DNA of 64,000 nucleotides from an uncultured bacterium (GTDB lineage: Bacteria > Armatimonadota > UBA5829). The stretch is taken from positions 1 to 64,000 of the forward strand of contig CALJES010000003.1 of NCBI GenBank assembly GCA_938074205.1. The letters run 5' to 3'. Each line of letters begins with the position of its first letter. Within the stretch, counting starts at the first letter, position 1. Both the position numbers and the translations under genes were made by a program. This document shows, one piece after another, positions 1 to 64,000 of the stretch. The notes under the pieces are model-generated. The model was given only the letters and a program-made list of their open reading frames with translations, was not told the DNA's origin and did not search any database.

Positions 1-87
1 TACGAATCGTGCTTTTGTTCAGATTCGTGGCTGGACGGATCTGGTGAGGTTCTGATCGATTTGATCAATTTTTGATTGGTAGGTATG

Positions 88-117
88 GCTGCTGGCTGTG
101 TGCCAGCAGCATTTTTT
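88..117 (+). terminator. Rho-independent terminator of a gene lying left of the window
   Basis: A perfect 9-base-pair stem (GCTGCTGGC / GCCAGCAGC) with a 5-base loop is followed by ATTTTTT. It probably ends a rightward gene whose last codons lie in bases 1-80. Two frames there are open to a stop (at 53-55 and 73-75), and the true one cannot be decided. Confidence 0.85.
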
Positions 118-373
118 GTTTTCACTTGGTGGTTATTGGAAAGATTTGCCCAAAATAGGTCTAGGTCATCTGCTACGAAAGCCTGTTGGCTCGTCGGCAA
201 ACGGATACAGTAAACCCTATAGGGCTTTCTTACAGATGCGCGATTGGAGGGATCTAGCACGCTATTGACAAGTAACAACCGTATTCTCTCCCTAGCCACA
301 GTGTTCTCTAACTAGGCTGCGTTCTTAAACCAGTTCGCACATTTAGAGTATACACTGGGGTCAGGAGCATATC
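118..373. other. Intergenic stretch without recognisable gene
   Basis: Between the terminator and the hsp20 promoter I see no open frame with protein-like content, no tRNA and no riboswitch signature. A TTGACA occurs at 265-270 but has no matching -10 box at the right distance. Confidence 0.5.
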
Positions 374-402
374 TTGCCAAGTCCAGATAGCAGTGTTAGA
401 AT
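374..402 (+). promoter_or_regulatory. Promoter of hsp20-lon
   Basis: TTGCCA at 374-379 and TAGAAT at 397-402 are separated by 17 bases, with a TG one base before the -10 box (extended -10). It is the best sigma-70-type match upstream of the heat-shock genes. No CIRCE or other heat-shock operator was seen. Confidence 0.55.
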
Positions 403-442
403 AACCCAGTAAACATCCTAGCTAACTGAGGGGCAGAAGATA

Positions 443-892
443 ATGTTCGGGTCGTACGACGATATGGTGGAGGAGCTGGAACGTGAAATGCGGCGCGTTT
501 CCGATGATTTGTTGCTTCACGTTTTCAGACTAACTAGCGCGGCAGGTGAAGTCTGGGCGCCTAGAGCCGACGTTTACGAGACAGCTGAAGCTGTTGTTGT
601 CAAAGTATGCATTGCAGGGCTTGAGCCAGGAGAGATAGAGCTCACACTTTCATCTGACAACAGGTTTCTCACTATTCGAGGCGTCCGAACCGAACAGGAC
701 GAGGATAAGTCCCACCGCATTCGATACCACCAACTTGAAGTCTATTATGGCCCGTTCGAGAGAGTGATTCAGCTGCCTCAAGATGTCAAATTTGATCGGG
801 ATAATCTCACAGCTGTTTACAAGGACGGTTTTCTAAAGGTTGTCTTGCCCAAGCAGGCTGTAGTAACAAGGAAGGTCAAGATCGAGGACTAA
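443..892 (+). CDS. Small heat-shock protein (Hsp20/alpha-crystallin)
   Basis: Small heat-shock chaperone of 149 residues that would hold unfolding proteins in the cytoplasm for later refolding or degradation. After a short acidic N-terminal arm, residues from about 33 onward form the alpha-crystallin domain, recognisable from PRADVYE at its start, the A-G-L-like turn (VCIAGLEPGEIE) and the GFLKVVLPK end close to the C-terminus. The length is normal for the family. The gene ends one base before the lon start codon (stop 890-892, ATG 893), so the two are almost certainly cotranscribed and translationally coupled. Pairing a holdase with Lon suggests a heat- or stress-induced protein-quality operon (inference). 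Confidence 0.93.
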   Translation: MFGSYDDMVEELEREMRRVSDDLLLHVFRLTSAAGEVWAPRADVYETAEAVVVKVCIAGLEPGEIELTLSSDNRFLTIRGVRTEQDEDKSHRIRYHQLEVYYGPFERVIQLPQDVKFDRDNLTAVYKDGFLKVVLPKQAVVTRKVKIED

Positions 893-3337
893 ATGGATAC
901 GAACACGCAAGTCGGCGAAGAGAAATCGGTGACACCGGAAAGCGAAGCGGCTGAAAGAGGAATATCGATACCAGATATCCTCAGCGTTCTGCCGATCAAG
1001 GACACTGTGCTGTTCCCCATGGTCGTTATGCCGCTCATCGTTTCGCGTGAGAGCTCGATGAGGCTGGTCGATGATGCGGTAGTCGGTGAAAATCGTATTA
1101 TCGCATTGACCACGCTGAAAGATCCCTCCGTTGAGCATCCTCAAGTGTCCGATCTCTACGAAGTCGGTGTTGCTGCGGCCATCCACACGATGATGCGCTT
1201 GCCTGAACATCAGAGGCTTATTGTTCAGGGGTTGCGGCGGATTCGGATAAAGGAAGTTATCCAAACTGAGCCTTACATCAAGGCAAAGGTAGAGGAACTT
1301 CCTGATGTTCAGGACTGGACAGAAAGCGAGAGCATGGAGCTAGAAGCTCTTCGCAGAAATGTCATAACTACATTTCAGAGAGTTGTCGCGCTTACACCAA
1401 CGCTTCCCGACGAGCTCCAGAACATTGCCAACGTTGTGACCAAGCCCGGCGCATTGGCGGATACCATCGCAATGCATCTGCCTATCCCGATACCTGAAAA
1501 GCAGGACCTTTTGGAAACACTGGGAATCAAGGCGCGCCTTAAGAAACTGCTTGCCATCCTTATGCGTGAGGTCGAGGTTCTTGAGCTCGGTAGCAAGATC
1601 CAGTCACAGGTTCACTCTGAAATGGGCAAAACCCAGCGCGAGTATTTCTTGCGGGAGCAGCTTAAGGCTATCCAGCGCGAACTTGGTGAGACAGATGAGA
1701 GAACTGCGGAAATCGAGGAACTTCGGGCGAAAATAGCTGAGGCAAAGATGCCCGAAGAAGCGGAGAAGGAAGCCCTTCGCGAATTGGACCGATTGAGTCA
1801 TATGCCGCCTGCAGCGCCCGAGTACACTGTAGCTCGCACGTATATCGACTGGCTAGTCAGCTTGCCGTGGAACACATATACAGAAGATAACCTAGATATA
1901 CCAACGGTTCGGCGGATATTAGACGAGGACCACTACGGCTTAGAAAAAGTAAAAGAGCGTATTTTGGAGTATCTTGCGGTCAGAAAATTCAAACAAGAAG
2001 GGGAGATCAGACATCCTATTCTCTGCTTTGTAGGTCCGCCCGGAGTAGGAAAGACGTCTCTTGGTAAATCAATAGCTCGGGCCCTTGGTCGAAAGTTTGT
2101 TCGTATGAGTCTTGGTGGCGTGCGCGACGAAGCTGAGATTCGCGGTCACAGGCGCACATATGTTGGTGCGTTGCCGGGTCAGATAATTCAAGGAATCAAA
2201 CGTGCTGGTTCACATAACCCGGTCTTTATGCTTGATGAGATTGACAAGGTCGGGGTCGACTTCCGCGGCGATCCGTCGTCCGCTCTCTTGGAAGTCCTGG
2301 ATCCTGAGCAGAATTCCACATTCCGTGATCACTACCTTGAGGTCACCTTTGACCTTTCAAAGGTCTTGTTTATTACTACGGCAAATGTGTTGGACACCAT
2401 TCTTCCTCCGCTTCGCGACCGAATGGAGGTGCTGGAACTTGCAGGATATACGGAGGAGGAAAAGGTAGAAATAGCGCGCCGCCATCTGATACCGAAGCAG
2501 CTTGATGAGCACGGTTTGAAGAAAGGCGAACATATAACGTTTACCAAACGCGCTGTAATCGAGATAATAAGAGGCTATACCCGCGAAGCAGGGGTGCGCA
2601 ATCTTGAAAGGCAGATAGCTGCAGTGTGTCGTAAGACAGCAAGAGAGTTCGCAGAAGGCCGCACTCAACCTGTTAGGGTTGACATAAAAAAGGTCCGCGA
2701 ATACTTGGGGGTACCAAGATACACATTTGAGGAACTCGAGGACAGGACAAACGAGCCTGGCGTTGCTGTTGGTCTAGCTTGGACGCCGGTCGGCGGCGAT
2801 GTTCTTTTTGTCGAAGCTACTCAGATGCCAGGCGGCAAACAGTTGGTGATAACTGGGCAACTTGGCGAGGTGATGAAAGAGTCTGCTCAGGCCGCTCTCA
2901 GTTATGTAAGGGCTCATGCAAAAGAACTCGAGATACCGGAGGATTTCTATTCTAAGTACGACATTCATCTTCACGTACCTGCTGGTGCCATACCAAAGGA
3001 TGGACCTTCTGCCGGAGTTACTATGGTTACTGCACTTGCTTCTCTGCTCTCCGGGCGCCGAGTAAAGCCGCGCACTGCCATGACGGGAGAGATCACGTTG
3101 CGCGGTAAGGTACTCCCTGTGGGTGGAATCAAGGAAAAGATTCTAGCAGCCAGGCGTGCTGGCGTTGAGACAGTTATAATACCGAAGGAAAACCGTAAGG
3201 ATGTAGAAGAAGACGTACCAGCTGACGTTCGCAAGTCGATGAAGATCGAGTATGTGGATTCGGTGGCTGAAGTGTTAGCACTAGCTCTGGAGCCCAATTC
3301 TAAGAAGCCAAGGCGGTCACGAGTTGAAAGTGGCTAG
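893..3337 (+). CDS. lon: ATP-dependent protease LonA
   Basis: LonA serine protease of 814 residues, the usual size, which unfolds and degrades damaged and regulatory proteins in the cytoplasm. It has an N-terminal substrate-binding LAN domain (about 28-230), a helical linker, an AAA+ module with Walker [10 protein letters not shown] near 380-388 and Walker B FMLDEIDK, and a C-terminal peptidase domain. The catalytic dyad is visible: Ser706 in PKDGPSAGV and Lys747 in PVGGIKEK. The ATG directly abuts the hsp20 stop codon. No membrane segment is present, so it is the soluble bacterial A type. The frame is uninterrupted, unlike several surface genes downstream. Confidence 0.97.
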
Positions 3338-3410
3338 TGCCATACTTTGAAGCTCAAGGTGGGATGTCATACTGCTTGGTGTTACCCCGCAAGGGTCTAT
3401 CGTTGGATTG

Positions 3411-4082
3411 TTACTTCGGCGCAGAGCGCGCTTTCTCAAGTAAATCGATTACCTCAGCATCCGTAGTTTGCCTGAAGTCTCTGTACCAGTATCCTACTGC
3501 TAAGAAAGGAGTAGGGGTTCGCAGACAGACCAGTTCATCGACATACGGCCGAAGCTCTTCAATTGAGTCGGGAGGTCCGACCGGTACCGCCAATACGACG
3601 CGGCTAGCTCCCAGACTCTTGATAGCAATTATGGCTGCCCGGGTGGTATATCCGGTAGCAACTCCGTCGTCCACTAGTATTACGCTGCGATCCTTCACAT
3701 CAGGTGGCTCATTGGTGCCTCTATAAGCTAGCAAGCGTCTGTTAACTTCTGCAAGTTGCACTTCGGTTTGCCGCCTTATATATTCCTCAGACACACCTAG
3801 GAACCTGATTGCCTGCTCATCAAGGATAATGTCGTGGTTTCCCCAACTGGCTATTGCTCCTATCGCAAGTTCCTCCTGTCCTGGTGCCGGTATTTTGCGC
3901 GGTACTATTACGTCGAGTTCAAGATTCAGCTTTGTCGCCACCTCGTAACCCACTACAACTCCCCCGCGGGGTATTGCAAGAACGATGGTATCTGTGCCCT
4001 TGTAGTGCTCAAGAGCTTGCGCCAAGAGAGCACCTGCTTCATTTCGGTTCTCGAAAGGTTCACAGGTAAAACGCATAGACAC
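3411..4082 (-). CDS. Phosphoribosyltransferase-domain protein
   Basis: A 223-residue protein of the type I phosphoribosyltransferase fold. The PRPP-binding loop is clear (VILVDDGVATGYT, about 136-148), and an N-terminal IPRGGVVVGYEVA segment matches the family that is often annotated as a putative phosphoribosyl transferase. The substrate cannot be read from the sequence; relatives commonly sit near stress or dienelactone-hydrolase genes. It is convergent with lon (73 bases apart) and transcribed alone. A second Met lies two residues into the frame and could be the start. The frame is complete. Confidence 0.85.
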   Translation of the reverse strand: MSMRFTCEPFENRNEAGALLAQALEHYKGTDTIVLAIPRGGVVVGYEVATKLNLELDVIVPRKIPAPGQEELAIGAIASWGNHDIILDEQAIRFLGVSEEYIRRQTEVQLAEVNRRLLAYRGTNEPPDVKDRSVILVDDGVATGYTTRAAIIAIKSLGASRVVLAVPVGPPDSIEELRPYVDELVCLRTPTPFLAVGYWYRDFRQTTDAEVIDLLEKARSAPK

Positions 4083-4257
4083 TTTGCCAAGTCTAGATCG
4101 ATTTCGTCATTGCTTACATTAGTTAGCCAAAGGTCTTCTACCTTCCCTCACTGTTTTTCCCTGGTTAGGAAAGGCCTTAATCCAGTTTATACGAGCGCTG
4201 TCTACTCTCGAATAGCTTGGCAATCGTATTTCTTCGAACGAAAGGGAGGCTGCAATT

Positions 4258-4287
4258 TTGTCGGCCAACATCGGTTTGTGGTATACT
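4258..4287 (+). promoter_or_regulatory. Possible promoter of cysE-cysS-vanW
   Basis: TTGTCG at 4258-4263, an 18-base spacer and TATACT at 4282-4287 lie about 100 bases before cysE. The roughly 300-base gap (4083-4385) shows no T-box core sequence and nothing else recognisable. Confidence 0.4.
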
Positions 4288-4385
4288 TCTGGGTGGTAAA
4301 TAGACCTTAGTTCTGTGTTTTGAGCCGTTAGGTTTCGAGGCTACTTAGGTAAACGAGACAATTTGCTTCCTTGCTTTTGATTTCC

Positions 4386-5045
4386 ATGTTTGAGACCTTG
4401 CGTGAGGACTGGCGGGCTGTTTTTCGCAACGACCCAGCAGCGCGAAGCGCGCTCGAGGTACTTACCTATGCTGGTCTACACGCCATATTCTGGCACAGGG
4501 TGGCGCATTTCTTATGGCGTCACAATCTGAAGTTTGTCGCGCGCCTTATTTCCCAGATCAACAGGTTCTTCACTGGTATCGAAATTCACCCTGGAGCACG
4601 AATTGGTAAGGGATTCTTTATCGACCATGGCATGGGAGTGGTTATAGGTGAGACCGCTGAAATAGGCGAGAATTGTCTCTTGTATCACGGTGTTACCTTA
4701 GGCGGCGTAAGCTTGGAGAAGAAAAAACGGCATCCTACACTCGGCAACAACGTTGTTGTGGGTGCAGGCGCAAAGGTTCTGGGTGCTATAACGCTTGGGG
4801 ACAACGTTAAAGTTGGTGCTAACGCGGTGGTGTTGAAGGACGTGCCTCCCAACTGTGTCGTCGTGGGCAATCCTGGAAGGATTGTGGTACAAGATGGCAA
4901 ACGGGTTCAGGAAGAGCCGCTCACTCACGGTCGAGATTTGGACCCGGAGGGCGAGATGATGCGGTGTTTAGTTCGGAAGATTGAGGAGTTAGAAGTTCGT
5001 CTGCGAAAACTTGAGGAGAAGCGTAATGGCTCTGAATCTGTATAA
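4386..5045 (+). CDS. cysE: Serine O-acetyltransferase CysE
   Basis: Transfers acetyl from acetyl-CoA to L-serine, the first step of cysteine synthesis. From ATG 4386 it has 219 residues: a helical N-terminal part ([19 protein letters not shown] is typical), then a left-handed beta-helix of hexapeptide repeats from about residue 65, with the family motifs [12 protein letters not shown] (His81) and YHGVTLGG (His101). A TTG start 15 bases upstream is possible, but the ATG fits the family start better. The C-terminal tail (about 185-219) is predicted helical and charged. The 3' end overlaps cysS by 20 bases, so cysteine supply and Cys-tRNA charging are coupled in one operon. Confidence 0.93.
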
Positions 5046-6453
5046 TACTCTGACTCGTCGGAAGGAGTTATTTGAACCTTTAGAGCCAGGGATCGTGCGG
5101 ATGTATACTTGCGGCCCCACGGTGTATAACTATGCCCACATAGGCAACCTTCGCACATACATATTCTCAGATATTCTCCGCAGAGCCTTGGAATATGAAG
5201 GCTACGACGTTCTTCACGTGATGAACGTTACAGACGTTGGTCACCTTACATCGGATGCGGACGAAGGCGAAGACAAAATGGAAAAAGGCGCTCGCGAAGC
5301 AGGTAAGGACGTCTGGGAAATAGCCCGCTTTTACGAAGATGCATTTTGGCGCGATCTCGAGCTGCTCAATATCGAAAAGCCTAAAGTCGTATGCCGTGCC
5401 ACTGAGCACATTCCGGAGATGATAGCACTCATACAGCGTCTGATCGAGCAAGGCTACGCATACGAGACAACGCAGGCGGTCTATTTCGATATCAGCAAGT
5501 TTCCTAGATACACTGAATTTACACGGCAGCCGCTAGAGCAGAAGGTAATAGGAGCCCGCGAGGAAGTTCAGGAAGATCCGGACAAAAAGCATCCTGCGGA
5601 TTTTGCGCTTTGGTTCAAGGCAGTAGGGCGGTTCAAGAACCATATTATGCGCTGGGATTCGCCTTGGGGAGTTGGTTTTCCTGGCTGGCATATTGAGTGC
5701 TCTGCGATGGCAATGAAGTACCTGGGTGAAACCCTGGATATACATACTGGTGGTGAGGATCACATCTGGGTACATCACCCAAACGAGATTGCCCAGAGCG
5801 AGGCGGCTACGGGGAAACAATTCGTGCGTTTTTGGATGCACGGAGCTTTCCTTGTTGTAGGCAATCTAGACGGAAATGATGAAGACAAGCGCATGGGCAA
5901 GTCCGAGGGCAATTTCATCACACTTCAGACTCTGATCGACAAGGGTTACAATCCGTTGGCGTATAGGTATGCGTGCTTGATGGCGCATTATAGACAGAAG
6001 CTGCGGTTTACCTGGGACTCTATTGAAGCTGCCGCGGCTGGATACTCGTCGCTTCAGCAGTTTGCTGCTCGAGCACTGCAGATAGGGGGGAATGAGCCGC
6101 CTTGGGTCGCCGCATATCGAGATCGATTTCGAGCCGCAATAGAAGACGATCTGAACATGCCCCAAGCCATGGCAACCGTTTCGGAGATGACTAGAGAGGC
6201 TGAGACTCGGAGGGAATATGGCGTACTGAACGTGCTCTACGATTTCGACCGAGTGTTGGGACTTAAGCTGCGCGAGTCAGCTGAGGCTGCGACGTCTATC
6301 GATCTTTCGATTCAAACGCTTATCAAGGAACGAGAAGAAGCTCGTAAGGCTAGGAATTGGGCACGGGCAGACGAAATCAGAAACCAGCTCGCGGAGCAAG
6401 GGATTGTACTGGAGGATACTCCTAGCGGTACACTTTGGAGGCGGACCCGCTAG
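5026..6453 (+). CDS. cysS: Cysteinyl-tRNA synthetase CysS
   Basis: Class I synthetase that charges tRNA-Cys. I chose ATG 5026 because it is preceded by GAGGAG and gives the family start [14 protein letters not shown]; it overlaps cysE by 20 bases. Visible features are the zinc Cys29 in YTCGPTVY, the HIGH-type motif AHIGN (residues 37-41), the second zinc cluster in [10 protein letters not shown] and the [15 protein letters not shown] segment, and the KMSKS-type loop as RMGKS near 290-293. The 475-residue length is normal. A tRNA-Cys gene lies 1.7 kb downstream (8192-8266). Confidence 0.96.
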
Positions 6454-6467
6454 CTGGGTAACGGGAA

Positions 6468-7874
6468 GTGAGACGGAAAGTTGCTCGAGTTGCTCTCTTT
6501 TTGGCTGCACTTTTATCCGTAGCGGCACTCTGTATTGTTGCAGTGGTTTTGTCCTTCCAGCGAAGCGAGCGCATCTGCAGGGATGTCATAGTCTCTGGTG
6601 TCCGCATCGGCGGTCTTTATCGTAAGCAAGCAAAAGACATTATTGATCGTTGGGCGCAGCAGCAGCTGAGAAGGCGCGTGACTCTCGTCGCATTAGATTC
6701 TACATGGACAGGTTCCCTGGCCGAACTCCGTTTTAGCGTGCGCACTGATTTGTTGCTTGATCGCGCCTACCGCGTTGGTCGAGAAGGAGGTATTATTAAT
6801 TGTGCTCTCTGTGTCCTCACTCGCTGGGGTTCAGGTAAAAAAATATCCGCGGTGATGGAATCGGATGAGCTTGCACTTCGTCGCGTTATCAAGTCTTTGT
6901 CAAGCAGGATCGACCGTCCTCACAAGGATGCGCGCATCAAAGTAGTTGGCGGGCGGCTTGAGGTTGTACCTGAGGAGTGTGGGATAAGGCTCGATGTCGA
7001 CAAGTCTATTCAGCTCATTAAGCAAAGAATCGCTTCAGGTTCCACATTGATTTCGCTGCCAGTCTTGATGGACAGGCCTGACGTAACTTCTTCGGACGCT
7101 TCCCAAATCACTACTCTGCTTTCCAGCTTCACCACGTCGTTTAACCCTGCAAAGACCGAGCGAACACACAATCTTCGTCTCGCTGCGGCCGCAATCAATG
7201 GGATCATTCTGAAGCCCGGAATGGTGTTCTCTGCTAACGATGCTATAGGTCCTCGGCTTCCAATGCGCGGCTTCCGACCAGCACAGATATTTGTGCGTGG
7301 TAAGCTTGAGGAAGGTCTCGGCGGCGGCGTATGCCAGGTATCTAGCACTTTATATAACGCTGTTCTGCTTGCGGGTCTTAAAGTCATCGAGCGCAGCCAT
7401 CACTCACGGCTCGTGCCATACGTCGATCCCGGCCGTGACGCGACTGTTGTTTACGGCTTGCTGGATTTCAAGTTCAGAAACACAAATTCGTGTCCGATAG
7501 CCATCATTTCACAGGTCTCGGGAAGCCGCCTCAAAGTTGCCATTTACGGCTCCCCGATAGACAAAAAGACAGTCAAGGTATACACAACCGAGTCGCGCAG
7601 GATACCGTCAGGTAATCGAATTGTAGAAGACCCTACGCTTCCTGTTGGCGTGCGCAAGGTTGTGGAAAAGGGGTCAAGTGGGGTGTCAGTGACCGTCTAT
7701 CGGAAAATCATATTTCCGCATGGTAGAAAGCTTACCGAAGTCGTGTCACGGGACCGCTACTCGCCTCAGGATACTATAATTGCCGTTGGTACGTCGCGGA
7801 GTATCCCTGCGCGGGATATGAGTTCAGCCAGGCCGACTCTTCCGAATGTTGCTACTAGTTCTAGTCCTGAGTAA
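6468..7874 (+). CDS. VanW-like membrane-anchored protein (YoaR type)
   Basis: A 468-residue envelope protein starting at GTG 6468, 14 bases after cysS, in the same operon. Residues about 7-29 form a signal anchor. The middle part resembles the putative peptidoglycan-binding domain usually found before VanW. The VanW domain covers about 220-365 with its hallmarks: the FSANDAIGPR start, GGGVCQVSSTLYNAVL and the HHSRLVPYV stretch. The C-terminal 80 residues resemble a G5 domain. VanW proteins are found in glycopeptide-resistance clusters and widely elsewhere, and their biochemical role is not established. It is unlikely to be a resistance gene here, since no van genes are nearby. Confidence 0.85.
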   Translation: MRRKVARVALFLAALLSVAALCIVAVVLSFQRSERICRDVIVSGVRIGGLYRKQAKDIIDRWAQQQLRRRVTLVALDSTWTGSLAELRFSVRTDLLLDRAYRVGREGGIINCALCVLTRWGSGKKISAVMESDELALRRVIKSLSSRIDRPHKDARIKVVGGRLEVVPEECGIRLDVDKSIQLIKQRIASGSTLISLPVLMDRPDVTSSDASQITTLLSSFTTSFNPAKTERTHNLRLAAAAINGIILKPGMVFSANDAIGPRLPMRGFRPAQIFVRGKLEEGLGGGVCQVSSTLYNAVLLAGLKVIERSHHSRLVPYVDPGRDATVVYGLLDFKFRNTNSCPIAIISQVSGSRLKVAIYGSPIDKKTVKVYTTESRRIPSGNRIVEDPTLPVGVRKVVEKGSSGVSVTVYRKIIFPHGRKLTEVVSRDRYSPQDTIIAVGTSRSIPARDMSSARPTLPNVATSSSPE

Positions 7875-7942
7875 AGCTCTTTGTTGATTTTACTTTATCG
7901 CCTAGGTGAAAGAAACACGAAACGCATTATGTCGTCGCACTG

Positions 7943-7971
7943 TTGACTGTTGACTTGTGGGGGTATATAAT
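7943..7971 (+). promoter_or_regulatory. Strong promoter of the tRNA cluster
   Basis: TTGACT at 7943-7948, a 17-base spacer and a perfect TATAAT at 7966-7971. A second TTGACT at 7950-7955 overlaps the spacer. Initiation would fall at about 7978, eight bases before tRNA-Val. Confidence 0.85.
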
Positions 7972-7985
7972 ACAATTGAAGTGGA

Positions 7986-8060
7986 GGGCGATTGGCTCAG
8001 AGGGAGAGCGCTTCGTTCACACCGAAGAGGTCACTGGTTCGAATCCAGTATCGCCCACCA
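7986..8060 (+). tRNA. tRNA-Val (anticodon CAC)
   Basis: The cloverleaf folds without mismatch: acceptor GGGCGAT/ATCGCCC, D stem GCTC/GAGC, anticodon stem CTTCG/CGAAG with loop TTCACAC, and T stem ACTGG/CCAGT with TTCGAAT. The anticodon CAC reads GTG. The CCA end is encoded (8058-8060). First of three tRNAs transcribed from the promoter at 7943. Confidence 0.95.
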
Positions 8061-8063
8061 AGT

Positions 8064-8138
<75 letters not shown>

Positions 8139-8148
8139 AAAGTTAATA

Positions 8149-8181
8149 GCCTCCGGATTTCTATTTGACTATTCCGGAGGC
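8149..8181 (+). other. Hairpin in the tRNA-Gly/tRNA-Cys spacer
   Basis: A perfect 9-base-pair inverted repeat (GCCTCCGGA / TCCGGAGGC) with a 15-base loop. No T-run follows, so it is more likely a processing signal in the tRNA precursor or a weak attenuator than a terminator. Confidence 0.5.
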
Positions 8182-8191
8182 CGAGAGTTGA

Positions 8192-8266
8192 GGCGACGTA
8201 GCCAAGTGGCTAAGGCAGCGGTCTGCAAAACCGCCATCACCGGTTCGATTCCGGTCGTCGCCTCCA
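8192..8266 (+). tRNA. tRNA-Cys (anticodon GCA)
   Basis: Acceptor GGCGACG/CGTCGCC, D stem GCC/GGC, anticodon stem GCGGT/ACCGC with loop CTGCAAA, and T stem CCGG/CCGG around TTCGATT. The anticodon GCA reads cysteine codons. CCA is encoded. It is the last gene of the cluster and lies downstream of cysS. Confidence 0.95.
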
Positions 8267-8280
8267 TTTTTTAAGGAGAA

Positions 8281-8302
8281 GCCCGCTGTCGCGGGCGTTT
8301 TA
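8281..8302 (+). terminator. Terminator of the tRNA cluster
   Basis: GCCCGC-TGTC-GCGGGC is a 6-base-pair GC stem with a tetraloop followed by GTTTTA, 14 bases after tRNA-Cys. Confidence 0.85.
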
Positions 8303-8510
8303 CTTGTACGGGCTAGCTTCGTTTCCTGCTAGGATCAGCTTTTAATCGTTTTTGGTTAGGGTTATTCGATGCGGAGAGGAATGCTTTAGGCGAAGGACAT
8401 TTCTTTCTGTGTGCGGCTAAAGCAATAATCATCTGCGTGTTGATCAAGGAGCAAACTTGTGTTGACATACGGCAGGTCGTTGTGTAAACATTAGCGGAGG
8501 AGATGGCGCC

Positions 8511-9755
8511 ATGGGCGAGGTAAAGGCTTTCATTTGCGATCCAGCCGAAATCCGCCAGTTCCATTGTGCTTTTGACGCCGACGTGCCAGTATCAGCTGCG
8601 GCTTTCAGTTTGGCTATACTTGCCAAGTTTCCCGCTGTGGATTGCTGTGGTAAGCCTATCCAATATGCTTTGATTTCTCCTGATGTCGGAATAATTGGTT
8701 CCCATGAGCCCATTGGCAAGGCCATTACCAGTCCAGGTCCTCGTCTATGGCTCGTTCCTGAATTGGTGATATCTGCAGAGGAAATTCGTGATGATAGTAC
8801 AAACGAGGCAGCCGAACCACCTCCTTCCGAGCAGCCCCGTGCTCGTACTTCAATTCTGGAAGACCGTTGTCTCTTGCACGACGAGGGGCTTAATCTCCCG
8901 ATCGACATAACTGTAGACTCTGCTGCGCACCGTCAAATAGAAGAGTTTGTAGTTAGCGATAGAAAGAATGAGAGGGCGGGTCTGCTGTTGGGATATGTGA
9001 CACTTATGGGACGACGCAGAAACATTCATATCTGCGGCGTTTGTCCTGCAACAGTGGCTCGTGGAGATTCTTCGACTGTAATGATGACTTTCGCAGCCTG
9101 GGAGAACATGCTGCTGACACGAATAACGCAATATCCTGGCCTGCGAATTCTTGGTTGGTTCCACAGTCATCCGGGAAGAGAAACGGCACTTTCGGAACAA
9201 GACCTGTTCCTGCATCAACACTTCTTCCCGCACCCAAATATGGTAACTTGCGTATTCGATCCAGTTCTGGGACGCTCTGAGTTTTTCCATTGGCGTAACG
9301 GGGAAGTTGTTCCTTCTAAGGGATATGGAAGAGTCGACACAACACCGGCTGTCGACAACCTGCGTTTTGCGACAAGATCGCACAGGCATTGGCAGGTCAG
9401 GGCACTAGCATACGCTGCTGTAATTGGCGTGTTAGGAAGCGGCCTTTATTTTGGATTTGGTGGCAGTAGGAAAAACACTCCGTACCAAACCTCCAATGTT
9501 CGGCGCACGCCGCCCCGCGTTGATCGGAAAGTTTCACTCACTTCTCTGCGAACGTCGAAGCCTTCACCCGATCGGGTATACGTACTGGGAAAGCGCGATA
9601 ACCTTTGGCTGATTTGTAAGCGATTTTACGGGGATGGTTCGCTGGCGTCTGAGTTGGCCAGATATAACGGCATTAGCGATCTCACAAAACTCCAGGTTGG
9701 CCAACGGATCAGGATTCCTGAAAAGAGCGTTCTGGTAAGAAAAGTTGCGCATTAG
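8511..9755 (+). CDS. Ubiquitin-like / JAMM metallopeptidase / LysM fusion protein
   Basis: A 414-residue multidomain protein. Residues about 2-87 read as a ubiquitin-like (YukD/EsaB-type) beta-grasp domain: strand KAFICDP, second strand and helix, then IQYALISPDVGII and the final strand RLWLVPEL. Residues about 130-275 are a JAB1/MPN/Mov34 (JAMM) domain with its zinc set complete: Glu154 in ERAGLLLG, then His218 and His220 (FHSHPG) and Asp231, i.e. HxH-x10-D. A single membrane segment follows (about 297-318) and a LysM domain ends the protein (about 355-405). JAMM enzymes cut isopeptide bonds or ubiquitin-like tails; LysM binds peptidoglycan. The combination is rare, and substrate and topology are unknown. 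ATG 8511 follows GGAGGAG. Confidence 0.85.
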   Translation: MGEVKAFICDPAEIRQFHCAFDADVPVSAAAFSLAILAKFPAVDCCGKPIQYALISPDVGIIGSHEPIGKAITSPGPRLWLVPELVISAEEIRDDSTNEAAEPPPSEQPRARTSILEDRCLLHDEGLNLPIDITVDSAAHRQIEEFVVSDRKNERAGLLLGYVTLMGRRRNIHICGVCPATVARGDSSTVMMTFAAWENMLLTRITQYPGLRILGWFHSHPGRETALSEQDLFLHQHFFPHPNMVTCVFDPVLGRSEFFHWRNGEVVPSKGYGRVDTTPAVDNLRFATRSHRHWQVRALAYAAVIGVLGSGLYFGFGGSRKNTPYQTSNVRRTPPRVDRKVSLTSLRTSKPSPDRVYVLGKRDNLWLICKRFYGDGSLASELARYNGISDLTKLQVGQRIRIPEKSVLVRKVAH

Positions 9756-9812
9756 CGGCAACGGGCTTTACACTTCCTAGTTGCAATACTGTGGGTTTAA
9801 GCACGATTTGCG

Positions 9813-11114
9813 GTGCACCTAATGATTCGGATACACAAGACTTCCTGCAACTTCGAGCGTGAGCCGTTAGTTGCGCCTTTTGGGTTCAAGGGCAGATACT
9901 TAACAGAGCTTTGGCAGACTGTAGTCTACCTTAGATCGTTTAGCGGGCACGAAGGTTTGGGTCTCGGCACACAAAGCGTTCTGTGGTCCGATGCGAGCGT
10001 TTTTGCGGAGTATCCTGAATCTGCCAGCAATGCCTTGATGTTCGCATTGACCGCATTTGCAGTTAAGTCAGCTGATGGTTTATGCTTCTCTAATCCGTTA
10101 TCGCTCCTTGACAACCTACTGTCCCCGGTAGCTGATTATGGTCGAGCAATAACTGGCCGGAGTGATATCAAACTGACTTTTGTACTCAACTCCCTGGTAC
10201 CGGTAGACAATGCTGCCTGGCAGTTGTATGCTGGGGAAGACGGTTTAACGTCTTTCGATGATATGATACCAGAGGAGTTCAGATTCGCTTTCTCATACAG
10301 AAATACCAAATTGGGTCTGATTCCGCTGGTTAGCTACGGTGTTTCGGTTGCTGAAGTGTCAGATATGGTCCGCCGCGGCGCATTCGTGTTAAAGATCAAG
10401 ATTGGCAATGACCCAGAGGGCGATGGCGATCCCGATAAGATGCTTGCCTGGGATATCAGCCGCGTATCCTCAATTCACCAGGCGGTGGGTAATTTGGAAA
10501 CACCTTACACTGACTGCGGTCGTGTTGTCTATTATCTGGATGCTAATGGTCGCTATGACTCGAGAAATCGTCTAGAGCAACTACTGAGTGCTATGGAGCA
10601 CATTGGAGCGTTGGACCAAGTTGTAATCATTGAAGAGCCGTTTGCCGAAGACGCTGAGATTGATGTCAGAGACTTGCCCGTCAGAATCGCCGCCGATGAG
10701 AGTGCACATTCACTACAGGATGTGGAAAGGCGGATCGACTTGGGTTATCGTGCAATTGCGTTGAAACCAGCCGCAAAGACGCTCAGCGAGACGCTGAAAA
10801 TAGCTGCTTTGGCTGTCAAAAGAGGAGTATCGTGCTTTTGTGCGGACCTGACTGTAAACCCTATTTTGGTGGATTGGAACAAGAATGTGGCTGCAAGGCT
10901 AGCTCCTTTGCCTGGTGTCAAAACGGGGGTTCTCGAAATGAACGGTAACCAAAATTACAGAAACTGGGATCTGATGTGCAGCTACCATCCCCAAGCTGGT
11001 GCTTCCTGGTTGACGCCCGTGGGTGGGGTTTTTCATTTAGACAGCAGCTTCTATGAGTCGAGCGGAGGAATTCTCAAGCAGAGTGAGCACTACAGGTCGT
11101 TGGTTGTTGTTTGA
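9813..11114 (+). CDS. Enolase-superfamily enzyme (mandelate racemase / muconate cycloisomerase type)
   Basis: About 430 residues with an N-terminal capping part and a C-terminal TIM barrel. The conserved catalytic set can be traced: KIKIG with the KxK motif (about 193-197), the first metal ligand in LDANGRYD (about 242), the second in IEEPF (about 274), the third in AADES (about 295) and a Lys in ALKPA (about 318) acting from the other face. Lysines on both sides of the barrel suit a racemase, epimerase or cycloisomerase that abstracts a proton next to a carboxylate. The substrate is unknown; dipeptide epimerases are one possibility. Start may be GTG 9813 or ATG 9822. It is followed 56 bases later by the NagB-like gene on the same strand. 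Confidence 0.8.
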   Translation: MHLMIRIHKTSCNFEREPLVAPFGFKGRYLTELWQTVVYLRSFSGHEGLGLGTQSVLWSDASVFAEYPESASNALMFALTAFAVKSADGLCFSNPLSLLDNLLSPVADYGRAITGRSDIKLTFVLNSLVPVDNAAWQLYAGEDGLTSFDDMIPEEFRFAFSYRNTKLGLIPLVSYGVSVAEVSDMVRRGAFVLKIKIGNDPEGDGDPDKMLAWDISRVSSIHQAVGNLETPYTDCGRVVYYLDANGRYDSRNRLEQLLSAMEHIGALDQVVIIEEPFAEDAEIDVRDLPVRIAADESAHSLQDVERRIDLGYRAIALKPAAKTLSETLKIAALAVKRGVSCFCADLTVNPILVDWNKNVAARLAPLPGVKTGVLEMNGNQNYRNWDLMCSYHPQAGASWLTPVGGVFHLDSSFYESSGGILKQSEHYRSLVVV

Positions 11115-11170
11115 TACTGTACACATGCCCGTGATCCAAGTCGTCACAGCAATCGAGGAGGTATAAAACC

Positions 11171-12100
11171 ATGGCGAGACCGCTGAGTAAACTTGCACCT
11201 GGTTGGTGGGATTACACCACTATAGACAAGGAAATACTGGACGATGCCGCGAAGCTTACGCCGGAGGATCTGGTTGGTTTGTCGCGGCCTGGTTTCAAGG
11301 TTGTCATTTATGACACTCTTGAAGAGTTTTACTGCGCGGAAGCTCTTGAATACATCGAAGCGTGGAAACAAGCAACCCCCGATAACCCCGTCGGTATTTG
11401 TGGTCCAATCGGACCTACTGAGCATCTACCTTTGGTAGCCCAGATCATAAATGCCATCAGTTTGAGTCTGAAAGACGCTCACTTTTGGGCAATGGATGAG
11501 TGGGTGATAGATGGAAAGGAAGTTTCGGAAGACCATCCGTTATCATTTGCGCGGACTGATCGACGACTTTGCTTCGATCGCATACGTCGGGAGCTTGCGA
11601 TGCCGGAGTCCAATCTGCATTTTCCCAAAGCTGATACATCTGACTACGTAAAAAGTTGGGAGGGTGTTAGGTGTGCCATAATGCAAGGTGGCCAGGGAGA
11701 CATCAAGCACTGGGCGTTTAATGATCCCCCAAAGCGCGAAGGTAAATACGTCGACGAACCTCCTGCTCCTGAAGAATACCTGAGATTGGGTACCCGTGTC
11801 GTTGACCTGCATCCGGTGACGATAATGCAAAACGCAAGGACCTCGGGCGGTGGCAAGGTTGACCTAGTTCCGAGCCAGGCGGTTACAGTGGGACCACTGG
11901 AGACTTGGAAGGCTGAGCGCGTTTCCATCTGGCACGCCGGTAAACACGACAACCCGTTTGGGCAGCGGCTAACAACATTAATGATTTCAAAGGGAGTCGC
12001 CGACACTGCTGTGCCCATGTCCCTGTTGGCGTTGCATCCCAATGTTCAGTTCAACTTCTATCGTGGCGGTATCGGTACATGCGAAGTGGAGATGCACTAA
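11171..12100 (+). CDS. Glucosamine-6-phosphate deaminase/isomerase-like protein (NagB superfamily)
   Basis: 309 residues of the NagB/RpiA/sugar-phosphate isomerase fold. The family signatures are present but altered: FWAMDEWV (about 103-110) matches the MDEY motif carrying the catalytic Asp, and [14 protein letters not shown] (about 174-187) matches the GxGxDGHIAFNEP motif but with one extra residue and Asp instead of Glu at the end. The fold is therefore clear while the exact reaction is not. ATG 11171 follows a strong GAGGAGGT. It probably forms an operon with the enolase-superfamily gene upstream; together they may process an amino-sugar-derived compound (inference). Confidence 0.75.
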
Positions 12101-12123
12101 TCTACTTATTGTTGCGGTAGGGT

Positions 12124-12155
12124 GCAGGGAATCCGCTCTCGGCGGGTCCCTTGCT
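12124..12155 (+). terminator. Possible terminator after the NagB-like gene
   Basis: A GC-rich imperfect hairpin (GCAGGGA.TCCGC paired with GCGGG.TCCCTTGC) lies 24 bases after the stop codon, but no clear T-run follows. The rest of the gap 12101-12591 holds the promoter at 12296 and nothing else I recognise. Confidence 0.4.
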
Positions 12156-12295
12156 ATAGCATCTCCGTAGGTGAACTGCAAACAAATTGCTGGTTTGGAT
12201 GACCCCATTATCCTCGAGAACTGTTTTTTCAGCATGCCGATTTAATTCTATTGCTGCGACAGGCTAAGTTGTTTACAAAAACATTTAAATCGCCC

Positions 12296-12323
12296 TTGAC
12301 AAACGCCAAAAGTAACATATAAT
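12296..12323 (+). promoter_or_regulatory. Promoter of the giant surface protein
   Basis: Perfect TTGACA (12296-12301) and TATAAT (12318-12323) with a 16-base spacer. It leaves a leader of about 260 bases before the start codon at 12592. Confidence 0.8.
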
Positions 12324-12591
12324 TCTATTGAATCAATAGAGAGTAATACAACCATCAATGGGGTGGAGCTGGTAGTCTTTAGTCCTATTGTTCTATCACC
12401 AAAACAAAAGTAATGAACAGGGATGCCCTCGCGAAGCGCATTCGCTGAACGGACTGCGCGCAGTATTGTTTTCCTCAGTCACTTCCTGGCCCAGCGAGTC
12501 TTCGCAATTCTAAATGCATTTTAACTACTCCTGGTCGAATGTTGCTAGGAGCAGGAACCTTATCCTTTTCGCGGAAAGAGAGGAGCGAACT

Positions 12592-13275
12592 ATGGCTTCC
12601 ACGGGCGTTAGGCTTCTACTGATCGCAGCCGCATTAACCATCGCATCAGTCTACGTCGCAAGCGCAGCAGATATTTACGTGGACGCTTCGGCTACGGGTG
12701 CCAATAACGGCTCGTCGTGGGAAGATGCATTCACTACCATACAAGCGGGTATCAGTGCTGCGTTGCCTGGGGACGTGGTATGGGTAAACCGCGGGGTGTA
12801 TAACGAGAACATAGATTTCTTGGGCAAACCTATAACGGTTACCTCCATCGATCCTTTGAATCCTGCTGTGGTGGCGTCAACTGTCATTGACGGTGGAGGT
12901 AACGGCAGCGTCGTTAAGTTTGTGTCAGGAGAGTCTAACGATTCTGTTCTCACAGGTTTTACCATACAAAACGGTACAGGCACGCTAATCGACGGAGTCA
13001 CGTATGGTGGTGGCATTTATTGCGGCATTGGTTGTTCCCCAACCATTCGCCACAACATAATTATTAACTGCACGGCTGACGTTGGCGGTGCTATATACAC
13101 GCGGGGTAACACACCTCCGCAAATCACTGATGGACCTTCGGCGTCATATCCCTATGCGGGCAAGGGTGAAGAGATTACTCTTTCAGTGACTGCTCAGGAT
13201 CTAGATGGCGACATCCTGACATATACGTGGACCCCGCTCGACGGAGGCTCTATACTGGTTCGGGACCATCCGTAA
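12592..13275 (+). CDS. N-terminal part of giant secreted beta-helix protein (cut by a frameshift)
   Basis: ATG 12592 follows AGAGGAG and begins a clear signal peptide (MASTGVRLLLIAAALTIAS, cut after about AASA-like VYVASA). The mature start, DIYVDASATGANNGSSW, and the following rungs are typical of right-handed parallel beta-helix (pectin-lyase-like) surface proteins. The rungs run to GGAIYTRGNTPPQI (about residue 182), where a PKD/cadherin-like Ig segment begins (LTYTWTPLDGG). The frame then shifts: after codon 13252-13254 it gives 7 unrelated residues and stops at 13275, while the expected continuation (TGSGPSVTYTSP) is in the frame one base back and runs to 22148. One extra base near 13254 would restore a single gene of about 3,180 residues. 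Confidence 0.85.
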   Translation: MASTGVRLLLIAAALTIASVYVASAADIYVDASATGANNGSSWEDAFTTIQAGISAALPGDVVWVNRGVYNENIDFLGKPITVTSIDPLNPAVVASTVIDGGGNGSVVKFVSGESNDSVLTGFTIQNGTGTLIDGVTYGGGIYCGIGCSPTIRHNIIINCTADVGGAIYTRGNTPPQITDGPSASYPYAGKGEEITLSVTAQDLDGDILTYTWTPLDGGSILVRDHP

Positions 13276-16200
13276 CATATACATCTCCAGCGTCGGGGCT
13301 TCGCCGCATCCGGGTTACGGTTTCTGATGGTCGAGGAGGCCAGGCTATCGCTGAGTGCACCGTGACTGTTATAGGCGTCAAAATACAGACACCTCTTCCT
13401 CAGCTGGTTGTCGGTCAGACGGTGACCATTTCTGCTTTGATAGATCCAGCCATAGAAGATTCAGAGACGTACCCTGTTTCTATAACTTGGAGTTTGATCG
13501 AGGGTCCTGCAGAAGGTAGCTTTGACTCGCTAGTTAACGGTCAACCTGACGCAACTTCTATAGACTTTACCCCTACAGCTAGTGGTCCGGGAAGGATCCA
13601 GGTGGAATATACGGTTGGTACTGCACGTGCGGTAGATACGGTCGCCATAAACCTTATTCCCGTTGTTGATTTAGTAGAGCCCTCTTACGGCGTGCTAGGC
13701 ACCACAGTTCAAGCTGTCATCACCGGTAAGAACCTGGCGCGTGTTACTGAAGTGTCGCTTCTTCCAGAAACTGGAGTTACCGGAACTTTGAAACCGGGAA
13801 AAACCGAGACGACCTTGCCGGTTGAATTTGTAATCGCTCCCAGTGCAGCACCAGGCAGTCGCGTAATTGTTCTGGGTGTGCCTGAGGGGCAGATAAACAC
13901 AGGTAAGATGTTCGAACTGCGCACACCGCCTGCAATAACGGCGGATCCGTCATCGCTTAGTCTCTTGACTGGTCAAACCGGAAACATCACTTTCAGTATT
14001 CCGGACACTGCGCCCCCTGGTGGTGTTCAGCTGGTTCTGTCCAGTTCGGTTCCCATTGTGGCAACTGTTCCGGGAAGCGCAACTATACCCGAGGGCCAGA
14101 GTTCTGTAGTCGTAACTGTTACGGCTGTTTCCTATGGACAGACTGTGATTACCGCCAACGCTGTCGGGTACTATAGGGCTCAGGTGCCAATAACCGTTAT
14201 TAACCCACCTCTTATCAGCTTCTCTCCGTCAACATTGACCGTAGCAAAGGGGTTAGTCCAAAAATGCACAGTTAGCATATCCAATCCAGCGCCTGACGGC
14301 GGTCTAGTCGTGAACCTTTCGGGTGGGGGAGGACTGGTTGATTTTCCTTCTAGCGTGGTAATACAGCCGGCTAAGCAGTCTGGCCAGTTCCAAGTGCGTG
14401 CCCTTCAGGAAGGTAGCACCATAATAACTGCGTCGGCGGTTGGATATCCGAGCGCCGATTTGCCCGTCACAGTAGGTCCTGGTCAACTAGTATTGTTCCC
14501 GAGTTATCTTCCGATTGCAGCCGGACGCTCGTCCACTCTGCAGCTTATGATCCCAAATGAGGCACCACCCGGCGGACTGGTGGTAGACATTTCAAGCAGC
14601 AATACGTCGGTTGTGGCTGTTCCCTCAGCTGTGACAATACCGGAGGGGCAGAAGTCAGCTCAGGTTCCGGTTACCGGCATAATCGCGGGGCAGGCCGTAG
14701 TCACGGCGATTTTGGAAGGCTTCACAAGTGCACAAGCAACGGTGAACGTACTTCCCACCTTCAATATCTCCTTCTTGCCAAGTTCTTTGGTTATGCCACC
14801 AGGGGTGACCAAATCTACCGACGTCGTAATTTCCGCCGCTGCTCCGGCAGGGGGACTAACGATAACCCTGTCCAATCCTTCACCTGACAAGTTCTCCATG
14901 CCAGAAAGCGTCTTCATTCCTGAGGGAATGTACTCTGCGACAGTTGCGGTGACAGGACTTGCCACTACTGACCAGCCGGTGGAAGTAGTTGCTACATGTC
15001 CAGGCTTAACTGAGGGCATTCTGCAGGTCACTGTCCAACCGATTCTTGCTTTGTATATGCGTGCGGATGTCAAGGTGGGAGTAGGCTGTCGAACAAGCGG
15101 AAGCATTGGACTTACAAGTGGAAGCGCACCTCCGGGCGGTTACACAGTCAATGTGTCTGTGGATGATCCTGAGATCGCATCCGTACCACCACAGGTAACT
15201 ATTCCTGCTGGCAGTAGCTGGACTTCATTCACGATAGTTGGAAATAAACCTGGGATAACGAATTGCCGTCTCACCCTTCTTGGTTTCGAGGAAGTGGACA
15301 CTGTCACTGTAGGGACTCCTACTTTCGTGTGGGACAGTGTGATGAGTTTGATGAATTTGGGTCAGACTGACAGTGTTCGTGTGTATACGTATGTTCCTGG
15401 TGGTTCTTATGGTTATGGCAACTATGTGTATTCTGACACTTCTCAGAATGTGGATCAGGCTTTAACGATAAGCGTTACTAGCACTAATCCGAGTGTTATA
15501 AGTGTACCGAGTGTGATGTTGATTCCTAGTGGTCGTTACTATGCTGACTGGATAACTGTCACGGCGGTAGGTGCTGGTAGTGCTCGTTTGGTAGCTAGTG
15601 CTGTTGGTTGGGATATGAAGGAGAGTTCTGAGATCACGGTTACTGGTGTTACTCCGTATATGCGTGCGGATGTGACGGTAGGTGCTGGTTGTCGCACTAG
15701 TGGTTCTGTAGGTTTAAGTGTAGGTAGTGCTCCTGTTGGTGGTTATACGTTCTATTTATCTAGTGACGATCCTGGTGTTGCGAGTGTACCTAGTCAGGTA
15801 ACTATTCCGTATGGCAGCAGTTGGCAATCTTTCACGATAGTTGGTGTAAGTCCTGGTAGTACTAAGATACGTTTGAGTGTTCCTGCTGAATTAGGTGGTT
15901 ACACAGAGGAGGACACTGTCACTGTAGTGACTCCTACTTTCGCGTGGGACAGTGTGCCTTCACAATTGACAATAGGTGCGGTCGATAACGTTCGTGTGTA
16001 TACGTATGTTCCTGGTGGTTCTTATGGTTATGGCAACTACGTGTACTCAGACGCATACCAGAATGTGGACCAGGCCGTTATAGTGACTTTAATGAGCCAG
16101 AATGCAGGGGTAATTCAAATGCCTGCCACTACATCCATCGGTGCCGGCAGATATTACAGCGACTACGTAAACGTTTCGGCTGTTGGCACGGGAACCAGCA

Positions 16201-19200
16201 CACTTACTGCTAGCGCGTCTGGATTCGCGTATGCGGTGAGCGGTCTCATAACCGTAGTAGGTCCGTGGCTCCGTGCGGATGTCACAGTCGGTGCCGGCTG
16301 TCGAACCACGGGATACGTGGGGTTAGTCGGAGGCGTTGCTCCTTCGGGGGGTTACACGGTATATCTCAGCGTCGATAATCCCGATCTTGTGAGTGTTCCT
16401 GGCACTGTGACCATACCTAGCGGTTCCTCACAAACTTCATTCAGCATAGAGGGATTGGCAGTCGGCTCGACCTTCACACAAATGTCCGTGTCAGGGTTCA
16501 TCGATCGAGACCGAACAACAGTGGTCGCACCAACGTTTGAATGGCTCAGTGTTGCCACGTCCTTGAACGTCGGCCAAAGTGATAGTGTATACATTCAGAC
16601 ATACGTACCTGGCGGAACCTACGCGTCGGGCAATGGCGTCTACACGAATACGAATCAAGCCGTGCGTAGTGCGGTCACCATTGCTATCTCGAGCGAGAAT
16701 CCATCAGTCTTGGTTGCTCCGGAAACGGTGACTATCGCAGCTGGAAACACTTGGTCCGGTTGGTTCAATATGACTGCTGTTGGTCCTGGCACAAGCAAAT
16801 TGACTGCAAGCGCTGTGGGGTGGAATCCTGCCCAGACTGATCTGATCACGGTCAACCCCGCAGGTGCCAAGGCGCCATTGCTACCTGTATGGTTCGAAGC
16901 AGAGCTTCCGCATCTTGAGTATGGTGTTGTCGGCGCTGCCGCATCCGAAAGAGCCGATAATAAATCAGCTTGCTATATTGACGCATTGAGTGCTCAAGGA
17001 GGGCCTGTATATTTGATCTTGCCCGCATCAGCACTGATAGGCAGCCAAGGGAAGCTTGAAAGCGACGCTGGTACTCTTGATGGTTGGAACTCTGGGCCTC
17101 GAATTGAATACAACGTGATAACGGGAAATAATGCTGGGGCAGGCGGCGCTATAGCAGTTTACAACTCCAGTGTCACGGTTCTCGGAAACATAATCGTAGC
17201 CAACTCTGCAACTTCGGATGTCGGCGGCGGAGCAATATACATCGACGGTGCGCTTGCCAACGCTGTCGTGCGCAGCAACACGATCTGCGCCAATACGGCA
17301 GTTTCCGGCGTTGGAGGAGGCATATATCTCGCAGCTGGAACGGCTGCCGTGACCAACTGCATCCTCTGGCAGAATACTGACGATTTGTTCGGTTGCTCGA
17401 CGACCTACTCAAATGTAACTGATATCAACTCCGATCCTGGTACTGGCAACATATCTGCTGATCCGCAGTTCGTCCAGACCTCTGATCCCATGCTCGGCCA
17501 TTACTTCCATCTCAACTCAGCTTCGCCATGCGTGAACGCGGGTGATCCTAACTATGTTCCTATGCCGGGAGAGACCGATATAGACGGCGAAGCAAGAATT
17601 TCCAGCGGCAGGGTGGACATAGGAGCAGACGAACTTCCTGATTTTAGCCCACCTGAAACTACAATAACTGGCGGCCCATCCCAGGGATCGACCGCGTGCA
17701 GTTTGCCTGTTAACTTCAGTTGGCAAGGTACAGACGATACGCCGATCGGCATCACTTACTCCTATCGCATTGACAATAGCGACTGGAGCGGATGGTCAGC
17801 ATCAAACTCTGTGAGCTTTGCTTCTCTGCCAGATGGGCCCCATACGTTCGAGGTCAAAGCGAGAGATGGTTCCGGCAACGAAGACCCAACTCCTGCACGG
17901 TGCGACTTCTTGTTGGATACCACTGCGCCTGTCATATCTCAGGTTACTCCAAATGCGGGCAGGACCAGTGCGATAATTACTTGGGTTACTAATGAGGGTG
18001 CTACTTCGCAAGTCTTGTACGGACCTACCGATGCTCTGGGCCAAGCTACCTACATCAATTGGGTTTATAAGACAAACCACGCCGTCACTATCACCAACCT
18101 GCTGCCGAACACAACCTACTACTATCAAGTTAGATCTCTCGATAAATGCGGTTACGAGAGTACGTCTGAGTTATTCGCGCTGACGACCGCGCTCGACACA
18201 ACATCCCCGGACACACAAATCACCTCAGGTCCTTCACCGAACTCGATAGTGTGTTCTCTGCCGGTAACATTCACTTTCACTGGAGGCGACGACAGCACGC
18301 CTGTTTCGCTACTAACGTATGCCTATCGCGTAGACGGCGGAGCTTGGAGCGACTTCAGCGCGTCTACAACAGCTTCGATTACTGAGTTGACGTCTGGTCC
18401 TCACACGTTTGAGGTCAGAGCTAAGGATGTATCAGGTAACGAGGACGACACTCCTGCAGCTAGAAGCTTTGTCGTGATGCTGGATCCTGCAGTAATCTCG
18501 AATGTCCAGTCTAATGTTGCTCAGATGCAGTGCACTATAACCTGGACGACCAATGTTCCCTGCACTTCTAAGGTGCTGTATGGTGAAACTGCAAGCTACG
18601 GTCTCGAATCGCCTGAATATGGTTCGCTGGTAACTTCTCATAGCGTGGTCATAAATGGTCTTGATCCCGGAAAGACGTATCATTACGCGGTTCGCTCCAA
18701 GGATTCGTGCGGCAGGGAGGTTATATCCGGCGATCATACATTCACCACACCTCCGGACACTGGAGAGCCTAACACTTGGTTTACTAGCGGTCCTTCTGAA
18801 GGCGGCCTTGTGTGTTCCACATCTCAGCAGTTCTGCTGGAGCGGAAGTGACACGTTAACTCCAACGGACCAACTGACTTACTCCTACAAACTGGACTCTG
18901 GTTCGTGGTCTACGCCGACTCCTGAGACTTGTCGAACGTTCACTTCTCTTACCGAAGGCACTCATACGCTGTATGTGCGTGCCCACGACACGTCGGGCAA
19001 TGTTGATTCGAGTCCCGCGCAGCGCACATTCAGGGTAGACCTATCTACCGGAACTATCTCCAATGTGAATGCTGCTGCGGGTTCAGTTGAGGCTACTGTG
19101 GTATGGCGTACCAGCGAGGCGATGGACTCGCAGGTTGAATATGGGACAACTCCTAGCTACGGTTCGGTAACCCCTCCGAATCCTGCGCTTGTGACTGATC

Positions 19201-22148
19201 ACAGTGTAGTTATTACAAATCTCTTACCTGAGACAACTTATCACTATCGTGTGCGCTCCAGAGATGGCTGCGGTAGGGAGGTCGTTTCTGGAAACTACAC
19301 TTTCACCACGAAAGCAGACAAAACGGCTCCGCAGACGGTGATAACCTCAGGTCCGCCTGCGAATGGCAAAGCTTGTTCGACGGTCGTAGATTTCTGTTGG
19401 TCTGGCAACGATGATGCAACCCCAATAGACCAGCTGGTCTACTCGTATAAGATGGATGAAGGTTCATGGAGCGACTGGACTGCTGAGGTGTGCAGGCAAT
19501 TCACCAATTTATCTGAGGGTTTGCACACATTTATGGTGAAGGCAAAGGACAGTGTAGGCAACGAAGATGCAAGTCCTGCAGTTAGATACTTCTATGTTGA
19601 TTTGACTTCGCCCACAATATCTGAGGGTAGTGTCACGGCTTCACCAAGGCAGAGTACGTGTATCATCAACTGGCGTACAGGCGAGCCAGCAACTGCGCAG
19701 GTGGAATATGGTACTACGCCGGCCTACGGCAAGATATCAGCCGTGGATCCGAACATGCTTTCGGTCCATAAGATTACGATCAGTGGATTGACACCAGAAA
19801 CGACCTATCACTATCGCGTAAGATCAAGCGACGGCTGTCAAGAAGTCGTATCTGAGGATTACACGTTTACTACAACCGCTGTTCAGCCTCCGAATTTGAG
19901 ACCTACGCAGCTCAGTTCTCTAGTCACCACGTTTGCACACTCTACCGTGAACATAAAGTGGACTGTTCAGAATGCTGGTCCTGGGGATGCGGAAGGGTCT
20001 TGGACGGACAAGCTTTATTTCTCTGAGGACGAATTAATAGACGCCGGTGACACATTACTATGGGAGGGTACTGGCAGTTCACCGCTTGCGGTGCCTTATA
20101 CATATTCGAAGCAGGTAGACATTCAGATGCCAATGAAGCCCGTCGGCCTTTATTATCTGATTCTGAAGACTGATGCCGATGGCTCGCTTAGTGAGACCAA
20201 CGAGCTGGACAACGTGTTTGTTCAGCCTATCACGTTCACAGCTGATAAGCCATTAATTGCTGCGCCCGGGGCGTTTAGCGTTCGGTTGGATCCGCAGGTT
20301 GCGGCTTATGGTCAGTTTGACTTGTCCAATATTGGCGATCGGGAGCTGACAGGCATATCTGCAGTCGTTGTCGATGCGCCTGCGAACATCAGCTTGATTG
20401 TGTCTAATGTGGTGCCTACAATGGCTCCTCTCACCAATCGCAGGATTAGCTACCAACTGACAGCAATTGACGAGTCTGTCTTAACTGCTTCTCCGAAGGT
20501 GGTTTTCACGACAAACGAAGGTGCTTCGGCTACAGTGACATTTGACCTGACGGTCAGACCCAGGCAGCCCAAGTTGGTTGCAAATCCTGGCTATTTGGCC
20601 GGTCCGATGGTCCGCGGCAAACAGACGTTCTACGAGTGTGAAATAATAAACCAGGGCGGCGTGCCTGCAAACGATCTGCGAGTGCTGATACCTGCTGCCG
20701 ATTGGTTGAGTTTAGTGACGCCTGCAGATCTTGGTACGTTGGCTCCAGGTGAGAAGAAGACAGTTGGACTTTCGCTAATGCCGCCGGCTGACATGCCATT
20801 AGGTGACTACACGAGCAACTTTGTGGTGGTTGGAACAAATGCGAACGTATCAGTTGGTTTCCGCTTTACCTGTGTATCAACGCAGATCGGAGGACTGAAG
20901 GTTTACGCGGAGGATGAATTCACTACGTTTGCTGAGGATCATCCCTATGTTTCTGGTGCCAGGGTTGTGCTCAAGGACTACTCGACGGGTGAGTCAAAGT
21001 ATGAGGGTATTACCGGTCCGGATGGAGTCTGGCTGAACGATAACATTATCGAAGCAAACTACTACCTGGAAGTGTCCGCTGAAAAACACGGCACGTATCG
21101 TTCTCCTATCCAGATTGTGGCCGGGCAAACCAAGGAAGTCCACGCGTTTATACCCAGGCAGCTAGTCACCTACAAGTGGACTGTTGAGCCGATTATGATT
21201 GAGGATAAGTATCGTGTCGTTCTTGAGGCTACGTTCGAGACTCACGTGCCAGCGCCTGTCGTTACCATAGAGCCTAGAACACAGGTGGTCCCTGTTGTCG
21301 AAGGTCAAACAGCTATCAGCTACATCACAGTGACGAATCACGGACTCATATCGGCACACGAAGTAGAAGTTCGGATCAACGATACGGCTAATTGGTATGT
21401 CACACCAGCAATTCGCCAGATCGGAGAGCTGCCGGCTATGACGTCTGTACGAGTGCCGATTTACGTCCGAGCAAAATCCGACGGACCCATCACTGAGCTT
21501 CCTGACGTAGCCACCTCGACATTATCTGCTGAGGCAGCGCTGGCTGCTGCATCTACCACATCTACTGCTAATCTGAACGAGGGGGGTGGAACGACGGGCG
21601 GTGGTCAGCCTAGCTTGTGTGACATCCTAAGCGGTGCAGTGGTGCACATTGTCTACTGTTCAGGTGGTCAGTGGAAGACTGCGGATTTCAGCTTGTCTCC
21701 TTTGTTCCTGTTACTCGATCTTTTGGACGGGCTTGGTTGCCTGACCGGTAACATACAGAGCTGCTTGTCATTAGCGTGCAGCTTGGCAAAAGTTGATCCT
21801 TGCATCTGTGCGCTTATTGATCCGCTCTCCGCCGGTGGAGCTGTCAACATTGCCCAGTGTCTTGCTTGCCATGGATTTCCTGGAGGCGGTGGCGGAGCAG
21901 GTCCTGGCGGAGGAGGTGCCGGCACAGGTGGCGGTGGTGGAGTTTGGTGGGGTCCCGGAAATATTTCCGGCCCGGCGAGCATCGAAGAAGAGGTGCCGTG
22001 CGATCCTGCGACCAGACCACAAGGGTTGTTCGGTGTGTTCAACGAGTTTGCTCCTGAGCCTATCAGGACGGTTACTATAACTTCTCCGCCTGATATTGCG
22101 AGGTATGGTGGCAAGTTGGTGCGCTATAGGGTTAATCTGCTGCCGTAG
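13227..22148 (+). CDS. Main part of giant secreted Ig/beta-helix/FN3/CARDB protein
   Basis: Continuation (from about base 13254) of the protein beginning at 12592. Order: a PKD-like end, then many Ig-like units of about 80-100 residues (13400-15050), three 200-residue repeats (15054-16857), a second beta-helix segment ending in GRVDIGADE (about 17090-17635), four Ig+FN3 modules (17650-19880), a CARDB domain (about 19890-20250), more Ig-like units, a carboxypeptidase-regulatory-like fold (about 20890-21170), and a C-terminal part with several cysteines and a Gly-rich stretch (about 21880-21960). No LPXTG, PEP-CTERM or membrane anchor is visible, so it is probably secreted or held by other surface proteins. 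Likely an adhesin or scaffold; no enzyme motif is seen. ATG 13227 is only the first Met of the open frame, not a credible start. Confidence 0.85.
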   Translation: MDPARRRLYTGSGPSVTYTSPASGLRRIRVTVSDGRGGQAIAECTVTVIGVKIQTPLPQLVVGQTVTISALIDPAIEDSETYPVSITWSLIEGPAEGSFDSLVNGQPDATSIDFTPTASGPGRIQVEYTVGTARAVDTVAINLIPVVDLVEPSYGVLGTTVQAVITGKNLARVTEVSLLPETGVTGTLKPGKTETTLPVEFVIAPSAAPGSRVIVLGVPEGQINTGKMFELRTPPAITADPSSLSLLTGQTGNITFSIPDTAPPGGVQLVLSSSVPIVATVPGSATIPEGQSSVVVTVTAVSYGQTVITANAVGYYRAQVPITVINPPLISFSPSTLTVAKGLVQKCTVSISNPAPDGGLVVNLSGGGGLVDFPSSVVIQPAKQSGQFQVRALQEGSTIITASAVGYPSADLPVTVGPGQLVLFPSYLPIAAGRSSTLQLMIPNEAPPGGLVVDISSSNTSVVAVPSAVTIPEGQKSAQVPVTGIIAGQAVVTAILEGFTSAQATVNVLPTFNISFLPSSLVMPPGVTKSTDVVISAAAPAGGLTITLSNPSPDKFSMPESVFIPEGMYSATVAVTGLATTDQPVEVVATCPGLTEGILQVTVQPILALYMRADVKVGVGCRTSGSIGLTSGSAPPGGYTVNVSVDDPEIASVPPQVTIPAGSSWTSFTIVGNKPGITNCRLTLLGFEEVDTVTVGTPTFVWDSVMSLMNLGQTDSVRVYTYVPGGSYGYGNYVYSDTSQNVDQALTISVTSTNPSVISVPSVMLIPSGRYYADWITVTAVGAGSARLVASAVGWDMKESSEITVTGVTPYMRADVTVGAGCRTSGSVGLSVGSAPVGGYTFYLSSDDPGVASVPSQVTIPYGSSWQSFTIVGVSPGSTKIRLSVPAELGGYTEEDTVTVVTPTFAWDSVPSQLTIGAVDNVRVYTYVPGGSYGYGNYVYSDAYQNVDQAVIVTLMSQNAGVIQMPATTSIGAGRYYSDYVNVSAVGTGTSTLTASASGFAYAVSGLITVVGPWLRADVTVGAGCRTTGYVGLVGGVAPSGGYTVYLSVDNPDLVSVPGTVTIPSGSSQTSFSIEGLAVGSTFTQMSVSGFIDRDRTTVVAPTFEWLSVATSLNVGQSDSVYIQTYVPGGTYASGNGVYTNTNQAVRSAVTIAISSENPSVLVAPETVTIAAGNTWSGWFNMTAVGPGTSKLTASAVGWNPAQTDLITVNPAGAKAPLLPVWFEAELPHLEYGVVGAAASERADNKSACYIDALSAQGGPVYLILPASALIGSQGKLESDAGTLDGWNSGPRIEYNVITGNNAGAGGAIAVYNSSVTVLGNIIVANSATSDVGGGAIYIDGALANAVVRSNTICANTAVSGVGGGIYLAAGTAAVTNCILWQNTDDLFGCSTTYSNVTDINSDPGTGNISADPQFVQTSDPMLGHYFHLNSASPCVNAGDPNYVPMPGETDIDGEARISSGRVDIGADELPDFSPPETTITGGPSQGSTACSLPVNFSWQGTDDTPIGITYSYRIDNSDWSGWSASNSVSFASLPDGPHTFEVKARDGSGNEDPTPARCDFLLDTTAPVISQVTPNAGRTSAIITWVTNEGATSQVLYGPTDALGQATYINWVYKTNHAVTITNLLPNTTYYYQVRSLDKCGYESTSELFALTTALDTTSPDTQITSGPSPNSIVCSLPVTFTFTGGDDSTPVSLLTYAYRVDGGAWSDFSASTTASITELTSGPHTFEVRAKDVSGNEDDTPAARSFVVMLDPAVISNVQSNVAQMQCTITWTTNVPCTSKVLYGETASYGLESPEYGSLVTSHSVVINGLDPGKTYHYAVRSKDSCGREVISGDHTFTTPPDTGEPNTWFTSGPSEGGLVCSTSQQFCWSGSDTLTPTDQLTYSYKLDSGSWSTPTPETCRTFTSLTEGTHTLYVRAHDTSGNVDSSPAQRTFRVDLSTGTISNVNAAAGSVEATVVWRTSEAMDSQVEYGTTPSYGSVTPPNPALVTDHSVVITNLLPETTYHYRVRSRDGCGREVVSGNYTFTTKADKTAPQTVITSGPPANGKACSTVVDFCWSGNDDATPIDQLVYSYKMDEGSWSDWTAEVCRQFTNLSEGLHTFMVKAKDSVGNEDASPAVRYFYVDLTSPTISEGSVTASPRQSTCIINWRTGEPATAQVEYGTTPAYGKISAVDPNMLSVHKITISGLTPETTYHYRVRSSDGCQEVVSEDYTFTTTAVQPPNLRPTQLSSLVTTFAHSTVNIKWTVQNAGPGDAEGSWTDKLYFSEDELIDAGDTLLWEGTGSSPLAVPYTYSKQVDIQMPMKPVGLYYLILKTDADGSLSETNELDNVFVQPITFTADKPLIAAPGAFSVRLDPQVAAYGQFDLSNIGDRELTGISAVVVDAPANISLIVSNVVPTMAPLTNRRISYQLTAIDESVLTASPKVVFTTNEGASATVTFDLTVRPRQPKLVANPGYLAGPMVRGKQTFYECEIINQGGVPANDLRVLIPAADWLSLVTPADLGTLAPGEKKTVGLSLMPPADMPLGDYTSNFVVVGTNANVSVGFRFTCVSTQIGGLKVYAEDEFTTFAEDHPYVSGARVVLKDYSTGESKYEGITGPDGVWLNDNIIEANYYLEVSAEKHGTYRSPIQIVAGQTKEVHAFIPRQLVTYKWTVEPIMIEDKYRVVLEATFETHVPAPVVTIEPRTQVVPVVEGQTAISYITVTNHGLISAHEVEVRINDTANWYVTPAIRQIGELPAMTSVRVPIYVRAKSDGPITELPDVATSTLSAEAALAAASTTSTANLNEGGGTTGGGQPSLCDILSGAVVHIVYCSGGQWKTADFSLSPLFLLLDLLDGLGCLTGNIQSCLSLACSLAKVDPCICALIDPLSAGGAVNIAQCLACHGFPGGGGGAGPGGGGAGTGGGGGVWWGPGNISGPASIEEEVPCDPATRPQGLFGVFNEFAPEPIRTVTITSPPDIARYGGKLVRYRVNLLP
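15054..16857 (+). repeat. Three tandem repeats of about 200 codons inside the giant gene
   Basis: Units start at 15054, 15657 and 16266 (603 and 609 bases apart), each opening with Y/W-MRADV or W-LRADV, then VGxGCRT, a GGYT strand and a second half with YVPGGSYGYGN. A 50-base stretch is identical between units 1 and 2 (15375-15424 and 15990-16039), showing recent duplication or gene conversion. Each unit looks like two Ig-like domains. Confidence 0.85.
17650..19880 (+). repeat. Four tandem Ig-plus-fibronectin-III modules
   Basis: Modules start near 17652, 18206, 18766 and 19327 (about 555-560 bases, 186 codons each). Each has a TITSGP-like opening, a conserved ACS/VCS cysteine, YSYRID-like and GPHTFEVKAKDxSGNED strands, and then an FN3 domain with TTYHYRVRS and a cysteine after it (DGCGREV). 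The paired cysteines suggest disulfides outside the cell. Confidence 0.85.
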
Positions 22149-22167
22149 AAAGATGAGGGTGACGAGT

Positions 22168-24213
22168 ATGACGATCAAAATCGCGCGTTGCGTGCTTGTG
22201 TTGCTAGCAGGAGTGCTGCTTCTAACGTCAGACGCTTTGGGAGTGGAATCCGGGATATGTGCGAAGGTTCGGGTGCGCCTAAGTCAGGACGTAGCTTTGA
22301 CTAGGGCAGCGTTTAAGGCTACTTTGGAGATTACGAATGCGCCAGAAAACGTAACACTTGAAAAAGTCAAGGTGACGCTTGACATTCGAAACGAGGCAGG
22401 CGACGATTCGACAAATTTGTTCGGTATTCGTCCGCCCGAGTTGATTGGGATAACCGACGTCGACGGACAGGGCACGATACCGCCTGGTACAACTGTCCAA
22501 GCAGTTTGGATTATCATTCCGACCCGTGATGCAGCTCCGGAAGCTCCCACGCGTTACACCGTCGGTGGAACGCTTTCTTACACGCAGGAAGGCGAGCAGA
22601 TCAATATGCCTTTATTTCCAGCGCCTATTCTTGTGAAGCCGGATCCGCTCTTGTATTTGGACTATTTTTGGGTGCGCTATGTATATGCGGACGATGCCCG
22701 TACGCCGGAGATAGAGCCGTCTGAGCCTTTTCCTCTTGGGTTAATTGTTAGAAATGATGGCAAGGGCATCGCGTACAACATGCGCATAACCAGCTCTCAG
22801 CCGGAGATTATCGAGAACGAGAAGGGGCTAGCGATAACTTTCCAGATTATCTCTTCTCAGGTAAACGATCAGGAGGTAAGCCCCTCTCTTACGGTCGATC
22901 TAGGTGACATTCAGCTCGGAGGGACCGCGGTGGCTCGTTGGTATATGACGTCCACACTCGCGGGAACGTTTTCGGAGTACAGTGCTACATTCCAACACGT
23001 AGACGAGCTTGGCGATCAACGGCTTTCACTGATAGACGAGGTTCGTATTCACGAATTGAATCACTGCGTGCGCATTGACATACCTGAGGACGATAATAAG
23101 CCGGACTTCTTGGTGAATGATATTCCTGACGATGATCACCTGCCAGATAGGGTGTACAACTCCAACGGTACAAACGCTGACGTATCGGTTGCAACCAATG
23201 CAGTGGTTCACGGCAATCTTGGCTTTGGCAGTTTGTCGGTGCAGCTTACCGCGACTTGTCCCAGCGGATGGGTATACATCGAGTCAGAGGATCCAGGTCA
23301 GGAGCTCTACAACTTGGTAAGGGTCGTGCGGGACGATGGCAGGGAGATACTGGTAGGCGATAATGCTTGGACTACCCACCGTACCACTTGTCCAGAGGGT
23401 CAGGGATGCATTCGAATCCACAGGGTGCATATATTCGACTACGATAGCACTGGTGTTTACACTCTTTACTACGAGCCGAAGGCAAGCCCCTCCAGCTACT
23501 CATTGGACGAGGTTAAAGGTTTGCGAGATGGGGAATGGGTAGAACTCGGCTGCACTGAGGGACTTGTCGTGACAGCTGTCTTTCCGGAAGCGTTCTATGT
23601 CGAGCGACCCGACCGAACTGTAGGGATTAGAGTGTCGAAGAAGGGTTCGGTTGTTCCGGGAATGCAGGTAGCGATTACCGGGCAAGTTGCGACTACTCCG
23701 TGGCTCGAGCGCTACATATCAGCAACAGCTGTGCAGGTATGCTCTAACGAGCTGGTCACGATAGAGCCGTTAGGTGTTACGACGAAATCTCTTGGTGGGG
23801 GAGCGTTTATGTATGACCTGCTTACCGGTGTAGGTCAGCGTGCGACCCAGGCTTACCAATGGATAAAGCAGGGTTCAAATTTTGTGAGGTCTCAGGTTCC
23901 TATAGACGTTCCAGGCCTAAACAACATTGGTTTGCTAGTGAGAACTTGGGGTAAGGTTGTCTGGAGCGATCCCGACACGAGCACTTTCTACTTGGACAGC
24001 TCGGGCGGTTTCGATGACTATCGATTTCCCGATCCGGCAAACAATCAGCCTCCAGGGGTACGGGTAACGATGCCCTCTTGGGGTATGCCGGTTCCTTCTG
24101 TGGGGAGCATCGTGTCTGTGACTGGTATAAGCACATGCTATACAGAAGGAGGCTATGTGTTCCGCAAGCTCAGAGCCCGCAGCGAAGCGGATGTCCAAGT
24201 GATAGAGCAATAA
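22168..24213 (+). CDS. Secreted protein with C-terminal OB-fold-like tandem
   Basis: 681 residues from ATG 22168, chosen because GAGGG lies 8 bases upstream and a signal peptide begins there (MTIKIARCVLVLLAGVLLL, cut after about DALG). It starts 19 bases after the giant gene and is probably cotranscribed. The N-terminal half consists of beta-rich Ig-like segments without a named domain. Around residues 445-540 and 590-680 there are two segments (WVELGCTEGLVVTAVF...VAITGQV, and LLVRTWGKVVW...VSVTGIST) that read like OB-fold domains and match the C-terminus of the protein ending at 28849. No catalytic motif or anchor is visible. Function unknown; a surface or matrix partner of the giant protein is plausible (inference). 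Confidence 0.7.
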   Translation: MTIKIARCVLVLLAGVLLLTSDALGVESGICAKVRVRLSQDVALTRAAFKATLEITNAPENVTLEKVKVTLDIRNEAGDDSTNLFGIRPPELIGITDVDGQGTIPPGTTVQAVWIIIPTRDAAPEAPTRYTVGGTLSYTQEGEQINMPLFPAPILVKPDPLLYLDYFWVRYVYADDARTPEIEPSEPFPLGLIVRNDGKGIAYNMRITSSQPEIIENEKGLAITFQIISSQVNDQEVSPSLTVDLGDIQLGGTAVARWYMTSTLAGTFSEYSATFQHVDELGDQRLSLIDEVRIHELNHCVRIDIPEDDNKPDFLVNDIPDDDHLPDRVYNSNGTNADVSVATNAVVHGNLGFGSLSVQLTATCPSGWVYIESEDPGQELYNLVRVVRDDGREILVGDNAWTTHRTTCPEGQGCIRIHRVHIFDYDSTGVYTLYYEPKASPSSYSLDEVKGLRDGEWVELGCTEGLVVTAVFPEAFYVERPDRTVGIRVSKKGSVVPGMQVAITGQVATTPWLERYISATAVQVCSNELVTIEPLGVTTKSLGGGAFMYDLLTGVGQRATQAYQWIKQGSNFVRSQVPIDVPGLNNIGLLVRTWGKVVWSDPDTSTFYLDSSGGFDDYRFPDPANNQPPGVRVTMPSWGMPVPSVGSIVSVTGISTCYTEGGYVFRKLRARSEADVQVIEQ

Positions 24214-24366
24214 CGAATCGGATATCTTGACGCCCGGCAGTTCGAGTCCGAAGCGCAGGTGTGTTGGTCAAAGTTTTTTACACGGCAACTTAGTGCCGAG
24301 AAATAATTGAGCAGTTAATCAAGGATAAAGGTACAGTCAGATTCAGGATTTTGGTGGAAAGCGTAG

Positions 24367-24607
24367 TTGTTCATTGCAACTGAAGAAATTGCTAATGCTG
24401 CGCTGCACATTCTTGAGAAGCGAGAAACCCTGCCCATCGAAGATCTGATCAAACGAGACAGCTCGCCTGTTAGGATTCGCCTGAGTTGGCAGAAAAGTGG
24501 CGGAAAGCATCTGACTTATCATCAGCGTCCTACGCGAACGTTGTGAAGCCGTTAAAAGCAATGGTAGAATCCCTGTAGCATCGCCCCAAGATGTGATTAT
24601 TGACTAA
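24367..24607 (+). pseudogene. Possible decayed gene fragment
   Basis: A protein-like start (IATEEIANAALHILEKRE then LPIEDLIK) at 24373-24440 loses its frame, and a protein-like end (CEAVKSNGRIPVASPQDV) appears in another frame, stopping at 24605-24607. The pattern resembles the C-terminal helical region of large helicase/restriction-type proteins (DUF3320-like), but this is a weak resemblance. It would need at least one shift and has a stop between. The rest of the gap 24214-24649 shows nothing else. Confidence 0.3.
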
Positions 24608-24649
24608 CCAGGTATAGTTCAAAACCGACACAATTCTCTACAAAACCCC

Positions 24650-24676
24650 TTGACAAAAATTGACTCCTGTTATAAA
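24650..24676 (+). promoter_or_regulatory. Promoter of the DUF7901-repeat protein
   Basis: TTGACA at 24650-24655 and TATAAA at 24671-24676 with a short 15-base spacer, about 65 bases before ATG 24740. Confidence 0.5.
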
Positions 24677-24739
24677 CCGCCATTGCTGGCAGGTTAGACC
24701 CCAATAAGTCAACTCATGAGCCGAAAGGAGGTTGTTGCT

Positions 24740-24871
24740 ATGAAAGGGGTCGATCTGAGGTCAGTGATAATTAGTACGGCTATTGCGTTTGCATTGGGTG
24801 CGTCCTCGTTCGGAGCCCCCGCACGAGATTTAAGCACAATCACAAACGGTGATCCTGCCTCTCCTATCTAA
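24740..24871 (+). pseudogene. Signal-peptide start of DUF7901-repeat protein, cut by an in-frame TAA
   Basis: ATG 24740 has an excellent ribosome site (AAAGGAGG at 24724-24731) and begins a signal peptide (MKGVDLRSVIISTAIAFALG, cut after about SSFGA). After 43 residues the frame meets TAA at 24869-24871. The same frame then stays open (QWFQHRFLP...) and runs directly into the open frame at 24902, so this is the true start of the gene that continues to 28849. A single substitution would remove the stop. The bare 43-residue peptide has no evident role of its own. Confidence 0.75.
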
Positions 24872-24901
24872 CAGTGGTTTCAACACCGCTTCTTACCTGT
24901 A

Positions 24902-25816
24902 GTGGTCAGCAGTCAAAAGGAATTTCACGACAATGTGGGTTATGGCGACGGGACGTATCCTTGGGGAGGAATTGCGGGCTGGCATGCCGTTAAGGCTGTT
25001 GTGACTGACGTCCTCATGGACCCAACCGAAGCGATCACTAGCTTCACGGTGCGCGCATCTGTGACCAACGACCTCTATGACTGGACCACCAAAATGACCG
25101 GTACTGACGGCACGAACGATCACGATCAGTCTGCGGGGTATATTGTGGGTCAGAAATCTGAGCATATGCGCAATGTACGCTTGGCTACTTCATTTGCAGA
25201 CGACGGTCAGCTTGGCAATCTGCCAGACACGCCGCCTTTTGGTCAGGAAGCGAACATCTACGGCATAGATCACGAATGGCTAGGTTGGTTCTGCCACCAC
25301 TGGGGTGAGCTGCCGCCATTGGGAAACTACTGGGTGCCGGCATGGGAGTTTACAGGTAGTTCCGCAGTGACATGTTCAGGCGGCACACCAGACGTTATCT
25401 TGCCCGGTGAAACTCATAGCCGATACATGATGTTTGGCTGTCATCGTCCGATTAGGGCCGGCGAACCGGAGTATGATGCGATAATGCTGTCGTATGTAGA
25501 GGGGGTTGAACTCTTCATTAATAGGACTAAGTCGCTCAAGGTTTCCAACTATACTGACCAGTTATCGATCGACTTTGGCGTGCCTTTCCCTGAGTATCCG
25601 CCGGTCTACGACAGCGACGTGTCCGTGTTTTATGATCCTGAGCTGAGTACCGTAAAATGGCAGCAGCCTCCGGAGCCAACTGAGCCTCTGAATCTCTTCT
25701 ATGGTTGGAACGAGCCCTCGGATTGGTGGAACGGGCCAATTGCCGCGGACGACTGGGTGTGCACTACGGATGATCCTGTCACTGGCTTGAAATGGTGGGG
25801 TTCGTTTGCTGGTTGA
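24902..25816 (+). CDS. Middle part of DUF7901-repeat secreted protein, ends at an in-frame TGA
   Basis: 304 codons open from GTG 24902, in the same frame as the signal peptide at 24740 and the long frame after 25816. The first 240 residues are an unnamed Trp/His-rich secreted segment (YPWGGIAGWHAVKAVV, EWLGWFCHHWGELPP). The last 55 begin the first of three DUF7901-like modules (VKWQQPP, GWNEPS, IAADDWVC, LKWWGSFAG). It ends at TGA 25814-25816 exactly where both other modules have Trp (WWGSxxGW). Reading through gives a normal module, so the stop is a lesion or, less likely, a readthrough site. Without an upstream ribosome site this piece is unlikely to be made on its own. Confidence 0.7.
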   Translation: MVSSQKEFHDNVGYGDGTYPWGGIAGWHAVKAVVTDVLMDPTEAITSFTVRASVTNDLYDWTTKMTGTDGTNDHDQSAGYIVGQKSEHMRNVRLATSFADDGQLGNLPDTPPFGQEANIYGIDHEWLGWFCHHWGELPPLGNYWVPAWEFTGSSAVTCSGGTPDVILPGETHSRYMMFGCHRPIRAGEPEYDAIMLSYVEGVELFINRTKSLKVSNYTDQLSIDFGVPFPEYPPVYDSDVSVFYDPELSTVKWQQPPEPTEPLNLFYGWNEPSDWWNGPIAADDWVCTTDDPVTGLKWWGSFAG

Positions 25817-27625
25817 AGAGAGGCTCAACCTCCGCAACTTCCTAATCACTTTCACATTCAGTTTTGGACGGACGTGCCTGCAGGTCCGCTGAATCCGTTC
25901 AGCCACCCGGAAGAGGTGGTGCACGAAGTGGTTGCATATGAATATCAGTGCCGATTTGCAGGCTGGGACTACGATCCCAGAACAAATGTTTGGGAGGCAT
26001 GTTTCGAGTTCGAATACGATTTTGCAGAAAATGAGTACTTTTTCCAGGACGTTGGTTCAGCGGAAGAAAAGATTTATTGGGTAAGCATATCGGCCTGTGA
26101 AGGTGGAACTGGTAATCTTTTGTATCCTTGGGGGTGGAAGACCAAACCACGGGATTCGAACTCGCCGGCCCCTGACGATGCGGTTTCGATAACCTCTCCA
26201 GTTCAGCCCATCTTGGGCAGCCGCTATGTAAGAGGAAATCCGCTTTACTGGCCCACGCCTGAAAACTCATGGGATTTGGCTTTCGAACTGAAGGCGCGGC
26301 CGGTAGTCGAAAATCTCAAATGGGATCAACCGCCGGCGCCAGGCGAAATATCTCACACATTCCGCGGTTGGGATGAGAAATCAGTTTACCGCAGCGATCA
26401 GATAGTTGCAGACGACTGGGTATGCCAAGACATTCGACCAGTAAGCTGCATTCGCTGGTGGGGTTCCTACATTGGTTGGGAGGATGTGGTGCCGCCAATC
26501 GATGCGCCACCTGTTTTCCACATAGGGATATGGACTCACCAGCACGTGGAAGATAATCCACAATTGTCGGGCCATCCAGGACAACTTATCCATCAATGGT
26601 GGATTACTAGGGACCAACTGAACGAGAAGTTTGAGGGGACGGACGTGTACCCAGATTATCCGTCGGAGAGCTGCTTTAGCTATGAGTTCAAGATTCCTCC
26701 TGCCGAATGGTTCTACCAGATGCCTGGACCAATAACAACGATATACTGGCTCAGCATCTCTGCGGTTTACGATTGGGGACAGCTACCCCAGCATCCTTGG
26801 GGTTGGAAGACTCGGCCGCATATGGCTTGGTATGACGCCATGAAAATCTTCGATCCTACAGCTCCCAATGTTGGTGATTGGTACCACCGGGGCGCACGCA
26901 TCACAGACCTATTAGGCCAACCGATGGATACATCTTTCCAGTTGGTCGGGGCGTCTTACGGTAGGGAGTATGTGAAGTGGTCTCAGCCTCCACAGGGGTA
27001 CTACTCACCTGCATTCAACGGCTGGGGAGAGCTCTCGGTGTATGGAAGAGAGCAGATCGTAGCTGACGATTGGGTCTGCTTGAGCACTAAGCCTGTCACG
27101 GATATCGAGTGGTGGGGATCGTTTGAAGGTTGGAGCAGCACAGATCTGCCTCCAAGAACGCCGGATGGTTTCCACATAACCGTTTGGACAGATGTTCCAC
27201 CAAATGGATCTGCCTATAGCCATCCTGGCGAGGTCATATGGCAAGTTTACTGCGACAACTATAGATGCGAGTTTGCCGGTTGGAACGTGGACCCGCGTTA
27301 TGACAGGGTGCCGGAAGCATGCTTCAGGTTCGAGCAGAAACTAAAGCCGGACCAGTGGTTCTGGCAAGACTCCGTTAGTAGAATTTATTGGATTAGCATT
27401 GCAGCTGTTTACCACGACGGTTATCCTCAGGAGTATCTATGGTGTTGGAAGACGCGACCGCGAAAGGACTCGCTCGCACCAGACGACGCAGTGAGAATCT
27501 TCGAGCCGACTTCTCCTTGGGTCGGAAGTCGCTACTTGCGCGGCGAGCCGATTGTTTGGCCGCCTGAAACCGATAACTCGTGGGATATGTCTTTTGTGCT
27601 AACTACTAAGCCCATATCTCCCGGT
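25650..27625 (+). repeat. Three DUF7901-like modules of about 220 codons
   Basis: Modules begin near 25650, 26310 and 26968, about 660 bases apart. Alignment of the DWVC...WWGSxxG columns shows that the TGA at 25814 stands in the column occupied by TGG (Trp) in modules 2 and 3. Confidence 0.8.
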
Positions 27626-28849
27626 AGCCTGGCATTCGAAGAGAAGGTTGATATTCCCGATCACTTCTGGTATCCACAGCCTGAACCACAAAACGAGATG
27701 CTAAGCATGCGGGTCAGCGCGGGTCCTAACGAAAACGTGGTGTGGAATACACTCACTCTTCAGGCCTACGGCACCGGAAATGACGCAGCCGATATTGCTT
27801 CAGTTGACGTATGGATTGATAACAACGACAATGTTGCAGTTGACCCTGCCGACACATGGATTGGGACCGGGCAATACAATTCAGACGACGGCACGGTTAC
27901 GATTAGTATAGGAGTTCTGCCTCCTCCTGTCGCGCCGGTAATAATAAACGCTGGCAGCTCAATTAACGTGCTTGTATCCTATACTATGGCAGGCGTTCCA
28001 GCTCCTGGCCTCACATATCAATTCGACGTTGTAGGGGCGAGCGGAACGGGCGAAGCGTCAGGCAGTGCGGTTGCTATAAGTGGTTTGCCCATTACTAGTG
28101 CGAGAAAAATATCTGCTCCGCGGCCAGTCAGCATAGGACAGGCTAAAATGCTTCAGCTGGGCAGTCTCGTGTTGCTAGAAGGCAAGGTTCTTACTGCTGA
28201 CTTTACCTCCAGGTTGGGTCTGTTCTACATCGAGGAAGAAGACAGATCTGCAGGGATCGGCGTTGTCATCCCGCTTGCCGAAAGCCCGCTGACCAATGGG
28301 CCGGGGGTTGGCAGTCGAGTGGCTGTTCTCGGTCGAATCGTGCTGCTTTATGGTTCTACTCTCCTCGATGGTACAGAGCTAGCTATACAGCCTGAGCAAG
28401 TTTTGTTCAGAGAGGGCATGCCAATTCAACCCGTAGGCAAGAACAACAAGTCTTGCGGAGGCGGAAGGTTCGGCAGTCAGCCTGGGGTATTTGACTATGC
28501 TTCATCAGAATATGTATTCCCCGTGCCGTCTTATGGACTGAACGACGTTGGTCTATTGGTGCGCCTATGGGGACGCGTGACCTGTTACAACTGGGAGCTT
28601 GAACTTCCGTGGGGATTGTCGCAGGTGTTCTGGATCGACGACGGGTCTAACTTGAAGGACGGTCTTAACGTCGCGGCGGAACCTTGCACCGGGGTTGCAG
28701 TTTTGATGCCAGCTCCGACTTTTCCGCCGACTGGTTATTGGGGTATTACAGGTATAATGAAGGCGATTCCGAACCCTTATGGCTTACCTGTGAGGCTGCT
28801 CGTTCCACGAGGTGAGGCAGACATGACGCATTATCCCGAACTGAAATAG
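25874..28849 (+). CDS. C-terminal part of DUF7901-repeat secreted protein
   Basis: 991 codons from ATG 25874, in frame with the segments at 24740 and 24902; the frame is already open from base 25817. It holds the rest of module 1, then modules 2 (about 26310) and 3 (about 26968), each with KWDQPP/KWSQPP, GWxExSVY, IVADDWVC, RWWGSxxGW, F(H)I...WT and YWISIxAVY motifs. Next comes an Ig-like segment (about 27620-28080) and a C-terminal OB-fold-like pair (LLEGKVLTADF..., VGLLVRLWGRVT...) shared with the protein at 22168. DUF7901 modules occur in secreted proteins of planctomycetes and similar bacteria; their role is unknown. No anchor is visible. Confidence 0.75.
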   Translation: MPAGPLNPFSHPEEVVHEVVAYEYQCRFAGWDYDPRTNVWEACFEFEYDFAENEYFFQDVGSAEEKIYWVSISACEGGTGNLLYPWGWKTKPRDSNSPAPDDAVSITSPVQPILGSRYVRGNPLYWPTPENSWDLAFELKARPVVENLKWDQPPAPGEISHTFRGWDEKSVYRSDQIVADDWVCQDIRPVSCIRWWGSYIGWEDVVPPIDAPPVFHIGIWTHQHVEDNPQLSGHPGQLIHQWWITRDQLNEKFEGTDVYPDYPSESCFSYEFKIPPAEWFYQMPGPITTIYWLSISAVYDWGQLPQHPWGWKTRPHMAWYDAMKIFDPTAPNVGDWYHRGARITDLLGQPMDTSFQLVGASYGREYVKWSQPPQGYYSPAFNGWGELSVYGREQIVADDWVCLSTKPVTDIEWWGSFEGWSSTDLPPRTPDGFHITVWTDVPPNGSAYSHPGEVIWQVYCDNYRCEFAGWNVDPRYDRVPEACFRFEQKLKPDQWFWQDSVSRIYWISIAAVYHDGYPQEYLWCWKTRPRKDSLAPDDAVRIFEPTSPWVGSRYLRGEPIVWPPETDNSWDMSFVLTTKPISPGSLAFEEKVDIPDHFWYPQPEPQNEMLSMRVSAGPNENVVWNTLTLQAYGTGNDAADIASVDVWIDNNDNVAVDPADTWIGTGQYNSDDGTVTISIGVLPPPVAPVIINAGSSINVLVSYTMAGVPAPGLTYQFDVVGASGTGEASGSAVAISGLPITSARKISAPRPVSIGQAKMLQLGSLVLLEGKVLTADFTSRLGLFYIEEEDRSAGIGVVIPLAESPLTNGPGVGSRVAVLGRIVLLYGSTLLDGTELAIQPEQVLFREGMPIQPVGKNNKSCGGGRFGSQPGVFDYASSEYVFPVPSYGLNDVGLLVRLWGRVTCYNWELELPWGLSQVFWIDDGSNLKDGLNVAAEPCTGVAVLMPAPTFPPTGYWGITGIMKAIPNPYGLPVRLLVPRGEADMTHYPELK

Positions 28850-28892
28850 TCACAAAGCCGGAATCAGCTAGTGCGCACTGTTGATTTTCAGT

Positions 28893-28932
28893 GGGCGGGG
28901 TCATACCAGATAGACCTCGCCCTTTGTTATTT
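28893..28932 (+). terminator. Terminator of the surface-protein region
   Basis: A 10-base-pair stem with one G-U pair (GGGCGGGGTC / GACCTCGCCC), a 10-base loop and TTTGTTATTT after it, 44 bases past the stop codon. The remainder of the gap to 29173 shows nothing recognisable. Confidence 0.85.
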
Positions 28933-29173
28933 CAGAGCAGATCGGTAAAAATCTGATTTCTGAGTACTTGAGTATAGGATGGGTCCACATTGCAGCTACC
29001 AAAGTTGGTGTATACCAAACCGGAGCAGTCAGTCGAGTGTAAACTTTTTAGTCCAATACCATGGGATACTTGAATTCTGAACTTTTCCTGTGATATTGCG
29101 GGCTGGTGATAGTCATTAAGAAGGGGTGATTCAAGAGCCGCGTTGCGGAAGCAGCACGCATTCTGAATGGATA

Positions 29174-29182
29174 TGCTATAAT
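29174..29182 (+). promoter_or_regulatory. Extended -10 promoter of the oxidoreductase gene
   Basis: TGC-TATAAT at 29174-29182 is a textbook extended -10 element, 42 bases before ATG 29224. No good -35 box lies 16-18 bases upstream. Confidence 0.55.
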
Positions 29183-29223
29183 AGTCGCCTGATCATATCA
29201 AATATGGGTCTGATGAAGATTCT

Positions 29224-30261
29224 ATGGCTATTCCAGCTTCAGAAACAGTAGTATTTGGTATCATAGGTGCGGGAACCGTTAGCACTTTGCATGCGTCAGC
29301 AATACGCAACTGCTCAGAGGCCAGGCTGGCCGCGGTTGCAGATCTGTGTGAGGAGAGAGCCAGGAAACTGGCTGACGGCGCCTCGACTTATACGAGTTAC
29401 CATTCACTCCTTGAACGGCCCGACATCGATGTTGTATGCGTATGTGTCCCTAGTGGAATGCATATGTCGGTATGCATGGATGCAGCTCAAGCTGGTAAGC
29501 ACGTAATCGTTGAAAAGCCACTAGAGGTAACTCTCGAGAAAGCGGATGCGATTATTAATGCTTGCGATGCAGCAGGTGTCAAACTGGGTGTCATATTTCA
29601 GCTAAGATTCTTGCCAGATGTGGGCGCAGTGAAAGAAACCGTGAGCAGTGGCACACTTGGCAAGCTTGTAATGGGCGACGCGTATGTTAAATGGCACAGG
29701 TCGCAGGATTATTATGATTCGTCCGATTGGCGCGGAACATGGCAAATGGACGGCGGCGGTGTGCTAATGAACCAAGCCATCCACCACGTTGACTTGCTGC
29801 AATGGATGATGGGACCCGTCGACAGTGTATTTGGTTACACGGCTACTCTAGTCCGGGAAAGAATAGAAGTGGAGGACACCGCGGTGGCGTGCTTGCGTTT
29901 CACGAGCGGTGCTCTGGGGACGATAGAGGCGTGCACTTCTGCTAAGAGTGGGGTTCCGGCAAGACTCGAGATTAGAGGTGAGACTGGAAATATAGTTTTG
30001 GAAGATGGTAAGATCGTGTTGTGGGATGTAGATAATGTCTCCCAACCCGCATTTGAGCCGGTGGATATGGGGAGCGGATTTTCAGATCCGAAAGCGATAA
30101 CCTCTGTTGGTCATCAGGCGCAGATACGTGATATGGTGAGAGCAATCAAAGAAAATAGGCCTCCGGCGGTTGACGGCCACGAAGCAAGAAAAGCTATCGA
30201 AATCATTACAGCAATCTACCGTTCTGCTCGCGCCGGTGTACCTGTAAAACTGCCCGTTTGA
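29224..30261 (+). CDS. Gfo/Idh/MocA-family NAD(P)-dependent oxidoreductase
   Basis: 345 residues. The N-terminal Rossmann domain has GIIGAGTVSTLHA (about 12-24) for the dinucleotide, VCVPSGMH and the VEKPLEVT segment (about 97-104) with the conserved Lys. The C-terminal domain carries the GGGVLMNQAIHHVDLLQWM helix with the family's His. Such enzymes oxidise or reduce sugars, inositols or sugar-nucleotides; the substrate cannot be told here. It stands alone, with an extended -10 promoter upstream and dnaN downstream under another promoter. Normal length, intact frame. Confidence 0.92.
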   Translation: MAIPASETVVFGIIGAGTVSTLHASAIRNCSEARLAAVADLCEERARKLADGASTYTSYHSLLERPDIDVVCVCVPSGMHMSVCMDAAQAGKHVIVEKPLEVTLEKADAIINACDAAGVKLGVIFQLRFLPDVGAVKETVSSGTLGKLVMGDAYVKWHRSQDYYDSSDWRGTWQMDGGGVLMNQAIHHVDLLQWMMGPVDSVFGYTATLVRERIEVEDTAVACLRFTSGALGTIEACTSAKSGVPARLEIRGETGNIVLEDGKIVLWDVDNVSQPAFEPVDMGSGFSDPKAITSVGHQAQIRDMVRAIKENRPPAVDGHEARKAIEIITAIYRSARAGVPVKLPV

Positions 30262-30484
30262 GAGGGTTTTGACCAACCCAAGCGCGCTTTGGATTGCGGA
30301 TCACGCAAGCGTTACGAAACAATTGCTTTACCGTTGTTCCGGCGCCTGTAGATCTAAACCACCTGAGATTCGTTCCTACGTCGCTTTATGCTCCCAACAA
30401 ATAACACCTTGGAATCCCTTTATTCTTGGGACAATAATGCGTCCTGCATAAAGGGGCCTCTTCAAAAGGGAGCGCAAGCTTACC

Positions 30485-30513
30485 TTGTTTCTCGAACTTC
30501 CCTATGCTATACT
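30485..30513 (+). promoter_or_regulatory. Promoter of dnaN
   Basis: TTGTTT at 30485-30490, 17 bases, TATACT at 30508-30513 preceded by TGC (extended -10). Confidence 0.65.
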
Positions 30514-30553
30514 AACGCGGAAGTCGTAGACACTATTATGCGGAGGACAAGCT

Positions 30554-31651
30554 ATGCGAGTCATCTGTTCAAGGAAGGGTTTGCAAGAGGGCGTTCAAAC
30601 GGTAGCGCGTGCTGTCAGCTCGCGCACGTCGCTGCCGATACTCGGACATATAATGATGAAAACAGAGGATGACAGACTGCGCTTGGTCGCTTATGACTTG
30701 GAGATCGGCTTGGAGCATACTGTTGAGGCTAGTGTTCAAGAGCCGGGGGCATTGACCATACCTGCACGCGTCGTAAGCGATATTATCTCTACATTTCCTG
30801 ATACAGACGTTCAGTTGTCCACAGAACCGAACGGTATGGTCAACTTAAAGTGCGGAACATCCGATTTTTCTATTCTGGGTTTGCCTCCGGAAGATTTTCC
30901 TATGCTTCCCGAAGTCACGGAAGAGGTGAAATTCAAAATAGATAGTAGTGTTCTTCGAGAGGGAATAGCCAAGACTATATTCGCTGTCAGTACAGATGAA
31001 TCGCGCGTAATTCTAACTGGGATGTTGCTCCAGATAGGCTCCAACCAACTGAAACTTGTTTCTACTGACACTCATAGGTTGTGTGTTTTCGATTGTCCGA
31101 TCAGCGAGTGTGAGGGCTCAGTGAACGCCATAGTACCAGCTAGAGCGATGCAGGAGGTAACACGGATCGCCAGCGACGGCGGCGAAGTCGACGTGATTAT
31201 TTCGCCGAGTCAAATTAAGTTCACCTCAGGCGAGACGGTGTTAATTTCTAGGTTAATAGAAGGCCAGTTCCCTAATTTTGAGAAAGTTATACCCACGGAA
31301 TTCAACAGAAAGCTCATCGTTCCAACCGAACTGTTTGCGCAGGCGATGCGCAGGGTTGAGATTGTGGCGCGCGAAAGCTCTCAGAGAACGAAGTTCACAA
31401 TCGCAAACGGAACCCTTACTCTCACCGCGGAATCGCCAACCATCGGTCGAGCACACGAAGAGGTAGAAGTTATCAAGGAGGGAGAAGATATCAGGTTAGC
31501 CTTCAATGCCAAGTACATTCTTGACGTGTTGGGTGTTGTGGATACAGAAGCTATCGAATTAGAGCTATCCGGCGAAGTAAGTCCTGCACTCATCAGACCG
31601 CAAGGCAAAGACAACTATCTTTACCTACTTATGCCTATGCATCTAGACTGA
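30554..31651 (+). CDS. dnaN: DNA polymerase III beta subunit (sliding clamp)
   Basis: 365 residues, the usual length, forming three clamp domains of about 120 residues that dimerise around DNA and tether the replicative polymerase. Family landmarks are the start MRVICSRKGLQEGVQTV, SRTSLPILGHI, the ATDxHRL-like STDTHRLCV (about 174-182) and the C-terminal YLLMPMHLD. ATG 30554 follows GGAGG. It has its own promoter; dnaA, recF and gyrB are not in the window, so dnaN is not in the classical dnaA-dnaN-recF order here. Confidence 0.97.
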   Translation: MRVICSRKGLQEGVQTVARAVSSRTSLPILGHIMMKTEDDRLRLVAYDLEIGLEHTVEASVQEPGALTIPARVVSDIISTFPDTDVQLSTEPNGMVNLKCGTSDFSILGLPPEDFPMLPEVTEEVKFKIDSSVLREGIAKTIFAVSTDESRVILTGMLLQIGSNQLKLVSTDTHRLCVFDCPISECEGSVNAIVPARAMQEVTRIASDGGEVDVIISPSQIKFTSGETVLISRLIEGQFPNFEKVIPTEFNRKLIVPTELFAQAMRRVEIVARESSQRTKFTIANGTLTLTAESPTIGRAHEEVEVIKEGEDIRLAFNAKYILDVLGVVDTEAIELELSGEVSPALIRPQGKDNYLYLLMPMHLD

Positions 31652-31656
31652 TACGC

Positions 31657-31685
31657 TTGATTTGGATGGCAGTGGTTGCTATACT
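31657..31685 (+). promoter_or_regulatory. Promoter of the TPR/RACo operon
   Basis: TTGATT at 31657-31662, 17 bases, TATACT at 31680-31685 with TGC before it. It begins six bases after the dnaN stop and gives a leader of about 200 bases (31692-31891). The leader has short inverted repeats, but I recognise no riboswitch. Confidence 0.7.
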
Positions 31686-31891
31686 GCATATTGGTGGTAG
31701 TGATAGGAGCGCTGTAAAGGCCGTACTGTTCGCGAGATAAAGGTCTCAAATCGAAACATGACATAAGTGTAAGCAGGTAGCTTCGGCAGTCCCGTCACAG
31801 GCCGACAGGACGATGTGTCTTGGTTTGATGGCTGGAAGGTTATCTGTACTCATTAATAACTTACATCCGATTCGTCCTGAGAGGCTGGGGA

Positions 31892-32242
31892 ATGGGGCAG
31901 ATAGAAGAGCACTACGAACGCGGCCTAGCGCTAAAGAACGAAGGTCGATACGAAGAGGCTCTTGCAGAGTTTAGAGCGATTCTAGCGATTGACGCCGAAC
32001 ACTCCGAAGCCCACAGACAGATCGGATTGATCTACGGGTTTACAGGATTGTTCGAGGAGTCGATAGAGGAGCTCTCTCTAGCTGTGCGCCTCGACGCAAA
32101 CAATTTGGGTGCGCGAAACGATCTTGCTTTGACGTATTGTATGCTCGGCATGACCGAGCAAGCGAAAGCTGAGTTTGAGTACGTGTTAGCGGTTGATCCT
32201 GACAACGAGGTAGCCAAGAAGCATATAGTATACTTCGTCTGA
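31892..32242 (+). CDS. Small TPR-repeat protein
   Basis: 116 residues made of three tetratricopeptide repeats (each about 34 residues, with the W/L-G-Y-A-P type pattern: GLALKNEGRYEEALAEF, IGLIYGFTGLFEESIEE, LALTYCMLGMTEQAKAE). TPRs bind partner proteins. It has no signal peptide or other domain. It lies 26 bases before the RACo-like gene and shares its promoter, so it may be a partner or assembly factor for that enzyme (inference). A similar TPR protein lies at 45366. Confidence 0.85.
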   Translation: MGQIEEHYERGLALKNEGRYEEALAEFRAILAIDAEHSEAHRQIGLIYGFTGLFEESIEELSLAVRLDANNLGARNDLALTYCMLGMTEQAKAEFEYVLAVDPDNEVAKKHIVYFV

Positions 32243-32268
32243 GCGCACCTGCGGCGGATTGTTCACGT

Positions 32269-34134
32269 ATGTCAAAGCGTAAAATGGTTCGGGTCGTTTT
32301 CGAGCCCGGCGGGACAGAGCTCCTTGTCCCGGCGGGCACTTTGTTATCTAGGGCTGCCGCAGCGGCGGGTTATGGCATCGAAACACCCTGCGGTGGAATG
32401 GGTATCTGTGGAAAGTGCAAGGTGCAAGTGAATGGAGACCCGTCACCTCTCGACTCTAATGAGCGCCGACTTCTAACTGAGCAAGAAATTTCTCAGGGGT
32501 TCAGACTAGCTTGCCGCACTAAAGTTAGCTCAGATATAACCGTTCATATCCCTCCAGAAAGCCTTTCGCGCATTCAGAAGATCCTTAGTCAGGGGGTTCT
32601 GCGTCTGTGCGAAGCCGATTCCAGAGTTCGGAAAGTCTACTGTGAACTGGATCAGCCCACTTTAAATGACGAAAGAGCTGCTTTTGAAAGGCTTGCGGAT
32701 TGCCTGGCCCATCGACAGCTTAACTTGCGCCCGAACTTGAATGTCGTACGAACGATTTCGCGAACTCTAAGGGATGCTGGCTACAAGGTAACCGCGGTTA
32801 TGTACGAAGACAAACTCATTGCCTTGGAACCGGGCGACACCACGTCACATTGTTACGGCATTGCTTATGATCTGGGCAGCACAACCATAGTGGGTTATCT
32901 TCTCGATCTTGCTACAGGGCGTGAGCTTGCAGTGTCTGCCCTGATGAACCCGCAGACGGTATATGGGGAAGATCTAGTGTCTCGTATTAGCTTCGCGAGT
33001 ACACAGGAAAAAGGCGGTGACATTCTGAGAACTGCGGCGGTTGATGCTCTCAGCAGAATAGCTAAAGCGCTTGCTAGGTCTGCCGGGGTTCGACTGGAAA
33101 ACGTCTACAAGGCAACGGTGGTCGGAAATACTTGCATGACGCATCTGCTACTTGGGATCGACGTAGCTAGCTTGGGCCAATCGCCATATGTACCCGCAGT
33201 TTGTGCGGATATCACGACGTCGGCACAAGAACTGGATCTACCGATTTCGCCTGAGGCGCCCGTCGTGATTTTACCGAATGTTGCTGGGTTTGTTGGTTCA
33301 GATCTCGTGGCCGTGCTGATTTCGGTGGAATGGGAAAAGGACGGCAGGACGCGGCTTGCAGTGGACATAGGCACAAATGGCGAAATGGCTCTTCTTCACA
33401 ACGGGAAAACTTACGTATGCTCAGCTGCTGCAGGTCCGGCGTTCGAAGGTGCAGGCATCAGCAGCGGTATGAGAGGCAGCCCAGGCGCAATTGATAGCGT
33501 TGTCATCTCAGATGACGTATATATCAGCACTATCGAGAACCGCAGGCCGATAGGAATCTGTGGTTCGGGCTTAGTCGATGCCGTCGCCCAGATGTTGGAC
33601 GCTGGCATAATCGACGAGTCGGGCCGAATGCTGTCGCCGAACGAAGCATCCAGCTTGCCTGAGGCGATTCGACGGCGTCTAATAGACGGCGAAAGAGGAC
33701 CGGAGTTTATTCTCGTTGAAAAACGTCATTCAGGAACCGGCAAGCCCATAACGCTTACTCAAACCGATATTAGGCATGTGCAACTTGCAAAAGGCTCCAT
33801 CAGGGCTGCTATTGCCACCCTTATGCGCACAGCCGAGGTTGATGATGAAGATCTATCTGAAATCTTGCTCGCGGGTGCATTCGGAAACTACATAAGAGTG
33901 GAGAGCGCAATACGTATCGGGTTGATTCCTTCTGTAGCGCGCGAGAAGGTGATTTCCATCGGCAATGCGGCTGGAACCGGCGCGCGCTTGGCCTTGTTAT
34001 GCGAACAGGAAATGCAAACAGCGAGGGAGCTTGCCCGAAAAGCCGAACATCTTGAACTTGCAGTTTCTCCTGACTATCAGATGGAGTTGATGGACCGCAT
34101 GATGTTTCCCAAAGTTCGCGCGCCGATGCATTAG
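32269..34134 (+). CDS. RACo-like ASKHA protein with N-terminal 2Fe-2S ferredoxin (DUF4445)
   Basis: 621 residues. An N-terminal plant-type ferredoxin domain binds a 2Fe-2S cluster (TPCGGMGICGKC at about 38-49 and a later Cys in RLACRT). A linker follows, then the ASKHA ATPase core with YDLGSTTIVGYL (about 203-214), MNPQTVYGEDLVSRI and LAVDIGTNGEMAL (about 364-376), and the C-terminal GAFGNY region. In characterised members (RACo) the protein uses ATP to reduce and reactivate the cobalt of corrinoid proteins. No corrinoid methyltransferase is in the window, so the client is unknown. Cotranscribed with the TPR gene upstream. Confidence 0.9.
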   Translation: MSKRKMVRVVFEPGGTELLVPAGTLLSRAAAAAGYGIETPCGGMGICGKCKVQVNGDPSPLDSNERRLLTEQEISQGFRLACRTKVSSDITVHIPPESLSRIQKILSQGVLRLCEADSRVRKVYCELDQPTLNDERAAFERLADCLAHRQLNLRPNLNVVRTISRTLRDAGYKVTAVMYEDKLIALEPGDTTSHCYGIAYDLGSTTIVGYLLDLATGRELAVSALMNPQTVYGEDLVSRISFASTQEKGGDILRTAAVDALSRIAKALARSAGVRLENVYKATVVGNTCMTHLLLGIDVASLGQSPYVPAVCADITTSAQELDLPISPEAPVVILPNVAGFVGSDLVAVLISVEWEKDGRTRLAVDIGTNGEMALLHNGKTYVCSAAAGPAFEGAGISSGMRGSPGAIDSVVISDDVYISTIENRRPIGICGSGLVDAVAQMLDAGIIDESGRMLSPNEASSLPEAIRRRLIDGERGPEFILVEKRHSGTGKPITLTQTDIRHVQLAKGSIRAAIATLMRTAEVDDEDLSEILLAGAFGNYIRVESAIRIGLIPSVAREKVISIGNAAGTGARLALLCEQEMQTARELARKAEHLELAVSPDYQMELMDRMMFPKVRAPMH

Positions 34135-34260
34135 AGATTGTCTTGGAAGTTGGTGAGGATCTTTGTCGAAAGCTTTGTCGAAGAAGCAGCTGGCACTTCT
34201 TCGGTACCAGCTGAGCGCGATATCGATACGTTTTCAAGAAGTTGAGCGGAGGGAGAACAA

Positions 34261-34857
34261 GTGAGTTATGCGGACAACTCGGGGGTGGAAGCAGCGTTCG
34301 ATCTGGTTTTGGCTGAGATGCAGAAAGCGATAGAAAAGCTCAACGAGCTGGGCGCCGACGCCTTTAAAAATGGGGATCATGCTACGGCGCGACAGATACT
34401 ACAAGAAGTAGAGCTGCGCCAAAATCTAATTCCAGAGGTAGTCTTGCTGCGTAGCAGGTGGCTTGACTTGCAGATCACCAAAGGAAGGCATGATCGACGA
34501 AAAAGGCGAGGAAGTCAAATCAGCCGGCCGGGGCGAGGTGAGATAACTCCACGGTCGTTCTTTCGCTTTCCAATCTTGAAAGCTCTCGTGGAAGTGGGAG
34601 GAAGCAGTGATGCCAGGGACGTCCAAGACAGGGTGTTCGAGATGGTCAAGGACAGCCTGAAACCGGCCGATCTCATGCCGCTTCCCTCATACCCGAACGA
34701 GCCACGATGGCGAAACTCGGTCCGATGGGAGCGATTCAAAATGGTCGAAGAAGGACTCCTCAGGAACGATTCTCCACGCGGAACATAGGAAATAACTGAA
34801 GCAGGCAGACGCTGGCTTGAGAAAAACAGCAAGGATGAAGGCCAAATAGAAAGCTGA
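34261..34857 (+). pseudogene. Mrr-N-type winged-helix protein interrupted by an amber codon
   Basis: GTG 34261 follows GGAGGGAG. The first 90 residues form a helical segment (EAAFDLVLAEMQKAIEKL...), and residues about 98-175 match the winged-helix N-terminal domain of Mrr-like restriction proteins (FRFPILKALVEVGG, then the VRWERFKMVEEGLL helix). The frame stops at TAG 34786-34788 within the wing: DSPRGT-stop-EITEAGRRWLEK. In Mrr-type domains this position is Trp (compare RGKW in E. coli Mrr). Reading through adds 22 residues to TGA 34855-34857 and completes the domain. No nuclease domain is present even in the full frame, so it was probably a DNA-binding protein rather than an endonuclease. 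Confidence 0.7.
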
Positions 34858-34967
34858 ACCCAGCTAGCAGCGAATAGCTACAACATCGGGATAGACAAAA
34901 TGAAACCAGCTCCAGACAGTCTAAATGTAGAGATTCGATACAGGTCCGGAGCCGGTTGTAGACATAG

Positions 34968-35044
<77 letters not shown>

Positions 35045-35055
35045 TCGGCACTATT

Positions 35056-35084
35056 ATTATAACACGCTTATCTGGTTCTGTAAA
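35056..35084 (-). promoter_or_regulatory. Promoter of initiator tRNA
   Basis: On the minus strand TTTACA (35084-35079), 17 bases, perfect TATAAT (35061-35056), 11 bases before the tRNA. Confidence 0.8.
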
Positions 35085-35148
35085 CAAATTTCTGTCCGCG
35101 CAGCAATCTTTTCGAGGTAACACCTAGGAGGGGGGATCCGTACGAGTT

Positions 35149-36372
35149 TCAACGTGCAATCTTGATTCGCCCAAAGCGCAGTTTTCCAGCTCTGATGACT
35201 TGTCCGTTCGACGGAGCAATGTTTACTAAAGGATCCGTAATCTTTTGCCCGCCGATTGTCACTGCTCCTTGCTGCACTAGTCTGCGTGCCTCGCTGTTTG
35301 ACGGCGCCATTCCTGCCTTTACGAGGAGTTTTACGATCCATATTCTTCCGTCTACGAGGTCTTCTGGACCCAACACTATGTCTGGAATTTCTTCTGGAAT
35401 CTCGCGTTGACTGAATACGCGCTCGAACTCAGCCTGCGCTTCCTTGGCGGCATCCGCAGAGTGGTAGATGGTAACGATTTCCCTCGCAAGACGCTTCTTC
35501 ACTTCCATAGGATGCAGCCTGCCTGAAGCCAAACCTTCTTCTATTGCGTTGATTTCTTCCAACGGCACATCTGTACACAACTCGAAATAGTCACGCATCA
35601 ATTCATCCGGAATAGACATCAGCTTGCCGAACATATCCTTCGGATTTTCCGTAACCCCAACATAGTTCCCCAAAGACTTGGACATCTTCTGTACACCGTC
35701 CAGGCCGACCAGTATAGGCATAAACAATCCGACTTGCTCTTCTTGTCCAAACTGAGATTGTAGATCTCGGCCAAGGAGAATATTGAACTTCTGATCGAGC
35801 CCACCAACTTCAATGTCCGACTCCAAGACCACGGAGTCATATGCTTGGCACATAGGATAGAGTATTTCGTGCAGCCCGATAGGCTTGCCCTCGTTAAGGC
35901 GGCTCGCAAAGTCGTCACGCTCCAAGACACGTGCCACTGTAAGCTTGCTGGCGATCTTTATCGCGTCTTCGAACGAAAGCTTGCCGAGCCATTCGCTGTT
36001 GAAGACGACCTTTGTCTTGGCCGGATCGAGAATAAGACAGTATTGATCGTAGTAGGTTTTTGCGTTACGTCGGATTTCCTCTTCGGATAGTTGAGGTCTG
36101 GTTATGCTTCTGCCGCTCGGATCACCAATTGCTGCGGTGAAGTCACCTATGATTATGATGACCTCGTGTCCCAGATCTTGGAACTGCCTCATCTTCCTCA
36201 GCACTACGGCGTTGCCAAGGTGAATGTCCGGTGCGGTTGGATCAAGACCCAATTTGACCTTCAGCGGCTTGCCGGTTTCGTTTGACTTCCTCAGCTTTGC
36301 CTTAAGTCCTTCTTCGGGTACTATTTCGATTGTTCCACGTTTCAACAGCGCAAATTGTTCGTCCAGTGTCAC
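35149..36372 (-). CDS. tyrS: Tyrosyl-tRNA synthetase (TyrZ-like)
   Basis: Class I synthetase of 407 residues that charges tRNA-Tyr. The nucleotide-binding motif is LGLDPTAPDIHLGN (about 41-54, HIGH as HLGN), and the KMSKS loop is QKMSKSLGN (about 233-241). The C-terminal S4 RNA-binding domain covers about 340-405 (LLVKAGMAPSNSEARRLVQQG). The HLGN form and the length fit the TyrZ-like class rather than E. coli-type TyrS. A promoter is seen upstream; no T-box is present. Transcribed towards the initiator tRNA. Confidence 0.95.
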   Translation of the reverse strand: MTLDEQFALLKRGTIEIVPEEGLKAKLRKSNETGKPLKVKLGLDPTAPDIHLGNAVVLRKMRQFQDLGHEVIIIIGDFTAAIGDPSGRSITRPQLSEEEIRRNAKTYYDQYCLILDPAKTKVVFNSEWLGKLSFEDAIKIASKLTVARVLERDDFASRLNEGKPIGLHEILYPMCQAYDSVVLESDIEVGGLDQKFNILLGRDLQSQFGQEEQVGLFMPILVGLDGVQKMSKSLGNYVGVTENPKDMFGKLMSIPDELMRDYFELCTDVPLEEINAIEEGLASGRLHPMEVKKRLAREIVTIYHSADAAKEAQAEFERVFSQREIPEEIPDIVLGPEDLVDGRIWIVKLLVKAGMAPSNSEARRLVQQGAVTIGGQKITDPLVNIAPSNGQVIRAGKLRFGRIKIAR

Positions 36373-36409
36373 CTCTTCTTCTCCGCGGAATAGTTACTGA
36401 AGCGCTGAT

Positions 36410-36439
36410 ATGCTAGCATGTGCGAATGGTGATGGTCAA
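36410..36439 (-). promoter_or_regulatory. Promoter of tyrS
   Basis: On the minus strand TTGACC (36439-36434), 18 bases, TAGCAT (36415-36410) preceded by TGC. It is part of the 326-base divergent region between tyrS and rplY. Confidence 0.6.
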
Positions 36440-36550
36440 TCCGCGACTAAGGGGTTCAACTGACTTGGTTGGTGCAGATATGACGTTGGCACGTGGAGTA
36501 GGAGCACAGACCGAGGTCACAGTCCCTAGCTGCTTTCGAATGAAGCTGTA

Positions 36551-36580
36551 TTGACTGGCTGAGCGGCCGGAAAGTAAAAT
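36551..36580 (+). promoter_or_regulatory. Promoter of rplY
   Basis: TTGACT at 36551-36556, 18 bases, TAAAAT at 36575-36580, leaving a leader of about 110 bases. A TATAAT at 36693-36698 touches the start codon and has no usable -35 box. Confidence 0.6.
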
Positions 36581-36698
36581 AATGCTGTATAGTTGAAGAA
36601 ACAACTTTTCTTGGTTAGCAGACGTTGCGCGAAGTTGGTTCGTGGTAGCCAGGTTATGGTCCACTGAGCCTCGGAGAGCGCGTGGAGGGTGTTATAAT

Positions 36699-37343
36699 AT
36701 GGCAAACTTGAAGCTGGTAGCAAAGTACCGATCAGATATGAGCAAGAGTCATCTCAAGAAGATTCGTCGCGAGGGATATGTCACCGGCAGCGTTTTCGGG
36801 CGTGGCATAGATCCGATACCCATTGAGGTAAACCTCAAAGAGCTCGTAAACCAGATTAAGGCGTCTGAGCATGGTATGATGTCGCTTTTTGATCTTGAGA
36901 TCGAGGGAGCCCCCAAGGATGGAAATCACACCGTAATCATTAAAGAGTTCTTCCGCGATCCGATTACACGCAAAGTGCTGGATATCCAATTTCAACGCGT
37001 CATGCTTACGGAAAAGGTGCACGTAGATGTGCCAGTTGAGCTTGTGGGAGAGTGCGAAGGCGCTAAGAAAGGCGGTATAGTGGAACAACTACTGGACGAA
37101 CTTGCAGTTCGTGCTCTGCCCGCTAACATTCCTCCGAAAATCGAAGTCGATATCTCGTCGCTGGACATCGGCGATCACATCCGCGTGGCGGATATCAAAC
37201 CTCCTGAGGGCGTGGAAATCCTTACCGACGGAGAAACTATACTGTGCACGTGCGTGCCGCCTCACGTGAGGCATGAGGAAGCTGTTGCACCAGAAGAGAA
37301 GCCTAGTGAGGCCCCCGCGGCAAAAGAGGAGGAAAAGGAGTAG
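36699..37343 (+). CDS. rplY: Ribosomal protein bL25 (CTC form)
   Basis: 214 residues from ATG 36699 (ribosome site GTGGAGGG), starting MANLKLVAKYRSDMSKS. Residues about 1-90 are the 5S-rRNA-binding bL25 domain, and about 100-185 the TL5/CTC C-terminal beta domain (FQRVMLTEKVHVDVPVE). A low-complexity acidic tail (EEKPSEAPAAKEEEKE) ends it. This long form is a general-stress ribosomal protein in Bacillus and a constitutive one in Thermus. A terminator follows. Confidence 0.94.
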   Translation: MANLKLVAKYRSDMSKSHLKKIRREGYVTGSVFGRGIDPIPIEVNLKELVNQIKASEHGMMSLFDLEIEGAPKDGNHTVIIKEFFRDPITRKVLDIQFQRVMLTEKVHVDVPVELVGECEGAKKGGIVEQLLDELAVRALPANIPPKIEVDISSLDIGDHIRVADIKPPEGVEILTDGETILCTCVPPHVRHEEAVAPEEKPSEAPAAKEEEKE

Positions 37344-37397
37344 GAAGCTAGCCGCGAGATTCACAACGACAGTTGAGAGTAATGTATTAGCGTAGAG

Positions 37398-37433
37398 AGC
37401 TGCCGAGGATATGTTTCCTAGGCAGCTTTTTTC
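37398..37433 (+). terminator. Terminator of rplY
   Basis: AGCTGCC and AGG pair with CCT and GGCAGCT around an ATATGTTT loop, followed by TTTTTT. It overlaps the stop codon of the convergent gene ending at 37418. Confidence 0.85.
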
Positions 37434-38830
37434 CATTTTCGGGTTTCCATAGATGTTAGCAGCGAAGAGCGAGCGATTTTGATGGAAACTGTAGCTGCTG
37501 CCACTATGGTCTCCAGGAGTCTAATTCTCTGAGCTGTAGCATCTCTCTTGTCAGAAAAGTAGACGTCAAGGACCCCCAGGCAGGTATCATTGTGCACGAT
37601 CGGAAGCGATATTGCACGTCCGTCATCACGTGCTATCATCCTCCAAGGAACCAGCTCGACGTCTACAAATACATCATCCGCGGTCTGTATCTCTTTTGTG
37701 AGAAAAGCGCGGGCCGTATGTCCTGAGTGGAATCCCGGACGTCGCTCCGGGGACTTGACAGGGTATACCGTTCCGAGAGACTCAAGGCAAATATCTGGGC
37801 CGGCCATTCCAACAGATTCAAGCGCGTTGCCGGATTCGTCAGCAATGAACAGGCATACTATTTGGGCTCCGGTAATTTCTCGCACTGTGCTGGTCAAGAG
37901 ATTAAAAAACTCCATTGGAGATGTTGTACCAACCAATGCCCAGGATACTTTGTGTAGAGCTTGACTTTCCATTGCGTATTCTTGAGCCTGCTTGTGAGAT
38001 GCAGCGTTTTTGAAGGCCGTTTCAACCAGGAAGACGGTCCAGCACGCCACGGAAACCGTATAGCTTGACACCCACCACGCGTCAAACCGGTCAAAAGACA
38101 TTCCTCTGGCCAACATGGCAAGGCTTAAACCTGCTAAAAGGCGATCGAGCGGCTCATCCCCTTCGCTGGCATCTTTACAACGTTGCCACTGCGCTGCGAG
38201 CGCGGCCATGGCCAGCATTCCGGATGCAGTCAGTGCCACCAGGTTTCCGATACCGTATCTTTCAGGGCTTCCGTCAGTTGAATTCAGGAGTACCACCGCG
38301 TACCGGATTTGAAATCCTGGAAACGCCATCAACGCAGCAGTTCCTATTGTCCGCTGCAGCCACAGCAGAAGATTGTTAGACGGCTTCCAGGTCTTGTTGA
38401 TAAGCCTGCTCATTAAAAACGCGGCAGATGCGTATAGAATACCCCAGGAAATTAGCTCCTCGTTAGAGGTCGGTGTTTCTCGAAAGGAATCAACAACGAT
38501 TTGCAAGGCGGCAGAGATGGCTAGGGCAATAAAACCAACGGATGCGAAGAAATCTCGTGTTGTTCTATTCAATTTCAATACGAAGCTTCCGAATGCATAG
38601 GCGCCTGCACCTAGTGCTGCGCAGAAGTAAAATGTGAGGCTTAACACTGCGAGGTTAGTGACGTTCTTGTGTTGGTGCAGAGTAATCCAGGGTTTTAACA
38701 ACAGCCATACTATGCCCAGGACGCACGACCATGCCAGTAAGCCTGTACCTATTGTTGTGCAGCTCCAGCTGGAGGTTGTCAACCGGCCTAAGAGTGTTTT
38801 CGCTGGTAGTATATGTTGACGTGCTGCCAA
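37418..38830 (-). CDS. Multi-pass membrane protein with C-terminal GAF domain
   Basis: 470 residues beginning at TTG 38830 (upstream GAGGC is a weak ribosome site). The first 290 residues contain about eight hydrophobic segments (for example IGTGLLAWSCVLGIVWLLL and LAVLSLTFYFCAALG) in the manner of MASE-type sensor regions. Residues about 310-455 are a GAF domain (EFFNLLTSTVREITGAQIVCLFI ... ISLPIVHNDTCLGVLDVYF). There is no histidine kinase, GGDEF, HD-GYP or DNA-binding output domain, so it is a sensor without visible output, or passes its signal through a partner. It is convergent with rplY. Confidence 0.7.
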   Translation of the reverse strand: MAARQHILPAKTLLGRLTTSSWSCTTIGTGLLAWSCVLGIVWLLLKPWITLHQHKNVTNLAVLSLTFYFCAALGAGAYAFGSFVLKLNRTTRDFFASVGFIALAISAALQIVVDSFRETPTSNEELISWGILYASAAFLMSRLINKTWKPSNNLLLWLQRTIGTAALMAFPGFQIRYAVVLLNSTDGSPERYGIGNLVALTASGMLAMAALAAQWQRCKDASEGDEPLDRLLAGLSLAMLARGMSFDRFDAWWVSSYTVSVACWTVFLVETAFKNAASHKQAQEYAMESQALHKVSWALVGTTSPMEFFNLLTSTVREITGAQIVCLFIADESGNALESVGMAGPDICLESLGTVYPVKSPERRPGFHSGHTARAFLTKEIQTADDVFVDVELVPWRMIARDDGRAISLPIVHNDTCLGVLDVYFSDKRDATAQRIRLLETIVAAATVSIKIARSSLLTSMETRKWKKAA

Positions 38831-39015
38831 CTGACTAGTGCCTCGTTTAGGGTCTGTCTTTTGGCAAGACGTTGGTGAACCAGAGAACGATCAACTGCTA
38901 TTTGGCTATTACAATATTTTCGGTATTTGCAGCGCCGCAAATTACGGCTAGAAAATGAACTAGTCGGTAGATATTTTGCCAGTGCGGCGAAGTTATTGAC
39001 TAACCCCGTCCAACT

Positions 39016-39053
39016 AAAACAAAAAACAGCCCCACTGGTTTTCCGGGGGCTGT
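39016..39053 (-). terminator. Terminator of clpC
   Basis: On the minus strand ACAGCCCC / GGGGCTGT forms an 8-base-pair stem followed by TTTTTTGTTTT, 28 bases after the clpC stop codon. The gap 38831-39015 between it and the next gene holds nothing else recognised. Confidence 0.85.
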
Positions 39054-39080
39054 AACATCCTCTAATATGGTTTGGCTGGG

Positions 39081-41546
39081 TTAAGGTTGTGATTCGACCG
39101 GCATCACGGGCAGATCCGCGGATTTGGTAAAGAAGATCTTTCCGTCTTCTACTTCTGCTCGAATCGTATCGCCCGCACTGAACCGACCCAAGAGTATCTC
39201 CTCGGCAAGTGGATCTTCTATCAGTCGCTGCACTGCTCGGCGTAGTGGTCGAGCGCCGAACTGCGGATCGTAACCCTCTTGTGCCAGCAGCTCACGAACT
39301 TCTTGGGTTACTTCCAGATCCATACCCTGATGCGACAGCTCCTGTCTTACCCGATTGATCATAAGATCTACTATTTGCAGGACTTCTTCTTTGGTTAGCT
39401 GATGGAAGACTATAATCTCGTCAACTCTGTTGAGGAACTCGGGTCTAAAGGTTCGTTTCATCTCTTCCATAATCCGGTTCCTCATACTTTCGTAACTGCG
39501 CTGAGTTTCGACTGAACTCTTGAGCTCGCGAAATCCGATTCCAGGACCGCTGGTTATAGACTGCGCGCCAATGTTCGATGTCATAATGATAATTGTGTTC
39601 TTGAAGTCAACCACTCGCCCCTGGGAGTCTGTCAGTCGGCCGTCTTCCATCACCTGTAGTAGGATGTTGAAGACCTCAGGATGCGCCTTTTCGATCTCGT
39701 CCAACAAGATAACGGAATATGGTCTACGGCGTACAGCCTCGGTGAGTTGGCCACCTTCATCGTAGCCTACATATCCAGGAGGTGCGCCCACCAATCTCGA
39801 AACGGCGAACCGCTCCATATACTCGGACATATCGATACGTATTAAGGCGTCCTCAGTCTCAAATAGGAACTCTGCCAACGCACGTGCAAGTTCGGTCTTT
39901 CCAACTCCGGTCGGACCTAGGAAGATAAAGCTTCCCATAGGTCTCTTTGGATCCTTCATACCAGCGCGTGCTCTCCTAATGGCTTTCGAAACCGCAACGA
40001 CCGCCTCATGTTGCCCCACCAAACGGCCGTGAAGCACATCTTCCATCTTGAGGAGCTTGGCAGTTTCACCCTCTACCAGTTTAGAAACAGGAATGCCTGT
40101 CCAAGAATAGACTATGTGAGCTATTTCGTCCTCGTTGACCACCGTCGGCAGGTTCTTGCGCTCCTCTTCCCAGCGTTCTTCGAGCTCGGCTATGTTATCT
40201 AGTAACTCCCTCTCACGAGATCTAAGTTCGAGAGCGCGGTCGTAATTCGAGTTTGCAGGAACAGATTCCAATTCGGCGCGCAGCTTAGCAAGCTCTTGCT
40301 TGGCTGCTCGAAGCTCCGCTGGAGGCATCGAAAGTCTCAATCGAACTCGCGATGCAGCTTCGTCTATCAGATCGATCGCTTTATCAGGGAGGGCACGGTC
40401 GGTAATGTAGCGCGAAGACAATTGAGCCGCCGAGATCAGCGCCGATTCCTCGATTGTAACCGAGTGGTGCTTTTCATACCGGTCGCGCAGACCTCGGAGA
40501 ATTTCTATTGTTTCTTCAACCGTGGGTTCCCTTACTTGAATTGGTTGGAATCGCCTTTCGAGTGCTGCATCGCGCTCAATGTACTTGCGATACTCGTCCA
40601 TTGTAGTAGCGCCGATGCACTGCAGCTCGCCGCGTGCCAGGGCCGGCTTCAAAATGTTGGAGGCGTCTATTGCTCCTTCGGCAGCTCCCGCACCTACCAA
40701 TGTGTGCAGCTCGTCAATGAAGAGGATCACTTCGCCTGCAGCTTTGCGAACCTCTTCCATTACTCGTTTCATTCGTTCTTCAAACTCGCCTCGGTACTTC
40801 GTTCCAGCGACCAATCCGGCCAAATCGAGCGCAACAATCCGCTTATCGCGCAGGGTCTCCGGGGTGTCTCCACTTACGATCCTCTGGGCTAGACCCTCCG
40901 CGATAGCAGTCTTGCCGACACCAGGTTCACCTATGAGACACGGGTTGTTCTTCGTGCGGCGAGAGAGTATTTGTATAACACGTTCAATCTCGTTATCACG
41001 ACCTATACACGGATCCAGCTTATCTTGTCGGGCAAGTTCGGTATAGTCTCTTCCGAACTCGTCCAGGGTGGGGGTTCGAGAGCGGTGGCGCTGAGATGAA
41101 GTTGATGGCGCGTCTCCTTCTTGGAGAGCCATTACTTCGCGGCGCGTGCGTTCCAAATCTACGCCAAGCTTTTGCAATACGCGGCCTGCAAGCCCTTCTC
41201 CCTCGCGAATCAGTCCAAGCAACAGGTGTTCAGTGCCGATGTAGTTGTTGTTCAGGCTACGTGCTTCGTCGTACGCAAGGTCTATTACTCGTTTGGCCCT
41301 TGGTGTAAGTTGCATATCCTGTCCTAAACGGCCGTCGCCTCGTGTCACCTGCCGCTCTATCTCTGAGCGAATTCTGTTCAGGCTTACGCCCATTCTGTCG
41401 AGGATTCTTGCCGCCACGCTGTCGGTTTCTCGCACAAGACCCAGAAGCAAGTGTTCAGTGCCCACATAGTTCTCGCCGAGCCTGCCCGCTTCTTCTTGCG
41501 CGAAGAACACGACTCTACGCGCGCGCTCCGTAAATCGCTGCCACAT
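39081..41546 (-). CDS. clpC: ATP-dependent Clp protease ATP-binding subunit ClpC
   Basis: 821-residue Hsp100 unfoldase that feeds proteins to ClpP. Two Clp-N repeats (about 1-145, [16 protein letters not shown] and [16 protein letters not shown]), AAA-1 with Walker [10 protein letters not shown] (about 207-215), a middle UVR-type coiled-coil region (about 410-475) that marks ClpC, AAA-2 with GPTGVGKTE (about 546-554), and a C-terminal ClpB-D2-small domain. It lies 212 bases downstream of mcsB on the same strand. A TATAAT on the minus strand at 41640-41635 without a good -35 box may give it an additional promoter. McsB-phosphorylated proteins are the known ClpC substrates in Bacillus. Confidence 0.96.
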
Positions 41547-41758
41547 ACTCTACCCCCCTTTACTATAGGATCCGCCAGCCGCTTTTAGTTTATATACGGC
41601 TCTCTTTGACGGAGGGTTCTCTACCCTCAATTCCATTATACAATAAGACGTGTCTCAAATGCTCTTCTCTAAAGCTAATCATGCCAAGCCAATGTCACTC
41701 ACTGCCAGCCCGTTCTCAAAACCTAACCACTCACACCGACAGCGACGTATAATTTTAT

Positions 41759-42823
41759 TCACATTTTGCTTGTGCCATACTTGAGCCTTGTGCGCATAAT
41801 GCGAGCTCTCTCAATCTTAGCTGACGCATCATCGCCTGCCACAGTTTGAACTCCCAGAAGGAGCTCGTTGGCCGTCGTGAGATTACAACTAGACATAAGT
41901 TCCAGCGAAATTGCTAGTCTCAACTTCGATATCAAGTCAAATGCTTCACAGGTGCTAAGCGACATAGCGCTGGACAACCGTTTTAGAGCTGACTCAGCAT
42001 CACCCGCGATTTGAGTCTTGGCGGTCTCTAATAGCTTGTTCCTTGCTTTGCGCTCTTGGCACAAAAGGTATTCGGTTACAGAGCGCACTCGCTCCACGAT
42101 CTCCGTCTCAGGTATTCCGAGAGTTATTTCATTGGACACCTGGTACATATCTGCTGCAGGTCTGCTTGCTTCCCCGAATGCTCCTCTAACTGTTACCGCC
42201 AGATCAGATGCTGCACGCAGATGCCGATCAAGCTTACCGGTTTTCGCGAGACCCGCAAGGTGCATCAGAGCAGAGACCCGTAATCCGGTGCCGACGTTAG
42301 ATACATGCGCAGTAAGGTAACCAAGTTGGGTAGAAAACGCGAAATCGAGTCGACTCGCAAGCACATCGTCAGCCCAGTCTGCCATTTGCCACGCTTCTCG
42401 AAGCTTCAAACCGGAGCGTATTACCTGAAGGCGGATATGGTCCTCCTCATTGACCATCATTGAAAAGATTCCAGACGGCTCCAACACGAGGAACCGGTAC
42501 GAGCCTGCGTATACTTGCTCTGCGCTAGCAAGATGCGCATCCACAAGGAAACTCTTCTGCGTGGAATTGAGTTTTTCTATAGCGTAGGTTTTCAAACCGG
42601 GAAGGCGGACTGCAAGTTCTCTACACGCTGATCGGATCTTGCAAGCAACAACGTTGAGCACATCTTCCGAAGCGCGCCAAGGAAACGGGTAGGCCGCAAG
42701 ATTTCTAGCTAGGCGAGCACGGCTGGAAACGACAACATCCGCGTCTGAATCTACTCCGCGAACCCACTCGGGCAAAAGTGGCAAACCGGATTTCACTCCA
42801 GTGGTGTCTTCCCGACGTGACAT
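41759..42823 (-). CDS. mcsB: Protein-arginine kinase McsB
   Basis: 354 residues of the phosphagen (guanido) kinase fold. McsB phosphorylates arginine residues on proteins, marking them for ClpC-ClpP. Landmarks are VVVSSRARLARNLAAYPFPW (about 31-50) in the nucleotide-binding part, NEEDHIRLQVIRSG (about 124-137) and the AASDLAVTVRGAFGE segment (about 204-218). The length fits the family. The start overlaps the end of mcsA by 31 bases, so the two are translationally coupled. Confidence 0.94.
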   Translation of the reverse strand: MSRREDTTGVKSGLPLLPEWVRGVDSDADVVVSSRARLARNLAAYPFPWRASEDVLNVVACKIRSACRELAVRLPGLKTYAIEKLNSTQKSFLVDAHLASAEQVYAGSYRFLVLEPSGIFSMMVNEEDHIRLQVIRSGLKLREAWQMADWADDVLASRLDFAFSTQLGYLTAHVSNVGTGLRVSALMHLAGLAKTGKLDRHLRAASDLAVTVRGAFGEASRPAADMYQVSNEITLGIPETEIVERVRSVTEYLLCQERKARNKLLETAKTQIAGDAESALKRLSSAMSLSTCEAFDLISKLRLAISLELMSSCNLTTANELLLGVQTVAGDDASAKIERARIMRTRLKYGTSKM

Positions 42824-43152
42824 GTGTGGTTCTGAATATCTGCTATCAGCTTCATCAGGGCGGGATTGAAGTGGTCGTAGCAGTTGGGGCAGCCGGGCCG
42901 ACCAGCTTCAGTTATCTCGCTGATCACTGCCCCACACACCTTGCATCCTTCTTTTGACCGGTCTGCACATTTTGTTTCTTCTACAGCTTCAAGCACGTTT
43001 TTTAAGTCGAGACAGTGACAGGCAAGCACTCGTGAACGCTCGCGCACGCATTCGTTGCAAAGAACAGTATGATCAACCATACCTTCGCGTGCGCGCACGA
43101 TCAAGACCTCTGCCTTTTTCGTACCGCAAAACTCGCAATTGCGATTTTGCAT
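42793..43152 (-). CDS. mcsA: McsA, zinc-binding activator of McsB
   Basis: 119 residues with four Cys pairs, which bind zinc in the family: CEFC (7-10), LCNEC (32-35 region), CKVC (about 70-73) and CPNC (about 88-91). McsA activates the arginine kinase McsB. This version lacks the UvrB/UvrC-like C-terminal motif seen in longer McsA proteins and ends soon after the last Cys pair, so it is shorter than Bacillus McsA. In Firmicutes the operon starts with ctsR; no CtsR gene is present here. It is the first gene of mcsA-mcsB-clpC. Confidence 0.88.
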   Translation of the reverse strand: MQNRNCEFCGTKKAEVLIVRAREGMVDHTVLCNECVRERSRVLACHCLDLKNVLEAVEETKCADRSKEGCKVCGAVISEITEAGRPGCPNCYDHFNPALMKLIADIQNHTCHVGKTPLE

Positions 43153-43216
43153 CGTGCTTTACGCCTTATTTTATGCTATGGCGTGCGTAGCTTTAGCAAA
43201 TCCGAAGATCTAGCTG

Positions 43217-44086
43217 CTACCAATCGCCGCTTTCAATGTAGTCCCTGAAGGCTTTTTCGAGTTTCTTGGTGATGGGACCGGGTTTGCCATCGCCGATGCG
43301 TCTGTCATCAAGCTTGACCATAGGAACCACCTCAGCAGCAGTGCCTGTCAGGAATGCCTCGTCCGCCGTGTAAAGGTCAAACCGAGTGAAAATCTTCTCA
43401 ACTACACTGATGCCCATTCCTTCGAGAAGATCCATCGCCGTGCGCCTTGTGATCCCTTCCAAGATTCCCAAATACGCCGGCGGTGTGTATACTACTCCGC
43501 CCTTGGCATAGAAGATGTTGTCGCCGGTACATTCGGCGACGTATCCATCTTCGGTAAGCATCAGTCCTTCCCCAGCGCCGACCTGGTTCGCCTCAATTTT
43601 CGCCTGAACGTTGCACAGGTATTTGCCCAGAGACTTGATGCGCGGCTCCAACACTTGCGGATTTGCCACCCGCGTCGCCACAGTTACAACATCCAGACCG
43701 TTCTCGTACATTGACTTTGGGTACAGTGACAGTTTGTCGGTTGAGATAACCACTGTCGGAGGCGTAGTTATATTCCGCGGATCGAGACCCAAGGCAACGC
43801 CGCGCGTTACGGTCACGCGGATGTAGCCGTCCTTGACCTCATTTCGACGTAGCAATTCCTCCACGTTTGCGCAGAATTGCTCTGGTCCATAGGGCATCTC
43901 TATCCACAGAGCCTTCAAGGAGTTGTAGAGGCGCTCAATGTGTTCCTTTAGCTTGAAAGCTCGACCATTGTATGCCCTTATTCCCTCAAATGCACCGTCG
44001 CCGTACAGAAAGCCGTGGTCATATATGTGCACGTGTGCCTGCTCGCTCGGCACAAACTCGCCATTCAAGAACACCCATTTATCCAT
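43217..44086 (-). CDS. ilvE: Branched-chain amino acid aminotransferase (class IV)
   Basis: 289-residue PLP enzyme of fold type IV. Signatures are HIYDHGFLYGDGAFEGIRAYNG (start domain, Arg for the carboxylate), the PLP Lys in RIKSLGKYLCNVQAKIEA (about 147-164), and the GYVAECTGDNIFYAK and GILEGITRR segments near the cofactor phosphate. It most probably interconverts Leu/Ile/Val and their 2-oxo acids; D-amino acid aminotransferase or aminodeoxychorismate lyase use the same fold and are less likely from the start motif. It follows the isomerase gene by one base and is cotranscribed with it. Confidence 0.9.
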   Translation of the reverse strand: MDKWVFLNGEFVPSEQAHVHIYDHGFLYGDGAFEGIRAYNGRAFKLKEHIERLYNSLKALWIEMPYGPEQFCANVEELLRRNEVKDGYIRVTVTRGVALGLDPRNITTPPTVVISTDKLSLYPKSMYENGLDVVTVATRVANPQVLEPRIKSLGKYLCNVQAKIEANQVGAGEGLMLTEDGYVAECTGDNIFYAKGGVVYTPPAYLGILEGITRRTAMDLLEGMGISVVEKIFTRFDLYTADEAFLTGTAAEVVPMVKLDDRRIGDGKPGPITKKLEKAFRDYIESGDW

Positions 44087-44087
44087 A

Positions 44088-45050
44088 CTACGCCCACCAC
44101 ATTTCTCCGGCTTTCTCCGAGATCGTAACCTCCTTGAGGAACGACACAGCCTTCTGGAAGCCCTCGTTGACCGACATCAGACTGTCCTCGTGTTCGATGG
44201 AGAGTACGTAGTCATACCCTACCATCTTGAGGTTGCTTACTATATCTTTCCATGTCTGATAGTCGTGTCCGTAACCTACAGTTCTGAAGATCCAGCTGCG
44301 ATTGATCTCGTCACTATATGGCTTGGTGTCGTTGCATCCGTTGATAGCAGTGTTTAGAGGGTCGATTCTGCAGTCCTTTGCATGAACGTGGAATATGGCG
44401 TCGCCGAGTTTTCGAATAGCAGCACACGGGTCCACGCCATTCCAGAAAAGATGACTGGGGTCGAAATTACAACCCAACACTTCTCCGCACGCGTCGCGGA
44501 GTTTCAGAAGAGTTTCGACATTGTAGACACAGAATCCGGGATGCATTTCAAATGCAATCTTTACGTTGTGGTCTTTGGCAAACTTCGCTTCCTCTCGCCA
44601 GTAAGGGATTACACACTCATTCCACTGCCACTCGAGGATCTCAGCATAGTCTGGAGGCCAAGCGCAAGTTACCCAGTTCGGTTTCGAAGCGTTTGGACCG
44701 TCACCGGGGCACCCCGAAAAGTTTATCACCACACCGACCCCTAGCTCACTGGCAAGCTGAACCGTTTTGCGATGAACTTCGTGATGAGCCTTAGCGAATT
44801 CGCGATTCGGATGCAGCGGATTGCCATGGCACGACAGTGCGCTGATCGCCAGCCCACGAGACTCGATTGCATTCAATAATTCCTTTTGAGCTGTCTTGTT
44901 GCCCAACAGCCGATCCGGGTCACAGTGGGCATTGCCCGGATAATTGCCCGTGCCCAACTCTACCATTTCCACACCGGAATCGACTATGTAGTCCAGGGCT
45001 TCCTCCAAGGGTTTTTGCTGAAAGAGCACAGTGAACACACCAATCTTCAT
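44088..45050 (-). CDS. Sugar phosphate isomerase/epimerase (xylose-isomerase-like TIM barrel)
   Basis: 320 residues of the AP-endonuclease-2/xylose-isomerase-like barrel. Expected metal ligands are visible: Glu in VELGTGNYPGN, Glu and His in IAFEMHPGF (about 165-173), Asp/His in CNFDPSHLFW (about 193-202), His in IFHVHAKD (about 217-224) and Glu-His in SIEHED (near 291-296). Proteins of this sort isomerise sugars, inositols or keto-sugars; the substrate is not evident. GGAGGG precedes ATG 45050. Confidence 0.85.
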   Translation of the reverse strand: MKIGVFTVLFQQKPLEEALDYIVDSGVEMVELGTGNYPGNAHCDPDRLLGNKTAQKELLNAIESRGLAISALSCHGNPLHPNREFAKAHHEVHRKTVQLASELGVGVVINFSGCPGDGPNASKPNWVTCAWPPDYAEILEWQWNECVIPYWREEAKFAKDHNVKIAFEMHPGFCVYNVETLLKLRDACGEVLGCNFDPSHLFWNGVDPCAAIRKLGDAIFHVHAKDCRIDPLNTAINGCNDTKPYSDEINRSWIFRTVGYGHDYQTWKDIVSNLKMVGYDYVLSIEHEDSLMSVNEGFQKAVSFLKEVTISEKAGEMWWA

Positions 45051-45123
45051 GATGATACCCTCCGCCTTTGGTTTTTAATGGAATAACCTTATTGAGAACG
45101 GATGTTGTTCGAGACCAGGCGGT

Positions 45124-45153
45124 ATTATAATTCCTTTTTACCGGACGGCGCAA
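45124..45153 (-). promoter_or_regulatory. Possible promoter of the isomerase-ilvE operon
   Basis: On the minus strand TTGCGC (45153-45148), 18 bases, TATAAT (45129-45124). It lies in a 315-base divergent gap (45051-45365) that shows nothing else recognised. Confidence 0.4.
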
Positions 45154-45365
45154 CACAGCGGGACGTACCTGCAGGGTGCATTCATCGTTCTAGGAGAAAG
45201 TTGTGCGTCACACAGGCTGAATCCGGCTGGAGGAATGGTCTGGTGATAGGAAGCAACTTGGGTGCGGATCACGCGCATGCCACCTTGACAGCAATCACCC
45301 AGCAGAATATACTTTCTGCACGGACGTCGGAACCACCTTAAAATCCTGAAGGAGCGGTGGTACAT

Positions 45366-45734
45366 ATGACAGAAGCTGAAGAGCATTTTCGACGCGGAGT
45401 GGAGGCATTTAAAGCAGGCGATTGCGACAAAGCTATTGAGGAGCTTGAAGTAGCCACCAGACTCGACCAAAACAACTATAAGGCGTTCAATTATCTCGGC
45501 GCTGCTTACGCTGCCAAAGGACGCTTCAACACGGCAATAGGTGCTTTCAAACGGGCTGAACAAATTGCGCCCGAGGTAGCCAGTATTCACTACAACATTG
45601 CTCAAGCTTATGAAGCCACTGGTATCCCTACCGAAGCTGAGTACGAATACGAAAAGGCTCTTCAGATTGATCCGAACTATACCAAAGCTCGAGAGGCCCT
45701 GATTCGACTCAAGAAGCGCCTACGTCACGTGTAG
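45366..45734 (+). CDS. Small TPR-repeat protein
   Basis: 122 residues from ATG 45366 (AAGGAG 11 bases upstream; a GTG at 45357 is too close to that site). Three TPR units are seen (GVEAFKAGDCDKAIEELEVA, LGAAYAAKGRFNTAIGAF, IAQAYEATGIPTEAEYEY). No signal peptide or other domain. It resembles the TPR protein at 31892 in size and design. Convergent with the polyprenyl synthase gene; partner unknown. Confidence 0.85.
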   Translation: MTEAEEHFRRGVEAFKAGDCDKAIEELEVATRLDQNNYKAFNYLGAAYAAKGRFNTAIGAFKRAEQIAPEVASIHYNIAQAYEATGIPTEAEYEYEKALQIDPNYTKAREALIRLKKRLRHV

Positions 45735-45764
45735 AATTACACATCCTACAATAACAATCCACTG

Positions 45765-46763
45765 CTAGAATTCTCTGGCTACAACGGAAGACGCCAAGAT
45801 TTCCAGAGCGCATTTGTAGGGCGATTGTTCGAAGATGTTCAAAGCCCCACGGGCTTGTGCAGCGATTTTTTCAGCAACTTGCTTTGCTTCTGCTACTGCG
45901 CCACACTGAACGACAAACTCAGCTATTCGGCGCGCCTGTTCAATAGGGATCCTGTCTTTGCTGAGCAGCTCGCGTGGAAAGTCCTTACGTTTTAAAGCTA
46001 GTAGGACTGGCAAGGTAAACTTTCCGTTAGCAAGGTCAGAACCAATTTGTTTTCCGGTTATAGCAGGATCGCCTGCTATGTCAAGAAGGTCGTCAGTAAT
46101 CTGAAATGCTACACCTAAGCTCTCGCCGTACGCGCGCAGTGCTGATCGCGCAACGTCACTCGCACGTGCCAGGATTGCTCCACTCTCACAGCAGGCGCCC
46201 ATAAGGGAAGCTGTCTTCCCGCGAATTATGCGCCAATACTCGCTGCGCCACAAGTCTATGTCGTTCTCACATATGGATTGCAGTAATTCGCTTTCGGTCA
46301 TCGCCACTGCAGCACGCGATAACACAGATATTACTTCGTTACCCGCTATGTCTCCCAATAGACAGAAGGCCTTTGACAGCAGAAAATCTCCTCCTAGCAC
46401 GCTAATCGTATTTCCCCATACTGCGTTGGCAGTGTGCACGCCTCTTCGAGCAACCGCGGAATCAATAACGTCATCGTGGAGAAGAGATGCTGTGTGTATC
46501 AACTCAACAGCTGCCGCCATCCGGATAACCTCTTCGGCTTCTAGGTCGCCGCCGCTGATTCCAGCTGAGAGCAATACCAGGCACGGCCGGATCCGCTTTC
46601 CGCCCGCCGCAAATACATAAGAGCTTATTTGACTTGCTATATAAACTGAGGAATTAGTAGCCGAGTCGATCGTTTGTTCGACACGACTTAGAGCATCAGC
46701 AATTGGCATAATCCACTTGGGACAAACTACTTCTTTCTTGGTGTTCAATGCACTAGCGTTCAT
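45765..46763 (-). CDS. Polyprenyl diphosphate synthase (trans-isoprenyl)
   Basis: 332 residues. Elongates allylic diphosphate with isopentenyl diphosphate to the side chain of menaquinone. The first aspartate-rich motif is LLHDDVIDSA (about 94-103), and the second is FQITDDLLDIAGD (about 215-227); GGKRIRPCL (about 54-62) binds the diphosphate. Product length cannot be read with certainty, but the operon with menG points to heptaprenyl- or longer synthase. It overlaps menG by four bases (ATGA). Confidence 0.93.
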   Translation of the reverse strand: MNASALNTKKEVVCPKWIMPIADALSRVEQTIDSATNSSVYIASQISSYVFAAGGKRIRPCLVLLSAGISGGDLEAEEVIRMAAAVELIHTASLLHDDVIDSAVARRGVHTANAVWGNTISVLGGDFLLSKAFCLLGDIAGNEVISVLSRAAVAMTESELLQSICENDIDLWRSEYWRIIRGKTASLMGACCESGAILARASDVARSALRAYGESLGVAFQITDDLLDIAGDPAITGKQIGSDLANGKFTLPVLLALKRKDFPRELLSKDRIPIEQARRIAEFVVQCGAVAEAKQVAEKIAAQARGALNIFEQSPYKCALEILASSVVAREF

Positions 46764-47584
46764 TCACGTTCAAATCCCTTGAAATTCTGTTGGTCCTGTT
46801 TTTCTGAACTGACGCATGGCGGAGCGCTCTTAGTTAAGGGCTTGGTTCCTAGATGTACACACACAGCACCACATGCCAGCTTATACCACCTTACATTCTC
46901 CAGCCCCTGCGTCTCGAACTGCCGCGCCATCTCCTCAGGTGTTGCGAAGCTTTCGACTGAGCGTGGTAGATAAGTGTAGGCTTGGGGGTCCCCTCGCAGA
47001 AAGCGCGCCACCCATGGGCCTGCGACGTTGAAGTAAAGCTTCCAAATTGCGGAAGCCCAAGTGGTACGTATTCCGAATATCTCCAGGCTTATCACACGGC
47101 CGCCTGGCTTTACCACTCGGCTAAGTTCAGCAATTGCTCTGCCAAATTCGGCTATATTCCGCAGTCCGAAACCTACTACCGCACAGTCGAAAGAGTCGTC
47201 AGCGAATGGGAGATCGCAAGCATCTGCCTTGACAAAATCGATTTGCGATAAACCAGCGCGATCAGCCTTTTGGCGCGCAATCTCGAGCATCGGCTCTGAA
47301 AAGTCGATTGCAATTACAGTGCCCGTGGAACCTACAGCCTTAGCCAATTCCAAAGCAAAATCCCCTGTGCCGCAGCAAACATCGAGCGTGCTATTTCCCG
47401 GTGAAAGACGCGCCAGTGAGACAGCGAATCGGCGCCACGCTTTGTGTAGGCCTAAACTAAGGACCGAGTTGATCAGATCGTAGCGAGAAGCAATCGATGA
47501 GAACAAACTCTCGACATATTGCTCTTCGCTGGGGCAGCACATTCGACGGAGTGCAGGGGCCATTATAGGCGGCTCGTGTGTCAT
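46760..47584 (-). CDS. menG: Demethylmenaquinone methyltransferase (MenG/UbiE)
   Basis: 274 residues, class I SAM-dependent methyltransferase doing the last step of menaquinone synthesis. Motif I is LDVCCGTGDFALEL (about 66-79), motif II VIAIDFSEPML, and the UbiE signatures are SIASRYDLINSVLSLG near the start and RVVKPGGRVISLE in the middle. The C-terminal 30 residues after LGTKPLT are Ser/Gln-rich and not conserved. First gene of a two-gene operon with the polyprenyl synthase, under the promoter at 47596. Confidence 0.92.
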   Translation of the reverse strand: MTHEPPIMAPALRRMCCPSEEQYVESLFSSIASRYDLINSVLSLGLHKAWRRFAVSLARLSPGNSTLDVCCGTGDFALELAKAVGSTGTVIAIDFSEPMLEIARQKADRAGLSQIDFVKADACDLPFADDSFDCAVVGFGLRNIAEFGRAIAELSRVVKPGGRVISLEIFGIRTTWASAIWKLYFNVAGPWVARFLRGDPQAYTYLPRSVESFATPEEMARQFETQGLENVRWYKLACGAVCVHLGTKPLTKSAPPCVSSEKQDQQNFKGFERE

Positions 47585-47595
47585 ATTCGAAGAAA

Positions 47596-47625
47596 ATTAT
47601 AGCTCATGTCCACTCGAAGCGTCAA
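47596..47625 (-). promoter_or_regulatory. Promoter of menG operon
   Basis: On the minus strand TTGACG (47625-47620), 18 bases, perfect TATAAT (47601-47596), 11 bases before the start codon, so the leader is very short or absent. Confidence 0.75.
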
Positions 47626-47664
47626 CGAAAATGTGCTCAGCTGGGTCTTTGCAAAGCGATTGTG

Positions 47665-47693
47665 TTGACACTGGTTTGGGGCAGGAGTACACT
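47665..47693 (+). promoter_or_regulatory. Promoter of the trkA pair
   Basis: TTGACA at 47665-47670, 17 bases, TACACT at 47688-47693, about 75 bases before ATG 47767. Confidence 0.6.
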
Positions 47694-47766
47694 GTGTAGT
47701 GCAACCCCGGAGTCTACCCGCGGTATTTGATTGCCTGACTCCAGGGAACGGAGGTAAGTGTCTGCG

Positions 47767-48243
47767 ATGAAAGTGGTAATCCTTGGTTGTGGACGAGTCG
47801 GTTCGACTATTGCAAGCGTGATGTCCCGTGAGGGACACGACGTCACCATAATAGACCAGAACGTAGATTCTTTCAGACGGTTGTCATCGGATTTCTCCGG
47901 CAAAACAATCATTGGTAACGGAATCGACGAAGACACTCTACGCCGCGCAGAACTGGACCGTGCTGACGCATTCATAGCAGTGACTAACGGCGACAACCGC
48001 AACATCATGTCAGTACAGTTGGCAAAGGTGCGATTCAAGGTTCCCAAGGTTGTCGCCCGGATTTACGATCCCATACGTGCAGCTGCCTACGCTGAGCTGG
48101 GCATAGAAACAGTGTGCACTACGTGCGTCGGTGCAGGGCTGATTCGAGACAAAGTCTTGGGCAGGAAATTCAGCACATTCGAAGAGTATCTACGATTGGG
48201 CATCACCAACGCTTCTGTGGAGGGCGAGCATGAGCGGCGCTAG
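47767..48243 (+). CDS. TrkA-N (RCK) domain protein, potassium-channel regulator
   Basis: 158 residues from ATG 47767 (GGAGG 12 bases upstream; GTG 47758 is the alternative). Only the nucleotide-binding RCK-N domain is present: VVILGCGRVGSTIAS (about 3-17), the acidic strand end TIIDQN, and ARIYDP. There is no TrkA-C domain. It overlaps the next gene, a complete TrkA, by 14 bases, so the two probably form a mixed gating ring for a Trk/Ktr potassium channel. The channel subunit is not in the window. Confidence 0.88.
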   Translation: MKVVILGCGRVGSTIASVMSREGHDVTIIDQNVDSFRRLSSDFSGKTIIGNGIDEDTLRRAELDRADAFIAVTNGDNRNIMSVQLAKVRFKVPKVVARIYDPIRAAAYAELGIETVCTTCVGAGLIRDKVLGRKFSTFEEYLRLGITNASVEGEHERR

Positions 48244-48913
48244 CGCGATGTATGTGATCGTAGTAGGTGCGGGAAAGGTCGGGTATTACCTCTCCAAGCA
48301 ACTTCTGAAGGAAGGGCATGAGGTGCTAGTTATGGAGAAAGACCGCAAGACTGCAGAATCCCTCGCTGAAGAACTAGGCGATATTGTTATGCACGCCGAC
48401 GGCTGCGAGGTCCGTTCGATGGCGGAGGCCGGGATGGGGCGAGCTAACGTTGTAGTAGCAGTTACGGGCGACGACGAGGACAATTTGGTTATATGCCAAA
48501 TGGCGAAGCGCAAATTCGGTGTTCCTCGGACTATCGCTCGAGTGAACGACCCAAAGAATGAAGCGCTATTTCAGGAGCTTGGAATCGACCAGACGGTCTC
48601 GAGCACCAGGATAATATTCAACCTCATCGAACAGCAGATTGAGACCAGTCAAATAATCCCGCTCGCGGCGCTCAAAAGAGGGGAAATAGAGGTCGTCGAA
48701 GCCGATATCACCCCGGATTCGCCAGTAGCCGGGATGCGCATTGGTCAGTTGGAGCTGCCGCCTAACACGCTCATTATATCCGTGATCCGCGATGACCACG
48801 CCTTGATTCCTCACGCCGACACGAAACTACGCCCAGGAGACAGCGTGATTGCAATGATAAAGGCAGAGAGGGAGAGAGAGCTGCGAGAAATATTTGCGAG
48901 TAGGAAGACATAA
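48230..48913 (+). CDS. trkA: TrkA-family potassium uptake regulator (RCK-N + RCK-C)
   Basis: 227 residues. RCK-N with YVIVVGAGKVGYYLSKQL (about 8-25) binding NAD(H) or ATP, then the C-terminal RCK-C domain (about 140-225, VVEADITPDSPVAGMRIGQL ... LRPGDSVIAMI), which binds small ligands. Ktr/Trk regulators gate potassium uptake in response to nucleotides. ATG 48230 lies inside the end of the previous gene, preceded by GGAGGGCGAG. A second Met at residue 7 is a possible alternative start. Confidence 0.93.
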   Translation: MSGASAMYVIVVGAGKVGYYLSKQLLKEGHEVLVMEKDRKTAESLAEELGDIVMHADGCEVRSMAEAGMGRANVVVAVTGDDEDNLVICQMAKRKFGVPRTIARVNDPKNEALFQELGIDQTVSSTRIIFNLIEQQIETSQIIPLAALKRGEIEVVEADITPDSPVAGMRIGQLELPPNTLIISVIRDDHALIPHADTKLRPGDSVIAMIKAERERELREIFASRKT

Positions 48914-48987
48914 CCACCACTGACCCCCTGCGGATAGACATCGCGCAGGCCACACTTCCACCTCAAGAGCGTTCCGAAATAGCGCGG

Positions 48988-49194
48988 TCAACTCTTAGTG
49001 GCTGCCAATATCGATGCTCCAAGGGGAGTCCTTTGTACCGCAATCACAGTTGCCTGAACTGACTGTCCTATTCTACCGCCAGCTCCGACGACGACAACCA
49101 AGGTATCGTCAGGCAAATGACCAACCCCCTGGTCGATGCCCAATCCTTCCCTGTCGATGACAACTTCAATCTCGTCACCCTGGCGATACTCCAT
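48988..49194 (-). CDS. Small TRAM-domain protein
   Basis: 68 residues from ATG 49194, chosen because GGAGG lies 8 bases upstream (an ATG at 49209 is the longer option). The whole protein is a TRAM-type OB fold like the C-terminus of the PIN-TRAM protein YacL: GDEIEVVIDREG, GQGVGHLPDDTLVVVVGAGG and IGQSVQATVIAVQRT. The PIN nuclease part is absent and no remnant of it lies upstream. TRAM domains bind RNA. It lies 75 bases beyond the HExxH gene on the same strand, possibly the tail of the long leftward operon. Confidence 0.65.
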   Translation of the reverse strand: MEYRQGDEIEVVIDREGLGIDQGVGHLPDDTLVVVVGAGGRIGQSVQATVIAVQRTPLGASILAATKS

Positions 49195-49269
49195 ACCCCA
49201 AACCTCCATTTTCCCTTCCTTGGACTACAGCAAAGACTTAGCTGAGATGTCATACAAGAGATTAATAGA

Positions 49270-49728
49270 TTAATCCGCGTGTACTATGCTTAGCTCCTTC
49301 AGTTTCTGCAGCGCGAACTTGTCTGCTTTCGTCTGCTTGTACCTGCCGTTCCTGCCGGACAGGTGATCGAGATAATGGGAAAACTCGTGGAGAAAAATCG
49401 CCAAAATCAGGTGCTCAGGTGATGAGAAAGAAACGGTGACTAGCCTCTGGTACGCAATTTCCTGCCCGTAGGAATTTCTTTTCTTGTAGTACTCAGACGT
49501 GCGAAAGCAGACATACAGAGGATAGACGTTCGAACGATTAATCCGAATTCTGATTAGTCGGCCGTCCGGCCGCGCATTCGTATGCCGATAGTAGGTTCCC
49601 GATGCGAAACGACGGGAGTTTCTGGGACAATATCTAATCTCCACAGACAAACCATCGATAGGAAACTCTTGGACCGCCATTTGAATCAAAGTTTCGACAT
49701 GGTAGTTTGTGAAGTTACGGATGTTCAT
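49270..49728 (-). CDS. Putative zinc metallopeptidase (HExxH)
   Basis: 152 residues. A helix carrying LAIFLHEFSHYLDHLSG (about 109-125) gives the HExxH zinc motif as HEFSH, with acidic and Lys residues after it (KQTKADKFA) that could hold the third ligand. The N-terminal half is a beta-rich segment with many Arg and Tyr. SprT-like and ImmA/IrrE-like peptidases have this sort of compact form, but no clear family assignment is possible. No signal peptide. It overlaps the membrane-protein gene upstream by four bases (ATGA) and is cotranscribed. Confidence 0.65.
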   Translation of the reverse strand: MNIRNFTNYHVETLIQMAVQEFPIDGLSVEIRYCPRNSRRFASGTYYRHTNARPDGRLIRIRINRSNVYPLYVCFRTSEYYKKRNSYGQEIAYQRLVTVSFSSPEHLILAIFLHEFSHYLDHLSGRNGRYKQTKADKFALQKLKELSIVHAD

Positions 49729-51014
49729 AACGACTCTACCGACAGACGTCCTCTGCTATACGAGTGCGCGCCGGCCACAGCAGCAGTTAGTATACAGCCA
49801 AATGAAGCCCAAATCCGCCACCCGAGCGATGCTGAGATTGAGATCGATACGGAGGAAACGGGATCGGACTGATGCAAGAACAAGCTGCAAACCTGTGGCA
49901 GCAGTGCTAAGTAGGCAGTGTGTAGCACAGCACAGCGGAAGCCTGTGGGCAGCGAACCGTCAGCTGAGCCCCATCTCACAGCCAACCGACCGGCGGCGAC
50001 TCCAATTGCTAATACAAACACTAACGCCGCAACCCGTACGACAGGTGGTATCGGCTTGATATCTTTCCCCTTCTTGATGACACCGTACAAATCCGCTTGG
50101 GCATAAAACGGCTTTTGTACAGGACCACCGCTAAACCTCGATTCCACACTGCTGAGCAGAGTCGCTCCGTGTGCCATAGTATATGCAAGACCGCAAGCCG
50201 CAGGCAGCATTTCCATAATTCGCTGGTTGGAATCCTCAGTTGGTTCAGACTCGTATGCAATGTAACCGAGGAGAGCAAGTCCGATCAAAAGCTGAGCCAC
50301 AACCACGACCACAAATACGGCTTTTCCACATACCCACCACTTGTCGCGTCGACTGGCCTGACTAATATGTCGAGTTGCCAGAAGGGCGCCAAGCATTGCA
50401 AAAGCTATTCCGAAGCCGCATCCATTGACCACAGCGCTTATAGCAGAAGGACGAAAATCAACAGGTGGCGGATTGGAAACCAGTCCACCTACCTCAGGAA
50501 GAAGAAAGAAGTCTAGCTTCGCACGCATGATCGGTGCCAAACAGCCCAAGGTGACGCCGTAAATAATTCCACAGCAAAGTCCGCTCACAAGCGCTCTCCC
50601 GCGTCCTGCATTTGCCTTATGGGTACCTGCAGCAAATCCACCAATCAGCAGAGCTGCCAGAGGAAGCACGGTCCAGACGGTGAGCGGGAGAGCAATAGAA
50701 GCGCTGACTCGGATAACATTGCCGAACGCATCGCGGATCTGCCCGGCACCGATCAAAAGTATGTGATGGAGGGTGTATAGATTGAGGCCGGCTCGCGCGA
50801 AGACCTCCGGTCCAACCACCAGGCTACCCTTCGTGCCAACCACACCGAAGCCGTAGCGGGTCTGCAAGTAAGAGGCAACGTACGCTAAGGCGAGCGCAAT
50901 GAGAGCACCGCCTAATCCGGCAACTAAATAATTGCTACCTGTCGGTATGCGCTTGTGCAGACCTATCAAGTCACTCGCACCTGCACCTCTATGCTTCTGC
51001 GAAGCCCGAAGCAT
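49725..51014 (-). CDS. Multi-pass membrane protein of unknown function
   Basis: 429 residues with about nine hydrophobic segments (for example YLVAGLGGALIALALAYVASY, PLTVWTVLPLAALLIGGFAAG, AVFVVVVVAQLLIGLALLGYIA and VVRVAALVFVLAIGVAAG) separated by short loops. No transporter or enzyme motif is recognised. The segments are small-residue-rich (Gly/Ala). It lies 18 bases after the radical SAM gene and overlaps the HExxH gene, so it belongs to the same operon; a link to the peptidase is possible (inference). Confidence 0.65.
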   Translation of the reverse strand: MLRASQKHRGAGASDLIGLHKRIPTGSNYLVAGLGGALIALALAYVASYLQTRYGFGVVGTKGSLVVGPEVFARAGLNLYTLHHILLIGAGQIRDAFGNVIRVSASIALPLTVWTVLPLAALLIGGFAAGTHKANAGRGRALVSGLCCGIIYGVTLGCLAPIMRAKLDFFLLPEVGGLVSNPPPVDFRPSAISAVVNGCGFGIAFAMLGALLATRHISQASRRDKWWVCGKAVFVVVVVAQLLIGLALLGYIAYESEPTEDSNQRIMEMLPAACGLAYTMAHGATLLSSVESRFSGGPVQKPFYAQADLYGVIKKGKDIKPIPPVVRVAALVFVLAIGVAAGRLAVRWGSADGSLPTGFRCAVLHTAYLALLPQVCSLFLHQSDPVSSVSISISASLGWRIWASFGCILTAAVAGAHSYSRGRLSVESL

Positions 51015-51032
51015 TTCCTATATTCTAAGCCG

Positions 51033-51932
51033 TCAATCCGCAAACCGATGAAGTCCTAAGCGCCTAGCTTTTTGGACAGCATCCACGTATTCCTCGCGAG
51101 TTATGCGTCGGTTCAGCTCTGGAAACCTGGAGGCGTGCCACTCAGGACGATATTGGGCCATTATGTTGATGTAGGTATCTTTGCTAATCTCGGCTGCGAG
51201 AAATTCCAAGACTTTTTCGGTGCGCGCAACGTTATTGGGCATAACCAGGTGCCGAACCAATAGACCTCTCGTTGCAAGAAGTATGGATCGGCCAGTCTCA
51301 GTGTTGAAATTTACAACCTGCAGATCGCCTACCTGCCGGTGCATCTCGCGGACAGCCTCTCGACACCTGTCCCAATAATCGGGAACGCCGGAATACTTTT
51401 CCCCAGCCTCGTTGTCGCCGTATTTTATATCCGGCATATATATGTCCACAATACCATCGAGCAGTGTGAGAACATCCACCGACTCATATCCGCCACAATT
51501 GTAAACCACGGGCAACTTCAAGCCCATTTCGCGAGCTGTTTTTAGCGCTTCAGCTATGTGAGCGATTTGATGGGTAGGCGTAACAAGATTAATGTTGTGA
51601 CATCCGCGTTGGGCGAGCTGGAGCATCATGCTAGCCAATTCGTCTGTGGATACAATGGTTCCACGTCGGAGTTGGCTGATGTCGTAGTTTTGACAGAAGA
51701 CGCATTTCAGATTACAGCCAGCAAAGAAGATCGTACCGGAGCCAAATCGGCCGACCAGCACGGATTCCTCCCCAAAGTGCGAACCATAACTTGAAACGAC
51801 TGCCTCAGCACCTATGCCGCATGTACCCAACTGTCCCTTGGTCCTATCTACGCCGCATCGACGAGGACACAAAGCACAGCTTTGCATCATCGCATATAGG
51901 TGAGACACTCTCTCAGCCCAGATTTCGGACAT
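51033..51932 (-). CDS. Radical SAM protein, pyruvate-formate-lyase-activase-like
   Basis: 299 residues. An N-terminal Cys cluster (SCALCPRRCGVDR, about 18-30) precedes the radical SAM motif CNLKCVFCQNYDIS (about 73-86), which binds a 4Fe-4S cluster and SAM. It matches the group annotated as putative pyruvate formate-lyase activating proteins, of which most members have no proven substrate. No glycyl-radical enzyme is in the window. Its start overlaps the end of surE by 20 bases, so it is translated within the menaquinone operon. Confidence 0.85.
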   Translation of the reverse strand: MSEIWAERVSHLYAMMQSCALCPRRCGVDRTKGQLGTCGIGAEAVVSSYGSHFGEESVLVGRFGSGTIFFAGCNLKCVFCQNYDISQLRRGTIVSTDELASMMLQLAQRGCHNINLVTPTHQIAHIAEALKTAREMGLKLPVVYNCGGYESVDVLTLLDGIVDIYMPDIKYGDNEAGEKYSGVPDYWDRCREAVREMHRQVGDLQVVNFNTETGRSILLATRGLLVRHLVMPNNVARTEKVLEFLAAEISKDTYINIMAQYRPEWHASRFPELNRRITREEYVDAVQKARRLGLHRFAD

Positions 51933-52695
51933 CGAAGTTCTGAATACCCCAAGAGAACATTTCCCTGAGAGTGTTGTAATCTGTCAGATCAAGGTGAATT
52001 GGGCTTACCGAAATATAGCCGTCTGCTATCGCTTTGACGTCGGTACCTTCGTCAAGCTTGTCTACGACAGTGTCTCCTCCCAGCCAGTAATAAGCCCTGC
52101 CAGAGGGGTCAAGACGTTTGACAACGTTTCCCGTATATCTTCGCTGTCCTTGCCGCGTGATTCGGACTCCTTTTATCTGGTCAATTGGCAGCGCGGGTAC
52201 ATTGACATTAAGAAGGGTATCAGCTGGTAGCCGTTGTTCTTGTAGGAGCGCTGCAAGCCACGCAGCAAAGCTCGCGGTCGGGGTGTAGTCTACATCTGTC
52301 CTGTCCGCAGTCACAGATATCGCAAATGACTGAACTCCCATGATCGCACCTTCCATAGCTGCTGATACCGTTCCGGAATACGTGAGGTCCCAGCCCAAAT
52401 TCGGTCCGCGGTTGATTCCGGCAACAACGAGATCTATAGGTTCTTCGATCAAGCCAAGCAGCGCTAGGCTCACACAGTCAGAAGGTGTGCCGTTGCTGGC
52501 GTACGCGGTGCTCCCATCGCGCAGTCTTACTTCATCTGCTCTTAATGGCTTGTGAAGAGTAATCGAATGACCGCATGCACTTCGCGGCCTGTCAGGCGCG
52601 ACCACATAAACTTTACCCGATCTCTCAAGAGCGCTTTTGAGTGCGAGAAGGCCTTCAGCGTGTATGCCATCGTCATTTGTAACCAGTATGTTCAT
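51913..52695 (-). CDS. surE: 5'/3'-nucleotidase SurE
   Basis: 260 residues from ATG 52695, the family start being MNILVTNDDGIHAEG; the 59 codons open upstream are not protein-like and are left out. SurE removes phosphate from nucleoside monophosphates. Metal ligands are Asp8-Asp9 (TNDDG), Ser in PRSACGHSIT (about 39-48) and Asn in VAGINRGPNLGWD (about 90-102). It lies between the MTAP-like phosphorylase and the radical SAM gene; nucleotide salvage alongside futalosine metabolism is a sensible pairing (inference). Confidence 0.94.
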   Translation of the reverse strand: MNILVTNDDGIHAEGLLALKSALERSGKVYVVAPDRPRSACGHSITLHKPLRADEVRLRDGSTAYASNGTPSDCVSLALLGLIEEPIDLVVAGINRGPNLGWDLTYSGTVSAAMEGAIMGVQSFAISVTADRTDVDYTPTASFAAWLAALLQEQRLPADTLLNVNVPALPIDQIKGVRITRQGQRRYTGNVVKRLDPSGRAYYWLGGDTVVDKLDEGTDVKAIADGYISVSPIHLDLTDYNTLREMFSWGIQNFDVRNLG

Positions 52696-52784
52696 AAGTG
52701 CTGTAAAGACTCCCTGGCGTAGTGATGTGCCTATCGAATAACAAGAATGAATGTCTTGCCGAAAAGTGCAGCCGGCCTGGAAAC

Positions 52785-53663
52785 CTATGTCGACTTGTTG
52801 ATCCAAGTATGCCAGTCGTCTCCAATGTCGCCACGCATTCTGTAGCGTTCCATCGACTGGCAGCACGGACACGTGCGTTCATCAGATAAACCGGCGAATG
52901 CTTCTAAGATGATCTCTGGAAGAAGGACAATCGCAGCGTCCACCTTTGCCTTTTCCTCTGCCGTCAGCATTCCTTCGAATAGCTCGCCTGCAGTATAAGG
53001 ACGTTCTGTTACGCCCTCAGCGTAGTTCGACACGTAACATACAGGACAGTAACACATTTCAAGCTCACGGGCAAGGAATACTTCCGGGCAAAGAGTCATA
53101 CCGACGAGTGTCCCGCCACAAAGTGCCATCTTGCGAATTTCGGCCGCCGTCTCAAGGCGAGGTCCTTCAGTGCAGACGTAGACGTCGCCATCGCGGCAGT
53201 GTCCTTGTTTTTCAATCACAGCTCGTTTTAGTTGAGCTGCAATCTCAGGGCAAAATACAGGATTCTGACGGATGAAACCGATGCCAAGCCCTTCGTAGAA
53301 TGTGCCGGGTCTTCGGCGAGTTTCGTCTATGACGTCGTCTGGGACAACTAGCTCGCCAACAGATATGCTCCGATCTATTGCGCCTGGACCCGACCACGCA
53401 ATTATTCTCTCCACTCCTAATTCCTTGAGCGCCCAGATGTTGGCACGGTAGTTTACAAACGGTGCCGATACCTCGTAGCCGTGCTCACCGTGGCGGAAGA
53501 GCAGTAATATGTCCTGTCTGCTGAAGGCGACGCTATATATGGGGGCGGAGTTGCCGAAAGGCGTCGTCACAGGACCAATCCGATCAGCCTGCTTACCAAG
53601 CTTATCTAACCATCTAAATCCTTGGCTTCCTGCAATGATAGCAAGACATGCTTTAGGTTGCAT
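52785..53663 (-). CDS. Methylthioadenosine phosphorylase family protein (likely futalosine-route nucleosidase/phosphorylase)
   Basis: 292 residues of the trimeric purine-nucleoside phosphorylase / MTAP fold. Landmarks are phosphate-site FRHGEHGYEVSAPFVNYRANIWALK (around 55-80, with the NYRANIWAL signature), CTEGPRLETAAEI (about 163-175), and CGGTLVGMTLCPEVFLARE with CYVSNYAEG. MTAP releases adenine from methylthioadenosine. In the futalosine pathway aminodeoxyfutalosine must lose its adenine, done by MqnB or MTAN in known cases; no such gene is seen here, so this enzyme may do it (inference). The C-terminus has an extra Cys-rich TCPCCQ tail (about 268-273). It lies 10 bases after mqnC. Confidence 0.8.
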   Translation of the reverse strand: MQPKACLAIIAGSQGFRWLDKLGKQADRIGPVTTPFGNSAPIYSVAFSRQDILLLFRHGEHGYEVSAPFVNYRANIWALKELGVERIIAWSGPGAIDRSISVGELVVPDDVIDETRRRPGTFYEGLGIGFIRQNPVFCPEIAAQLKRAVIEKQGHCRDGDVYVCTEGPRLETAAEIRKMALCGGTLVGMTLCPEVFLARELEMCYCPVCYVSNYAEGVTERPYTAGELFEGMLTAEEKAKVDAAIVLLPEIILEAFAGLSDERTCPCCQSMERYRMRGDIGDDWHTWINKST

Positions 53664-53673
53664 TGTTCATTTC

Positions 53674-54750
53674 TTACTCGTTGTGTGTTCGTAAGATTTT
53701 GTAAAGAGTGTTACGCTGCGCTGCTTTGTAACCAGCCCTTTGTATAACCTCTATAAGCATTCTTTGGTCCATCTTGTAAGAGACGCCTGTTGCGGCTACA
53801 ACGTTTTCCTCTATCATAGTGCTGCCTATGTCGTTCGCTCCAAAGCGCAGAGCAAGTTCGGCAATTGCGTCTCCTTGCGTGACCCACGACGCTTGTATAT
53901 TGTCGATGTTGTCCAGATAGATTCTGGATATTGCTAGCGTGCGCAGGTAATCGTGACCGCCTGGACTGTTTCCTCCTAGGGCAGTATTACCAGGCTGATA
54001 CGTCCAAGGTATAAATGCCGTGAATACTCCCTTTTCGTCTTGCAGGTTGCGAACAAGTGCCAGATGAGCCACACGGTCCGAAAATGACTCTCCCATTCCG
54101 AAAACCATTGTGGCTGTTGCTTTCATGCCGAGCTCTGAAGCAGTCCGCATAACCTCCGACCACTCGGCAACCGTGCACTTCCTAGGACTAAACTTCCTCC
54201 TCACGGAATCAACTAGTATCTCGGCTCCTCCGCCAGGCAATGAATCGAGCCCGGCGTTCTGTAGCCGTTCAAGCGTTTCACGAATCGACAGACCGGATAC
54301 CTGGGCTATGTGAACAATCTCAGGAGCGGATAGACTGTGTAAATGCACATCGTAGCTACGTTTTATCTCACTAAACAACGATTCGAAATAAGTTATATCT
54401 AAGTCCGGATGCAGACCGCCCTGCATAAGGATCTGCGTGGCACCCAGTTCAACCGCCTCTCGAATCTTATTGAGCATTACATATTTTGGAAGAACGAAGC
54501 ATTCTGGATGTCCTGGTGGTCTGTAGAAGGCGCAGAATGCGCATCCTGAGATGCACACGTTTGTGTAGTTGATGTTCCTATCGATCACATAGGTTATGAT
54601 GTCCTCCGGATGCTTAGACTGGCGTATCTGGTCAGCAGCCCACGCCAGCTCGGGCAAAGGAGCATCTTCAAAGAGCGCAAGGGCTTCTTCCGAAGTTATG
54701 CGACCGCCTATTGTCGCTTTGCGCAATATCTGTCTGGTGGTGGCTTTCAT
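53674..54750 (-). CDS. mqnC: Cyclic dehypoxanthinyl futalosine synthase MqnC
   Basis: 358-residue radical SAM enzyme that closes the ring of dehypoxanthinyl futalosine in menaquinone synthesis. The SAM-cluster motif is CISGCAFCAFYR (about 66-77) preceded by the family-typical NINYTNV. LPGGGAEILVD (about 172-182) and FIPWTYQPGNTALGG (about 246-260) are typical of MqnC rather than MqnE. It overlaps mqnA by four bases (ATGA), and the phosphorylase gene follows 10 bases later. Confidence 0.95.
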   Translation of the reverse strand: MKATTRQILRKATIGGRITSEEALALFEDAPLPELAWAADQIRQSKHPEDIITYVIDRNINYTNVCISGCAFCAFYRPPGHPECFVLPKYVMLNKIREAVELGATQILMQGGLHPDLDITYFESLFSEIKRSYDVHLHSLSAPEIVHIAQVSGLSIRETLERLQNAGLDSLPGGGAEILVDSVRRKFSPRKCTVAEWSEVMRTASELGMKATATMVFGMGESFSDRVAHLALVRNLQDEKGVFTAFIPWTYQPGNTALGGNSPGGHDYLRTLAISRIYLDNIDNIQASWVTQGDAIAELALRFGANDIGSTMIEENVVAATGVSYKMDQRMLIEVIQRAGYKAAQRNTLYKILRTHNE

Positions 54751-55541
54751 CTCGTTAGAATCTCTGTTCTTCGACAGGTAAGATCGTCAAGAAGGCCTTG
54801 CCGAAGACATTTTTCGCGGAACACTTCCAGACTCAAGAGTTCGCGTTCTCCCAGATCGTACCTGATTGTGCTCGCTAGGTAATCGAGACAAACTTCGTAA
54901 GGCAACTCAAGACGAATTGCCTCATCGCGGGCAATACATTCGATTCTGCGCATGCCCTCGTCACGACTATGCTGCAGAATGTCAACCAACTTAGGTGACA
55001 AATCTATTCCGGCCCATAGCGCGAAAACTGCAGGCAGCCCAGTGAGTTTCTTCCATTCTTCGCCGATATCCAGAACCCTAAGCCCTACCTTGGGATATAA
55101 CATCGCGGCGTCGCCAATAAGAAGAAGTGCGTCCGAGGTCTCGAGAGCTTGGGAAGCATTTTCGGGTGGCGTATGTCGAAACTCCGGATGCGCATCATAA
55201 ACCTCTGCAAGGACTATCTTTAGCATATTCGTGCCAGAGAGGCTACTTGTATCAAGGGCAACGGTTCTTACTTCCTCAATCTCTACCCGAGAAAACATCA
55301 AGACGCTCTTGACCGGACCGTCGGAACTGATACAAATGCCCGGACATATATCAAGATGTGGATTCGCCAACACAGCATAACTGGAAACCGGCGCAGCCGC
55401 TATCTCCCGCGATGCAAGCATTCTTGCCAACTGTGACGGTGGCGCATAAACCAACTCCCAGTTGTCCGGAAGCCCGCCGTGCTCCAGGTGGTAAACCAAA
55501 GGTCTAACGTTTAAGTAAGGCAGGCATCCCAGTTTCATCAC
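54747..55541 (-). CDS. mqnA: Chorismate dehydratase MqnA
   Basis: 264 residues of the periplasmic-binding-protein type II fold used as an enzyme. It dehydrates chorismate to 3-[(1-carboxyvinyl)oxy]benzoate, the first step of the futalosine route. The signatures are GCLPYLNVRPLVYHL at the start, APVSSYAVL (about 49-57), VALDTSSLSGTNMLKI (about 93-108) and ALLLIGDAAM (about 138-147). It overlaps mqnE by 38 bases and mqnC by four. Confidence 0.95.
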   Translation of the reverse strand: MMKLGCLPYLNVRPLVYHLEHGGLPDNWELVYAPPSQLARMLASREIAAAPVSSYAVLANPHLDICPGICISSDGPVKSVLMFSRVEIEEVRTVALDTSSLSGTNMLKIVLAEVYDAHPEFRHTPPENASQALETSDALLLIGDAAMLYPKVGLRVLDIGEEWKKLTGLPAVFALWAGIDLSPKLVDILQHSRDEGMRRIECIARDEAIRLELPYEVCLDYLASTIRYDLGERELLSLEVFREKCLRQGLLDDLTCRRTEILTR

Positions 55542-56637
55542 GTGTTACCTCGTTGTACAGAGTATCGCGCTCCACAGGCACGGTGCCGGTTTCTGAAATC
55601 AAATCGCGTATTTCCTGAGGTGTGAGGTACTCTGGTGTTTTCGCACCGGCACTGTGCGTTATGTGTTCTTCAACGACGGTACCATCGAAATCATCGGCAC
55701 CAAAGCTCAATGCAATCTGGGCAAGCTTGACACCCAGCATTATCCAGAACGCTTTTATGTGAGGGAAATTGTCGAGTATCAATCGGGATATGGCGAATAG
55801 CTTGAGATCATCGGTTGAGCTTTGCCTGCGCAATCCCTGGTTGATATCTGTGTTTTCAATGTGAAACTTCAATGGTATGAAAGCCATGAACCCGTGGGTC
55901 TCGTCTTGAAGATCTCTCAGTTTGATCAAGTGTTCAACACGCTCAGCATCGGTTTCAATGTGGCCGTAAAGCATAGTCGCGTTGCTTCGGATACCAAGAG
56001 AATGGGCTTCTCGCATCACTTCCAGCCATTTATCCGGCGGAAGCTTGCTAGGACACAGTGCTGAGCGCACTCTAGCTGAAAAGACTTCGGCTCCCCCGCC
56101 AGGTATGGAGTCGAGACCTGACTCCCGTAGGATTTTAAGAGCCTCCTTCACAGTCATACGGCCGGCTTCAGCAATGTGAGCAATTTCCACTGCCGTGAAC
56201 GCCTGCAGGTGAACAGTTGGGAACCTCGATTTGAGCGAGGAAAGCAAATTCGTGTAGTAATCAAACGGCAAATCTGGGTCGCAACCGCCGACTATGTGCA
56301 GCTCCGTGAATTTGATTTGGTCGTACATTTGAGCTGCACGGTCCGAGACCTCCGAAATCGACATTCTGATAGCTGTCGGGTCATCGGGAGATTTGTAGAA
56401 CGCACAGAATCGACACTTGTTCTTGCAGACATTAGTGTAGTTGATGTGCCTGTTGACTATGTAATACGAGCGGCTGCCATTGAGCCTCCACCGAACGATG
56501 TTGGCTACGGCTCCGATGGCAGCTAAGTTTTTGGACTGTAAGAGTCGTATGCCGTCGTCAAGGCCGAGCCTCTCGCCGTCCAGCGCGCGCTGTAGTATGT
56601 CGCTCACATCGCTGTTTTCTAGCATCCGCTCTATCAT
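55504..56637 (-). CDS. mqnE: Aminodeoxyfutalosine synthase MqnE
   Basis: 377-residue radical SAM enzyme that joins the MqnA product to the adenosyl group of SAM. The cluster motif CKNKCRFCAFYKSP (about 71-84) follows HINYTNV, and GCDPDLPFDYYTNLL (about 118-132), SIPGGGAEVFSARVR (about 179-193) and FIPLKFHIENT (about 254-264) mark MqnE. ATG 56637 overlaps mqnP by four bases. Its C-terminal end overlaps mqnA. Confidence 0.95.
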   Translation of the reverse strand: MIERMLENSDVSDILQRALDGERLGLDDGIRLLQSKNLAAIGAVANIVRWRLNGSRSYYIVNRHINYTNVCKNKCRFCAFYKSPDDPTAIRMSISEVSDRAAQMYDQIKFTELHIVGGCDPDLPFDYYTNLLSSLKSRFPTVHLQAFTAVEIAHIAEAGRMTVKEALKILRESGLDSIPGGGAEVFSARVRSALCPSKLPPDKWLEVMREAHSLGIRSNATMLYGHIETDAERVEHLIKLRDLQDETHGFMAFIPLKFHIENTDINQGLRRQSSTDDLKLFAISRLILDNFPHIKAFWIMLGVKLAQIALSFGADDFDGTVVEEHITHSAGAKTPEYLTPQEIRDLISETGTVPVERDTLYNEVTRDETGMPALLKR

Positions 56638-57509
56638 CGTGCATATAGATCCAAAGCAACAAACATGAGTACTGCTAGGCTGACCACACCGTTTGCATTG
56701 AAAAATGCAGCGTTGACCCGACTCAGATCATTGGCCGACACGATGCTCTGCTCATACAAGAGCGAGAAGGCAGCCAGAGCAACGCCAATATAGTACCAAG
56801 CTCCAAGTCCGCACAGAAGTCCAAACGATACCAGGAAAACCGCCGCTCCTATATGTAACAGCCTCGACATCAACAACGCTCTTGCAGGGCCTATTTTTGC
56901 TGGCAGCGAGAAAAGACCGTAGCGCCTGTCAAATTCTACGTCTTGCAGCGCGTATATTATGTCAAAGCCTGCCGTCCACAAAATTACAGCTGCGCTCAAC
57001 ACCAAAGATGGAAATCCAATTTCGCCTGTCACCGCGATCCAGGCACCAACCGGTGCGATGCCCAGGGCAAGCCCTAACCACAGATGGGAAAGACTTGTGA
57101 AGCGCTTTGAGTATGAATAGCCTATCACTACAGCCAAGGCTACTGGTGATAAGGCAAAGGCGAGCGGGTTCAACAAATAACCCGCGGCGACAAGAACGAC
57201 AGACCCTCCTACGACAAGTGCCCACGCCGTACCGACCGAAACGAGTCTTTTGGGCAGTGCCCTATTTGCCGTTCTGGGATTCAGCGCGTCATAATACAAG
57301 TCGGCAATCCTATTAAAAGCCATTGCGGCAGTTCGCGCCCCAACCATGGCTAGCAATATTAAGGCAAGCGTGCGCCGACTTGGCAGGCCGTTAGCAGCCA
57401 CCAGTGCAGACGCCAGTGCAAACGGCAGAGCAAAGACAGTGTGCTCAAACTTAATCATCTCTAAGACGGTCAGAAGCTTTTGTAGAGGCTGAACTATTGT
57501 TCGCACCAT
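56634..57509 (-). CDS. mqnP: UbiA-family prenyltransferase (MqnP)
   Basis: 291 residues with about eight membrane helices. Attaches the polyprenyl chain to the naphthoate ring. The first Asp-rich motif is FNRIADLYYDALNPRTANR (about 65-83), and the second is YALQDVEFDRRYGLFSLP (about 186-203). Its place between mqnE and ubiX/ubiD identifies it as the futalosine-route prenyltransferase MqnP. It overlaps ubiX by 16 bases. Confidence 0.92.
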   Translation of the reverse strand: MVRTIVQPLQKLLTVLEMIKFEHTVFALPFALASALVAANGLPSRRTLALILLAMVGARTAAMAFNRIADLYYDALNPRTANRALPKRLVSVGTAWALVVGGSVVLVAAGYLLNPLAFALSPVALAVVIGYSYSKRFTSLSHLWLGLALGIAPVGAWIAVTGEIGFPSLVLSAAVILWTAGFDIIYALQDVEFDRRYGLFSLPAKIGPARALLMSRLLHIGAAVFLVSFGLLCGLGAWYYIGVALAAFSLLYEQSIVSANDLSRVNAAFFNANGVVSLAVLMFVALDLYAR

Positions 57510-58102
57510 TCCTGAGTCAACCTCACTCCGGCGTCCAACGCACAGAGAATCTTGTCGACAATATAGTCGACGAGATCGTCCACGCTTTTTGGCTTATTGT
57601 AGAAAGCGGGTGAAGCAGGAAGCACGACTGCGCCCGCTTCCGCGAGCACGGCTAAGTTTCGAATATGGATAAGGCTAAGCGGCGTTTCACGGAGTACTAG
57701 CACTACTTTTCGACGCTCTTTCAAGCAAACGTCGGCTGCTCTAGTGACGAGGTCGTTCGACACGCCGGCAGCTATACGACCTGCCACACCAGCGGAACAT
57801 GGAACCACTACCGTACCATCGTACTCATGCGAGCCGCTCGCAGGCGGAGCATGTAGGTCGGTATAAGATAATAGTTGAAACTTTAACTGTTCAAGCTGGG
57901 GAACTAAGTCCTCAAGGTTTTGTACAGACAGTTCACTCCGCATAATATCCAGTGCGTTGTCGGAGGCTGTCACGTAGACTCGATCGTAAATTTGAGGGAG
58001 CACCTGCAGTAGCCGCCGCGCGTATACCATCCCGCTTGCTCCTGTCAGAGCGACAAATAAGCGCTTTTGTTTATCCAATACCCAACTCCTCCCATATTGC
58101 AT
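57494..58102 (-). CDS. ubiX: Flavin prenyltransferase UbiX (MqnM-type)
   Basis: 202 residues. Makes the prenylated FMN needed by the UbiD partner. Landmarks are FVALTGASGMVYARRLL (about 16-32), VVVPCSAGVAGRIAAGVSNDLVTRAADV (about 97-124) and LVLRETPLSLIHIRNL (about 134-149), which bind FMN and dimethylallyl phosphate. The first 12-14 residues lie in the overlap with ubiD (32 bases) and the true start may be a little downstream. In futalosine organisms this protein is called MqnM. Confidence 0.94.
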   Translation of the reverse strand: MQYGRSWVLDKQKRLFVALTGASGMVYARRLLQVLPQIYDRVYVTASDNALDIMRSELSVQNLEDLVPQLEQLKFQLLSYTDLHAPPASGSHEYDGTVVVPCSAGVAGRIAAGVSNDLVTRAADVCLKERRKVVLVLRETPLSLIHIRNLAVLAEAGAVVLPASPAFYNKPKSVDDLVDYIVDKILCALDAGVRLTQEWCEQ

Positions 58103-59519
58103 CTACTCGGGCTACAATACGTGGGTCCATCGATATTTGCTCGGGCCATTGGCGTGGATGTCCTTCATCTCGAAGTTTCCTTGTAGCGTCTATCCCCATT
58201 TTGGAGCCATGCAGCGGTTGGGGAGACGCGTGATCAAGAGCATCTACCGGACCTTCTACGAATACTACGTCTCTTTTGGGATCCACGTTGCTTCCAATGC
58301 GCCACAAAACTTCTGCGGTATTCTGCACATCCACATCTTCATCTAATATCACCAAGATTTTGGTAAACATCATCTGCCCCAACCCCCAAAGGGCATGCAT
58401 CACCTTTCGAGCCTGCATGGGATAACGCTTCCGGATAGAAACAAAAGCCAGATTATGAAATACTCCTTCTATTGGCAAGTTAATGTCGACTATCTCCGGC
58501 AGTTGAGCACGCAGCAAGGGCAGGAAAATCCTTTCCGTTGCCTTTGCTAGGAAACAGTCTTCCATCGGGGGTTTCCCAACAACGGTCGCGGGATAGATCA
58601 GATCACGGCGATGTGTTATACACGTAATATGAAAAACAGGATAGTATTCCTTGGGGGAGTAATAACCTGTATGGTCTCCGAACGGACCTTCTAGGCGTCG
58701 TTCGTGAGGGTCGACATAACCTTCTAAAACGATCTCAGCATCAGCAGGAACTTCTTGATCAATAGTCTTGCACTTTACTAACCGAACGGGTTCTTTCCGC
58801 AAGAAGCCTGCAAAGATCATTTCATCAAAGTCTTCGGGGAGGGGGGCAGTAGCGGCATAGGTAATAGCCGGATCGCCTCCGAGTGCTACGGCCACCTCCA
58901 TCCTTTGGTTCCGCCGTTCATACTCCGCGTAGTGGCGTGCGCCTACCTTGTGTACATGCCAGTGCATTCCTGTGGTTTGCTCATCATAAACGTGCATCCG
59001 GTACATGCCCACGTTTCTGGATCCAGTCTTCGGGTCCTTGGTGAAAACCATTGGAAGCGTAATGAAGCGCCCTCCATCGCCGGGCCAGCACTTGAGTATC
59101 GGGAGGAACCCCAAACTTGCTTCGGAACCTTCTTTCACAACCTCCTGACAAGGAGCCGAGCGAACCGTTTTCGGAAATGCCTTGGCCAGCCGTGCCAACT
59201 TTGGCAGCGCTTTGAGTTTCTCGAGAAAACTTCCAGGCAGCTCAGCGTTGAGCATCGATTCGATTTCTCGGGCTATGCTGTCGATGTCGTCTACACCGAG
59301 AGCCAGCGCCATTCGGCGCATTGTTCCAAATTGGTTCGTGAGTATCGGTACATCTGAGCCGACAACATTTTCAAAGAAAAGAGCCGGACCGCCAGATTTT
59401 ACTGCCCTGTCTGTGATTTCTGTCACTTCTAGTTCAGGACTAACAGGGTGTCTGATGCGAACAAGTTCGCCTTCATTTTCCAGTTTGGAAATGAAATCTC
59501 GCAGGTCAGAGTACGCCAT
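58071..59519 (-). CDS. ubiD: UbiD-family decarboxylase (MqnL-type)
   Basis: 482 residues from ATG 59519 (MAYSDLRDFISKLE is the family start; the 12 codons upstream lie in the previous gene's end). A prenyl-FMN-dependent decarboxylase, probably removing the carboxylate of the prenylated naphthoate. The UbiD catalytic Glu-Arg-Glu region lies in LEGPFGDHTGYYSP (about 275-288), with ITYAATAPLPEDFDE and VGKPPMEDCFLAK following the pattern of the family. Four bases separate its start from the stop of the LUD fusion gene. Confidence 0.93.
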   Translation of the reverse strand: MAYSDLRDFISKLENEGELVRIRHPVSPELEVTEITDRAVKSGGPALFFENVVGSDVPILTNQFGTMRRMALALGVDDIDSIAREIESMLNAELPGSFLEKLKALPKLARLAKAFPKTVRSAPCQEVVKEGSEASLGFLPILKCWPGDGGRFITLPMVFTKDPKTGSRNVGMYRMHVYDEQTTGMHWHVHKVGARHYAEYERRNQRMEVAVALGGDPAITYAATAPLPEDFDEMIFAGFLRKEPVRLVKCKTIDQEVPADAEIVLEGYVDPHERRLEGPFGDHTGYYSPKEYYPVFHITCITHRRDLIYPATVVGKPPMEDCFLAKATERIFLPLLRAQLPEIVDINLPIEGVFHNLAFVSIRKRYPMQARKVMHALWGLGQMMFTKILVILDEDVDVQNTAEVLWRIGSNVDPKRDVVFVEGPVDALDHASPQPLHGSKMGIDATRKLRDEGHPRQWPEQISMDPRIVARVDAIWEELGIG

Positions 59520-59523
59520 TTGA

Positions 59524-61677
59524 CTAGTAGAATCGTTCGACCAACAATTGGGCACTGTGAAAAACTTCTATGGAACTTCCCCTAGTGGCAAGTCCACCTC
59601 GGATCTGCATTATGCAGCCGGGACAATCTGTAGCAACAATATCGGCGCTCGATACCAGTATCGCGTCGAGCTTTCTATCAAGAATGGCAGCGGAAATTGC
59701 CGGCTGCTCGAGAGTATAAGTGCCTGCGAAGCCGCAGCACTCGTTCGCATCCGGCATATCAACGAGCGAGAAACCGGAGGCTGCAAGTAGGCCGGTCGAA
59801 AGCTCCGACGTTTTTAGAGTGCGCCTCTGGTGGCACGGGCTGTGATAGGCTACTTTCTTGCTCGATTCAACGTCATGGGCGCTGACATAGCTCGGAGCAA
59901 TATTGCTGATCAGCTGACAAAAATCTACAACTTTACGAGACAACTCAAGAGCGCGTTCATACCAATGAGTATTTTTCAGCAAATTAGGGAAACGATATTT
60001 GAGCATAGCTGCGCATGTAGGACAGCCTGTCACCACATAGTCAACCGACAAGCGGCCGAAAACTTGGATAGCATCAACTGCAAGTTTGCGAACTGTGCCG
60101 AAATCGCCTAGGTAAAGCGCTGGTGCGCCGCAGCAAGATTGCTCCACCGGAAAAAGCAAAGCTGCCCCCAATCGAGTCACGGTATTTGATATGGCTTCCC
60201 CGATTTCTGGGTATACAAAATTGATCAGACATCCAGCATAAAGTGCTACGCGCGGACTGCTTGATTCGTTTTGCGCATCAGGCAATATCTCCCGCAGAAA
60301 GCTTTTTGCCAAGCCCGGAAACCGCTTGCCAGCAAGGAGTTCTGATATAACAGGTAGGCTGCGGAAGGTGCCGTCGGACTGAAGAAACGGTGGTTGTAGT
60401 GTCCGTGCCAGCTTCGTTGTTCCGCGGAGGACGTGCGGATGCCTAATAAGAGACAAGCCTACTCTTACAGGCATAGCCATCCCGTGCTTTTCTACTACTC
60501 GCCGACGAAGTTCTAATATCATCCTCGGCACGTCGATGCCCACCGGGCATACTTCCGCACACGCTCCGCAACCGGAGCACAGAGAGAGTGTGTCTTCAGC
60601 GGCTTCCAGTCCTTCGTGATACGCAGTGAGCACTGCGCCGATGCCGCCCATATACGTATTGGAAAACACATGTCCTCCGACTGAGTTGTAAACGGGGCAT
60701 AAGTTGAGACACGCGCCGCACTTTATGCAATACAGACCCTCGCGTAATTCGGAATCAGCCGCCATTTCCATTCGGCCGTTATCTAAAAATATGATGTGGA
60801 CTTCAGTCGGTCCATGAACGCCTAGCGTAAGAGTCTTCTCTATATCCGTCGTGCGGCTCGGACCAGTTATAAGCGAAACGTAGGCAGTTTGCTTCTGACC
60901 TGTTGCACACCGAGCCAGGAGCTTTAGCGTGCACGCGGCATCGTCTAGCGTCTCAACTAGTTTTTCGTAGCCGACAAGAACGATGTGAACCGGGGGAAGG
61001 GTGGTGACAAGTCGGGCGTTTCCTTCGTTGGAAACTATTACCACTGTTCCGCTCTCGGCAATCGCTATGTTCGCGCCAGATATGCCGATGTCTGCGTCTA
61101 AAAAGGCCCGGCGAAGTGCTCTGCGAGCTACCTTGACTAGTGTCGGTATGTCAGCAGAGACTGGTTCACCCAAAACGCGTGAGAACAACTCTGCGACTTG
61201 TTCGCGGGTCTTATGCATTGCCGGCATCGTGAAGTGAGAAGGCTTTTCACCTGCGAGCTGTATAATCCACTCACCAAGATCAGTCTCAACAACGCTTAGC
61301 CCCCGATTTATAAGCTTGTCGTTAAGACAAATTTCCTCCGTCAACATGGACTTAGACTTCACGATTAGGTGGGCATCGTGCTCTTGGGCAATGCGCGCCA
61401 CTATTTGGGCTGCATCGCTCCCGTCATTTGCCTCGTAGATTGCAGCTCCCACCTCTGCAGCTTCTTCTTTGAATCGTGAGAAAAGCCTGTGCAGGTCGGG
61501 CACGCAGCGTTCTTTCACAGCGCGGAGTTGCGCTCGAGCTCGCTCGAAGTCGAAGTTTCGCATGCACTGTTCGCGAGCCAACTTGTACGAGCGCGCAGCT
61601 CGGGCTAAAGCTGTTTGGAGGTCAGGGTTCAGCAGGGCATCGTGGACTCTTTTGCGGTGGGACATGCTTTCGGACAT
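59524..61677 (-). CDS. LutB-LutA-like fusion: LUD, two 4Fe-4S clusters and two CCG domains
   Basis: 717 residues. Residues about 65-300 form a LUD domain (LIVKSKSMLTEEICLN, AIAESGTVVIVSNEGNARL). Two 4Fe-4S motifs follow (CIKCGACLNLCP at about 319-330 and CSGCGACAEVCP at about 366-377), and then a GlcF/LutA-type pair of CCG domains (SCCGAPALYLGDFG and NECCGFAGTYTLE). In lactate oxidation LutA and LutB are separate proteins; here they are joined. It leads the long operon with its own strong promoter, so it may feed electrons from lactate or glycolate to menaquinone (inference). LutC is not in the window. Confidence 0.88.
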   Translation of the reverse strand: MSESMSHRKRVHDALLNPDLQTALARAARSYKLAREQCMRNFDFERARAQLRAVKERCVPDLHRLFSRFKEEAAEVGAAIYEANDGSDAAQIVARIAQEHDAHLIVKSKSMLTEEICLNDKLINRGLSVVETDLGEWIIQLAGEKPSHFTMPAMHKTREQVAELFSRVLGEPVSADIPTLVKVARRALRRAFLDADIGISGANIAIAESGTVVIVSNEGNARLVTTLPPVHIVLVGYEKLVETLDDAACTLKLLARCATGQKQTAYVSLITGPSRTTDIEKTLTLGVHGPTEVHIIFLDNGRMEMAADSELREGLYCIKCGACLNLCPVYNSVGGHVFSNTYMGGIGAVLTAYHEGLEAAEDTLSLCSGCGACAEVCPVGIDVPRMILELRRRVVEKHGMAMPVRVGLSLIRHPHVLRGTTKLARTLQPPFLQSDGTFRSLPVISELLAGKRFPGLAKSFLREILPDAQNESSSPRVALYAGCLINFVYPEIGEAISNTVTRLGAALLFPVEQSCCGAPALYLGDFGTVRKLAVDAIQVFGRLSVDYVVTGCPTCAAMLKYRFPNLLKNTHWYERALELSRKVVDFCQLISNIAPSYVSAHDVESSKKVAYHSPCHQRRTLKTSELSTGLLAASGFSLVDMPDANECCGFAGTYTLEQPAISAAILDRKLDAILVSSADIVATDCPGCIMQIRGGLATRGSSIEVFHSAQLLVERFY

Positions 61678-61695
61678 TGCGGTCTTCCTTCTAAC

Positions 61696-61724
61696 ATTAT
61701 CTTACCGTCGGCGATACAAGTCAA
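61696..61724 (-). promoter_or_regulatory. Promoter of the LUD-ubiD-mqn operon
   Basis: On the minus strand TTGACT (61724-61719), 17 bases, GATAAT (61701-61696), 19 bases before the start codon. No comparable promoter was seen between the following genes, which overlap or lie within 90 bases. Confidence 0.75.
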
Positions 61725-61835
61725 GCTGACCCATTAGGGTCTGCTGGTAGGTGCACCGCATCGTGATAGCGAGTTAGTGTCCGTGGCGTTGGGCTGGCTT
61801 TACAAGTGTTTAACCTATTTACGCAGCTCAAGAGC

Positions 61836-61864
61836 TTGACCCCTGCCGTACCCAGGGGTATCAT
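61836..61864 (+). promoter_or_regulatory. Promoter of the envelope-protein pair at 61901
   Basis: TTGACC at 61836-61841, 17 bases, TATCAT at 61859-61864, followed by AAGGGGAG and GTG 61901. Confidence 0.7.
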
Positions 61865-61900
61865 GCCCCCAGCAGCGAATAATACAAAGGGGAGTCTTCT

Positions 61901-62764
61901 GTGCAACGTGCGGCATTGCTGTTTTGTCTAGTCGAAAGTTTGTTTTTCCTGTGTCTTGCACCTGCTAGCAGCGAGACTACGGCACCGGGCAGTGCCAAGG
62001 TATCGATCAAGTTCGCTTTCGTTCCTCGGGAAGTACGCGATTATAAGATTGACGCCGTCATCACCGGCAGAGTTTACGAGTCCGCTTCTGAACTAGGTAA
62101 ACCGGTTGACTTCAAGGCTGCGTTTAATCTAGTAGTCAGACACCGTTACGGTCGACGCGAGGCTGACGGGCTACTACCTGTAGAAATCAGTCTGCTAAAA
62201 GGAAACGCTTCAGCAGACGGTAGTACGCTGGAGCTTGCGCCAATGCTCTACCCAAGGTTAACAGTGCTCATTGATCGAGAGTGGCAGATAACAGACATAT
62301 TCGGCATGCCCAAGGAACGGATGATGGAAACGCTTCCTGGCATAAACTACGCAAACCATATAATCCTTTTCTATATTCCGGGCGCCGACGAGCAACGCAG
62401 TCCGGGCGAGAAATGGTCTTATACACTCAAAATACCCGGTCTGAGCGAGAGCTACGAGTTTACTAATCATGTCCTTCGAGAAGAAATAGTTGACGGAATC
62501 CGAGCGGTTGTCATTAGGCAAGAGATCGCGCGCAAATTATATTCCATTCAGGAAGATGCGCGCAAGGCGAACTTTAAAGGTGTAGCCGAGAGCGCGTTCG
62601 CCGTGAATAATGGACGACTCTTGAAGTCGCACGTAGAGTGCGAAATCAGCGTGCATTCTGCAAACAGTGCAACTCTGAGTAAGAATACGCAAACTAGCCC
62701 GGCGCTTTCGCAAGCAACTGTGAAAATTGATATCTCGCCGGTCGAGAGTTCCAATTCGCAATAG
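61901..62764 (+). CDS. Secreted protein of unknown function
   Basis: 287 residues starting at GTG 61901 (AAGGGGAG upstream). A signal peptide (MQRAALLFCLVESLFFLCLA, cut near ASS) is followed by a beta-rich mature part with no family I recognise. The segment REVRDYKIDAVITGRVYE, the later PGEKWSYTLKIPG and the ESAFAVNNGRLLKSHVE segment resemble the layout of bacterial lipocalin-like proteins of the DUF6263 type, but this is only a shape resemblance. It directly abuts the next gene (stop 62764, GTG 62765). Confidence 0.65.
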   Translation: MQRAALLFCLVESLFFLCLAPASSETTAPGSAKVSIKFAFVPREVRDYKIDAVITGRVYESASELGKPVDFKAAFNLVVRHRYGRREADGLLPVEISLLKGNASADGSTLELAPMLYPRLTVLIDREWQITDIFGMPKERMMETLPGINYANHIILFYIPGADEQRSPGEKWSYTLKIPGLSESYEFTNHVLREEIVDGIRAVVIRQEIARKLYSIQEDARKANFKGVAESAFAVNNGRLLKSHVECEISVHSANSATLSKNTQTSPALSQATVKIDISPVESSNSQ

Positions 62765-63562
62765 GTGTCTCAAAACTGCAATACTTCAATACTATCAAGG
62801 CATCCAACATCCAAGCCATACTATCAGTCAAGTGCAGTGGAACTTATCGGTGTCGTCCTAGTATGTGCGCTGCTCATTGCCGTGCTTCACTGGTGGTCCG
62901 AAGGCATCATTGAAGCGTCAGAAGGTTTGATTCTAGTGGTCCTTTTCGGAGGTCTCACTGTAGGACTATTCTCTGCGCGCACTGCCTGGGAATTCCTGCT
63001 TGCATTTGTTCCACTAAGCGCTACAGGCATTTATCTTCTGTATACCTATCGCACAAGTGGGTTAAAGGCATACCTGAGGCGTCAGTGCGACGAATATGTT
63101 CGCGCTATCGCGTTTGATCCCAGAAATACAGGCGCGCGCGAATGCCTTGCCCGGGCACTCTATGAACTCGGCGAACTTGACAGAGCCATAGAAGAAATGC
63201 AGGTAGCTGTGGCAATGGGAGCTGGTTTTGAGGCGCAGTACACCTTGGACAGATGGGTGAAGGAACGTCATATGCGTGACGCGACGAAGGCGATCTGCCG
63301 TTGGTGTATGGCAGAGAACTCAGTGGGCGAACGTACGTGCTATAAGTGTGGCGCGGAACTGCCGGTGCAAAACTCCCTTCTAAGGTTTCTTATGGGGGGT
63401 AGCAAGGCAAGAAGTCGGTATTACCTGATCGTTGTATTGGGTATCAGTGTGCTGTGTGTCTCGGTTATACTGCTTCCGATCAGGTACGCCTTTGTACCGT
63501 TCGTGCTGTTCATGCTGACGCTCGTTGGATGGTCGCTTATGGCTTCGGCTAGAGGGTGGTAG
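62765..63562 (+). CDS. Membrane protein with TPR-like region and zinc ribbon
   Basis: 265 residues from GTG 62765, which immediately follows the previous stop. Membrane segments lie near 25-44, 55-70 and 77-92, then a TPR-like region (RECLARALYELGELDRAIEEM, about 118-140), a zinc ribbon CRWCMAENSVGERTCYKC (about 179-196) and two more hydrophobic segments (about 220-262). The ribbon and TPR face the same side and probably bind a partner. Function unknown. Cotranscribed with the secreted protein at 61901. Confidence 0.65.
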   Translation: MSQNCNTSILSRHPTSKPYYQSSAVELIGVVLVCALLIAVLHWWSEGIIEASEGLILVVLFGGLTVGLFSARTAWEFLLAFVPLSATGIYLLYTYRTSGLKAYLRRQCDEYVRAIAFDPRNTGARECLARALYELGELDRAIEEMQVAVAMGAGFEAQYTLDRWVKERHMRDATKAICRWCMAENSVGERTCYKCGAELPVQNSLLRFLMGGSKARSRYYLIVVLGISVLCVSVILLPIRYAFVPFVLFMLTLVGWSLMASARGW

Positions 63563-63680
63563 TATAGCGGTAACAGTACCGTTTAGTAAATGGATACAAA
63601 GGGGTAATGAAGGAACAGACGTTAGAGCCGCTCTTCACTAAAAGTTGCTCACCTCGAACTCAGAAAGGAGGTACGAGGCA

Positions 63681-64000
63681 TTGTCAAGTCAACAACCCGT
63701 TAACCCCTCATCACCGAAGGAACCCGTACACATTCGAAGAAATGTCCAAGACTTTGACGATCCTTATATCCCCGATGAGCATCTGCCTGAGGGGACAAAA
63801 TGCAGTATTTGTGGCAGCGTACGGCACGAGAATCATTGGCATCTACCCTCTGACTATCAGCTGCCAGTGCGCAGAGGGCAGCATAAGAACGAGACTTCAG
63901 CACACAAGTACCTGTGCCCGGCGTGCCGTAAGATCCAGGACCACGTTCCCGGCGGCGTTCTTCGACTTACAGGGAGCTTTGTTTTTGACCACGAGGAGGA
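63681..64000 (+). CDS. Zinc-ribbon protein (BCAM0308-like), runs off the window
   Basis: The reading frame begins at TTG 63681, nine bases after AGAAAGGAGG, and is open to the end of the window (about 106 residues visible). It has CSICGSVRHEN and CPACRKIQDHVPGGVLRL, two CxxC pairs that would bind zinc, followed by TGSFVFDHEE, a pattern known from BCAM0308-type proteins of unknown function. No signal peptide. The window ends inside the gene. The GTG/ATG starts further in are unsupported by a ribosome site. Confidence 0.6.
   Translation, partial: MSSQQPVNPSSPKEPVHIRRNVQDFDDPYIPDEHLPEGTKCSICGSVRHENHWHLPSDYQLPVRRGQHKNETSAHKYLCPACRKIQDHVPGGVLRLTGSFVFDHEE

Follow-up and report, generated by a model that had tools for sequence, protein, structure and literature searches.

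The gene at positions 8,511 to 9,755 of the window (the whole 64,000-nucleotide stretch of DNA analyzed here) raises the question of what a single bacterial protein would do with a ubiquitin-like (Ubl) domain at one end, a LysM domain at the other, and a JAMM metallopeptidase domain and a membrane segment (TM) in between. A preliminary description made from the letters of the window had noted this order of parts and proposed a stand-alone, self-processing envelope peptidase. The presence of all four parts in one open reading frame was borne out by Pfam, fold and ortholog comparisons, and the features of the locus are as follows:

8496..8502, plus strand: ribosome-binding site GGAGGAG, 8 nt 5' of the ATG, read directly from the sequence
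8511..9755, plus strand: Ubl-JAMM-TM-LysM fusion, 414 aa, ATG start; full-length orthologs in 9 further genomes, 57-28% identity
8511..8774, plus strand: N-terminal YukD-family Ubl (beta-grasp), residues 1-88, tail PELVIS; HMM and fold
8775..8892, plus strand: linker, residues 89-128, of low conservation by ortholog comparison
8895..9338, plus strand: JAMM/MPN+ metallopeptidase domain, about residues 129-276; Pfam and fold
8970..8972, plus strand: E154, the JAMM catalytic glutamate, invariant in 10/10 orthologs
9162..9203, plus strand: H218-x-H220-x7-S228-x2-D231, zinc and catalytic residues, invariant in 10/10 orthologs
9384..9458, plus strand: single transmembrane helix, about residues 292-316, with N-in/C-out charge bias, from the sequence
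9579..9719, plus strand: LysM domain, residues 357-403; Pfam PF01476, E 1.1e-7
7986..8266, plus strand: tRNA genes Val, Gly and Cys, just upstream and outside the system

The N-terminal part, originally described as only beta-grasp-like, can now be placed with more confidence. Residues 1-93, when predicted alone (pLDDT 89, pTM 0.79), form a strand-strand-helix-strand-helix-strand arrangement for which the closest solved structure is the EccD Ubl of ESX-5 (E 7e-5), with further beta-grasp matches to archaeal ubiquitin bound to Rpn11, Ufm1, ISG15 and the bacterial Ubl of a Ubl-deubiquitinase complex. At the sequence level, the window N-terminus matched zero Pfam domains. An HMM built from the fusion N-termini and searched against 2461 ORFs recovered free Ubls at E values of 3e-18 to 7e-15 and no ORF beyond the free Ubls and the fusions. 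A second, independent HMM, trained on free Ubls alone, found in turn the N-termini of nearly all relatives (1e-17 to 2e-7) but matched that of the window weakly (E 0.0095) and missed that of L003, the nearest relative; the divergent Ubl copies are those of the window's genus. Based on these reciprocal profile searches, the N-terminus of the fusion is homologous to the free YukD-family Ubl.

The JAMM domain was recognized by Pfam (JAB/Prok-JAB, residues 133-237) at an E value of about 5e-6, above the curated cut-off. The zinc and catalytic residues had been read as complete, and E154, H218, H220, S228 and D231 indeed proved invariant in an alignment of 10 orthologs, with no degenerate copy among them. 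The two conditions under which the preliminary description would have failed, a fold other than beta-grasp and degenerate JAMM residues, were thus both examined, and neither held. In structure alignments, which covered the window protein and related loci, the best Foldseek match of the JAMM part was 6fnn (Caldiarchaeum Rpn11 with ubiquitin; E 3.8e-8), and comparison with Rpn11/CSN5 gave VIA Z values of 18-19 over 138-153 aligned residues at an rmsd of 1.8-3.1. The JAMM domain is apparently intact and is predicted to be an isopeptidase.

The placement of this enzyme relative to the membrane follows from its C-terminal half. LysM scored 32.1 bits against a cut-off of 20.9, and there is one membrane span only, which in the window protein is of moderate hydrophobicity and lies in a low-confidence region of the full-length structure model. 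No signal peptide is apparent in the 290 residues before the span, and positive charge is in excess N-terminal of the span in 9 of the 10 orthologs. From the single span, the lack of a signal peptide and the positive-inside rule, we infer that the Ubl and JAMM domains are in the cytosol and LysM is outside, where it would hold the C-terminus in peptidoglycan. The term "envelope peptidase" would consequently be appropriate only in part, for the LysM end.

It had further been stated that the fusion has neither an E1 or E2 gene nor a separate gene for a Ubl within reach. This is correct within the window but wrong at the genome level, since the same genome (G000) carries a complete Ubl-E1-RING-RING-JAMM-E2 operon (L035:6367-10838) on contig C12, i.e., apart from the fusion, which is on contig C3. 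Pfam identified in this operon a YukD domain (3.8e-14; the free Ubl), ThiF (1.2e-53; the E1), UQ_con (1.8e-10; the E2), Prok-RING_1 twice, and JAB; the free Ubl is 95 aa long, both RING-like proteins are membrane proteins, and the JAMM protein has a membrane span. Larger operons in relatives hold an HtrA-like membrane protease, Ubl, E1, a JAMM-TM-LysM protein, RING proteins and E2s, and additionally further JAMMs and an FHA protein. The JAMM-TM-LysM gene adjoins the E1 gene in the operons examined, and its product (e.g., L037:8172-9152) has the same domain order as the fusion and is its closest JAMM relative; unlike the fusion, it has no N-terminal Ubl, and several members show an acidic motif before the JAMM domain.

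Sequence searches of the genomes, on which our genome-wide statements rest, found the fusion in 11 of the 15 genomes of one Armatimonadota family (10 full-length and one fragment at a contig edge). No other family represented in the 291 genomes of the phylum yielded a fusion; the matches listed for these other genomes have frame lengths that fit free Ubls. A tree of 33 JAMM domains placed the ten fusions in one clade (support 100/100) with a long stem (1.37), and the sister group of this clade consists of the JAMM-TM-LysM proteins encoded by the operons of families f1 and f7 (support 87/92). On this comparative evidence, the fusion arose once, in one Armatimonadota family, and derives from a YukD-type Ubl conjugation system.

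In the same family, G000, G002, G005, G009 and G010 have an E1, an E2 and a free Ubl, whereas E1, E2, free Ubl and Prok-RING_1 were undetected in the draft assemblies of five fusion-bearing genomes that are 98-100% complete (G003, G004, G008, G011 and G013). The best E1 matches in these five were partial (28-36% identity, <180 residues), a level of similarity that housekeeping proteins of the MoeB/ThiF type would give. Between two of the operon-less genomes (G004 and G008), the Ubl has a dN/dS of 0.10 and the JAMM domain one of 0.05, which indicates purifying selection on the fusion after loss of the system. It thus appears that the fusion can function without the conjugation system, whose absence is judged on draft assemblies. 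Unexpectedly, the stand-alone idea holds for five sister genomes that kept the fusion and lost the machinery, but not for the window's own genome.

A search for the same architecture returned the full-length orthologs of one family only, and their flanks were compared as well. In five relatives (L071, L072, L073, L074 and L076), a gene of the inositol monophosphatase family (Pfam-confirmed in one) lies directly 3' of the fusion, sometimes overlapping it, as if the two were in one transcript. An HDOD-like gene (also Pfam-confirmed in one) adjoins the fusion at L070:3581-4465, L075:1574-2464 and L078:7938-8798; the window is without it. Farther downstream in the window, the overlapping ORFs 12514-13275 and 13227-22148 look like one large repeat-rich protein, and the same protein apparently occupies one frame in a sister genome (L078:11706 on), so a frameshift in the window near 13,230-13,275 is possible.

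We favor, with a rough probability of 0.62, the hypothesis that the fusion is a relocated duplicate of the operon's JAMM-TM-LysM deubiquitinase that acquired a fixed Ubl and acts as a wall-tethered isopeptidase. The parts of this hypothesis that are based on comparison are the homology of each part, the single origin, the intact catalytic residues and the operon-free retention. Under this hypothesis, the membrane-anchored JAMM-TM-LysM gene of the operon would have been duplicated and relocated, and fused one time to a copy of the system's own Ubl. The cytosolic JAMM domain, a predicted working zinc isopeptidase, would be tethered to both membrane and wall, while the fused Ubl would never be released or conjugated and would instead serve permanently in docking or regulation, much as in those eukaryotic deubiquitinases that contain a Ubl, and it might touch the strand predicted just N-terminal of the JAMM domain (linker residues 113-120, TSILEDRC). 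In operon-bearing species, including that of the window, the fusion would strip Ubl from tagged membrane-located proteins; in operon-less species, it would have to act on another substrate. The divergent window N-terminus, the 87/92 support for the sister relationship, the 1.37 stem, the moderate hydrophobicity of the window's span, the low model confidence around it and the draft state of the operon-less assemblies count against this hypothesis. We advance only tentatively, as possible but somewhat doubtful, the prediction that in several Armatimonadota the fusion is the sole detectable remnant of a lost system, with a Ubl-independent role at the membrane or wall, a Ubl that regulates the JAMM domain and a new kind of substrate.

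Alternatively, the JAMM domain might free its own Ubl, either feeding the conjugation system or activating the enzyme, as the preliminary description had envisioned. The Ubl does directly precede the JAMM domain, the window's own genome has a working-looking E1 and E2, and the CsRpn11 JAMM protein is known to process ubiquitin precursors (PMC6043591). However, PEITAG stands at or near the end of all seven aligned free Ubls with its glycine invariant, while the corresponding glycine is kept in only 2 of the 10 fusions (the window has PELVIS), and the linker that follows the fused Ubl is among the least conserved parts of the protein and diverges fast. The glycine loss in 8/10 fusions and the variable linker are evidence against the fused Ubl being released and conjugated; further, the five genomes without E1 and E2 would have nothing to use a freed Ubl, and an ordinary free Ubl gene already exists in the window's own genome. 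Self-processing is, therefore, unlikely. Among the free Ubls themselves, those of the window's genome (L035:10551-10838) and of its nearest relative (L036:5838-6125) continue after PEITAG with GCFCVC and ESFRVC, respectively, whereas the others end at the glycine, except for one extra Arg in L041. The six additional residues would need trimming, which suggests that these two Ubls are precursors.

It is also conceivable that the JAMM domain faces outward and is brought by LysM to peptidoglycan crosslinks as a cell-wall or periplasmic peptidase, a role with which LysM itself, the VanW/peptidoglycan-binding protein encoded upstream of the fusion and the retention of the fusion without a Ubl system would be compatible. 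We consider this improbable given the 290 residues ahead of the span, the missing signal peptide and the N-in charge bias in 9/10 orthologs, all of which point the other way, as do the affinity of the JAMM domain, by fold and by tree, to ubiquitin-type isopeptidases and the purifying selection on the Ubl domain. That the fusion is a decaying paralog, i.e., a fossil of the conjugation system kept by chance, could account for the long stem branch and the weak similarity of the window Ubl, but it is very unlikely for a protein with catalytic residues intact in 10/10 orthologs, LysM retained and the frame open over its full length in each of the ten, and with dN/dS values of 0.05-0.10 between two operon-less genomes. 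Finally, JAMM enzymes act on a Ubl in CysO-Mec-type pathways, and serine acetyltransferase (cysE)-like and CysS-like neighbors (4371-6453; families assigned by eye) might hint at such a cysteine/sulfur pathway, but this has hardly any chance of being correct since the Gly-Gly end is absent, a membrane span and LysM would be out of place there, and cysE/cysS-like genes are not among the window-derived neighbors in the flanks of nine relatives.

The operons themselves show a further feature. A short acidic-hydrophobic motif, DDLDIxL, recurs near the termini of otherwise unrelated operon proteins (HtrA-like, E1, E2, JAMM and RING-TPR proteins; L035:6367-6939, L037:5674-13789, L038:3375-10359, L046:4535-9412 and others), for instance at the C-terminal end of the HtrA-like protein (DDLEIELK) and of E2 (DDIDISLG) and at the beginning of E1 (DDLGIEL) and of JAMM-LysM (NDADIEL). 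We counted 35 copies in the 54 operon proteins, whereas shuffling predicts 7.5 (about 5-fold; 1000 shuffles, maximum 21); 28 of the 35 copies are near a terminus, and the motif is found in 29/54 operon proteins vs. 8/63 neighbors (Fisher p 2e-6, which is generous because proteins of the same family are not independent). The motif looks like a SUMO-interacting motif, and our guess is that it is a putative Ubl-binding element; the predicted strand at residues 113-120 of the window protein is at about the position of the motif in the operon JAMM-LysM proteins. In the operon of G029, the HtrA-like protease is short (L041:5230-5841; 203 aa vs. 305-345 elsewhere) and keeps a C-terminal DDLDITL. We do not claim a DDLDIxL regulon, since the corresponding DNA pattern gave only 0-4 matches per genome and occurred in system-less genomes as well.

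To our knowledge, bacterial E1-E2-RING-JAMM systems with YukD-type Ubls have been described mainly by comparative genomics. Burroughs, Iyer and Aravind reportedly described such YukD-Ubl/E1/E2/RING/JAB operons in 2011 (Mol BioSyst 7:2261), with parts of the same kinds as in the operon of the window's genome and its relatives; the fusion differs in being on another contig, in having its own glycine-less Ubl and in persisting where the operon is gone. BilABCD and CBASS Cap2-Cap3 are likewise bacterial Ubl-type conjugation systems with a JAMM protein, but their Ubl and E1/E2 architecture is different: the operon E1 aligned with BilD over about 110 residues only (E 4.6e-10), E1-E2 models matched it better, and the free Ubl is single-domain as opposed to the double Ubl of BilABCD. 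The idea of a defense system was rejected, as PADLOC gave only generic E1-E2 and JAB matches. EccD (ESX-5)/YukD resembles the fusion in having a Ubl joined to a membrane protein, but EccD is part of the type VII secretion pore and has no JAMM domain. In the Caldiarchaeum Rpn11-ubiquitin structures (6fnn/6fno; PMC6043591), a JAMM fold meets a beta-grasp partner as in the fusion, but the two are separate chains and have no membrane or LysM parts. A Ubl and a JAB domain do share a single chain in TAPI-JAB of one E. coli prophage (Iyer et al. 2006, PMC1779556), which, in contrast to the fusion, is a phage tail protein. A phage origin was rejected, as a tblastn search of 50,697 phage records yielded, among the matches listed, only LysM (11% of the query). 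Among the papers that our literature search covered, none describes a Ubl-JAMM-TM-LysM protein, or one kept without its conjugation system.

In conclusion, the Armatimonadota system is linked here with enzymes anchored in membrane and wall, namely the JAMM-TM-LysM proteins, the membrane RING proteins and the HtrA-like protease. With one enzyme common to species with and without conjugation, the role that a JAMM domain and a Ubl may have in the absence of conjugation becomes testable, and the fusion represents a natural experiment on JAMM and Ubl function outside conjugation.
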